A stretch of 27,481 nucleotides of DNA, taken from positions 1-27,481 of the IMG/VR virus record IMGVR_UViG_3300043775_001061. One strand, written 5' to 3'. A program made the position numbers and the translations under genes. The notes under the pieces are model-generated. The model worked only from the letters and a program-made list of their open reading frames with translations, searched no databases and had not been told where the DNA came from. Shown one piece after another: positions 1 to 27,481 of the stretch; the first letter of the stretch is position 1, and the number at the start of each line of letters is the position of its first letter. This DNA comes from a virus.

Positions 1-320
1 GCGTAGATGGCGTCAATGTCGGCCTGTGTGCAGGGAATTTCCGCCTCAACACACGCATTGTAGACGGCCACGGGGTCGCCTGGCTCGGATGAAATCAGGG
101 TCCACACGCCATCTACTTGTTCCCAAATTTGGAACGGCACCATATAGGCAAACTCCGGCGGGATATACCCCGTTGAGATGTAGTGCGTTGCAGGGTCGTT
201 GCCGGATGCTGACAGGGGCGTCGCCCACATGCCGGGGCCACCCCCAAACGCAGCGGCAATCGTACGGGCAAGCGGCGCGCCGGCAGCGGCGATGATAAGC
301 GTACGGAAGATGTAAGCCAT
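1..320 (-). CDS. Hypothetical phage protein, 3' end outside window (partial)
   Basis: The ATG at 320 opens a frame that stays open to the window edge (106 codons visible), so the C-terminus is missing. The protein begins MAYIFRTLIIAAAGAPLA, an Ala-rich N-terminus that may be a membrane-inserting or signal-like segment, then a Gly-rich stretch (AAFGGGPGMW). A more polar region with several Trp and Tyr follows (IWEQVDGVWTLIS). Its start overlaps the stop of the LamG-like gene (TGATG), so it is translationally coupled to the structural operon. I do not recognise a family with certainty. The position immediately after a tail/fibre-type gene suggests a small virion or tail accessory protein; this is inference. 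Confidence 0.7.
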   Translation of the reverse strand, partial: MAYIFRTLIIAAAGAPLARTIAAAFGGGPGMWATPLSASGNDPATHYISTGYIPPEFAYMVPFQIWEQVDGVWTLISSEPGDPVAVYNACVEAEIPCTQADIDAIY

Positions 321-2059
321 CAGTATGCCTTCGTCTTTCCGTTGACCCACGTTTCAGTCGAGGTGATCTGCGCTGTCGTTGACTGAGCGCCACGGATGAT
401 GAGGGAGTAGAGGCGTCCATTGTAGGGGAACGATGTACCAGCGCGGCGACCAATGTAGAGCGGGTAATTGCCGTAGTTTCCGGTTCCCTGATCGGTGAGT
501 ATTTGTGCGATTTGCGCGCCGTTGATGCGGAGCGTTGCCGCATCGCCGCTTATGTCGCCAAGTCCTGCAATGACGCCAGTGTATGGAGCGTTGTAGGTAG
601 TTGACGTCGTAAACGGTATGGCATTGACAGTGCCGCGAGACAAAAACTGGAACTTGGTTACAGTGCTTGATCCGGGCGCTGTCAGTTCAAATGTACCAGA
701 TTGCAGCGCACTGGCGTCACCCATCTGGTAAACCATTCCGTCTGCCGCATCACTCAGCTTCCTTACGCCCGCAAATACTGACATCTTATTGGTAGCACTA
801 AAGTCCACGCTCGCCGTGGCGAGGCTGTCATCCGTGCCGTCAAAGCGGAGGTACAGAGGGAACCCAGAGGTGTCGTAGTCGGTTGCAGCGTTAATGCGCT
901 GGTAGGCGGGGATGCCTACGCCATCGTTGGTGACGCGAACATCAGGGTGCCACATGAGAATATCGGCTGTTGCGTCTGCACCGATTGAACCGCGCAAAAC
1001 GATGTCGAAGTCAGCCTGTCCTGTTTGCGGTACAGTAAACAACTGCCATGTCGGAGTAACAGTCACGGTAACAGCGGCTCCACCAAAGCCAACATGAGTG
1101 CTGTAACTAGAAGCAGTGTTGCTCTTCAGGTAAATTTTACCTGTACCCGGATTGTTGGCGGGAACAACGATGTACATGCGGCTGAAATCAGTTCCTGAAG
1201 TTCCAGCGCCTCTATTCAATTGAATACGCCAAGCGGTCGATCCGCCATCTGGATCAACAAACCCAGAAGAAACTGTGGGGGCCGTTCCTGTTCCAGATGC
1301 GTCCTTGACCCAAACAGCATTGCTGAACTGCTCACTGAAAGTGAGTTGGTTCACCCTAGCACTCAGCACGGGGCGGGAGGTGGAGGTGGCCTGAGAGGCG
1401 TGGTTGCCTGCGAGTTCACGGACGGAGATGTTGTCAAACTGAAGATTTTGCAGTGATTGGTTTGCTTGGAGGCCAACAGTTGTCGTGGTGGCCGTTGCTA
1501 CAAAAATCACCTGCGCCTGTGTTGTTGGAGCAGTTATGAAATTGGCTGCACCGATCACCGCACCCCCGATACCGGCCCCAGTATAGACTTTCACGCTAGT
1601 GTTTCCGGCACTTACCACACCAAGGTCATACCGCAGTGTGTAAGAGCGCCCGACGACAGTTGTGAACGATTGATATATGTTGGCAAATGCTGTCCCGCCA
1701 GATGTGAAGACAGCCTTTCCACCTGATATTGACCAGCCAGTTTCTTTCGTCCAATTGGCGTCAACAGAGAAGTCACCATTCGTGACCAGCTCGCTGCCAA
1801 GCGCCAGCCCCTTCGACTTGTCCAGCAGCAGCCCGACAGGCTGCTCAACCGCCGTGACAGGCGTGGTCCCTGCGCTGTCTTGGAACATCGTGCTGAAGTC
1901 AGACGGGTCGTACCACGCGCCCTGCTCGCCTGCGCTGAACAAGGACGCAGGAGAAAACTGACCGGCCGACAGCATCATCACGCCGTAGCTGGGCTGATAA
2001 TAGTCCAGATACCGCTTGATGCGGTCACCACCATCAAAGCCAGCAGGCGAACGGATCAT
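320..2059 (-). CDS. LamG-like, beta-rich tail or fibre-type structural protein
   Basis: 579 aa, start ATG at 2059, which overlaps the upstream stop as ATGA. The N-terminus (MIRSPAGFDGGDRIKRYLDY) is followed by long Ser/Thr/Gly/Val-rich stretches typical of beta-sandwich carbohydrate-binding modules. The central part (GNFSVDANWTKETGWSIS-like text around residues 95-115) resembles carbohydrate-binding jelly-roll domains often found in phage virion proteins. The C-terminal part has LamG/concanavalin-like features: a LYLRFDGTDDSLAT strand, then PLYIGRRAGTSFPYNGRLYS and a Trp near the end. The likely role is a virion-surface adhesin or receptor-binding component. No catalytic motif or collagen-like repeat is visible, so an enzymatic tailspike is not supported. 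Codon use is somewhat less GC-rich than the portal and terminase, as is common for fast-evolving host-contact genes. Confidence 0.75.
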   Translation of the reverse strand: MIRSPAGFDGGDRIKRYLDYYQPSYGVMMLSAGQFSPASLFSAGEQGAWYDPSDFSTMFQDSAGTTPVTAVEQPVGLLLDKSKGLALGSELVTNGDFSVDANWTKETGWSISGGKAVFTSGGTAFANIYQSFTTVVGRSYTLRYDLGVVSAGNTSVKVYTGAGIGGAVIGAANFITAPTTQAQVIFVATATTTTVGLQANQSLQNLQFDNISVRELAGNHASQATSTSRPVLSARVNQLTFSEQFSNAVWVKDASGTGTAPTVSSGFVDPDGGSTAWRIQLNRGAGTSGTDFSRMYIVVPANNPGTGKIYLKSNTASSYSTHVGFGGAAVTVTVTPTWQLFTVPQTGQADFDIVLRGSIGADATADILMWHPDVRVTNDGVGIPAYQRINAATDYDTSGFPLYLRFDGTDDSLATASVDFSATNKMSVFAGVRKLSDAADGMVYQMGDASALQSGTFELTAPGSSTVTKFQFLSRGTVNAIPFTTSTTYNAPYTGVIAGLGDISGDAATLRINGAQIAQILTDQGTGNYGNYPLYIGRRAGTSFPYNGRLYSLIIRGAQSTTAQITSTETWVNGKTKAY

Positions 2060-2331
2060 GCGTAATACGACACGTTAAGCGTTGCAGAAGCAGATTGCTG
2101 AATGAACCGGACGGCCTTGAGGTCGCCGTCGTAAGACAGCGATACGCCCGTGGCCAGCGGCATACCGACAGAAGCCGTCGGCGCCGTGCCGTCATCGCGC
2201 CAGCGCACAGCCTGCGTTTCTGCAACGATCAGCGCTAGCGTCGCGCCGGTAGGCACAGTCAGCGCGGTGGATGCCGACAAGCTGGTGATCTGCTGGTAAC
2301 CCAAACAGTTTGTGGTTGATTTCAAGCCCAT
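2056..2331 (-). CDS. Small conserved phage structural-type protein
   Basis: 91 aa, ATG at 2331. It begins MGLKSTTNCLGYQQITSLSA and contains ALTVPTGATLALIVAETQAV, then RWRDDGTAPTAS and a final beta-rich tract ending NVSYYA. This pattern is familiar from small proteins next to portal or tail genes in many phages, where the product is unnamed. The even spacing of short beta strands with no helix-forming stretch suggests a compact beta-barrel, for example a decoration or head-tail accessory protein. Its stop overlaps the start of the LamG-like gene by 4 nt (ATGA), placing it in the same operon. Function beyond probable virion component is unknown. Confidence 0.7.
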   Translation of the reverse strand: MGLKSTTNCLGYQQITSLSASTALTVPTGATLALIVAETQAVRWRDDGTAPTASVGMPLATGVSLSYDGDLKAVRFIQQSASATLNVSYYA

Positions 2332-2341
2332 GATCCGGTCC

Positions 2342-2707
2342 TTATGCGAGGAACTTTAACTGGTAGATCGTTTTATAGTACAATCCAACAATTTCGTCGA
2401 TGACGTTCTGAAGCGGCGTACACTCCCGGTCAACCACGTCGTACCGGGTCTTCTCGATCTGTTCTGCCTGCGCCTCAAGAAACGTCAGCACATTGTTGGA
2501 CTTGTCCGCTGACATCAGCGCAATCGGTCCGATCAGGCCGTACTTGCCCTGATACATCTCGGCAAACTTGTCCGCCAGGTCGATGATTTCATCGTAGAAA
2601 CCACCGAGCGCCTGATGCTTGGCAAAAGACCGCGTGTTGAGGTGCGCCGAGTGCGTCACGTCGCGGGCCAGAAACAGCATGCCTATGAACTTGTCGCAGT
2701 TACTCAT
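2342..2707 (-). CDS. Dps/ferritin-like helical phage protein (DUF5856-type)
   Basis: 121 aa, ATG at 2707, overlapping the portal stop by 4 nt (ATGA). The sequence is almost entirely helical: FIGMLFLARDVTHSAHLNTR, then SFAKHQALGGFYDEIIDLAD and a C-terminal helix ending YYKTIYQLKFLA. The spacing HxxHLxTRSFAxHxALGxFYDxxIDLADxFAE resembles the first helices of Dps/ferritin-fold proteins, and such genes are often named DUF5856 or starvation-inducible-like in phages. In Dps the H, D and E residues at this place bind iron; H20, H30 and D41/D45 here are candidates by eye, with no alignment run. It lies between portal and tail genes, so it may be packaged in or associated with the virion. Family membership is moderate confidence; iron binding is inference. 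Confidence 0.65.
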   Translation of the reverse strand: MSNCDKFIGMLFLARDVTHSAHLNTRSFAKHQALGGFYDEIIDLADKFAEMYQGKYGLIGPIALMSADKSNNVLTFLEAQAEQIEKTRYDVVDRECTPLQNVIDEIVGLYYKTIYQLKFLA

Positions 2708-4854
2708 TCCATTGGTCCCATCTGTTCTTCCTGCATGCCCATAGCGCCCCGGTCTTCCGGCATCTGCGGCATCATCGGGCGACTGCCCGAAATGTCGCCC
2801 GTCTCGACCGCCGCAGCGATGGTGCCCATGACAATATCTTGGATCTGCTCGGTAGACATGCCGGCCGACGTGGCCGCAATGCGCTTGGTTTCGGCTTCGT
2901 ACGCCTTGATCCGCAGTTCCTGCGCGTCCATCGACGACTGCACGTTGTTCAGGAGGCCCATCGCCTGCTCAAGCTGCTGCGACACGGCCTCGACCTGCTG
3001 CTCGGCCGCCTGCAATTCGGGCGACTTGTCGTCCTCGGCCAGCACCTTCGGGTCGATGATCTTCTTGAAGCGGGCCGCCATCTCCTGCGCACCCGGCCAA
3101 TCCATGTTCTTGATGAACAGGTCGCCCGCGACCTGCCACAACTGCGGGCTGGTCTGGAGGATGTTGGCCATCGCCTCGACGGCTTCCTGGCGCTTGGTCA
3201 GGTAGCTAGGTCCGGTGGTGATCACCACGTCGTAGACGCCGACCGACGGGTTGTAGATCTTCTCGATGACGGTGCCCGCCTGATCGACGATCTTCTTGAC
3301 CGGCTCGGCCTGCATCGGGTTGATCTTCGCCATGCCCACTTCGCCGTCCAAGCCAATGATGCGGGCGACGCGCTGGGTGTCGTAAATCTTGGGGATCATA
3401 TCGACCAACTGGCGGGCCACGTAGCGGATGGCGCGGCCCAGATTGTCCACGAAGTGGTAGGTGCCGGTGTCGCCCTCCTGCTGGCGGGCGAGGATGGCGC
3501 GGCCAGAGCGTTCGTTGCCCTGCTGGCCCAGCGAGGCATTGTACTGGCCGGTGGTGGCCTTGATGTCCTCGGCAGCGCCCATCTTGGCCTGAATGAGGCC
3601 CGTCTGGGCCATCGGCGGCTGGGCGCGCATGGGCAGCGGCAACACGTTGCCGGCGCCGTCCTGAACGTCCGGGTTGACCTCCAGATACGGCCAGTTGGTC
3701 GTATTGGCGGTCTTCCACTGCATCTCGTAGCCTTCAAACTGGCCGCCATAGCCAATGAAGGGGGCCTTGGGCGCCAGAGCCAGCATCTCGGCTTCCTGGC
3801 TGACCCAGTAGTTGTACATGCGCTGGGCGTCCTTGGCGTTGCGCACAAGGCCCGACACGAACATGCGGCCATCGACCTCGAACTCATTGCCGACGACGCG
3901 CACGACGGGTATCCACTTGCCCGCCCACTCGCGCTCTTCCAGCACCTCGTAGCCGTTGGTCTTGAGCCACATGACCCGCTTGCGGTCGGCCTTGCGCGAG
4001 CGCAGCGGCTGGCCGAACATGGCGCGCAGCTTCGCATCCTGCGGCGTGCCGTCGAACATCGTGATGTTGCCGGGGTACAGGTTCAAGGTGGACGGCACGT
4101 AGTCTACGTAGAAGTACTCCGCAATGCGGATGGTGTTTTCGCTCAGCCACATGCTGAGGGCCTGATCACCGATGCCGCGCGCCAGGATCGAACTGATCGG
4201 CTGGGCGTCGGGGAACTGGCGCTCGTACTCGGCCTTCAGCAGGTCTTCGGTGATGAAGCACCACTTGGCGTCGGACCCGCACGGATCTTGGATCGTCGGG
4301 TCCATGTAGACGCTGAAGGAGTTGCGGATGCGCCCGATCTTCAGGTCTTGGTCGAAGCTGTCGTCGCGGGTGTACTCGGTGAGGATGCGGATGTAGCCCT
4401 CACCGTAGACCACCTGGTTGTCGCAGGCGGTGTCGTAAGCCACGTCGGCGTCGGACATGTACTCGATGTGCCGGATGATGCCGTCGAACACCTCGGCCAC
4501 GGCCACGTCGGCGTTGTCGTCGGCCGGGATGACCTTGGGCGACGGCCTGTTCTGGCGCTGCTCGTTGGTCACCTGCCGGACGTGCTGCGGCAGCTTGTTG
4601 ATGGTCAGGCAGGGCCGCGCGTTGATCGTCTGCCCCTGCACGGACCCGCGCGTCGCCAGCACGTCGGCCGGCCACTGCCACTGGTTGTCAGGCGAACCCG
4701 CCATGAACCGGAGGTCATCCAGTTCATCCTCGCGGCTTTCGCTGTAGGCGGCGAGGGCCATCGTGAAACGCGAGCGCATGGTGGCGAGCAGGTCGGACTT
4801 GTCCGACCCGCCGTTGGCGACCTGCGCCGCGCCGATGATGCCGTCGTCAGCCAA
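2704..4854 (-). CDS. Portal protein, P22-like family
   Basis: 716 aa, ATG at 4854 (MADDGIIGAAQVANGGSD). The portal dodecamer forms the DNA channel at the capsid vertex and docks the terminase. Sequence signs are an N-terminal helix with SRFTMALAAYSESREDELDD, then LRFMAGSPDNQWQWP, INARPCLTINKLPQHVRQVT and NEQRQNRPSPKVIPADD, the start pattern of P22-type portals. Later come YGEGYIRILTEY and a RSGRAILARQQEGDTGTYHF block typical of the stem/wing region. The C-terminal ~120 residues are Gln/Glu/Met-rich coiled coil (QAAEQQVEAVSQQLEQAM) like the barrel of P22 portals. Length fits the P22 family (about 725 aa) rather than lambda- or SPP1-type portals. It is placed downstream of the terminase, as expected. 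Confidence 0.93.
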   Translation of the reverse strand: MADDGIIGAAQVANGGSDKSDLLATMRSRFTMALAAYSESREDELDDLRFMAGSPDNQWQWPADVLATRGSVQGQTINARPCLTINKLPQHVRQVTNEQRQNRPSPKVIPADDNADVAVAEVFDGIIRHIEYMSDADVAYDTACDNQVVYGEGYIRILTEYTRDDSFDQDLKIGRIRNSFSVYMDPTIQDPCGSDAKWCFITEDLLKAEYERQFPDAQPISSILARGIGDQALSMWLSENTIRIAEYFYVDYVPSTLNLYPGNITMFDGTPQDAKLRAMFGQPLRSRKADRKRVMWLKTNGYEVLEEREWAGKWIPVVRVVGNEFEVDGRMFVSGLVRNAKDAQRMYNYWVSQEAEMLALAPKAPFIGYGGQFEGYEMQWKTANTTNWPYLEVNPDVQDGAGNVLPLPMRAQPPMAQTGLIQAKMGAAEDIKATTGQYNASLGQQGNERSGRAILARQQEGDTGTYHFVDNLGRAIRYVARQLVDMIPKIYDTQRVARIIGLDGEVGMAKINPMQAEPVKKIVDQAGTVIEKIYNPSVGVYDVVITTGPSYLTKRQEAVEAMANILQTSPQLWQVAGDLFIKNMDWPGAQEMAARFKKIIDPKVLAEDDKSPELQAAEQQVEAVSQQLEQAMGLLNNVQSSMDAQELRIKAYEAETKRIAATSAGMSTEQIQDIVMGTIAAAVETGDISGSRPMMPQMPEDRGAMGMQEEQMGPME

Positions 4855-4856
4855 TA

Positions 4857-5552
4857 TCAGCCCCTTACTGGGTCGTTGCTGCGGGTGCCGCCCGTGCGGC
4901 TGGTGCCCGCCGACCGAGTGCCGCTGCCGCCGCCACTGAGGCTGCCGCCGCCGCGTGTACCGCCGCCGCCGTATCCGCCCCCGCCGCTAACCCGCGTGCC
5001 GGTGGTCTTGCCCGTGACAACGCCGAAACGTGTGGCAGGCGACTTAGCGCGAGCCATCGCCTTCTTGGCCGGGCTCAGCTTCTCATTGGTCACGTTGCTG
5101 ATGACAGCCGCCGGTTTGGCGACGACAGGCTTTTTGGCAACAGGCTTGGCGGCGACTACGGGGGGCTTTTTGGCCGGAGGCTTGGCAACAGTAGCCGTGA
5201 AAAAAGACCCTATGCCGCGCGTTTTGCCGGGCATCTTCGGGCCAATAGCCTCGGCATAACGCCGGCCAATAGGGTTTGTGGGGCTTTTGTTGACAGTCGT
5301 CTGGCGACCAACCGCCGTACTATAGCTATTGCGCGCATTCGATGCGTAATCAGTCTTAGCGCCCGCACCCTGATAACCCGAACCGGGGCTTTTGCTAACA
5401 GTCATCGAATTGGAAGTGATGTTGTTCTGGCGCTGATTACCAGCAATCGTGTCGCTATAACTATTGCGTGCGCGCGATGAATAGTCAGTCTTAGCGCCTG
5501 CGCCTTGATAGCCAGAGCCGCTTGATTTTCCGCGTGAAGAACTTCCTGCCAT
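4857..5552 (-). CDS. Repeat-containing, Lys/Pro- and Gly-rich low-complexity protein
   Basis: 231 aa, ATG at 5552 with AAAGGA 7-8 nt upstream. Three zones are visible. Residues 1-90 carry a direct repeat about 45 aa apart: GSGYQGAGAKTDY at 12-24 and again at 57-69, each followed by an S-ARNSYS segment. Residues 121-150 are an Ala/Pro/Lys tract (KPPAKKPPVVAAKPVAKKP) like histone H1 or AlgP tails. Residues 188-225 are Gly/Ser/Arg-rich. The protein is strongly basic with no predicted globular core, so DNA or RNA contact inside the capsid or assembly bridging is possible. I do not recognise a family. It lies directly between the small basic proteins and the portal. Confidence 0.7.
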   Translation of the reverse strand: MAGSSSRGKSSGSGYQGAGAKTDYSSRARNSYSDTIAGNQRQNNITSNSMTVSKSPGSGYQGAGAKTDYASNARNSYSTAVGRQTTVNKSPTNPIGRRYAEAIGPKMPGKTRGIGSFFTATVAKPPAKKPPVVAAKPVAKKPVVAKPAAVISNVTNEKLSPAKKAMARAKSPATRFGVVTGKTTGTRVSGGGGYGGGGTRGGGSLSGGGSGTRSAGTSRTGGTRSNDPVRG

Positions 5553-5564
5553 TGTCGTAATCCT

Positions 5565-5864
5565 TTACTTGGCCGGCTTGCGCGGTGCGGTGAGTTTGGC
5601 ACGGATGGTGTTCATGACGCGCCCCATGCCAACGCCGGCGGCACTCGGCTTGCGCTGGTGGGCACCACCTGGCATGCGTTGCACGAAGTTCTTCGTGCCC
5701 GGCATGCCAGTGCTGACGCGCGGTGACCGCTGCACGTAGTTTTTCGTGCCGGGTGTACCCGTGGCCATGAATTTTGGAGAAACCATAGCCTTGCGGGGCT
5801 TTTTGGGCTTTGTGGTGCCGGTCGTGGTGTAGGGCGGCAGTTCGCCGCCAAGGCGCGGGGCCAT
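5565..5864 (-). CDS. Small basic phage protein with internal repeat
   Basis: 99 aa. I chose the ATG at 5864 because it sits one base after the upstream stop (TAG-A-ATG) and has AAAGGG about 9 nt upstream; an earlier start at 5912 would overlap the previous gene heavily. The protein begins MAPRLGGELPPYTTTGTTKP, is rich in Lys, Arg, Pro and Gly, and has a two-copy motif GTPGTKNYVQR / GMPGTKNFVQR. No membrane segment or enzymatic motif is present. Neighbouring genes are similarly small and basic. Function is unknown; a capsid-associated or nucleic-acid-binding role is a guess from charge and position. Confidence 0.65.
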   Translation of the reverse strand: MAPRLGGELPPYTTTGTTKPKKPRKAMVSPKFMATGTPGTKNYVQRSPRVSTGMPGTKNFVQRMPGGAHQRKPSAAGVGMGRVMNTIRAKLTAPRKPAK

Positions 5865-5865
5865 T

Positions 5866-6000
5866 CTATTTACCCTTTTTAGCTTTGCGTTGGACGGAAT
5901 ACGCGATTGCAACCGCCTGTTTTAGCGGGCGTTTAGTTGCAATTTCGGCCTTCAAATTGGCCCGAAATGCCCCTTTTGAGGCCGATTTTACCAGCGGCAT
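5866..6000 (-). CDS. Very small basic phage protein (DUF6496-like)
   Basis: 44 aa, ATG at 6000: MPLVKSASKGAFRANLKAEI, then ATKRPLKQAVAIAYSVQRKA and a lysine-rich end. The pattern of a short Lys/Ser start followed by a helix with PxKQAVAIAxSVxRKAKK is that of a widespread tiny phage/bacterial family annotated DUF6496; the match is by memory, not search. The start is one base after the previous stop (TGA-C-ATG) with GGAAAAAG upstream, showing coupling. A longer start at 6099 lies in the same frame but would be antiparallel-coded over the neighbour's reading frame, so I rejected it. Probably a nucleic-acid-binding helix; role unknown. Confidence 0.65.
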   Translation of the reverse strand: MPLVKSASKGAFRANLKAEIATKRPLKQAVAIAYSVQRKAKKGK

Positions 6001-6001
6001 G

Positions 6002-6145
6002 TCACTTTTTCCGTGTTTTGGCTGACTTGCGGAAGGCCGCAGCGGTCGGTGCGCCTTTGGTGCCCGGTTTGCGCATCTTTTCGCCCGATCCGGCGGCAAT
6101 GCGGGCCTTCTTGGCGTGAATGTTGGCGTAGAGGCCCGTTTTCAT
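6002..6145 (-). CDS. Very small conserved basic phage protein, 47 aa
   Basis: 47 aa, ATG at 6145: MKTGLYANIHAKKARIAAGS, then GEKMRKPGTKGAPTAAAFRK and SAKTRKK. The segment GLYANIHAKxxRIxAGSGExMRKPG recurs in small proteins beside portal and terminase genes of many phages, so I am confident it is real although it is shorter than usual gene-caller thresholds. Its start overlaps the upstream stop as ATGA, and a new start follows one base after its TGA. The N-terminal part can form a helix with Lys/Arg on one face; the C-terminus is a Lys-rich tail. Function unknown. Confidence 0.75.
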   Translation of the reverse strand: MKTGLYANIHAKKARIAAGSGEKMRKPGTKGAPTAAAFRKSAKTRKK

Positions 6146-6390
6146 CCGCACTTCCACCTTCTCATGGACGCCTTGGCACGCTCGGCGTTTTTGGACTTGG
6201 CCACAACACCGCCCATGCGGGCACAGAACGACGCCTTGCGGCCCTTGTCGGCGGCCGTCTTGGGGTTGGGCGCCGGAGCCTTCAGCTTGCTGCCCGTTGC
6301 GCGGTTGTACTTGGCCCGACCTTTGGCGGTCAGGCCCGCACCCTTGCCGACAGGCAGCTTCTCGCCACGCTTGACGGACAAGTTGACCAT
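6142..6390 (-). CDS. Small basic phage protein (GKGAGLTAKGRAKYNRATG family)
   Basis: 82 aa, ATG at 6390. It contains KRGEKLPVGKGAGLTAKGRA, KYNRATGSKLKAPAPNPKT and SFCARMGGVVAKSKNAERAK. This combination is familiar from small proteins of phages and prophages, close to what is annotated DUF6321, though that label is from memory. The single Cys in SFCARM is a conserved point of the family. It is coupled to the next gene by ATGA and begins about 2 nt after the previous stop. Like its neighbours it is highly basic, consistent with DNA-condensing or capsid-internal function, which is inference only. Confidence 0.72.
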   Translation of the reverse strand: MVNLSVKRGEKLPVGKGAGLTAKGRAKYNRATGSKLKAPAPNPKTAADKGRKASFCARMGGVVAKSKNAERAKASMRRWKCG

Positions 6391-6391
6391 G

Positions 6392-6820
6392 TTACGCGCA
6401 ATGGATGATGGCGAAGTTCAGCACAACGGCTTCGGACAGAGAGCCGGCCGTGATGTTGCGCAGCACGATGGTAGCAGACCCAGCTGCATGACCGGAAACC
6501 CAGCAGTTGTAGGATGTAGTCGCCGCTGTGCCGCCTGCCACGTTGACGATTACCACGTCCTTGGCACTGATCGTGCTGTTCGTCAGCACGAACGCTACGT
6601 TGGTGGTGGCCCCAAGTGCGGCGTTGTTCATGGTGATCTGGCCAGCAGACTTGTTCAGCGTCACGCCCGTGGACTTGTCCGTCAACTGCGTGACAGTGCC
6701 CTGCGCATCAGCCGCGTAGCCGATCTCGTCGGTGGCGTAGATGTCTACGGCGGAAAGGGTGTCAGCCCCTGAAATGTCCTGATCTGAATACGCCACGCCA
6801 ATAGATTTAGTATTGCCCAT
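6392..6820 (-). CDS. Beta-rich small phage protein, probable virion component
   Basis: 142 aa, ATG at 6820. It begins MGNTKSIGVAYSDQDISGAD and contains STGVTLNKSAGQITMNNAAL, then NVAFVLTNSTISAKDVVIVN and a C-terminal SLSEAVVLNFAIIHCA. Repeated short strands with Thr/Asn/Val alternation and Gly turns suggest an immunoglobulin- or jelly-roll-like fold. The LNKSxGQITMxNAAL and SLSEAxVLNFAII blocks are common in unnamed phage and prophage proteins next to the terminase. It sits immediately downstream of terL, where head decoration or stabilisation proteins may occur. Virion role is inferred; no motif gives a mechanism. Confidence 0.68.
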   Translation of the reverse strand: MGNTKSIGVAYSDQDISGADTLSAVDIYATDEIGYAADAQGTVTQLTDKSTGVTLNKSAGQITMNNAALGATTNVAFVLTNSTISAKDVVIVNVAGGTAATTSYNCWVSGHAAGSATIVLRNITAGSLSEAVVLNFAIIHCA

Positions 6821-6823
6821 GTG

Positions 6824-8347
6824 CTACGATCCTAGCCAAGAAGTTGAAACGCTTGTCCTACCATACGACCGCCTTATTTGCTTGTCAACGGGGGTGCGGT
6901 GGCCGACGGGGTACGCGAAGGTCACCGCGATGGCGTCGGCGGCGTCGGGCGAGGCCAGCCCCCGCGCCTTCATCTCCTTCTTGCCCTCCAGAAAGATCGT
7001 GCCCTTGCTGTCCGGCTTGATTCTGGGCGACGTCAGGTCGGACTTCAGCAGCTTGTCCGCCGGTATCGACGCCGTCTTCAGCCACTCACGCATGAGGCCC
7101 CACATCTCGGCCCGCTTGTTGCCGTACATGATGGGCTTCACTGACTTGTTCCCGAAGTTGACGCCCTTGATCTTGTAGCGCTGCTCCTTCAGGCGGTCCA
7201 CGACGCCGGCCCCCAGCCCGCCCTCGTCGATCACGACGAGCGCCGGGTTGTACTCCTCGATGGCCTCGATCACGCGCCCGACGATCTCCATCGTGTCGTC
7301 GCCTCTGTAGCGCTTGATGGCGTTCAGGTCGCGTCCCTGCCGGACGGCGATGACCGTCGCGTCCGCCCCGAACCGGGCCGGATCGACGCCGATGATGATA
7401 GGGGCGGTAGCGTCCTTGTAGCGCGGTCGCGCGAAGGCGTCGTCAACGAGATAAACGGGGATGAACTGGTCATCTCCAGCACTGGGAAACTCACCGTAGA
7501 CCTCGACGTGCGCCTGAACGCTGTCAGGACCGTACTCCTGGATGATCTGTTCATAGACTGCCTTGTCCGTTCCTTCGACCGACCGGGCATCGACCACCTT
7601 GTTGCGCCAGAAGTCCCGCTTGGCGTTGAACGCCTCGTAGAAGTACCCGGTGTTACGGCGGGGGTTCGAGAATGCCAGCCAGAAGCGGTTGGGCGTGTTC
7701 TCCGTAAAGAAGCCCGCCGACACCGCCCAGATCGGGTCCGCGATGCCGCTGGCCTCGTCGAAGATCAGCATCACGCCGTCGAAGTTGTGCACGCCCGCGT
7801 AGGCGTCGGGGTTCTCCTCGGACCACAGCCGGCCCTCGACGCCCCAGTAGCGCGTGCCCTTCTTCAGGTCGCGCTCGACCAGTTCTGTCAGCCACTTGGC
7901 TGGCATCACGCGGGTGGCGCTGACCTCGAACCAGTGGCTGTTGAGTGCCAAGGCCAGCCACTTGGTAATCTCGGCCCAGGTGACGGCGCGGAGCTGCGTC
8001 TCGCTGTTGGCCGACACGATGGTGGTGCTGCCGATGCGGGTGGTCAACATCCAGATGACCAGCCAACTGACGAGTGCCGACTTGCCGATGCCGCGACCCG
8101 AACTGACGGCCATGCGCAGCGTCTCGAAGTCTATCTTGCCGTCGTTGTCGCGGATGTGGTCGGCCAGTTCCTTCAGCACCTCGCGCTGCCACTTGCGCGG
8201 GCCTGCGAAGTTCTCCAGCGGCGTGTTCTTCTGCCCCCACGGGAACAGCCACATCACGAACTTGAGCGGGTCGTTCTTGAGCGCAGGCGTCCACAGGGAC
8301 GCCATAAGAGCTTGCTCGTCCTCCGCGCTATATTGTGGGGACTGCAT
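6824..8347 (-). CDS. terL: Terminase large subunit (ATPase and nuclease)
   Basis: 507 aa, ATG at 8347 with GGAAGAG 5 nt upstream. This is the DNA-packaging motor that translocates genome into the prohead and cuts it. Walker A is at residues 83-91 (SGRGIGKSA) and Walker B at 193-199 (MLIFDEAS), with a coupling-type motif near 225-231 (AFSNPRR). The C-terminal RNase H-like nuclease has acidic positions at D322 (IIIGVDPARFGAD), D374/E375 (VVIDEGGLG) and D468/D471 (SPDAADAIAV). Both domains look intact and length fits the family. Its start lies inside the last 20 nt of terS, the normal order. The nuclease may make either headful or cohesive-end cuts; sequence alone does not say. Confidence 0.95.
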   Translation of the reverse strand: MQSPQYSAEDEQALMASLWTPALKNDPLKFVMWLFPWGQKNTPLENFAGPRKWQREVLKELADHIRDNDGKIDFETLRMAVSSGRGIGKSALVSWLVIWMLTTRIGSTTIVSANSETQLRAVTWAEITKWLALALNSHWFEVSATRVMPAKWLTELVERDLKKGTRYWGVEGRLWSEENPDAYAGVHNFDGVMLIFDEASGIADPIWAVSAGFFTENTPNRFWLAFSNPRRNTGYFYEAFNAKRDFWRNKVVDARSVEGTDKAVYEQIIQEYGPDSVQAHVEVYGEFPSAGDDQFIPVYLVDDAFARPRYKDATAPIIIGVDPARFGADATVIAVRQGRDLNAIKRYRGDDTMEIVGRVIEAIEEYNPALVVIDEGGLGAGVVDRLKEQRYKIKGVNFGNKSVKPIMYGNKRAEMWGLMREWLKTASIPADKLLKSDLTSPRIKPDSKGTIFLEGKKEMKARGLASPDAADAIAVTFAYPVGHRTPVDKQIRRSYGRTSVSTSWLGS

Positions 8348-8744
8348 GTATCTCTTCCGCGACTAAGTCCAACACCCTGCGCTGCGCCTCTTCAAGCGCC
8401 GCCGTGATGGATATCTTCTGGTCGATGGTCACCTCGACGGCCTGTTTCGCAACCCAACCGTGTGAGTATCTCAGCATGTTCATGGCCGCGTTGGCGTCGC
8501 CCTCACGCGCCGCCGTGTAGATGGTGGTCGCCATCTCCTGCTCGCCGTCAGCGCGGCCCTTCATTTCGGCATAGCTGGCGATGGGGTCGAACTGCGTCAG
8601 TTGACGGTACTCGACCGGCAGCATGCCTGCGGCCAGAGCCAGCGCGTCGCCCTTCAGCCCCATCTTGGCGGCGTGATAGATCGCCTCCAGACGCGCCTCG
8701 GTGGCTTCCAGCTTGCGTGGCTCATAGGGGAGCGATTGGAACAT
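8328..8744 (-). CDS. terS: Terminase small subunit (probable)
   Basis: 138 aa if started at the ATG at 8744 (MFQSLPYEPRKLEATEARLE). An in-frame start at 8843 would add 33 residues coded by AT-rich and intergenic-type sequence and is less likely. The protein is helical, with IYHAAKMGLKGDALALAAGM (a small helix-turn-helix-like N-terminal unit that could bind the packaging site) and later EGDANAAMNMLRYSHGWVAK, followed by a C-terminal helix typical of oligomerising small terminases. It immediately precedes terL and overlaps it. No Shine-Dalgarno sequence is visible; a promoter 6 nt upstream suggests a leaderless transcript. The family assignment depends mainly on position plus the motif layout. 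Confidence 0.85.
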   Translation of the reverse strand: MFQSLPYEPRKLEATEARLEAIYHAAKMGLKGDALALAAGMLPVEYRQLTQFDPIASYAEMKGRADGEQEMATTIYTAAREGDANAAMNMLRYSHGWVAKQAVEVTIDQKISITAALEEAQRRVLDLVAEEIHAVPTI

Positions 8745-8750
8745 GGCGGT

Positions 8751-8779
8751 AAAGTAGCAGGGTACGAGGCGCAATGCAA
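8751..8779 (-). promoter_or_regulatory. Predicted promoter for terS, leaderless geometry
   Basis: On the minus strand: -35 TTGCAT (8779-8774), 17-bp spacer, -10 TACTTT (8756-8751), then 6 nt to the ATG at 8744. Transcription would start at or within a base or two of the start codon, and there is no ribosome-binding site in this stretch, so a leaderless message is predicted. The same geometry occurs upstream of the VRR-NUC gene. Confidence 0.45.
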
Positions 8780-8805
8780 CGGTAAAGGATTGTGTTGTAG
8801 AGGGC

Positions 8806-8905
8806 TTAAAAATTTTAAAATTTTTCTTGTGACCCCTGGCCACAGCACTAGCAGCGGGCCGCAGGGCCCTGTCCCCCCCCTGCCTCGAGGCCGCCGGCTA
8901 AATTT
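8806..8905. other. Structured region upstream of terS; candidate packaging (cos/pac) site
   Basis: An 18-bp perfect AT palindrome (aaaaattttaaaattttt, 8808-8825) lies next to a GC-rich stretch with a perfect 10-bp palindrome (cagggccctg), an 8-C run and CTCGAGG / GCCGGC-type palindromes. No convincing reading frame crosses it. Small terminases often bind next to their own gene, so this is a reasonable location for the packaging start, but no cut or binding site can be proved from sequence. It could also be a terminator/attenuator array. Confidence 0.35.
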
Positions 8906-9004
8906 GTGCGCCGCAACATCCAGCATGTAGGAATATAGTTCTATGCTACCGGGGATTGTGGTATGCGACTAGGGGTTGCGCGTCATGTGCTTGGGACCTT
9001 TTTG

Positions 9005-9304
9005 TTAATCGGCCCATGGATTGCGTGACGCCTTGCGAGGGTTCGGGTTCCAAGGCTTGTCGATTACGTTGCCGCGTTGGCCAACACGGAACAGGGTGTT
9101 GTTCGCTTCCATGTAGATTACGCCCTTGTTGCTGCGAACCGTCAAGCTGGCGGTGACGGGTAACATGGGCGTTAGTTTTTGCAGAATGGCCTTGCCCTGG
9201 CTCTTAGTCACATAGCCATAGGCATTGGCGCGGATCATCCAGTCCTTCAAGTCTGCCGGCGTGCGGTACGTGAACGACGGGTAAATAGTTTCGAGTTTAG
9301 GCAT
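9005..9304 (-). CDS. Hypothetical phage protein, 99 aa
   Basis: 99 aa, ATG at 9304 preceded by AGGAG at 8 nt spacing, which decides this start over an in-frame upstream candidate at 9340. The protein begins MPKLETIYPSFTYRTPADLK and contains DWMIRANAYGYVTKSQGKAI, a helical N-terminal part, then a beta-rich part with LTVRSNKGVIYMEANNTLFR. It has a basic C-terminus (NPNPRKASRNPWAD). No membrane segment. Its own promoter (9331-9359) stands 30 nt upstream, and no other gene is in the same unit, so it is monocistronic or continues into the region upstream of terS. Function unknown; a small DNA-binding regulator is possible from size and placement. Confidence 0.65.
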   Translation of the reverse strand: MPKLETIYPSFTYRTPADLKDWMIRANAYGYVTKSQGKAILQKLTPMLPVTASLTVRSNKGVIYMEANNTLFRVGQRGNVIDKPWNPNPRKASRNPWAD

Positions 9305-9330
9305 GTTTTTGCTCCTAGCGTTATTTCCGC

Positions 9331-9359
9331 ATAAAAGCATGCTTTCAACATGTGGTCAA
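9331..9359 (-). promoter_or_regulatory. Sigma70-like promoter for the gene ending at 9005
   Basis: Minus strand: -35 TTGACC (9359-9354), 17-bp spacer containing an acatgt...gcatgc sequence, and -10 TTTTAT (9336-9331). The start codon at 9304 with its AGGAG box lies about 27 nt further downstream. Both hexamers are 4-5 of 6 to consensus and spacing is optimal. Confidence 0.6.
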
Positions 9360-9544
9360 GCGCCGAGCGAGGCGAGGGGGAGTTGGGGTGCCATGGGCGT
9401 TATATTTTGCACTTTTGCATCGATCATTACACGCACCCAATCTTACTGTAATACTAATATAACAGTTCCTTCTAAGGTTATATAGACTAAACTACCCTAA
9501 TAACCCATATGCCGATAAATGCTGCGTTTTGGCCTCGACGCGAC

Positions 9545-9585
9545 TACCCCAAACGATACCCCACGACTACCCCACGGCCACCCCA
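9545..9585. repeat. Phased (T/C)ACCCCA direct repeats
   Basis: Four direct copies of TACCCCA/CACCCCA start at 9545, 9557, 9568 and 9579, spaced 12, 11 and 11 bp, close to one DNA helix turn each, so a protein could bind all copies on one face. The first three are TACCCCA, the last CACCCCA. Confidence 0.55.
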
Positions 9586-9591
9586 AAACGA

Positions 9592-9617
9592 AAACGCGCG
9601 GACTAAGCCGCGCGTTT
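9592..9617 (-). terminator. Rho-independent-type terminator candidate
   Basis: Perfect 10-bp stem aaacgcgcgg / ccgcgcgttt with a 6-nt loop (9602-9607). Read on the minus strand it is followed by TTTTCGTTTT, a U-rich tail, so it probably ends the transcript from the 9658-9852 gene. A second, 18-bp perfect palindrome (ctacggctt/aagccgtag, 9622-9639) lies just before it. Confidence 0.6.
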
Positions 9618-9621
9618 CCAA

Positions 9622-9639
9622 CTACGGCTTAAGCCGTAG
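9622..9639. repeat. 18-bp perfect palindrome next to terminator
   Basis: Sequence ctacggcttaagccgtag is its own reverse complement. It lies 4 nt from the terminator stem and about 18 nt past the stop of the 9658-9852 gene. It can form a hairpin only with a very small loop, so it may act as a protein-binding palindrome or help termination. Confidence 0.5.
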
Positions 9640-9657
9640 CACGTCTACAAATCGGCG

Positions 9658-9852
9658 TCAAGCGGCGCGCAACACGACGCCATAGCGGCGCTCGCCGTCC
9701 TTGTTCTTGTACGTTTCGATTTGCGGATCTTCGCACCACCCGAAGTCACCGTCTGCAATCATGTTGTGGGCGGCGTCAACGGCGCGTTCGTGAGTGCGAT
9801 AGCCCCAGGCATACCAGTGATAGAGCGTACCCTTGCGAAGTATGGCGTTCAT
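9658..9852 (-). CDS. Hypothetical small protein, 64 aa
   Basis: 64 aa, ATG at 9852 with AGAGGAGAG upstream. Sequence starts MNAILRKGTLYHWYAWGYRT, with many aromatic residues, followed by AVDAAHNMIADGDFGWCEDP and a basic/charged end (NKDGERRYGVVLRAA). No membrane segment. It is the first and probably only gene of the minus transcript from the 9882-9910 promoter and ends just before the terminator hairpin. It therefore forms a divergent pair with the plus-strand early genes. Not recognised; size suggests a host-takeover or regulatory protein, which is inference. Confidence 0.62.
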   Translation of the reverse strand: MNAILRKGTLYHWYAWGYRTHERAVDAAHNMIADGDFGWCEDPQIETYKNKDGERRYGVVLRAA

Positions 9853-9881
9853 TGTTCACACTCTCCTCTGTTGATGGGGAT

Positions 9882-9910
9882 AACCTAGCACAAGCGCCAA
9901 CATGCTGCAA
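9882..9910 (-). promoter_or_regulatory. Promoter for the 9658-9852 gene
   Basis: Minus strand: -35 TTGCAG (9910-9905), 17-bp spacer, -10 TAGGTT (9887-9882). The -10 is weak (3/6) but is identical to the -10 of the divergent promoter on the plus strand. The AGAGGAGAG box and ATG at 9852 follow. Confidence 0.5.
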
Positions 9911-9943
9911 CATAATTCTTTACGCTCAGATGAAAAGAAATGT

Positions 9944-9972
9944 TTGACAAGCTTCCGAATGCCTGTTAGGTT
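9944..9972 (+). promoter_or_regulatory. Promoter for plus-strand early operon
   Basis: Consensus -35 TTGACA (9944-9949), 17-bp spacer, -10 TAGGTT (9967-9972), followed by AAAGAGG and the ATG at 10007. The -35 is perfect; the -10 is weak and lies within the 14-bp operator-like repeat, suggesting that its activity is regulated. Confidence 0.6.
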
Positions 9973-10006
9973 ATCCCCATAGCAACACGAAAAGAGGACA
10001 ACGACA

Positions 10007-10228
10007 ATGGTTGATTTCATCGAAGGCCTTCCGTCCGACGACGGCGCAGTGCGCGACGGATACACTCAGGAAGTCCATGCGTTCGCTGGCGAGGGTCTGG
10101 AGCTGTACCTGCTTGTGCAGCCTGACACTGACTTCGACGACTACTTCAAGGCATGGGACATGGATGCGCAAGAGTTCATCCTTGTCAGCGGTTGGATGTT
10201 CAACGTGGAAGTACAAGAAATTGTTTGA
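10007..10228 (+). CDS. Small acidic hypothetical protein, first early gene
   Basis: 73 aa, ATG at 10007 with AAAGAGGACAACGACA upstream. It is strongly acidic: DFIEGLPSDDGAV, then PDTDFDDYFKAWDMDAQEFI, with a hydrophobic/aromatic core (ELYLLV, FILVSGWMFNVEVQEIV). The low pI and size are typical of phage early inhibitors that mimic DNA or bind host proteins, but no family is recognised. Its stop codon lies inside the -35 of the next promoter (10225-10253), so this gene and the following ones can be read from separate starts. Confidence 0.65.
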   Translation: MVDFIEGLPSDDGAVRDGYTQEVHAFAGEGLELYLLVQPDTDFDDYFKAWDMDAQEFILVSGWMFNVEVQEIV

Positions 10229-10253
10229 CAACACTTACCACCGTCTATAATAT
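10225..10253 (+). promoter_or_regulatory. Strong sigma70-like promoter
   Basis: TTGACA (10225-10230), 17-bp spacer, TAATAT (10248-10253). This is the best promoter match in the window. The -10 runs into ATATCCACA, a one-mismatch DnaA box, similar to the TTATCCCCA at the other two early promoters. It would drive the gene at 10287 and the operon after it. Confidence 0.7.
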
Positions 10254-10286
10254 CCACAAACACAAGCAACTAGGGGAAACAATCCA

Positions 10287-10556
10287 ATGCCGACCATGTC
10301 AGAGATTAACGATACCAGACGCTGCGCAATCTTCACAAAGTACCTTGGACCGACCAACTACAGGCCCGGCCGCATCAAGGCATGGGCCAAGTCTGGCGGC
10401 AAGCTGTCAGTCACGATCAGATATCCTCACGAACTGAGCCAGTCGCAGGCGCACGCTGCGGCCGCCGTCGCCTTGTGCGACAAGATGGGCTGGACGTTTG
10501 GTCTACTGCATCAAGCGCACACTGAGAACGGCTGCGTTTTTGTGATGGGGCGCTAA
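10287..10556 (+). CDS. Hypothetical protein, 89 aa
   Basis: 89 aa, ATG at 10287 preceded by TAGGGGAAACAATCCA. The sequence has MSEINDTRRCAIFTKYLGPT, NYRPGRIKAWAKSGGKLSVT and a C-terminal CVFVMGR. The pattern KYLGPTNxRPxRIKA with a Lys/Arg-rich loop and alternating beta strands resembles small phage or plasmid proteins that are unnamed. The order of short beta, helix (QAHAAAAVALCDKMGW), beta suggests a mixed alpha/beta fold. First gene after the 10225-10253 promoter; function unknown. Confidence 0.65.
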   Translation: MPTMSEINDTRRCAIFTKYLGPTNYRPGRIKAWAKSGGKLSVTIRYPHELSQSQAHAAAAVALCDKMGWTFGLLHQAHTENGCVFVMGR

Positions 10557-10557
10557 C

Positions 10558-10749
10558 ATGTTGAGCATTGACAGCGAATGTTGGTCATTGCGTTACCACG
10601 GCGGACGCGATGCAATGGTGACGCAGCGCGCCACAAAGATAACGCGGTGGGTGCCGCGGCATACGTTGCCGGATGATATGAAACTGGCGCTTATGTCAGA
10701 ATATGGCTTTAGCAGCGTTTGCCGCAAAGCCTTTCACGGTGAGGAATGA
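10558..10749 (+). CDS. Hypothetical protein, 63 aa
   Basis: 63 aa, ATG at 10558, one base after the previous stop (TAA-C-ATG), so probably translated by re-initiation. Sequence includes MLSIDSECWSLRYHGGRDAM and ITRWVPRHTLPDDMKLALMS, basic in the middle, with two cysteines. No motif I can name. Its stop is directly followed by a short membrane-peptide gene. Confidence 0.55.
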   Translation: MLSIDSECWSLRYHGGRDAMVTQRATKITRWVPRHTLPDDMKLALMSEYGFSSVCRKAFHGEE

Positions 10750-10751
10750 TC

Positions 10752-10844
10752 ATGCTCAACCTTGCCCTACAGCTTGCCAAAGTCGCGGCGCTGCTATTCG
10801 CGTCCTACGCATTCGTTTTCGTTTTCTTCATCATCACACCATAG
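10752..10844 (+). CDS. 30-aa single-pass membrane peptide
   Basis: 30 aa, ATG at 10752 preceded by GTGAGGAATGATC. Sequence MLNLALQLAKVAALLFASYA then FVFVFFIITP is almost wholly hydrophobic after the first Lys, i.e. one transmembrane helix. It fits between two coupled genes, with an AGGAGG for the next gene overlapping its end. It is real by position and coding tone, but too short for any family call. Small membrane peptides recur in this operon. Confidence 0.5.
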   Translation: MLNLALQLAKVAALLFASYAFVFVFFIITP

Positions 10845-10853
10845 GAGGATACA

Positions 10854-11144
10854 GTGTTCTACATTCCCGTTACCGCTACGGTCTGGAAGGATGGCATTGT
10901 GCTATTCGAGACGGATTGCGAAGCCCGCATAGAATACGAAATCGTCGACGGGCTGCCGGATTGGGACGTGACCGAGTTTCATTTCGACGCGGTCGGTACT
11001 GAGCCCGGCAAGCGCATTTATACCAAGATCACCCGCACGGAACCGCTATTCAAAATCCTCTATCAGGATCTTGACCGTGAATGGCTGCATGAACAAGTCA
11101 TGGAAGCCGTAATCAGCAACGGGGAGATCAGCCGCTATGCGTGA
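10854..11144 (+). CDS. Hypothetical protein, 96 aa, GTG start
   Basis: 96 aa, start GTG at 10854 with an excellent AGGAGGATACA box 5-6 nt upstream, which decides this start. The protein (YIPVTATVWKDGIVLFETDC...) has a beta-rich N-terminal half and an acidic C-terminal helix (LYQDLDREWLHEQVMEAVIS). It overlaps the next gene by 8 nt. No catalytic motif. A small phage early protein with unknown role. Confidence 0.6.
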   Translation: MFYIPVTATVWKDGIVLFETDCEARIEYEIVDGLPDWDVTEFHFDAVGTEPGKRIYTKITRTEPLFKILYQDLDREWLHEQVMEAVISNGEISRYA

Positions 11145-11400
11145 CTATACGGACATGATGAACATGGCGCCGGCGGAACTGGTCCGGCATGCGCTTGATT
11201 GCGCCAAGGTGGGCATTCTCTCGATTGCGCTTGTGGAAGCGCTGGCGGTGCAGTTGAGAGACACCGACGAGCTATGCGAGAAACTGCACCACGAGAACGC
11301 GGGCTTGCAGGTTGACCTGGACGAAGCGATAAACGCGCGCGACGAGTGGCATGGTCTCGCCGAACAACTGAACGGCGTGGTGAAAGAATGGAACCGTTGA
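11137..11400 (+). CDS. Coiled-coil hypothetical protein
   Basis: 87 aa, ATG at 11137, overlapping the previous gene by 8 nt. The N-terminal half (MMNMAPAELVRHALDCAKVG) is helical and hydrophobic. The rest, LRDTDELCEKLHHENAGLQV and DLDEAINARDEWHGLAEQLN, has heptad-like Leu/Ile spacing for a coiled coil. Its ORF region also contains the next start at 11388, within 13 nt of its stop. Not recognised; possibly an oligomeric regulator or scaffold-like protein. Confidence 0.58.
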   Translation: MRDYTDMMNMAPAELVRHALDCAKVGILSIALVEALAVQLRDTDELCEKLHHENAGLQVDLDEAINARDEWHGLAEQLNGVVKEWNR

Positions 11401-11642
11401 GCGCGCACTGGCAAGCAAACGTCGCCGGCCTTGACGACGTCGACCTGTTGCGTTTCCTGGCGGCCGTCAAGATCCGCCTGGACAATCACGCGGCAGCGCT
11501 AGAGGCGGCCGCGCAGGAAGCCCGGCGCCGGAACCTGCTCCCGACAGAAAAGGACGGCACCAAGGTGCCGCCTAGTCTGCATGTGGGGAAGGAAACGAGT
11601 GCAACTGTAACAGAAAGCGTGACAGATGGAAAGAGAATTTAG
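11388..11642 (+). CDS. Hypothetical helical protein, 84 aa
   Basis: 84 aa. I chose the ATG at 11388 (MEPLSAHWQANVAGLDDVDL) because GAAAG lies upstream and the longer frame from 11346 would largely overlap the preceding gene. A central helix RFLAAVKIRLDNHAAALEAA and QEARRRNLLPTEKDG points to an Ala/Glu/Arg-rich coil; the C-terminus is polar. Its last 17 nt overlap the start of the DnaA-IV-like gene, suggesting coupling. Function unknown. Confidence 0.55.
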   Translation: MEPLSAHWQANVAGLDDVDLLRFLAAVKIRLDNHAAALEAAAQEARRRNLLPTEKDGTKVPPSLHVGKETSATVTESVTDGKRI

Positions 11643-12000
11643 CATTGCCCGGCTCTGGCAGGCGCACCAAGCCCACATGGCGGAACAGCGCCGCCGCTAT
11701 CCCGCAAAGCGGATCGTGGCCGCCGTGGCGGAGGCTCACGAGCTGACGGTAGACGAGCTGCACAGCATCCGGCGCCCGCGCCGCTACTGCCACGCGCGCC
11801 ACCACGCGGCCTGGGAACTACGCCGACGCCGGCAGGACCTGGGCCTGAGCCAGATTGCGGCGCACATCAACCGGGCGGACCACACGACCGCCCACCACAG
11901 CTACACGACGTTCGCGCGCATGGTGGCGCAGGGCCGCTACGCTGCCGAGCGCGCCCGCGTCGAGGCCATTCTGGCGGAGGACGCATGCTCTTCTTTATAG
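11626..12000 (+). CDS. DnaA domain IV-like DNA-binding protein
   Basis: 124 aa, ATG at 11626. The central part, VAEAHELTVDELHSIRRPRR then YCHARHHAAWELRRRRQDLG and LSQIAAHINRADHTTAHHSY, matches the C-terminal double-stranded DNA-binding domain of DnaA. In DnaA the signature is an Arg-rich helix, an ARHxAxYLxR segment, LSxIGxxxGxRDHTT and a final His/Tyr stretch; here RHHAAWELRR and RADHTTAHHS fit. No AAA+ domain I-III is present, so it cannot hydrolyse ATP or open an origin by itself. It probably binds DnaA boxes to regulate transcription or steer the host DnaA. Such stand-alone DnaA-IV proteins occur in alphaproteobacterial phages and genomes. Sites resembling DnaA boxes sit at three nearby promoters. 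Confidence 0.85.
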   Translation: MEREFSIARLWQAHQAHMAEQRRRYPAKRIVAAVAEAHELTVDELHSIRRPRRYCHARHHAAWELRRRRQDLGLSQIAAHINRADHTTAHHSYTTFARMVAQGRYAAERARVEAILAEDACSSL

Positions 12001-12128
12001 GCTTTGCCGCCGGCGCCCTCATGGGGACGGCCGCCCTTTACTTCACGCTGCTACGGCGGCCAGCCCCACCACCCGTTCCCAAAGTAACAACACGCTTAAC
12101 CAACAGAGAAAGGACGATAGAACTATGA
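11985..12128 (+). CDS. 47-aa small membrane protein
   Basis: 47 aa, ATG at 11985, overlapping the DnaA-IV-like gene by 16 nt. It begins MLFFIGFAAGALMGTAALYF, one clear transmembrane helix, followed by TLLRRPAPPPVPKVTTRLTN and a charged end. Topology: N-terminal membrane anchor with a proline-rich and basic cytoplasmic or periplasmic tail, like small phage membrane factors. The next gene starts inside its stop codon (ATGA). Function unknown; one of several tiny membrane peptides here. Confidence 0.55.
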   Translation: MLFFIGFAAGALMGTAALYFTLLRRPAPPPVPKVTTRLTNRERTIEL

Positions 12129-12322
12129 GCCTGCAAAAGATGATTTCGGACGTCGAAACCGAACGCGCGCACAATCGCGTGATGGGCACAAGCCTTTCGG
12201 AACAATTGCGCGAGATGAAACTACGCCACGGTGAGGAAATCGACGCCCTGATCGACGCCCTGCAAATTGAAATCGAGGCCCGCGACCAGGCCCTCTATGC
12301 GATGGTGAACGGCAATGCCTGA
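12125..12322 (+). CDS. Coiled-coil hypothetical protein, 65 aa
   Basis: 65 aa, ATG at 12125, within the ATGA junction with the previous membrane protein and preceded by GAAAGGACGATAGAACT. The sequence MSLQKMISDVETERAHNRVM then GTSLSEQLREMKLRHGEEID is acidic/helical with heptads, ending in IEIEARDQALYAMVNGNA. The longer frame open from 11855 is a shadow of the upstream genes. Its end overlaps the next membrane peptide start at 12315. Probable oligomerising protein of unknown role. Confidence 0.55.
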   Translation: MSLQKMISDVETERAHNRVMGTSLSEQLREMKLRHGEEIDALIDALQIEIEARDQALYAMVNGNA

Positions 12323-12422
12323 CAACCTCATGCAATGGCTGCAATATGCATTCTTCTTCGGTGGCGCGGTGGGCGGCTGGACGCTGCTGATCATGTTTGC
12401 GCGTGAAATATGGCGGCGGTGA
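12315..12422 (+). CDS. 35-aa membrane peptide
   Basis: 35 aa, ATG at 12315. MPDNLMQWLQYAFFFGGAVG then GWTLLIMFAREIWRR: a short polar N-terminus, one transmembrane helix with a Gly-Gly hinge, and a basic C-terminus. It overlaps both the previous gene (8 nt) and the next tiny frame. Real by context, not recognised by family. Confidence 0.4.
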   Translation: MPDNLMQWLQYAFFFGGAVGGWTLLIMFAREIWRR

Positions 12423-12469
12423 TCGGTATCCTCATCGCCGCCGTGCTGCTGGCATGGCTTGACCTTTAA
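12410..12469 (+). CDS. Possible 19-aa hydrophobic peptide
   Basis: ATG at 12410 opens a frame MAAVIGILIAAVLLAWLDL ending TAA at 12467-12469, which overlaps the TAA of the convergent primase-helicase gene on the other strand. A 19-residue hydrophobic peptide of this kind could be a real membrane microprotein or merely chance in GC-rich DNA. It would need ribosome profiling to confirm. Confidence 0.25.
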   Translation: MAAVIGILIAAVLLAWLDL

Positions 12470-14772
12470 CTCTTAACCAGCTTCAAACCCTGCTCCGGCG
12501 CCTGTTCAACCATGCGCCGGAGTTCGCTTTTTGTATGTGTGCGCACCATATCCTCGCGCGCCCAAATGACCTTTTTGGTCTGATATTCGGCTGACTTGAC
12601 CATTCCCAAGTCGATCCACCCAGCTTCTTTGAGCGCATGCAGGATGGCGGCCGGCACCACCTTCGCCCCGTTGGGGCTGCCGGATTGCAGGGCGTTGCAG
12701 ATCCGATGCAACGGTGACGCCACGACACCGGCCGCAAACTCCGGTGACGGGCGCTGGATCTGCTCCACAATGTAGCTTTCGGCCATGCTGCGGCCGTTCT
12801 CGATCAGCCGTTCCTTGTACTCGGTCCACAGGGGCGTGGCCTTGGGATTGAACGCCGAGACGTCGCGCAAGGCCAGCCACTTGGCTACGCGGGCCATCCC
12901 GCCGTGCTTGTACCAAGCCCACAACGCCTTGCCCTCATCCTCCGTCATGCGCGGGGCGTCGGACCAGATGCAGAACCACCGACGGTCTTGCGTCTCCAGC
13001 GTGATCGGGACCGAATGGTTCGAGAACGCCAGCACGAACACGCGGTTAACCATGTCATACGGGTGCAGGCCCTTGCGCTCGATGGTCAGCGTATCAGGCG
13101 GGGCGGCAATGATCGGCTTGAGGCTGTTCGCCAACGCGCGGCGCTCGGCTGCTTCCGGTTCCTTCAACTCGTTCAGGATCATGATTTCGCTTTCCAAGGC
13201 ATAGCCCCAGCGCGAATTGACGTTCTTGCCGTCCACCAGGCCACGGTTGCGCATGCCGGGGCCACAGACCGCCCACAGGAACGGTGCCCACAACGTGTCC
13301 TTGCCGCAGCCTTGGTCGCCGCCGTGCAGCACCGCGTGGTTGATCTTGACCTGCGGGTTCTGCAACTTGTAGGCCATAACGTTGAACACATGCTCGCGCT
13401 CTTGCGCGTCCGGTATCAGCAACTCGGCATGGTCCAGCCACACGCCGATGTCGCCGCTTGGCGGCACGCCGGACAGGTCTGGCCGCGCGTCCACCCAGCG
13501 GTTGCCGTAGACGTCGCCTTCGAGCGACACCAGCACGCTGTCGCCTGCGGCGTAGGTGATGCCCTCCAGCACGCGGGCACCCGCCGACTGGCGGTTCTCG
13601 TCGTAACAGACGGACGCCTCGACGCGGCGCTCGGTGTGGATCGACTTGCACGACACATGGCGGAACACGGCATTGAAGGCCGCGCGCGACATCTCACGAC
13701 GGCTCGCCAGGTCGAAGTAAGTGTCATCTGACACGACGTAGGCAAAACGCTCGTACCAGCTTGCCTTGTCAAGGCGGCCCAACTCCTTGCGCTCCACCTC
13801 GGCGATGACCTCCGACGCGGTGTCGCGGAACATGTCGTTGGGCTTCAAAGCCTCGGCCACCGCCGCCATGCGCTCAGCGACCAACTCCTCGCGGAAGCCC
13901 GGCTGGACCTTGGGTCCACCCTGCTCGCCCACCCACGCAAGGAAGGCGTTGCTGTCCAGATGCTCGCAGTGGCTGTGGTAACAGCAGAATGCCCGGTTGA
14001 CGGGCGAATAGCGGCCCTCGATCTGGCCGTCGGTGTGTGCTGCATTGTTGGGGCACACCACGCCGCACCAGCCCTCTTGGTTGACGTGGGACAGCACCAG
14101 CCCCTGATCGGACAGCCAGCGCAGGACGCTGTCGCTGCCGGTGTCGCGGATTTTGATGGATGTGATGCCTTGCCCCTCGCACGGTCCGGGTGTAACCTGA
14201 AGGGCTGCGCAAATGTCTTCTAGCGTGTACTCGCGGCCGGGCGTGAACTCCACCAGACGCGCCGCGAAGCTGTCGCGCCCCGGCTTCTGGTTGATCGAGC
14301 CGGGCAGACGGCAGTTGCGGACGGCATTCGTGGCGCCCGGATCGGTGTAGCCAGCGGCCGCGATGGCCGTGATGGCTGCCGTGAAGTCGCCCTTGCTGGG
14401 CTGTTCGCTGAAGGCGTAGCCCCACTGGAACGAACCTGCCGACGTCTCGATGATCCATGTGGGCGGCAGCGGGGGCACCTTGGACTTGGTGCCAATGTCG
14501 TCCAGCATCATGAACAGGACGTATTCGCAATGCGCCGCAGATGCTGACGGCTTGCCGCCATCGAAGCGGGACGCAATAAAGCTGCCGGTGTTGACGAACC
14601 AACTCTCGCCGTCCTTGCGCTTGTGCGCCGGCAGGAAGGCGGGCCAGGTGTAGCGCGGGCTGCCGTCGGCGTGTAGCACGGGCGCACCGTCGCGCATGAC
14701 CGGACGTTGCCGGACGATCAGCGCTGTCTCGCCGGCTGGTGCCAGCTTGACCAGATAGTCAAGTAATTCCAT
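12466..14772 (-). CDS. Bifunctional primase-helicase (AEP-type primase plus DUF5906/VirE-like helicase)
   Basis: 768 aa. The start is ATG at 14772 with AAGGGACGG upstream; an extension to 14904 would need a TTG start and crosses another gene. N-terminal part (about 80-180) resembles RepB/AEP primases: YVLFMMLDDIGTKSK (acidic pair at 91-92) and RNCRLPGSINQKPGRDS. A middle Cys/His cluster (C236, C240, C263, C264, C269) may bind zinc. The C-terminal superfamily 3-like helicase has Walker A at 484-493 (GGDQGCGKDT), Walker B at 529-536 (EIMILNEL), a sensor FSN at 583-585 and QDRRW at 595-599 as possible Arg finger. It makes primers and unwinds DNA at the fork. Convergent with the plus operon: stop codons overlap. 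Upstream is a small membrane-protein gene. Confidence 0.9.
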   Translation of the reverse strand: MELLDYLVKLAPAGETALIVRQRPVMRDGAPVLHADGSPRYTWPAFLPAHKRKDGESWFVNTGSFIASRFDGGKPSASAAHCEYVLFMMLDDIGTKSKVPPLPPTWIIETSAGSFQWGYAFSEQPSKGDFTAAITAIAAAGYTDPGATNAVRNCRLPGSINQKPGRDSFAARLVEFTPGREYTLEDICAALQVTPGPCEGQGITSIKIRDTGSDSVLRWLSDQGLVLSHVNQEGWCGVVCPNNAAHTDGQIEGRYSPVNRAFCCYHSHCEHLDSNAFLAWVGEQGGPKVQPGFREELVAERMAAVAEALKPNDMFRDTASEVIAEVERKELGRLDKASWYERFAYVVSDDTYFDLASRREMSRAAFNAVFRHVSCKSIHTERRVEASVCYDENRQSAGARVLEGITYAAGDSVLVSLEGDVYGNRWVDARPDLSGVPPSGDIGVWLDHAELLIPDAQEREHVFNVMAYKLQNPQVKINHAVLHGGDQGCGKDTLWAPFLWAVCGPGMRNRGLVDGKNVNSRWGYALESEIMILNELKEPEAAERRALANSLKPIIAAPPDTLTIERKGLHPYDMVNRVFVLAFSNHSVPITLETQDRRWFCIWSDAPRMTEDEGKALWAWYKHGGMARVAKWLALRDVSAFNPKATPLWTEYKERLIENGRSMAESYIVEQIQRPSPEFAAGVVASPLHRICNALQSGSPNGAKVVPAAILHALKEAGWIDLGMVKSAEYQTKKVIWAREDMVRTHTKSELRRMVEQAPEQGLKLVKS

Positions 14773-14791
14773 GTTTCCGTCCCTTGTAAGA

Positions 14792-14884
14792 TTACTCGTC
14801 GCGGTCGCCCACGACGAAAAAAGCCCACGCAATGGTCCCCACGACGCACGACGCAAGTATGTAGACAAGCATAAACGATACCAT
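14792..14884 (-). CDS. 30-aa single-pass membrane protein
   Basis: 30 aa, ATG at 14884 with AGGAACCAAAC upstream. MVSFMLVYILASCVVGTIAW then AFFVVGDRDE: one transmembrane helix and an acidic end. It lies between polymerase and primase-helicase genes on the same strand, so it is translated from the same message, or from the region after the 14908-14942 hairpin. Too short for any family; the regular composition and a good ribosome-binding site support coding. Confidence 0.5.
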   Translation of the reverse strand: MVSFMLVYILASCVVGTIAWAFFVVGDRDE

Positions 14885-14907
14885 GTTTGGTTCCTAGCAT
14901 CCAAAGT

Positions 14908-14942
14908 GCGCGCTGGTAAAAGGCTGAGGGTTACCAGCGCGC
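14908..14942 (-). other. Strong intergenic hairpin
   Basis: Perfect 12-bp inverted repeat gcgcgctggtaa / ttaccagcgcgc with an 11-nt loop. There is no U-run after it on either strand, so it is not a standard rho-independent terminator. It could be an RNA processing or stabilising structure between polymerase and primase-helicase transcripts, or a protein-binding site. Confidence 0.5.
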
Positions 14943-15039
14943 TTAAAGAAAAGACTTAGGGGTGGTGTGTCTGTATGCTCGCAACCTTCTGGATGCCGCA
15001 GACCCGCTGCGACGCCGGATGCCGGCGGACTGCCGGAAT

Positions 15040-16995
15040 TTATTTACCGTAACGGGCCATCACCGACGCCTCGGCTGCCAGTGGTAGACCGGCGGCCCAT
15101 GCGGGCGGCGTGCCCATGACGCGCTGCATATGTTCGAGCGCGGCGTCGGGCTGGTCTGTTTCCACTACAACCTCGTCATGGATGTGCAGAACCACATCCG
15201 GTATCTCGCGTAGAGCATGGCGGAGGATGTCCGCAGCGGTGGCTTGCGTGATATTCTCGCATGCAAGGCCCTTCCAAAGCCTAGCTCTCGGCCACGCCTT
15301 GGCGTCTGCGGCGGGTTTCCATGACGCCTTCGCATACGTGACGCCTTCCTCTTCGATCCGTGCATAAGGATAACAAAGAACACGGCCCGACGGCAAGGCG
15401 TACCACAAGTGGAGCCCGTCGTAGTAATACGACACGCGGCCCGCCTGTATCTTTGTCTTCGGGTTCCGAATTGCGCGTGTGTACGCAATCTCCAGATCCT
15501 GCCAGTAGGGCACCGACCACGGATTGGCGCGGCGCCAAGCGTCCACCATCTGGCGGGCCTCGCTCTCAGGCAGGCTCAAGCCGTAGACGCGGCCCATCGC
15601 CGCGAAAGCGCCCACGCCGCCGGCAAATCCACAAGCTAACTCTTGAACTTTTCCGACTTGGCGTTGGTCCTTGGTAACGTCCTCGACGCGGCACCGGAAG
15701 GTGGCGGCCGCGTTGACCTTGTAGACGTCGGCACCATCACGGAAAAGTGTTAGCTTGTCCTCACCCGCCTCGCCGCTGCACCACGGGGTGACGCGGGCCT
15801 CGATGGATGACCAATCGGCCACCACAAACGACTTGCCGGGTGCCGGGATCAATGCGGGCCGCAGCATGCCCTTCAGGACGTCGGTGACGCGGCGGCCATA
15901 CTGCGGCACCACGTCGTGCCCGCGCACCAGCGCCTGGCGGACTAGTTCAGGTTCGTCGGCACATCGTCTTGGGAAATTGTGGACCTGAAGACCATAGCTT
16001 GACGCTCGGCCTGTAGCTGAGCCACCACAGAATACAAACGCACCCCGGACGCGACCGTCTTGATCATCGCTAAGCGCTGCGGCACGGCTAAACTTCGCCA
16101 CGGACGATGCCCAGAGATCGTCCGCGCACTGCACCACTTCCGCGACTTCCGCAGGGACTTCATCGGGGTTCTCCATCGCCAGCAAGTTAGCGCGCACGGT
16201 CTTGTCGATGCTGGTCTTCTCGACGCCGTCCTTCCATACTTGCATCAGTTTGCGGGCTTCCGGTCCGACGCGCTCCTGCACCCACTCCCGCATGCGGGGG
16301 CTGCGCACCGACGTCAGCACGCCGCCGGTCACATCCTGCACCACCTGCTGGATGTCGTCCAGTTCCTGCGCCGCGTAGCGCACGGCGGCCTTGGCGAGCG
16401 GCACGTCGAGACGCACGCCCCGGTCGTTGATGCGCTCGTTGATGTGGTAGTCGGACAGTTCCTCGTCGGACAGTTGGCGCAACGTCTCGGAGATAACGCG
16501 CATGGCGCGGACGTCCTGCTCGCAGTAGGCCACCATCTCGGCCATCAGCGTGGGGTCGTCGCGGAAAGTGCCGTCGCCCTGCGGGATCGACAGCAGGCGG
16601 ATCAATTGTGCGCCCCGGTGGTCCTTGCGCATGCCAGCACCCGCGAAGCGGCCGACGTCCTCAAGGCTGCCCGGCGCGCAGTTGGCGCGGGCTTGCGTTG
16701 CGGTGCAGCAGAACTGTTCCAGCGCGGGTTCCGGCACGCCGAAGTCGGGACAGATGACGTACCAGAACATCAGGCGCTCGAACGCCGCGTTATGGGCGCG
16801 GATCTGCCCCCGGTGCAACGCGACGCGCGTCGGGAAGGGTTCACTTGGCCGCCACGTCTGCACGTCCTCATCGTTGAAGGCGTAGGACATGCACAGCACC
16901 TCCGTGCTGGGGTCTTGGCAATAATTATAAACCCCGCGCGATGGCAAATCGCAACGGGACTTAGTTTCAAAATCAAGCCACAGGGTTGTCGTCAT
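15040..16995 (-). CDS. Family A DNA polymerase with 3'-5' exonuclease
   Basis: 651 aa. The start is ATG at 16995 (MTTTLWLDFETKSRCD), with AGGTGTTCTCCG upstream; the frame's longer forms begin with non-ATG codons inside the neighbour. Exonuclease motifs: D8/E10 in LDFET, AHNAAFE at 67-73, and YCEQD at 157-161 (Y and D), so proofreading seems intact. Polymerase motif A is VVADWSSIEAR (D394), motif B runs from RQVGKVQELACGFAGG (R445, K449), and motif C is LHIHDEVVVE (H606-D607-E608). Length suits a phage PolA lacking the 5' nuclease domain. It replicates the genome with the primase-helicase encoded downstream. Overlaps the preceding PP-loop gene by about 23 nt. Confidence 0.95.
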   Translation of the reverse strand: MTTTLWLDFETKSRCDLPSRGVYNYCQDPSTEVLCMSYAFNDEDVQTWRPSEPFPTRVALHRGQIRAHNAAFERLMFWYVICPDFGVPEPALEQFCCTATQARANCAPGSLEDVGRFAGAGMRKDHRGAQLIRLLSIPQGDGTFRDDPTLMAEMVAYCEQDVRAMRVISETLRQLSDEELSDYHINERINDRGVRLDVPLAKAAVRYAAQELDDIQQVVQDVTGGVLTSVRSPRMREWVQERVGPEARKLMQVWKDGVEKTSIDKTVRANLLAMENPDEVPAEVAEVVQCADDLWASSVAKFSRAAALSDDQDGRVRGAFVFCGGSATGRASSYGLQVHNFPRRCADEPELVRQALVRGHDVVPQYGRRVTDVLKGMLRPALIPAPGKSFVVADWSSIEARVTPWCSGEAGEDKLTLFRDGADVYKVNAAATFRCRVEDVTKDQRQVGKVQELACGFAGGVGAFAAMGRVYGLSLPESEARQMVDAWRRANPWSVPYWQDLEIAYTRAIRNPKTKIQAGRVSYYYDGLHLWYALPSGRVLCYPYARIEEEGVTYAKASWKPAADAKAWPRARLWKGLACENITQATAADILRHALREIPDVVLHIHDEVVVETDQPDAALEHMQRVMGTPPAWAAGLPLAAEASVMARYGK

Positions 16996-17869
16996 CGGAG
17001 AACACCTCGCAACTTTCTTCGCATCCGGCGCCCACGTCAAACTCAGGATCAAACACCGCCGCTTCGTCATGCGCGGGCACAAACGTGCCCTTCTTGCGCT
17101 CATACTCGGCGAACAAATCGTCTACACTCTTGTTGCCGCGAAAAAAAGTGCGCCGGTATCCGTCCACATCGCCCTTAGCAAACTCAGGCCCGACCAAACC
17201 GTATTGCGCCTCCATGCGCCGGGGGAACTCGTAGTGTTCAGGGTTCTCGCCAATAATGGTGAGGTGCTTGCGAAATGACTTCTTCCAGCACCATTTGCAA
17301 TTACCCTGATACCCTTTCAGTTCCAGCCGAAACGGCTGCGCCGACCACCAAGAATTGATTTTGGGTTTGGTCATGGGATTGTCGGTGATAAGCGGGTACA
17401 CGATACGGCGCTGTCGCGCGGCGGCCGACATGCGGTCGATCTCGTCCGCGCGGATGCCAATCGCCAAATCATACTCGCCTAGCTTCCAACCGAATGATTT
17501 TGCGCACGCCTCGATTGGCTTCTGTTTCAAGTTGCGCGTACAGTCTTTAAACTTGCTGTTGGGTAAGCCGTACTTGCGGATCGCGTCCTCAAACGGCGCA
17601 CCGTTTCGTGACGCTGTCTCAAACGTAACCAACCTGAAACCGGCTGATTTACGGACGCCGTGATATTGCTCGGCTTCAATCCAAAACGTGTTGAACCCCA
17701 AGTGTTCGTCGCACCGCCGCACAAATTCCAACGTCTGTTCGTTCTCTTGTCCGGTGTTGGCAAAGACAACTAGAATGTCGGGGTAACGGTCGCGCCAGTT
17801 CTGAAGTATCCACCAAGTCATGTAGGCGGACGTTTCGCCGCCCGAAAAGCTGATCAGCAATCGGTTCAT
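16973..17869 (-). CDS. PP-loop ATP pyrophosphatase, PAPS reductase-like
   Basis: 298 aa. I take ATG at 17869 (MNRLLISFSGGETSAYMTWW) with AAGGTATCTAAG before it. The PP-loop SFSGGETS at residues 7-14 is the ATP-binding signature of the adenine-nucleotide alpha-hydrolase superfamily, and SSGETSxxM-type spacing matches PAPS reductase-like proteins. CKWCWKKSFRKHL provides a CxxC that could carry sulfur or bind metal. In cells this fold makes adenylate intermediates, and some phage and bacterial members serve in DNA or RNA modification; the substrate here cannot be read. The C-terminus is acidic (EESCEVFSDDDNPVA). Placed next to polymerase and 2.5-type replication genes. Confidence 0.85.
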   Translation of the reverse strand: MNRLLISFSGGETSAYMTWWILQNWRDRYPDILVVFANTGQENEQTLEFVRRCDEHLGFNTFWIEAEQYHGVRKSAGFRLVTFETASRNGAPFEDAIRKYGLPNSKFKDCTRNLKQKPIEACAKSFGWKLGEYDLAIGIRADEIDRMSAAARQRRIVYPLITDNPMTKPKINSWWSAQPFRLELKGYQGNCKWCWKKSFRKHLTIIGENPEHYEFPRRMEAQYGLVGPEFAKGDVDGYRRTFFRGNKSVDDLFAEYERKKGTFVPAHDEAAVFDPEFDVGAGCEESCEVFSDDDNPVA

Positions 17870-17896
17870 CTTAGATACCTTAAAATGATCATAGGT

Positions 17897-17934
17897 GCGG
17901 GGCCGCCCAACCAGGGAGGAAATAGCGGCCCCGC
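17897..17934 (-). other. GC-rich hairpin in leader of PP-loop gene
   Basis: Perfect 10-bp inverted repeat gcggggccgc / gcggccccgc with an 18-nt loop, 28 nt upstream of the PP-loop start codon. No U-run follows. On the minus strand the loop carries CCTCCC, like anti-Shine-Dalgarno, so an attenuator or translational switch is conceivable. Confidence 0.45.
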
Positions 17935-17942
17935 GCGCCCGC

Positions 17943-18578
17943 TTACGCAGTACGACGACGACGGACGGTGGCTTCCGGCGTCGGTTCAGCGGCGGGCGCA
18001 TCCGTCTTGCCCTCAAGATCAATCCAGTTGCTGATCTCGAAGACGGGCGTGAAGATGCGACCGTAGGACTTGTGCATGTAGTGCTCCTTCTTCAGGCGCA
18101 CCACCGGCACAGGCTTGGTCTGGTCCTTCTCGACCTGCGCGGCAATCTCAAGAGCCAGCTTCTGAACGGCGCGCTTGCCGCCCACGGAGGTGACGTTGTA
18201 GCGCGCCTCCATGCCCTTGTCGTCGCCGTTCATGCACTTGAGGCTCATGCCGACCTGCATCTCCCAGCCGCGCTTGGCGCCCGGCGGAGGGTTATCCATT
18301 TCGGGAAGCGGGTCCGACACCGGGACCATCTTCTCGCCCAGCACCTCGCCCTCGCCCCAGGCAATGAAGCCGTGGACAAAGGAGAACGGGTTGATGGCCC
18401 AAGTGCTGTCGTCGTCGATTTCGGTCTGGTCGGCACCGAACACCCAATGGCCGGTCTTGTCCATCTTGAGAATGACCATGCCGGCAGCGCCGACCTCGCT
18501 TTCGAGGCTGCGCAGGGCAGTGGTCAGGGACTGGACGGAGGGGAGGTTGCCGTTGCCGAAAGATACTACGTCGTTCAT
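17943..18578 (-). CDS. Conserved phage protein; possible ssDNA-binding or recombination accessory
   Basis: 211 aa, ATG at 18578. Central sequence GAAGMVILKMDKTGHWVFGA then DQTEIDDDSTWAINPFSFVH and GFIAWGEGEVLGEKMVPVSD; later KALEIAAQVEKDQT-type helix and FEISNWIDL. The GHWVFGADQTE...NPFSFVHGFIAWG block occurs in unnamed proteins of related phages. A beta-rich core with an accessory helix and placement between a nuclease and DNA polymerase fit a single-stranded DNA-binding protein, but I see no OB-fold signature to confirm it. The C-terminus is basic (ATVRRRRTA) rather than acidic, unlike classical SSB or T7 gp2.5. Call it conserved hypothetical. Confidence 0.7.
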   Translation of the reverse strand: MNDVVSFGNGNLPSVQSLTTALRSLESEVGAAGMVILKMDKTGHWVFGADQTEIDDDSTWAINPFSFVHGFIAWGEGEVLGEKMVPVSDPLPEMDNPPPGAKRGWEMQVGMSLKCMNGDDKGMEARYNVTSVGGKRAVQKLALEIAAQVEKDQTKPVPVVRLKKEHYMHKSYGRIFTPVFEISNWIDLEGKTDAPAAEPTPEATVRRRRTA

Positions 18579-18602
18579 TGTATTCTCCTATAGTTTACCA
18601 AT

Positions 18603-18618
18603 GCCGGGTCAGCCCGGC
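18603..18618 (-). terminator. Short GC hairpin between HNH and downstream gene
   Basis: Stem GCCGGG / CCCGGC with a 4-nt loop, right after the HNH stop (18622) and before the next start (18578). No U-run, so it may act as weak attenuator or transcript-end structure rather than a full terminator. Confidence 0.35.
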
Positions 18619-18621
18619 GCT

Positions 18622-19116
18622 CTATTCAGCGCGCGCAAACGCGCCAAATTCCTTTTCCGCAGCGGCCTTGTAGGCTGCGTGCGCTTCTTCTTCGGTGTCG
18701 TAAGAACCAAGAGACACCTTTTTGTTGTCTATTGTTATGTGCGCCCTAAAACGACCCAACCTTTTAGACGCGCCTTTTAGTTTACAAGTACACCCAAGAA
18801 CTTTTTTTCTGTTTTGGCTGTTTTGACGATGTGTTGATACACGAAGATTTTCAATTCTATTGTCGCTGCGAACGTTATTAATGTGGTCGATCTGTACCTC
18901 CGGCCATTTAGGCCAAACTCCGTAGACGTATAGCCACGCCAACCTGTGAGCTAAGTAGAGACGGCCTTTTATTTTAACCCGCAAATATCCTTTTCCGTTC
19001 GGCGTCCCGGTTGTCCGTCCTATTTTAATACGTTTACCAACTGCCGCTTTCCAAGTGAAAACGCCTGTATCAGGGTCATAGTGCAACAGTTCTTTCAGTT
19101 CCTGTTGGGTCGGCAT
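18622..19116 (-). CDS. HNH homing-type endonuclease with AP2 domain
   Basis: 164 aa, ATG at 19116; the longer frame begins in the neighbour. The N-terminal part carries the HNH fold: LAHRLAWLYVYG (first His) and VQIDHINNVRSDNRIENLRV, with DH and the two Asn of HNH_3. The C-terminal part, RFRAHITIDNKKVSLGSYDT then EEEAHAAYKAAAEKEFGAFA, is an AP2 DNA-binding domain. Enzymes like this cut DNA and mobilise their own gene into new sites. The gene is visibly more AT-rich than its neighbours, as expected for a recently acquired selfish gene. It starts one base past the DUF2800 gene's stop. No intron is apparent around it; it seems free-standing. Confidence 0.88.
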   Translation of the reverse strand: MPTQQELKELLHYDPDTGVFTWKAAVGKRIKIGRTTGTPNGKGYLRVKIKGRLYLAHRLAWLYVYGVWPKWPEVQIDHINNVRSDNRIENLRVSTHRQNSQNRKKVLGCTCKLKGASKRLGRFRAHITIDNKKVSLGSYDTEEEAHAAYKAAAEKEFGAFARAE

Positions 19117-19117
19117 G

Positions 19118-20242
19118 TTAAGCAATCTTTCCAAGCGCGGTGGTTAACTGCTTTCCGATGTTAAGCACGGCGGGCCTCGGATCGTCCGCGCTTGCCAACG
19201 TGTTACCTGTTGAGACGGACACGATCAGGTCAGACGGCATCGGGACATTGTGCTTCTTCAACACCTTCTCCATCTGCGCGGGCGACTTCGGCTCCGTCAA
19301 TTGTTCGATATTAAGCCCTGCTTCGGTCAGGGTCGTCAAGACTTTTTTGTCGTCCACCCACTTGCGGGTGGCGCGCTTGGGCACCAACTTCCAGCCGGGA
19401 ACGTCAACGCCTGCCTCCAGCAGTTGCTGCGCCATGTCGCGGGCGTCCTTGATGTAGCCCTCCAGCAAGTCGATCTGGCCCAGCGCCTCGGCCAAGCGGT
19501 CCACGTTGACCGTCTTCAGGGCCGTGCGGGTGGCGCGGGCGACGGCACCGCTGACCACCGGGCAGATCGTCTTGGCGGTACACCAGCGGCAGTGGTCACC
19601 CGCCGCCAGTGGCGCGCCGGGCTGCTCGGCCGCGCGCACCGCCAGCATCAGGTCGGCCTCGAACTGCTTGACGCGGGCGGGCGTCGTCACCCAGCGCTTC
19701 ACGTAGGGCGGCTGCACGATGATGATCTCGATGTCCTCGACGTCCTTGAAGGCCCATGCGGTCTTCTCGGTACGGAGTGCTGCGGCGACGTAGAACAGCC
19801 CCTGCGGGTTCTCCTCCGCGTCCACCGCGACGCCGTCGCCGAACTTCCAATCCAGCAGGATGCCGCGCTTGCCCATCCGACCCACGACGTCGGCGGACCC
19901 GAACACGCCCGGCAGGGCGGCGCCAAAGCCGACGACCTGCTCGACGGCGTACTCCATCATCTTGTCGGGGTCGATCTCGTCAAGGGACGCGAGTGCCGGC
20001 AGCAGCTTGCGCTCCATCAGGTCGTCGGTCAGTTCGATGCCGTTGTAGGTGACGCCCAGGAACTCCTGCGGGTCCTTGCCCGTCTCCAGGATGGTGGCGA
20101 TGGTGTTGTGCAGCAGCGTGCCGGTGTCGGCGTGGACCGACGACGGCTGCGGGGGCATGGTGCGGACGAGCGCGACGCTGCCGGGGCAGGCCAGCACGCG
20201 CTTGGCGGTCGAACCGCCGACGACATTTGAGTGAGCAGCCAT
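19118..20242 (-). CDS. PD-(D/E)XK nuclease, DUF2800 / Cas4-RecB-like
   Basis: 374 aa, ATG at 20242, overlapping the previous stop as TAATG. Motifs of the nuclease core: TGTLLH around 40-45, GSAD at 115-118 (D118), LLDWKFG at 129-135 (D131, K133), and Q147/Y151 in ENPQGLFYVAAAL. Cys residues C19, C218, C221 and C227 (CRWCTAKTIC) are positioned as in Cas4/AddB-type enzymes that hold an iron-sulfur cluster. Family DUF2800 is common in phages beside recombination or replication genes. The probable role is processing DNA ends in recombination or replication restart. Confidence 0.88.
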   Translation of the reverse strand: MAAHSNVVGGSTAKRVLACPGSVALVRTMPPQPSSVHADTGTLLHNTIATILETGKDPQEFLGVTYNGIELTDDLMERKLLPALASLDEIDPDKMMEYAVEQVVGFGAALPGVFGSADVVGRMGKRGILLDWKFGDGVAVDAEENPQGLFYVAAALRTEKTAWAFKDVEDIEIIIVQPPYVKRWVTTPARVKQFEADLMLAVRAAEQPGAPLAAGDHCRWCTAKTICPVVSGAVARATRTALKTVNVDRLAEALGQIDLLEGYIKDARDMAQQLLEAGVDVPGWKLVPKRATRKWVDDKKVLTTLTEAGLNIEQLTEPKSPAQMEKVLKKHNVPMPSDLIVSVSTGNTLASADDPRPAVLNIGKQLTTALGKIA

Positions 20243-20586
20243 TATTCGTCTCCCTTAAAACTTACACCAAGCGTCAACATCATGGCTTCAATGTCCGTAA
20301 AACTGCCTTCACCTAAATTCCGGATTTTGCGAACTTCCTCCCGCGTTTTTTGCGTTAGATCACCAATCGTCTCTATATTATTCCTCTTCAACTCATTGAC
20401 CGCATAGGTTCTTAGGTTTGTCGCGCGGATGGGTATGTTATAGAGATGCGAGAGGTCTAATGGCGCCGCGCGCTGCGCAGCATTTGTTTTAGCCAACTTT
20501 TTTAAGGCAATGCGGCGTTTGTTCAGTTCTAATATACGCGCCCGCAAGTCCCGCACTTCCTTGTCGATTTCTGCAATCTCGTCCAC
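20242..20586 (-). CDS. RNA polymerase alpha C-terminal domain-like protein
   Basis: 114 aa. The start is GTG at 20586, with AGGAGGG placed exactly for it; the upstream TTG at 20640 is unsupported. N-terminal ~35 residues form a Lys/Arg/Leu coiled coil (IDKEVRDLRARILELNKRRI). The C-terminal half, IPIRATNLRTYAVNELKRNN then IETIGDLTQKTREEVRKIRN and LGEGSFTDIEAMMLTLGVSF, has the helix-hairpin-helix pattern of the alpha-CTD (N-x-L-K, GDL, NLG-x-x-S). By eye the DNA-contacting Arg of E. coli (R265) aligns with Tyr here and NLGKKSL becomes NLGEGSF, so DNA contact is probably changed. It may act on the host RNA polymerase or regulators. Transcribed from a promoter abutting that of the VRR-NUC gene. 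Confidence 0.78.
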   Translation of the reverse strand: MDEIAEIDKEVRDLRARILELNKRRIALKKLAKTNAAQRAAPLDLSHLYNIPIRATNLRTYAVNELKRNNIETIGDLTQKTREEVRKIRNLGEGSFTDIEAMMLTLGVSFKGDE

Positions 20587-20611
20587 TGTACCCTCCTGTG
20601 TTGATGGCCCA

Positions 20612-20640
20612 ACGCTACAGAATGTTTGTTGACCTGTCAA
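20612..20640 (-). promoter_or_regulatory. Minus-strand promoter of divergent pair
   Basis: -35 TTGACA (20640-20635), 17-bp spacer, -10 TAGCGT (20617-20612). The -10 is weak (3/6), but an AGGAGG box and GTG start follow. Its -35 directly touches the plus-strand -35 of the next entry. Confidence 0.45.
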
Positions 20641-20657
20641 TGATTGTTTGATACATA
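20629..20657 (+). promoter_or_regulatory. Plus-strand promoter of divergent pair, leaderless geometry
   Basis: -35 TTGACC (20629-20634), 17-bp spacer, -10 TACATA (20652-20657), then 6 nt (ATGGGC) to the ATG at 20664. No Shine-Dalgarno lies between, so transcription at that ATG would be leaderless. The TTGACC-TGTCAA block holds both -35 hexamers back to back. Confidence 0.55.
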
Positions 20658-20663
20658 ATGGGC

Positions 20664-20972
20664 ATGGAACGCGAGATCGAACAATACTTTGTGTGGACCG
20701 TCCAGCGCATGGGCGGCGTCACCTACAAGTTCCGCGCGCTGAACTGCAAGGGCGTCAGCGACCGCATCGCGTGTCTGCCCGGTGGGGCGACGTGGTTCGT
20801 GGAACTGAAGGCACCCAACGGCCGGCTGTCGCCGCTGCAACGCAAGTTTGCAGAGGACATGCGGGCACGCAACCAGAACTATACTACACTATGGTCAAAA
20901 ACGGAGGTGGATGAATGGCAGCGTACTATAACGAGTTCGACCCTTATGCAGCCCAATGGCTGCGAAACCTGA
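20664..20972 (+). CDS. VRR-NUC domain nuclease
   Basis: 102 aa from the ATG at 20664 (MEREIEQYFVWTVQRMGG). Another in-frame ATG at 20658 lies directly after the -10 and is less likely. The fold of VRR-NUC, a compact PD-(D/E)XK nuclease, shows as E3, GVSDRIACLPGG (D33), WFVELKAPNGRL (E47, K49) and LSPLQ (Q59). Such enzymes resolve branched DNA or help in recombination, and short versions are frequent in phages. Its C-terminal end overlaps the methyltransferase by 58 nt in a different frame. Leads the plus-strand recombination-modification operon. Confidence 0.88.
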   Translation: MEREIEQYFVWTVQRMGGVTYKFRALNCKGVSDRIACLPGGATWFVELKAPNGRLSPLQRKFAEDMRARNQNYTTLWSKTEVDEWQRTITSSTLMQPNGCET

Positions 20973-21835
20973 TCAAGAGCGGTTTGATAGCGGACGGTGA
21001 TGTAGATGACAGATCAATTCGGGACGTGGCTGCGGCAGACTTGCGCGGCTACACCCAGTGCCACTTCTTCGCCGGTATCGGCGTCTGGTCCCATGCCCTC
21101 CGCCTTGCCGGGTGGGATGACGCCAGGCCCGTCTGGACCGGAAGCTGTCCCTGCCAGCCCTTCAGCGCCGCCGGTCAAGGCAAAGGCGTCGAAGACGAGC
21201 GCCACCTCTGGCCTGAGTTCCATCGGCTCATCGCAGAGTGCCGCCCTCCAGTCGTCTTTGGAGAGCAGGTTGCAAGCAAGGACGGCCTCGGCTGGCTCGA
21301 CGCTGTATGCGCTGACATGGAAGCATCGGGCTACGCCATTGGGGCGGCAGATCTGTGCGCTGCGGGCATCGGCGCCCCGCATATCAGACAGCGGCTCTGG
21401 TTTGTTGGAGAGCGGTTGGCCAACGCCTCACGCACGGTCGAATGCGGGCGGGGAGTACAAAGACCCCGAGAAAGCCATAGCGCGGTTCTTGAACAAGGAT
21501 CGGAACAACGATCTGAACGAGGCAGTGTTTCTAGCGACATGGCCGACACCACTGGCGGCGGACAGCCGGGGCCGGGCGGGAGCGGCGGCGCACAAGGACA
21601 GCGAACTTCCGAACGCGGTCTGCAAGGTCATCCACGATCAACCAGCCCGACTAACGGCCACTGGCGAGATGCTGACTGGCTCTTCTGCCGGGATGGAAAG
21701 TGGCGGCCAGTTGAACCCGGCACATTCCCGCTGGCTCATGGGGCTCCCGCCAGAGTGGGACGCCTGCGCGCCTACGGCAATGCCATCGTCCCGCAAGCAG
21801 CGGCAGAAGTGATCGGGGCGTACCTTGCAACTTAG
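20915..21835 (+). CDS. C5 cytosine DNA methyltransferase
   Basis: 306 aa, ATG at 20915 with GGAGGTGGATGA upstream. Motif I is FFAGIGVWSHALRLAGW (51-67); motif IV SCPCQPF with catalytic Cys at residue 80; motif VI is GEQV (116-119), a variant of the usual ENV; motif VIII is IRQRLWF (157-163); and the C-terminal GNAIVPQAAAEVIG is motif X-like. The middle (about 170-235) is Ser/Gly/Gln-rich and low complexity instead of a clear target-recognition domain. The enzyme transfers a methyl from SAM to cytosine, probably protecting phage DNA from host restriction. A second frame open through the same DNA (21006-21812) codes a plausible protein; see that entry. Confidence 0.9.
   Translation: MAAYYNEFDPYAAQWLRNLIKSGLIADGDVDDRSIRDVAAADLRGYTQCHFFAGIGVWSHALRLAGWDDARPVWTGSCPCQPFSAAGQGKGVEDERHLWPEFHRLIAECRPPVVFGEQVASKDGLGWLDAVCADMEASGYAIGAADLCAAGIGAPHIRQRLWFVGERLANASRTVECGRGVQRPRESHSAVLEQGSEQRSERGSVSSDMADTTGGGQPGPGGSGGAQGQRTSERGLQGHPRSTSPTNGHWRDADWLFCRDGKWRPVEPGTFPLAHGAPARVGRLRAYGNAIVPQAAAEVIGAYLAT
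21006..21812 (+). CDS. Overlapping frame inside the methyltransferase; possible second product
   Basis: 268 aa from ATG 21006, reading +1 relative to the methyltransferase for 807 nt without a stop. The text MTDQFGTWLRQTC, TLYALTWKHRATPLGRQICA, GWPTPHARSNAGG, TWPTPLAADSRG and LNPAHSRWLMGLPPEW looks like real protein and I recall this WPTP / LNPAHSRWLMG arrangement from database proteins overlapping methyltransferase genes. Where this frame has WPTP, the methyltransferase frame has LANA or MADT. No good ribosome-binding site precedes it (only a GGTGATG region). Either a true second protein, or a composition echo. Function unknown. Confidence 0.4.
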   Translation: MTDQFGTWLRQTCAATPSATSSPVSASGPMPSALPGGMTPGPSGPEAVPASPSAPPVKAKASKTSATSGLSSIGSSQSAALQSSLESRLQARTASAGSTLYALTWKHRATPLGRQICALRASAPRISDSGSGLLESGWPTPHARSNAGGEYKDPEKAIARFLNKDRNNDLNEAVFLATWPTPLAADSRGRAGAAAHKDSELPNAVCKVIHDQPARLTATGEMLTGSSAGMESGGQLNPAHSRWLMGLPPEWDACAPTAMPSSRKQRQK

Positions 21836-23159
21836 ACCATACCAGAATGAGGCGGTCACGTTCCTGTACGAGCGTGACCGCGCCATGATCCTGGCCCCTG
21901 TGGGTGCGGGCAAGACCGCAATCACGCTGCGGGCGATGGCCGAGATGAAGCGCGACGGTCACGCCAGGCGCTGGCTGGTGGTGGCGCCCAAACGCGTGTG
22001 TACGGACGTGTGGCCCGTCGAGGTGGCGAAGTGGGCGCCGTCGCTGTCTTATTCCGTTGCCGTCGGCACCTCCACCCAACGCAAGGCAGCGCTCTCGTCT
22101 AGCAGTGACATTGTCATTGTCAACTACGACAACCTCGACAAGCTGCCGGCCGACCTGCCGTTCCAAGGCGTGGTGTTCGACGAACTGACCCGGCTCAAAA
22201 ACCCGTCGGGCAAGCGCTTCAAGGCATTCTACAAGGTGCTGGACCGCTTCCCCGTCCGCTGGGGCTTGACGGGGTCGTTCACCTCGAACGGTCTGGAGGA
22301 CGTCTTCGGCCAGTGCAAGGTGGTGGACGAGACGCTGTTGGGCCGCGCCAAGGGTGCGTTCCTCCAGCAATACTTCGTCTGCATCAACCGCGAGTTTGGC
22401 GATTGGCAGCCGCGACGCGGGGCCCTCGAACAGGTCATGGCGCGCATCCGCCCGGCGACATTCGTGCTGGAACCTGGCGTCTACAAGGACAAGCTGCCGC
22501 CCTGCCACGTCGTCGAGATGCGCTGCGATATGGATCGTACGGCGTACGAAAAGATGAAACGCGACTTTGTGGCCGAGGTGGGCACCCGCGAGATCACCGC
22601 CCTGTCGGCCGCCGCCGTGACGAGCAAGCTGCAACAGATGGCGGGCGGCTGGGTCTACGACAGCAGCACGGTCGCGTCCGACCAGCCGGGCAAGTTCACG
22701 GTGTCCAAGACGCCGGTCTGGTTCTCCAGCCACCGCTTCGACATGCTGGACGAGATCTTGGAAGGCAACCAGCAGGACAACACGCTGATCGTCTACAATT
22801 TCGTCGAGGAACTGGCGCAGTTGAAGACCCGCTACCCGCACCTGTGGACGCTGGACGACGGTGCCGACGTGGTCGAGCGCTGGAACAAGGGGCAGATCCG
22901 GCTGCTGGCCGTCCACCCCAAGTCCGCCGGCCACGGGCTGAACCTTCAGTACGGCGGCAACAAGATGGTGTTCCTGTCGCTGCCGTGGTCGCTGGAACTG
23001 TACGAGCAGACGGTCGGCCGCATCCATCGCGGGGGCCAAGACAAGGACGTGTGGGTTTACGTGATGCTGACCAACAAGACGATAGACGAGCGCATCTGGG
23101 CCGCCTTGGCGGACAAACGCGCGATTTCCGACATAGCTTTAGGGGAGTTAAAAGGGTGA
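21825..23159 (+). CDS. SNF2-like DEAD/DEAH helicase
   Basis: 444 aa, TTG start at 21825 (MQLRPYQNEAVTFLYERDRA) after a GGGGCG box; its first codons overlap the methyltransferase stop. Walker A at 24-31 is APVGAGKT; motif II is VVFDELTRLKN (D119-E120); motif III GLTGSFTSN; later HPKSAGHGLNLQ and QTVGRIHRGGQDKDVWVYVM give motifs V and VI. The helicase core is complete with both RecA-like lobes, and the family is the short SNF2-like phage type that remodels or unwinds DNA in replication or repair. No accessory domain. Ends GTGA-coupled with the next small gene. Confidence 0.92.
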   Translation: MQLRPYQNEAVTFLYERDRAMILAPVGAGKTAITLRAMAEMKRDGHARRWLVVAPKRVCTDVWPVEVAKWAPSLSYSVAVGTSTQRKAALSSSSDIVIVNYDNLDKLPADLPFQGVVFDELTRLKNPSGKRFKAFYKVLDRFPVRWGLTGSFTSNGLEDVFGQCKVVDETLLGRAKGAFLQQYFVCINREFGDWQPRRGALEQVMARIRPATFVLEPGVYKDKLPPCHVVEMRCDMDRTAYEKMKRDFVAEVGTREITALSAAAVTSKLQQMAGGWVYDSSTVASDQPGKFTVSKTPVWFSSHRFDMLDEILEGNQQDNTLIVYNFVEELAQLKTRYPHLWTLDDGADVVERWNKGQIRLLAVHPKSAGHGLNLQYGGNKMVFLSLPWSLELYEQTVGRIHRGGQDKDVWVYVMLTNKTIDERIWAALADKRAISDIALGELKG

Positions 23160-23317
23160 CCCATACGATAGAGATATGGCAGTTTGGGCAGAAAGTTTGC
23201 ATCGTTCAAGCGCATTCACTAGCGGAAGCGTTACGTCATACGACAGAATATGTAGCGCATCACGAAAAGAACGGCGCGATTAAACTTAAGATTAAACGTT
23301 CAAGAAAGGCAATGTAA
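23156..23317 (+). CDS. Small hypothetical protein, GTG start
   Basis: 53 aa, GTG at 23156 overlapping the helicase stop (GTGA), with AGGGGAG 8 nt upstream. Text VTHTIEIWQFGQKVCIVQAH then SLAEALRHTTEYVAHHEKNG and a basic tail KLKIKRSRKAM: a small beta hairpin, one helix and a Lys-rich end. It is more AT-rich than the helicase gene. Longer frames in this register run antisense-like through the helicase and are shadows. Not recognised. Confidence 0.55.
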   Translation: MTHTIEIWQFGQKVCIVQAHSLAEALRHTTEYVAHHEKNGAIKLKIKRSRKAM

Positions 23318-23319
23318 CG

Positions 23320-23508
23320 ATGCACCTCAATTGGTTTAATTTGAATGCCGTGCTGCCCAAGCGCAACGAACAGCAGGTGCTGGCAATGCTGGACGAAGAG
23401 GTCAAGGTCCACAAGCGGCCCACCTTCGTCGTCCGCATCCACCAGCGCTACACCATGCTGCGGGCGCAGCGGGAGCGTCAGGAACTGTTGGAGAGGATCA
23501 AGCAATGA
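23320..23508 (+). CDS. Small hypothetical protein, 62 aa
   Basis: 62 aa, ATG at 23320. MHLNWFNLNAVLPKRNEQQV then LAMLDEEVKVHKRPTFVVRI and a C-terminal Arg/Glu-rich coil. Coupled to the preceding gene by a 2-nt gap and to the following membrane peptide by ATGA. Function unknown. Confidence 0.58.
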   Translation: MHLNWFNLNAVLPKRNEQQVLAMLDEEVKVHKRPTFVVRIHQRYTMLRAQRERQELLERIKQ

Positions 23509-23588
23509 ACTCGTTTTTTCTGTACCTGTTTTACGTGGCCGGGGTCGGTTTCATTTTGGGGATGCTGGCCGGATGGGCGCTGTTATGA
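23505..23588 (+). CDS. 27-aa membrane peptide
   Basis: 27 aa, ATG at 23505 in ATGA overlap with the previous gene. MNSFFLYLFYVAGVGFILGM then LAGWALL: one transmembrane helix and little else. It fits the recurring set of tiny membrane peptides in this phage. Real by placement; no family. Confidence 0.45.
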   Translation: MNSFFLYLFYVAGVGFILGMLAGWALL

Positions 23589-23619
23589 ACATTCCCCGCC
23601 GCTGCGCTGGAGGCGCGGG

Positions 23620-23844
23620 ATGAGTGACATTGTGGAGAGGCTGCGGGATGCCGACACAACGCGCCGCATCGGGGAAAGCTACGCCGACACGCATGAACGC
23701 CGTCAACGTGACCGTAACGAAGCCGCCGCCGAGATCGAACGTCTGCGAGCAGTCATGAAGACCGCCATCCGCCAGTTTGAGGACGGCAACCGCCTTGAAT
23801 GCCACCGCACGCTTTGCACGGTACTCTACGGAAAGCAGCACTAG
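23620..23844 (+). CDS. Small phage hypothetical protein
   Basis: 74 aa, ATG at 23620. MSDIVERLRDADTTRRIGES then YADTHERRQRDRNEAAAEIE and RLRAVMKTAIRQFEDGNRLE: a short start typical of phage proteins of the MSDIVERLR type with an acidic-basic coiled coil. Likely involved in early phage functions but not further assignable. It starts shortly after a 12-codon frame at 23585-23623 that I do not count as a gene. Confidence 0.6.
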   Translation: MSDIVERLRDADTTRRIGESYADTHERRQRDRNEAAAEIERLRAVMKTAIRQFEDGNRLECHRTLCTVLYGKQH

Positions 23845-23854
23845 AGGAACGCAC

Positions 23855-24055
23855 ATGAACCGCGCGGAATTGATTGCGGCGGCTATCCAGCACGTCAAGA
23901 CTATGGGGCCAAACTCTTACGAGGAGTGGGTCGGGCTGATCATCGACATCGCTTGCGGAACGGGTCCCACTCGCCACCTCGGCGAACGCAGTCCTGATAC
24001 GCCTTCTCTTCTTCCGCTGTCATGCGTTTGGCCAGATGAGGAAGAAGGCTCTTGA
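23855..24055 (+). CDS. Small hypothetical protein overlapping a minus-strand lysis gene
   Basis: 66 aa, ATG at 23855 with AGAGGAACGC upstream. The first half (MNRAELIAAAIQHVKTMGPN then SYEEWVGLIIDIA) is a normal helical protein. The last ~38 residues read over the 3' end of the minus-strand gene at 23940-24167, antisense, and have odd composition (PTRHLGERSPDTPSLLPLSC). So either the gene was truncated/extended at a module junction, or both strands are used. The plus operon ends here. Confidence 0.5.
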   Translation: MNRAELIAAAIQHVKTMGPNSYEEWVGLIIDIACGTGPTRHLGERSPDTPSLLPLSCVWPDEEEGS

Positions 24056-24167
24056 ACACGGCGACGCCCAGACCAACCCAGAAGGTCGGCCGCTGCGCCA
24101 CCAGATAGCCGCCAGCGCCGACGCCGACCAGCAGCGCGGCGATAGCGGCAATCTCCAGCCAGGTCAT
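23940..24167 (-). CDS. Small membrane protein of lysis cassette
   Basis: 75 aa, ATG at 24167 in ATGA overlap with the holin gene. MTWLEIAAIAALLVGVGAGG then YLVAQRPTFWVGLGVAVFKS: one or two membrane segments, then LAKRMTAEEEKAYQDCVRRG and a basic end (WDPFRKRCR). Its position after holin and the N-terminal membrane with a charged C-terminal tail fit a spanin-like or second holin-type protein, but this is inference. The two Cys could form a disulfide. Confidence 0.6.
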   Translation of the reverse strand: MTWLEIAAIAALLVGVGAGGYLVAQRPTFWVGLGVAVFKSLLPHLAKRMTAEEEKAYQDCVRRGGEWDPFRKRCR

Positions 24168-24340
24168 ACCTTGGGCTGGTTCGGGACCATGTAGGTGACG
24201 ACGGCGGTCAGGACCGCGCCAAGGATGACCGACACGCTGTCGATCAGGCTGGGCGTCACCCAGCCGGTCGAGATGCCAAACAGGCCGATAAGGGCTACAA
24301 GGCTGGTGATGAAGGCAGCTACGGCCTTATGTGCAGTCAT
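24164..24340 (-). CDS. Holin (two membrane segments)
   Basis: 58 aa. I use ATG at 24340 (MTAHKAVAAFITSLVALIGL) with GGAG 8 nt upstream; a GTG three codons earlier is a weaker choice. Two hydrophobic helices, AFITSLVALIGLFGIS and SVSVILGAVLTAVVTYMV, separated by a polar turn with WVTPSLID give a class II holin layout. Holins puncture the inner membrane to free the lysozyme encoded immediately upstream. The C-terminus is short and ends PNQPKV. Named by topology and neighbours, not by similarity. Confidence 0.75.
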   Translation of the reverse strand: MTAHKAVAAFITSLVALIGLFGISTGWVTPSLIDSVSVILGAVLTAVVTYMVPNQPKV

Positions 24341-24345
24341 GTTAT

Positions 24346-24792
24346 TCACTCCGGGGTTAAGAAAAGTTTGCGTTCAGCCTCACGGCGGCGGGTCAGCCCC
24401 GCCAACGCGCGACCATGAACCTTGTTCCACATCAGGAACGCCTCGGCGGCGCCCTTGACATCGCCCGCGTTCAGGCGCCGCACAACCGACGAGCCCGCAA
24501 AGTTGCCGGGGCCGATGTTGTAGCAGAGGCTGACCATCGCGGCGAACTGGTTGGGCGTCGGCTTGACGGTGACGGCCTTATCGACCGCCTGCTCGTACTT
24601 GCCCAAGTCGCGGGCCAGTATCTTCTCGGCCTCGGCGGCCGTTATCGTCATGCCCGGCGTCACCTTGGGTTCGCCGGCTGCCGACGTGTGGCCGTAGCCG
24701 ATGGTGTCCACACCCGCGCTGCACTTGTACGCTTTCAGGCGAAGGCCCTCAAAGCTCTTGATCAAGTCCAGACCTGCGGCGTTGACTTTCAC
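24346..24792 (-). CDS. GH24 lysozyme (endolysin), E-C-T triad type
   Basis: 148 aa. Start GTG at 24792 (MKVNAAGLDLIKSFEGLRLK), coupled GTGA with the upstream gene; the longer frame to 24990 is a shadow. Catalytic region: SFEGLRLKAYKCSAGVDTIG then YGHT, with E15, C24 and T30 in the spacing of the T4-type E-(8)-D-(5)-T triad, but Cys in place of Asp, a variant also found in other phage lysozymes. Downstream FAAMVSLCYNIGPGNF and AFLMWNKVHGRALAGLTRRR are the usual C-terminal helices with substrate contacts. It cuts peptidoglycan glycan strands. No signal peptide, so it needs the holin. Confidence 0.92.
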   Translation of the reverse strand: MKVNAAGLDLIKSFEGLRLKAYKCSAGVDTIGYGHTSAAGEPKVTPGMTITAAEAEKILARDLGKYEQAVDKAVTVKPTPNQFAAMVSLCYNIGPGNFAGSSVVRRLNAGDVKGAAEAFLMWNKVHGRALAGLTRRREAERKLFLTPE

Positions 24793-25046
24793 GACTTGTC
24801 GGCCTTCTCGTTGACGCGGTCGAAGAGGCTGTTCAGCGTGCGGTCCACCTGGGCAAACCCGGTACGGATGTCGTTTTTGATGTCCGCGACGGCCGACTTG
24901 AAGTCGTCCTTCTGGACGTAGTTCAGCGGGATCTTCCGCACATCTTCGTCGAGACGGTCCAGACTGTGGTACACCCGGCTCAAGACCCACCCTCCCGTAA
25001 CACTGACAGCCCCTACGGCGAGGTTGAACAACACCTGATAGTCCAC
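24789..25046 (-). CDS. Membrane-anchored coiled-coil protein
   Basis: 85 aa, GTG start at 25046 (MDYQVLFNLAVGAVSVTGGW) with GAGGTGAGGAC upstream. N-terminal transmembrane helix, then SRVYHSLDRLDEDVRKIPLN and DFKSAVADIKNDIRTGFAQV with heptads. Lies directly upstream of lysozyme and is coupled by GTGA. Layout resembles a spanin/holin-associated protein (compare Rz-type: membrane anchor plus periplasmic coiled coil). Sequence-based name cannot be given. Confidence 0.65.
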   Translation of the reverse strand: MDYQVLFNLAVGAVSVTGGWVLSRVYHSLDRLDEDVRKIPLNYVQKDDFKSAVADIKNDIRTGFAQVDRTLNSLFDRVNEKADKS

Positions 25047-25050
25047 GTCC

Positions 25051-26616
25051 TCACCTCGACATCGAGTTGCGATTGCTTTCCGCTGCTACAGCGCCGGGCC
25101 GCAACTTCTGGAGGTTAGCGGCGGCGTTCAATCCGCGTTCGCCCGCTGTAACGGGCACGCTAGGCGGCAGAACTTCACCGCGCAGAATGCTGTCGTAAAG
25201 ACGATTTACTTGTTGTTCGGCCATGCGGTTGGCAAGTTTACGGCTTGCAATAGCCCCGCCGCCGACAACAGCCGCAGGAAGGGTAACACCGCCGCCAGCA
25301 AGAAGGCCATAAATGCCGCTCAGAATAGCGCGGTCCATACCAGGCGCTGCCCGTCCGTACAGTTGCAGTAACTTTTGTGACTTAGGGCCGCCTGCGGCGA
25401 GGTCTTCAATCAGCGCGCGCTCTTCGGGGCTAAACCGTTTTAGTTCATCCTCGTTCTTAGCCAAGGCTTGAAACTTAGTTTTTGCTACCGCAGAGATATC
25501 TTTATCGGCGCTTTCAACGCGAATGTCGTTGAGGATACCCTCAACAGTTTCGCTCTTGAGTTTGCGCTTCCACGTTTCTTTAGCCGCCGAAAGCGTTTCT
25601 TTGGCTTTCGGCAGATTGCCTGTCTCTAGCAACGTATCCGGCGCAGAACCCATGAACTCGTCTACAGACCGTTTCATGTTTCTGAGAATGGTAGCTTGCG
25701 TCGCATCCTTGGTTTCTTCCGCCGCAGCGCCCAAACGACTAGACAGCCCTTGAAGCCGTTCATAGGTCAAAGGTTGGCCGATAGTCTTTTCGATATCTCG
25801 CATACTGCGGATGACTTTGGTGTGCTGGACTGGCGAAAACAGCGCGTCGTTTTCAATTACGGTCGTAACATCATCAATCAACTTATCGCCGGCTGCGGGC
25901 TTAAACTTCAGATCCTTTATTTCCGGCGCTCGGAACAATTCCTGCGCTTCCTTTTTGATGACTTCGCTAGGGCGCGCCTCTAAGGCGGGCTTGACCACGC
26001 GCTGCGGTGTACCCTTTGTAAGCCCGCGAACAGTCGCCGGACCTGTCGTCACCGGGTTAGGTTCGGCGAACATCAGCATGGTGTTCAGTTCTTGCGCTAA
26101 TTTGCGGCGGCCAGTGACAGGCTCAAACTTGCCGCCCTGCGTGACTACGGCTTCCGGCAACGCTTCAACGCCGAGCCCGACAGCACCGGAGGTGAGCGTG
26201 CCCAGCCCGCCCAACACGGTCTTGCCAAGCGCCGCAAGGCCTTCGCCTGCACGCGCCATCGTGCCTGGCGCAGAAGTAGGCGCGTACAGAGACGAAACGC
26301 CTTCCGACATCATTTGACGCGACGGCGCGGTGATTTCCGCTGTTACGTCACCAAACGAGTAGTCGCGCGGCTTTACGAGCGTAGTCTCAGGTACAGCGTT
26401 GACAACGCCGTCGGCAATCGGGATAGAGCCGCGCACGCCAACGGTAGGGGCAACAGGCTCGATGCCAAACTTCTGGCGAATAGCCTTTTGGGTCGCCGGG
26501 CTGGCCTTAGCATAGTTCGGGTCGGTCGGCGCGTACTTATCAAAGATCGCCCGCTTAGTGGCGGGATTAGCTTTCACATAGTTCGGGTCTTGAGTAAGCG
26601 CGCGCAGATCGGCCAT
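25051..26616 (-). CDS. Large virion/DNA-ejection-type protein
   Basis: 521 aa, ATG at 26616, overlapping the previous stop (TAATG). N-terminus has a two-copy repeat: DPNYVKANPATKRAIFDKYA and DPNYAKASPATQKAIRQKFG (residues about 10-51). Two hydrophobic Gly/Ala-rich regions (GLAALGKTVLGGLGTLTSG near 130-150 and LSGIYGLLAGGGVTLPAAVV near 435-460) might enter a membrane, and much of the remainder is helical and charged. Such proteins next to tail genes commonly make an internal or ejection channel (internal virion protein-like). Protein family not named; virion function is a positional inference. Confidence 0.65.
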   Translation of the reverse strand: MADLRALTQDPNYVKANPATKRAIFDKYAPTDPNYAKASPATQKAIRQKFGIEPVAPTVGVRGSIPIADGVVNAVPETTLVKPRDYSFGDVTAEITAPSRQMMSEGVSSLYAPTSAPGTMARAGEGLAALGKTVLGGLGTLTSGAVGLGVEALPEAVVTQGGKFEPVTGRRKLAQELNTMLMFAEPNPVTTGPATVRGLTKGTPQRVVKPALEARPSEVIKKEAQELFRAPEIKDLKFKPAAGDKLIDDVTTVIENDALFSPVQHTKVIRSMRDIEKTIGQPLTYERLQGLSSRLGAAAEETKDATQATILRNMKRSVDEFMGSAPDTLLETGNLPKAKETLSAAKETWKRKLKSETVEGILNDIRVESADKDISAVAKTKFQALAKNEDELKRFSPEERALIEDLAAGGPKSQKLLQLYGRAAPGMDRAILSGIYGLLAGGGVTLPAAVVGGGAIASRKLANRMAEQQVNRLYDSILRGEVLPPSVPVTAGERGLNAAANLQKLRPGAVAAESNRNSMSR

Positions 26617-27481
26617 TATTGTACCCCGTCGCTCAACAGCGGGTTATTTGTGTCAACGTCACCGCTTTCGCTAGTTGTCGTGGCTTCGGCGCCATCTTCA
26701 CTAAGGCTACCCAAACCATACTTAATGGACAATTCAGCCAAAGTGGCCTGAATGGTTTCAAGCGACTGGTCAGGATCGCCCAAAGAGTCCAAGAACGATT
26801 TCAATTCGACGTTACTGTCGATAGCCTTAGACGACATACCTGTCGCCGCCTTGATGTCCGCCAGCAGCGCTTGACGCAAGTTTGCGATGGTATCCCGCGC
26901 CGACTGCGCTTTTGTCCCGACAGTCCGACCGACAGACGTACCTAGTTTAGTGCTGACGCGGGCGCCGATGTTTTCAGCGGCAGTATTTTCAGCCGATACA
27001 ATTGCTTTTTCTTTTTTCAAAATTTTGTACTGGTCCATGATACGCGACAGCGTACCATCCACACCTTGGCGCGCCTGTTGTTTATCGCCCGGCGCCCCCG
27101 CACCAGCAGCGGGCGCCGCAGGTTTTCCGGCTTTGGGCAGCATACCGATCTCAATACCCTGCGCGTCGTACAGGCGGACGTTACCTTCCGCGTCTGTCTC
27201 GCGGAACGCTACCTTGCCCCCGCCTGCGCCTTCGGCCGCCAATTTGGCCTCTTCTAGCGCCAAACGACGCTCATCCAGCGCCGCGCGGCGGCCAGCCGTC
27301 GCTTCCTGAAGCCGCATGTTGGCGCTAGGCTCAAGCTGGCTGAGGATAAACTTGCCTTCCTCATCCTTGGCCAATTCGGCCCGCAGGATCGTCATCCGCA
27401 TCTTGGGGTCGGCTATGCCCTTGAGGCGCTGCATGAACGGCGTGAAGGCTTCCGCGACCTCCGGGGGCAACAGGGACGTAG
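26616..27481 (-). CDS. Virion-associated protein, 5' end outside window (partial)
   Basis: The frame is open to the right edge; no convincing start before it, so only the C-terminal part is seen (about 288 codons). The part near 27430-27100 is Gln/Glu/Arg-rich (MRLQEATAGRRAALDERRLA) and helical; then a Pro/Ala/Gly linker (AAPAAGAGAPGDKQQARQG). The C-terminus has a helical block TKLGTSVGRTVGTKAQSARD then TIANLRQALLADIKAATGMS, typical of phage internal virion or structural proteins. Coupled TAATG to the next gene. Probably long, and likely an ejection or internal virion protein; the start lies beyond the window. Confidence 0.65.
   Translation of the reverse strand, partial: TSLLPPEVAEAFTPFMQRLKGIADPKMRMTILRAELAKDEEGKFILSQLEPSANMRLQEATAGRRAALDERRLALEEAKLAAEGAGGGKVAFRETDAEGNVRLYDAQGIEIGMLPKAGKPAAPAAGAGAPGDKQQARQGVDGTLSRIMDQYKILKKEKAIVSAENTAAENIGARVSTKLGTSVGRTVGTKAQSARDTIANLRQALLADIKAATGMSSKAIDSNVELKSFLDSLGDPDQSLETIQATLAELSIKYGLGSLSEDGAEATTTSESGDVDTNNPLLSDGVQ

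Follow-up and report, generated by a model that had tools for sequence, protein, structure and literature searches.

Three sites that resemble DnaA boxes overlie the core promoters of a presumed early region in an environmental phage genome, and such sites are a conserved feature, apparently under selection, of the phage clade that carries a gene for a stand-alone DnaA domain IV protein (DnaA-IV). We hold with moderate confidence that the three sites act as operators for the phage's own DnaA-IV protein, which would be a negative autoregulator that blocks the core promoters. The window, i.e. the whole stretch of DNA that was analysed, is the 27,481-bp IMG/VR virus contig IMGVR_UViG_3300043775_001061 of a podovirus-type lineage, and the phage family carrying these sites is freshwater. 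Its nearest named relatives are MW202483 (uncultured Podoviridae from Manatee Spring, with a DnaA-HTH gene of its own) and OR003940 (phage DSL-LC05). Host calls from genome bins were inconsistent (Rhodoferax, Burkholderiales, Methylococcaceae, Patescibacteria and others) and were discarded.

The region is presumed to be early from its gene order. It is flanked by terminase genes and by a convergent primase/helicase gene (12466..14904, minus strand) that forms the border of the early operon, and it contains the divergent promoters PL and PR and, further downstream, a third promoter P3. The first leftward gene from PL is a 64-aa ORF (9658..9852, minus strand) with homologues in relatives, and the first gene behind PR is a 73-aa ORF (10007..10228, plus strand); searches of Pfam and PHROG gave no match for either. 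P3 is followed by an 89-aa ORF (10287..10556, plus strand; phrog_3199, function unknown). Three small early ORFs of kept synteny (10854-11144, 11137-11400 and 11388-11642, plus strand) lie between P3 and the DnaA-IV gene (11626..12000, plus strand), which encodes 124 aa and is distal in the operon. The synteny of the early region is kept down to about 74% primase identity, and throughout the clade the DnaA-IV gene lies downstream of P3 and PR, in support of the earlier assignment of this gene to the operon that they drive.

PL (9882..9910, minus strand) consists of TTGCAG (9910-9905), a 17-nt spacer and the -10 element TAGGTT (9887-9882), and PR (9944..9972, plus strand) of TTGACA (9944-9949), a 17-nt spacer and the same -10 element (9967-9972). 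P3 (10225..10253, plus strand) starts with TTGACA (10225-10230) and has either TATAAT, after 15 nt, or TAATAT, after 17 nt, as its -10 element. A strict promoter-consensus scan called P3 alone; PR is conserved in the 13 genomes compared and PL, with both -35 and -10, in 12. The original prediction had placed identical, inverted 14-bp sequences at the divergent promoters, and these copies of TAGGTTATCCCCAT proved to be exact (9874-9887, minus strand; 9967-9980, plus strand) and the only ones in the whole contig. Each spans the -10 element, the discriminator and about +1 of PL or PR, and includes the box-like site TTATCCCCA (9875..9883, minus strand, at PL; 9971..9979, plus strand, at PR). P3 ends, again as predicted, in ATATCCACA (10250..10258, plus strand). 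All three sites are one mismatch away from the DnaA box consensus TTATNCACA, as had been claimed, and an exact box TTWTNCACA is present at none of them (TTATCCCCA, TTATCCCCA and ATATCCACA). A promoter duplication was rejected as the origin of the identical 14-mers: PL and PR have unlike spacers and -35 elements, and their versions in relatives differ as well. With at most one mismatch to TTATCCACA, the window holds four boxes against a shuffle mean of 2.6, which is not above chance. The case rests on position, on the exact inverted pair and on conservation in relatives, not on this count.

The product of 11626-12000 had been described as DnaA-IV-like, which was confirmed by profile, by sequence matches in the PDB and by predicted fold. 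It matches PF08299 (Bac_DnaA_C) with an E-value of 1.2e-9 and 38.5 bits, the curated cut-off being 31.5, and its sequence matches in the PDB are DnaA without exception. The AlphaFold model is compact, with seven helices and a pLDDT of 94.8; the top nine fold matches in the PDB are all DnaA, with a TMt of 0.81 for the M. tuberculosis DnaA-DBD (3pvp), and E. coli DnaA domain IV (1j1v) matches with a TMt of 0.76. The recognition helix RADHTTAHHSY aligns with E. coli RDHTTVLHAC and contains the D-H-T signature (433-435), and the basic-loop arginine is present in ARHHAAWELRRRR, which aligns with E. coli ARPRQMAM. The base-contacting position 438 is His in the window protein and Leu in E. coli DnaA. 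The list of base-contacting residues was taken from PMC5043019; a literature look-up for the exact contacts Asp433/His434/Thr435/Leu438 yielded nothing useful. The AAA+ ATPase domain III of a full DnaA initiator is absent, PF08299 being the sole match above cut-off, as are the central omega-binding region and the C-terminal DNA-binding domain of a GafA-type protein. The protein has no match in PHROGs, and tblastn against 50,697 phage records found no cultured relative with the same gene.

Among the relatives, the DnaA-IV proteins of L022, L030, L032, L036, L154, L172 and L173 have an extra N-terminal stretch of about 60-70 aa (DATEIERRLRAYLDELVRLAGGPLTVWRVAR) that the window protein lacks. A tandem pair of different DnaA-IV genes, with the helices NHATALNSV and DHTTAIHSY, occurs in L140 (3804-4744) and L141 (5869-6809), and several far genomes also have two DnaA-IV genes (L042, L089, L090).

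Relatives were gathered via the DnaA-IV protein (13 loci), the primase (80 loci) and a DnaA-IV profile (42 loci). Conservation at PR across the 13 close genomes is 99% for the 9-bp box, 91% for the -10 element and 54% for the spacer. Only the window virus and L003, which is identical to it, have PL and PR boxes that match exactly; PL of the remaining close relatives reads TTTTCCCCA, which is still of the TTWTNCACA type with a C at position 7. In L009 the -10 element has decayed to CATCTT and TTATCCCCAT is retained. TTATCCACA stands at PR of L008, L026 and L145, and in the latter two also at P3, where the -10 context differs from that of PR. TTATGCACA is located at PR of L022, L027 and L038 and at PL of L039, TTATTCACA or TTGTTCACA at PL of L025, L034, L035 and L037, and the box form of L024 is CTATTCACA. 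P3 in relatives carries CTTTCCACA, TTATCCACA (L026, L145) or CTATCCACA (L039). L025, L034 and L037 have their PR box on the other strand (GTATTCACA), over that same -10 element. Exact boxes occur at the same promoters in L008, L022, L026, L037, L039 and L145. The variation tracks the DnaA consensus, with position 5 free (C, G or T) and position 3 being A or T, plus G.

In window-type phages, position 7 of the box is a C, against the consensus, at PL and at nearly all PR, and among the near groups these phages alone have His at position 438; this association is a single evolutionary event. Coevolution of residue 435 with box position 5 (Thr/Ser with C/G, Ala/Val with T) was also considered. It was clean in the first 14 genomes and was ruled out by L154 (Val, box GTATGCACA) and L173 (Ala, box CTATGCACA).

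Boxes with at most one mismatch to TTWTNCACA were counted behind -35-like hexamers in 28 contigs. They follow 37 of 565 such anchors in the early zone and 9 of 938 in the remainder of these contigs (odds ratio 7.2, p=2e-9, the p-values being a guide only that overstates independence, because the genomes tested are related); for perfect boxes the numbers are 7 and 0. Reversed and permuted or shuffled control motifs gave far weaker enrichment or none. A permutation test was performed with TTGACA-like anchors in 14 diverged near relatives and all 5,040 permutations of the consensus. It yielded six perfect TTATNCACA boxes where 0.19 were expected, and 23 boxes with at most one mismatch where 5.5 were expected. 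The few permutations that score equally well include register shifts of the box motif together with the adjoining leader. Chance is thus rejected as an explanation by the anchored, permutation and internal-control tests, although the count in the window is itself at chance level.

The original prediction proposed to check whether the boxes co-vary with the gene in relatives, and named relatives that keep the gene and lose the motif as evidence against it. As to the first, boxes are enriched only in the clade that has the gene; L027 and L028 have boxes and no domain IV, through a deletion described below. As to the second, the exact motif is indeed lost in gene-bearing relatives, but most of them carry another form of DnaA box at that place (TTATGCACA, TTRTTCACA or the opposite-strand GTATTCACA); a gene without any box form is limited to one diverged subgroup and to distant families whose recognition helix has changed. 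The subgroup is that of the DHATMIHSL helix (L036, L155, L163, L165 and others). These genomes and L030 have the gene but no anchored box, a point against the proposed model. Their PR spacer repeatedly contains TGTG, which reads CACA on the opposite strand, and PL has a YCAC core; all that remains is this CACA core, which is no more than suggestive. In the distant families, which have a DPTT instead of a DHTT helix (L062, L063, L065, L068), a box upstream of the gene is absent; boxes there are at chance level, in keeping with gene and sites travelling together.

L027 and L028, contigs from two metagenomes that are 99.8% identical, represent the only near relative without domain IV, and their boxes are intact. 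Relative to L022 and L038, the gene has suffered a clean 864-bp deletion (at about 8348 in L027) with flanks 94-95% identical to L038, and its N-terminus remains. The deletion is evidently very recent, and the intact boxes therefore do not discriminate on who binds; with the deletion fresh and the N-terminus in place, the pair was set aside as evidence for host DnaA. As a natural knock-out it indicates that this lineage, at least, can do without the DnaA-IV gene.

We infer that the sites would be bound by the phage protein and not by host DnaA, and that binding would repress. Three observations favour the phage protein: the sites are restricted to the clade with the gene, window-type phages pair the C7 box with their unique His 438, and the gene lies in the operon that the sites would control, the box-like sites at PR and P3 overlapping the promoters upstream of it. 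Repression is favoured by the location of all variants, whichever their orientation, on the core promoter. All box positions and orientations seen fall inside the RNA polymerase footprint, a placement that suits steric repression.

According to this model, host RNA polymerase would fire PL, PR and P3 early in infection, and the distal gene of the rightward operon would give rise to the 124-aa protein, a DnaA-box-binding domain with no ATPase. On accumulating, the protein would bind the box across the -10 end and start point of each early promoter and keep RNA polymerase out, so that the early genes, including its own, would be shut down. The resulting circuit would be a delayed negative feedback with Cro-like logic. 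An extended version, which we consider unlikely, is that a captured host DnaA domain serves as master repressor of the early genes and also occupies the host oriC, turning off early genes and host initiation, the dialects of protein and box having drifted together; occupancy of oriC by the same protein is proposed because the boxes stay host-type in some members (TTATCCACA).

Alternatively, the boxes could serve host DnaA, in which case early transcription would respond to how much DnaA the host has or to its state of replication, and competition for the boxes by the phage DnaA-IV protein would modulate this response. The boxes fit the bacterial consensus TTWTNCACA (PMC5835720), from which the host's own box preference may differ. 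A precedent for host DnaA near phage promoters is given for lambda in PMC3985674 and works that it cites, and the boxes of L027 and L028 persist after the loss of domain IV. However, far relatives have boxes only at chance level, both with the DnaA-IV gene (n=11) and without it (n=46), and the 46 contigs without the gene speak against host DnaA. So does the C at position 7, which is conserved in window-type phages and disallowed by the consensus. Taken together, a role for host DnaA at these sites appears rather improbable.

Another explanation is that there is no operator, the motif being the -10 element, discriminator, start and 5' leader (TTATNCACATNNCAACA...AAGG) of one promoter class with an incidental likeness to the box. 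The motif does extend from -12 to about +2, a CATNNCAACA-type leader is common to PL, PR and P3 in many genomes, and leader-register motifs equal the box score in the permutation test. A constraint on the transcript leader nevertheless fails as an explanation for the opposite-strand boxes at PR of L025, L034 and L037. Moreover, TTAT is kept in L009 despite the decay of its -10 element, perfect TTATCCACA boxes are found at two promoters of L026 and of L145 in differing -10 contexts, and the same operon encodes a DnaA box-binding domain, which makes an incidental likeness decidedly unlikely. It is very unlikely that DnaA-IV is an activator or promoter-switch factor whose boxes recruit polymerase. 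The pattern for such a role is GafA, whose DnaA-like N-terminal domain is needed for RcGTA promoter activation and which binds polymerase via omega (PMC9638019). GafA also contains an omega-binding region in its centre and a DNA-binding domain at its C-terminus, where the phage protein has only domain IV plus flanking helices; the phage site lies on -10/+1 in positions and orientations whose variation activators seldom tolerate; and the early promoters have to be active before any of the protein is made.

Other features were observed in and near the early region. In about 20 relatives (L022, L025, L026, L030, L031, L036, L145, L173 and others) a covarying palindrome rich in GC makes up the 18-nt P3 spacer; this palindrome is absent from the P3 spacer of the window (10231-10247) and from L010, L011 and L017. 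Its arms are GGGCGGC/GCCGCCC, AGGCGGC/GCCGCCT, GGGCAGC/GCTGCCC, GGGGCGA/TCGCCCC, GGGGCAA/TTGCCCC and GGGGGC/GCCCCC. Over 15 relatives the arms pair at 95.8%, compared with 84.4% when shuffled and 33-47% when slid, with 11 double-changed cells and compensatory change in five of eight pairs. The palindrome may be a second (dimer) operator, or an RNA hairpin or terminator of the PR read-through transcript, the tail of which would also serve as the P3 -10 element.

The AT-rich intergenic stretch 9305-9640 of the window contains CGACTACCCCA-type repeats (9541, 9564, 9575) and hairpins (9592-9617, 9622-9639) and is a candidate replication origin. A perfect TTATCCACA is present left of PL in L005, L010 and L012, apparently in the corresponding stretch. 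At the start of the terminase small subunit gene (about 8800 in the window, minus strand) a promoter-like TTGACC...TAGTTTACCGCCATG was found in L009 and L014, and TACTTTACCGCCATG in the window; with the start codon at about +1, a leaderless terminase transcript is possible.

DnaA domain IV proteins are common in environmental viruses of this kind (29 of the 50 records searched), and the literature searched yielded no assigned role for those of phages. Reading the sites as operators of the phage protein provides a concrete predicted job and exact target sites for one of them. In addition, variation in both the box and the recognition helix across approximately 30 related genomes provides natural material for learning how DnaA domain IV recognises its box.

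The open-access papers searched contain no account of a stand-alone DnaA domain IV protein that represses phage early genes. In lambda Cro and phage early repressors, an early product later damps divergent early promoters. The likeness to Cro lies in this inferred logic, whereas the phage protein has the DnaA domain IV fold, its sites are asymmetric and it is a distal product of the operon. Lambda itself has DnaA boxes downstream of pO that were footprinted, and DnaA stimulates transcription at ori-lambda, as described in PMC3985674 and works that it cites. Both phages have DnaA boxes or box-like sites beside early promoters, but lambda uses host DnaA without the involvement of a DnaA-domain protein of its own. 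Bacterial DnaA is a repressor and autoregulator at DnaA boxes, as at dnaA2p and mioC, with the consensus TTWTNCACA (PMC5835720). It shares with the phage protein domain IV, the box consensus and, as a prediction on the phage side, repression including autoregulation. In contrast, the phage protein has no AAA+ domain or ATP switch, and its sites are single and placed on the -10/+1 of early promoters, with C7 in the window-type boxes. GafA of the Rhodobacter capsulatus GTA has a DnaA-like N-terminal DNA-binding domain, and a split DnaA-like gene adjoins gafA in Hyphomicrobiales, according to PMC9638019; in the sections drawn on here, the binding of GafA to GTA promoters is not described as DnaA-box recognition. 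GafA and the phage protein are both phage-derived elements with a DnaA-like domain for the control of phage-type promoters and for autoregulation, which on the phage side are predictions. Yet GafA is an activator built of three parts, one of which binds omega, whereas the phage protein consists of nothing but domain IV and has sites placed as befits repression.
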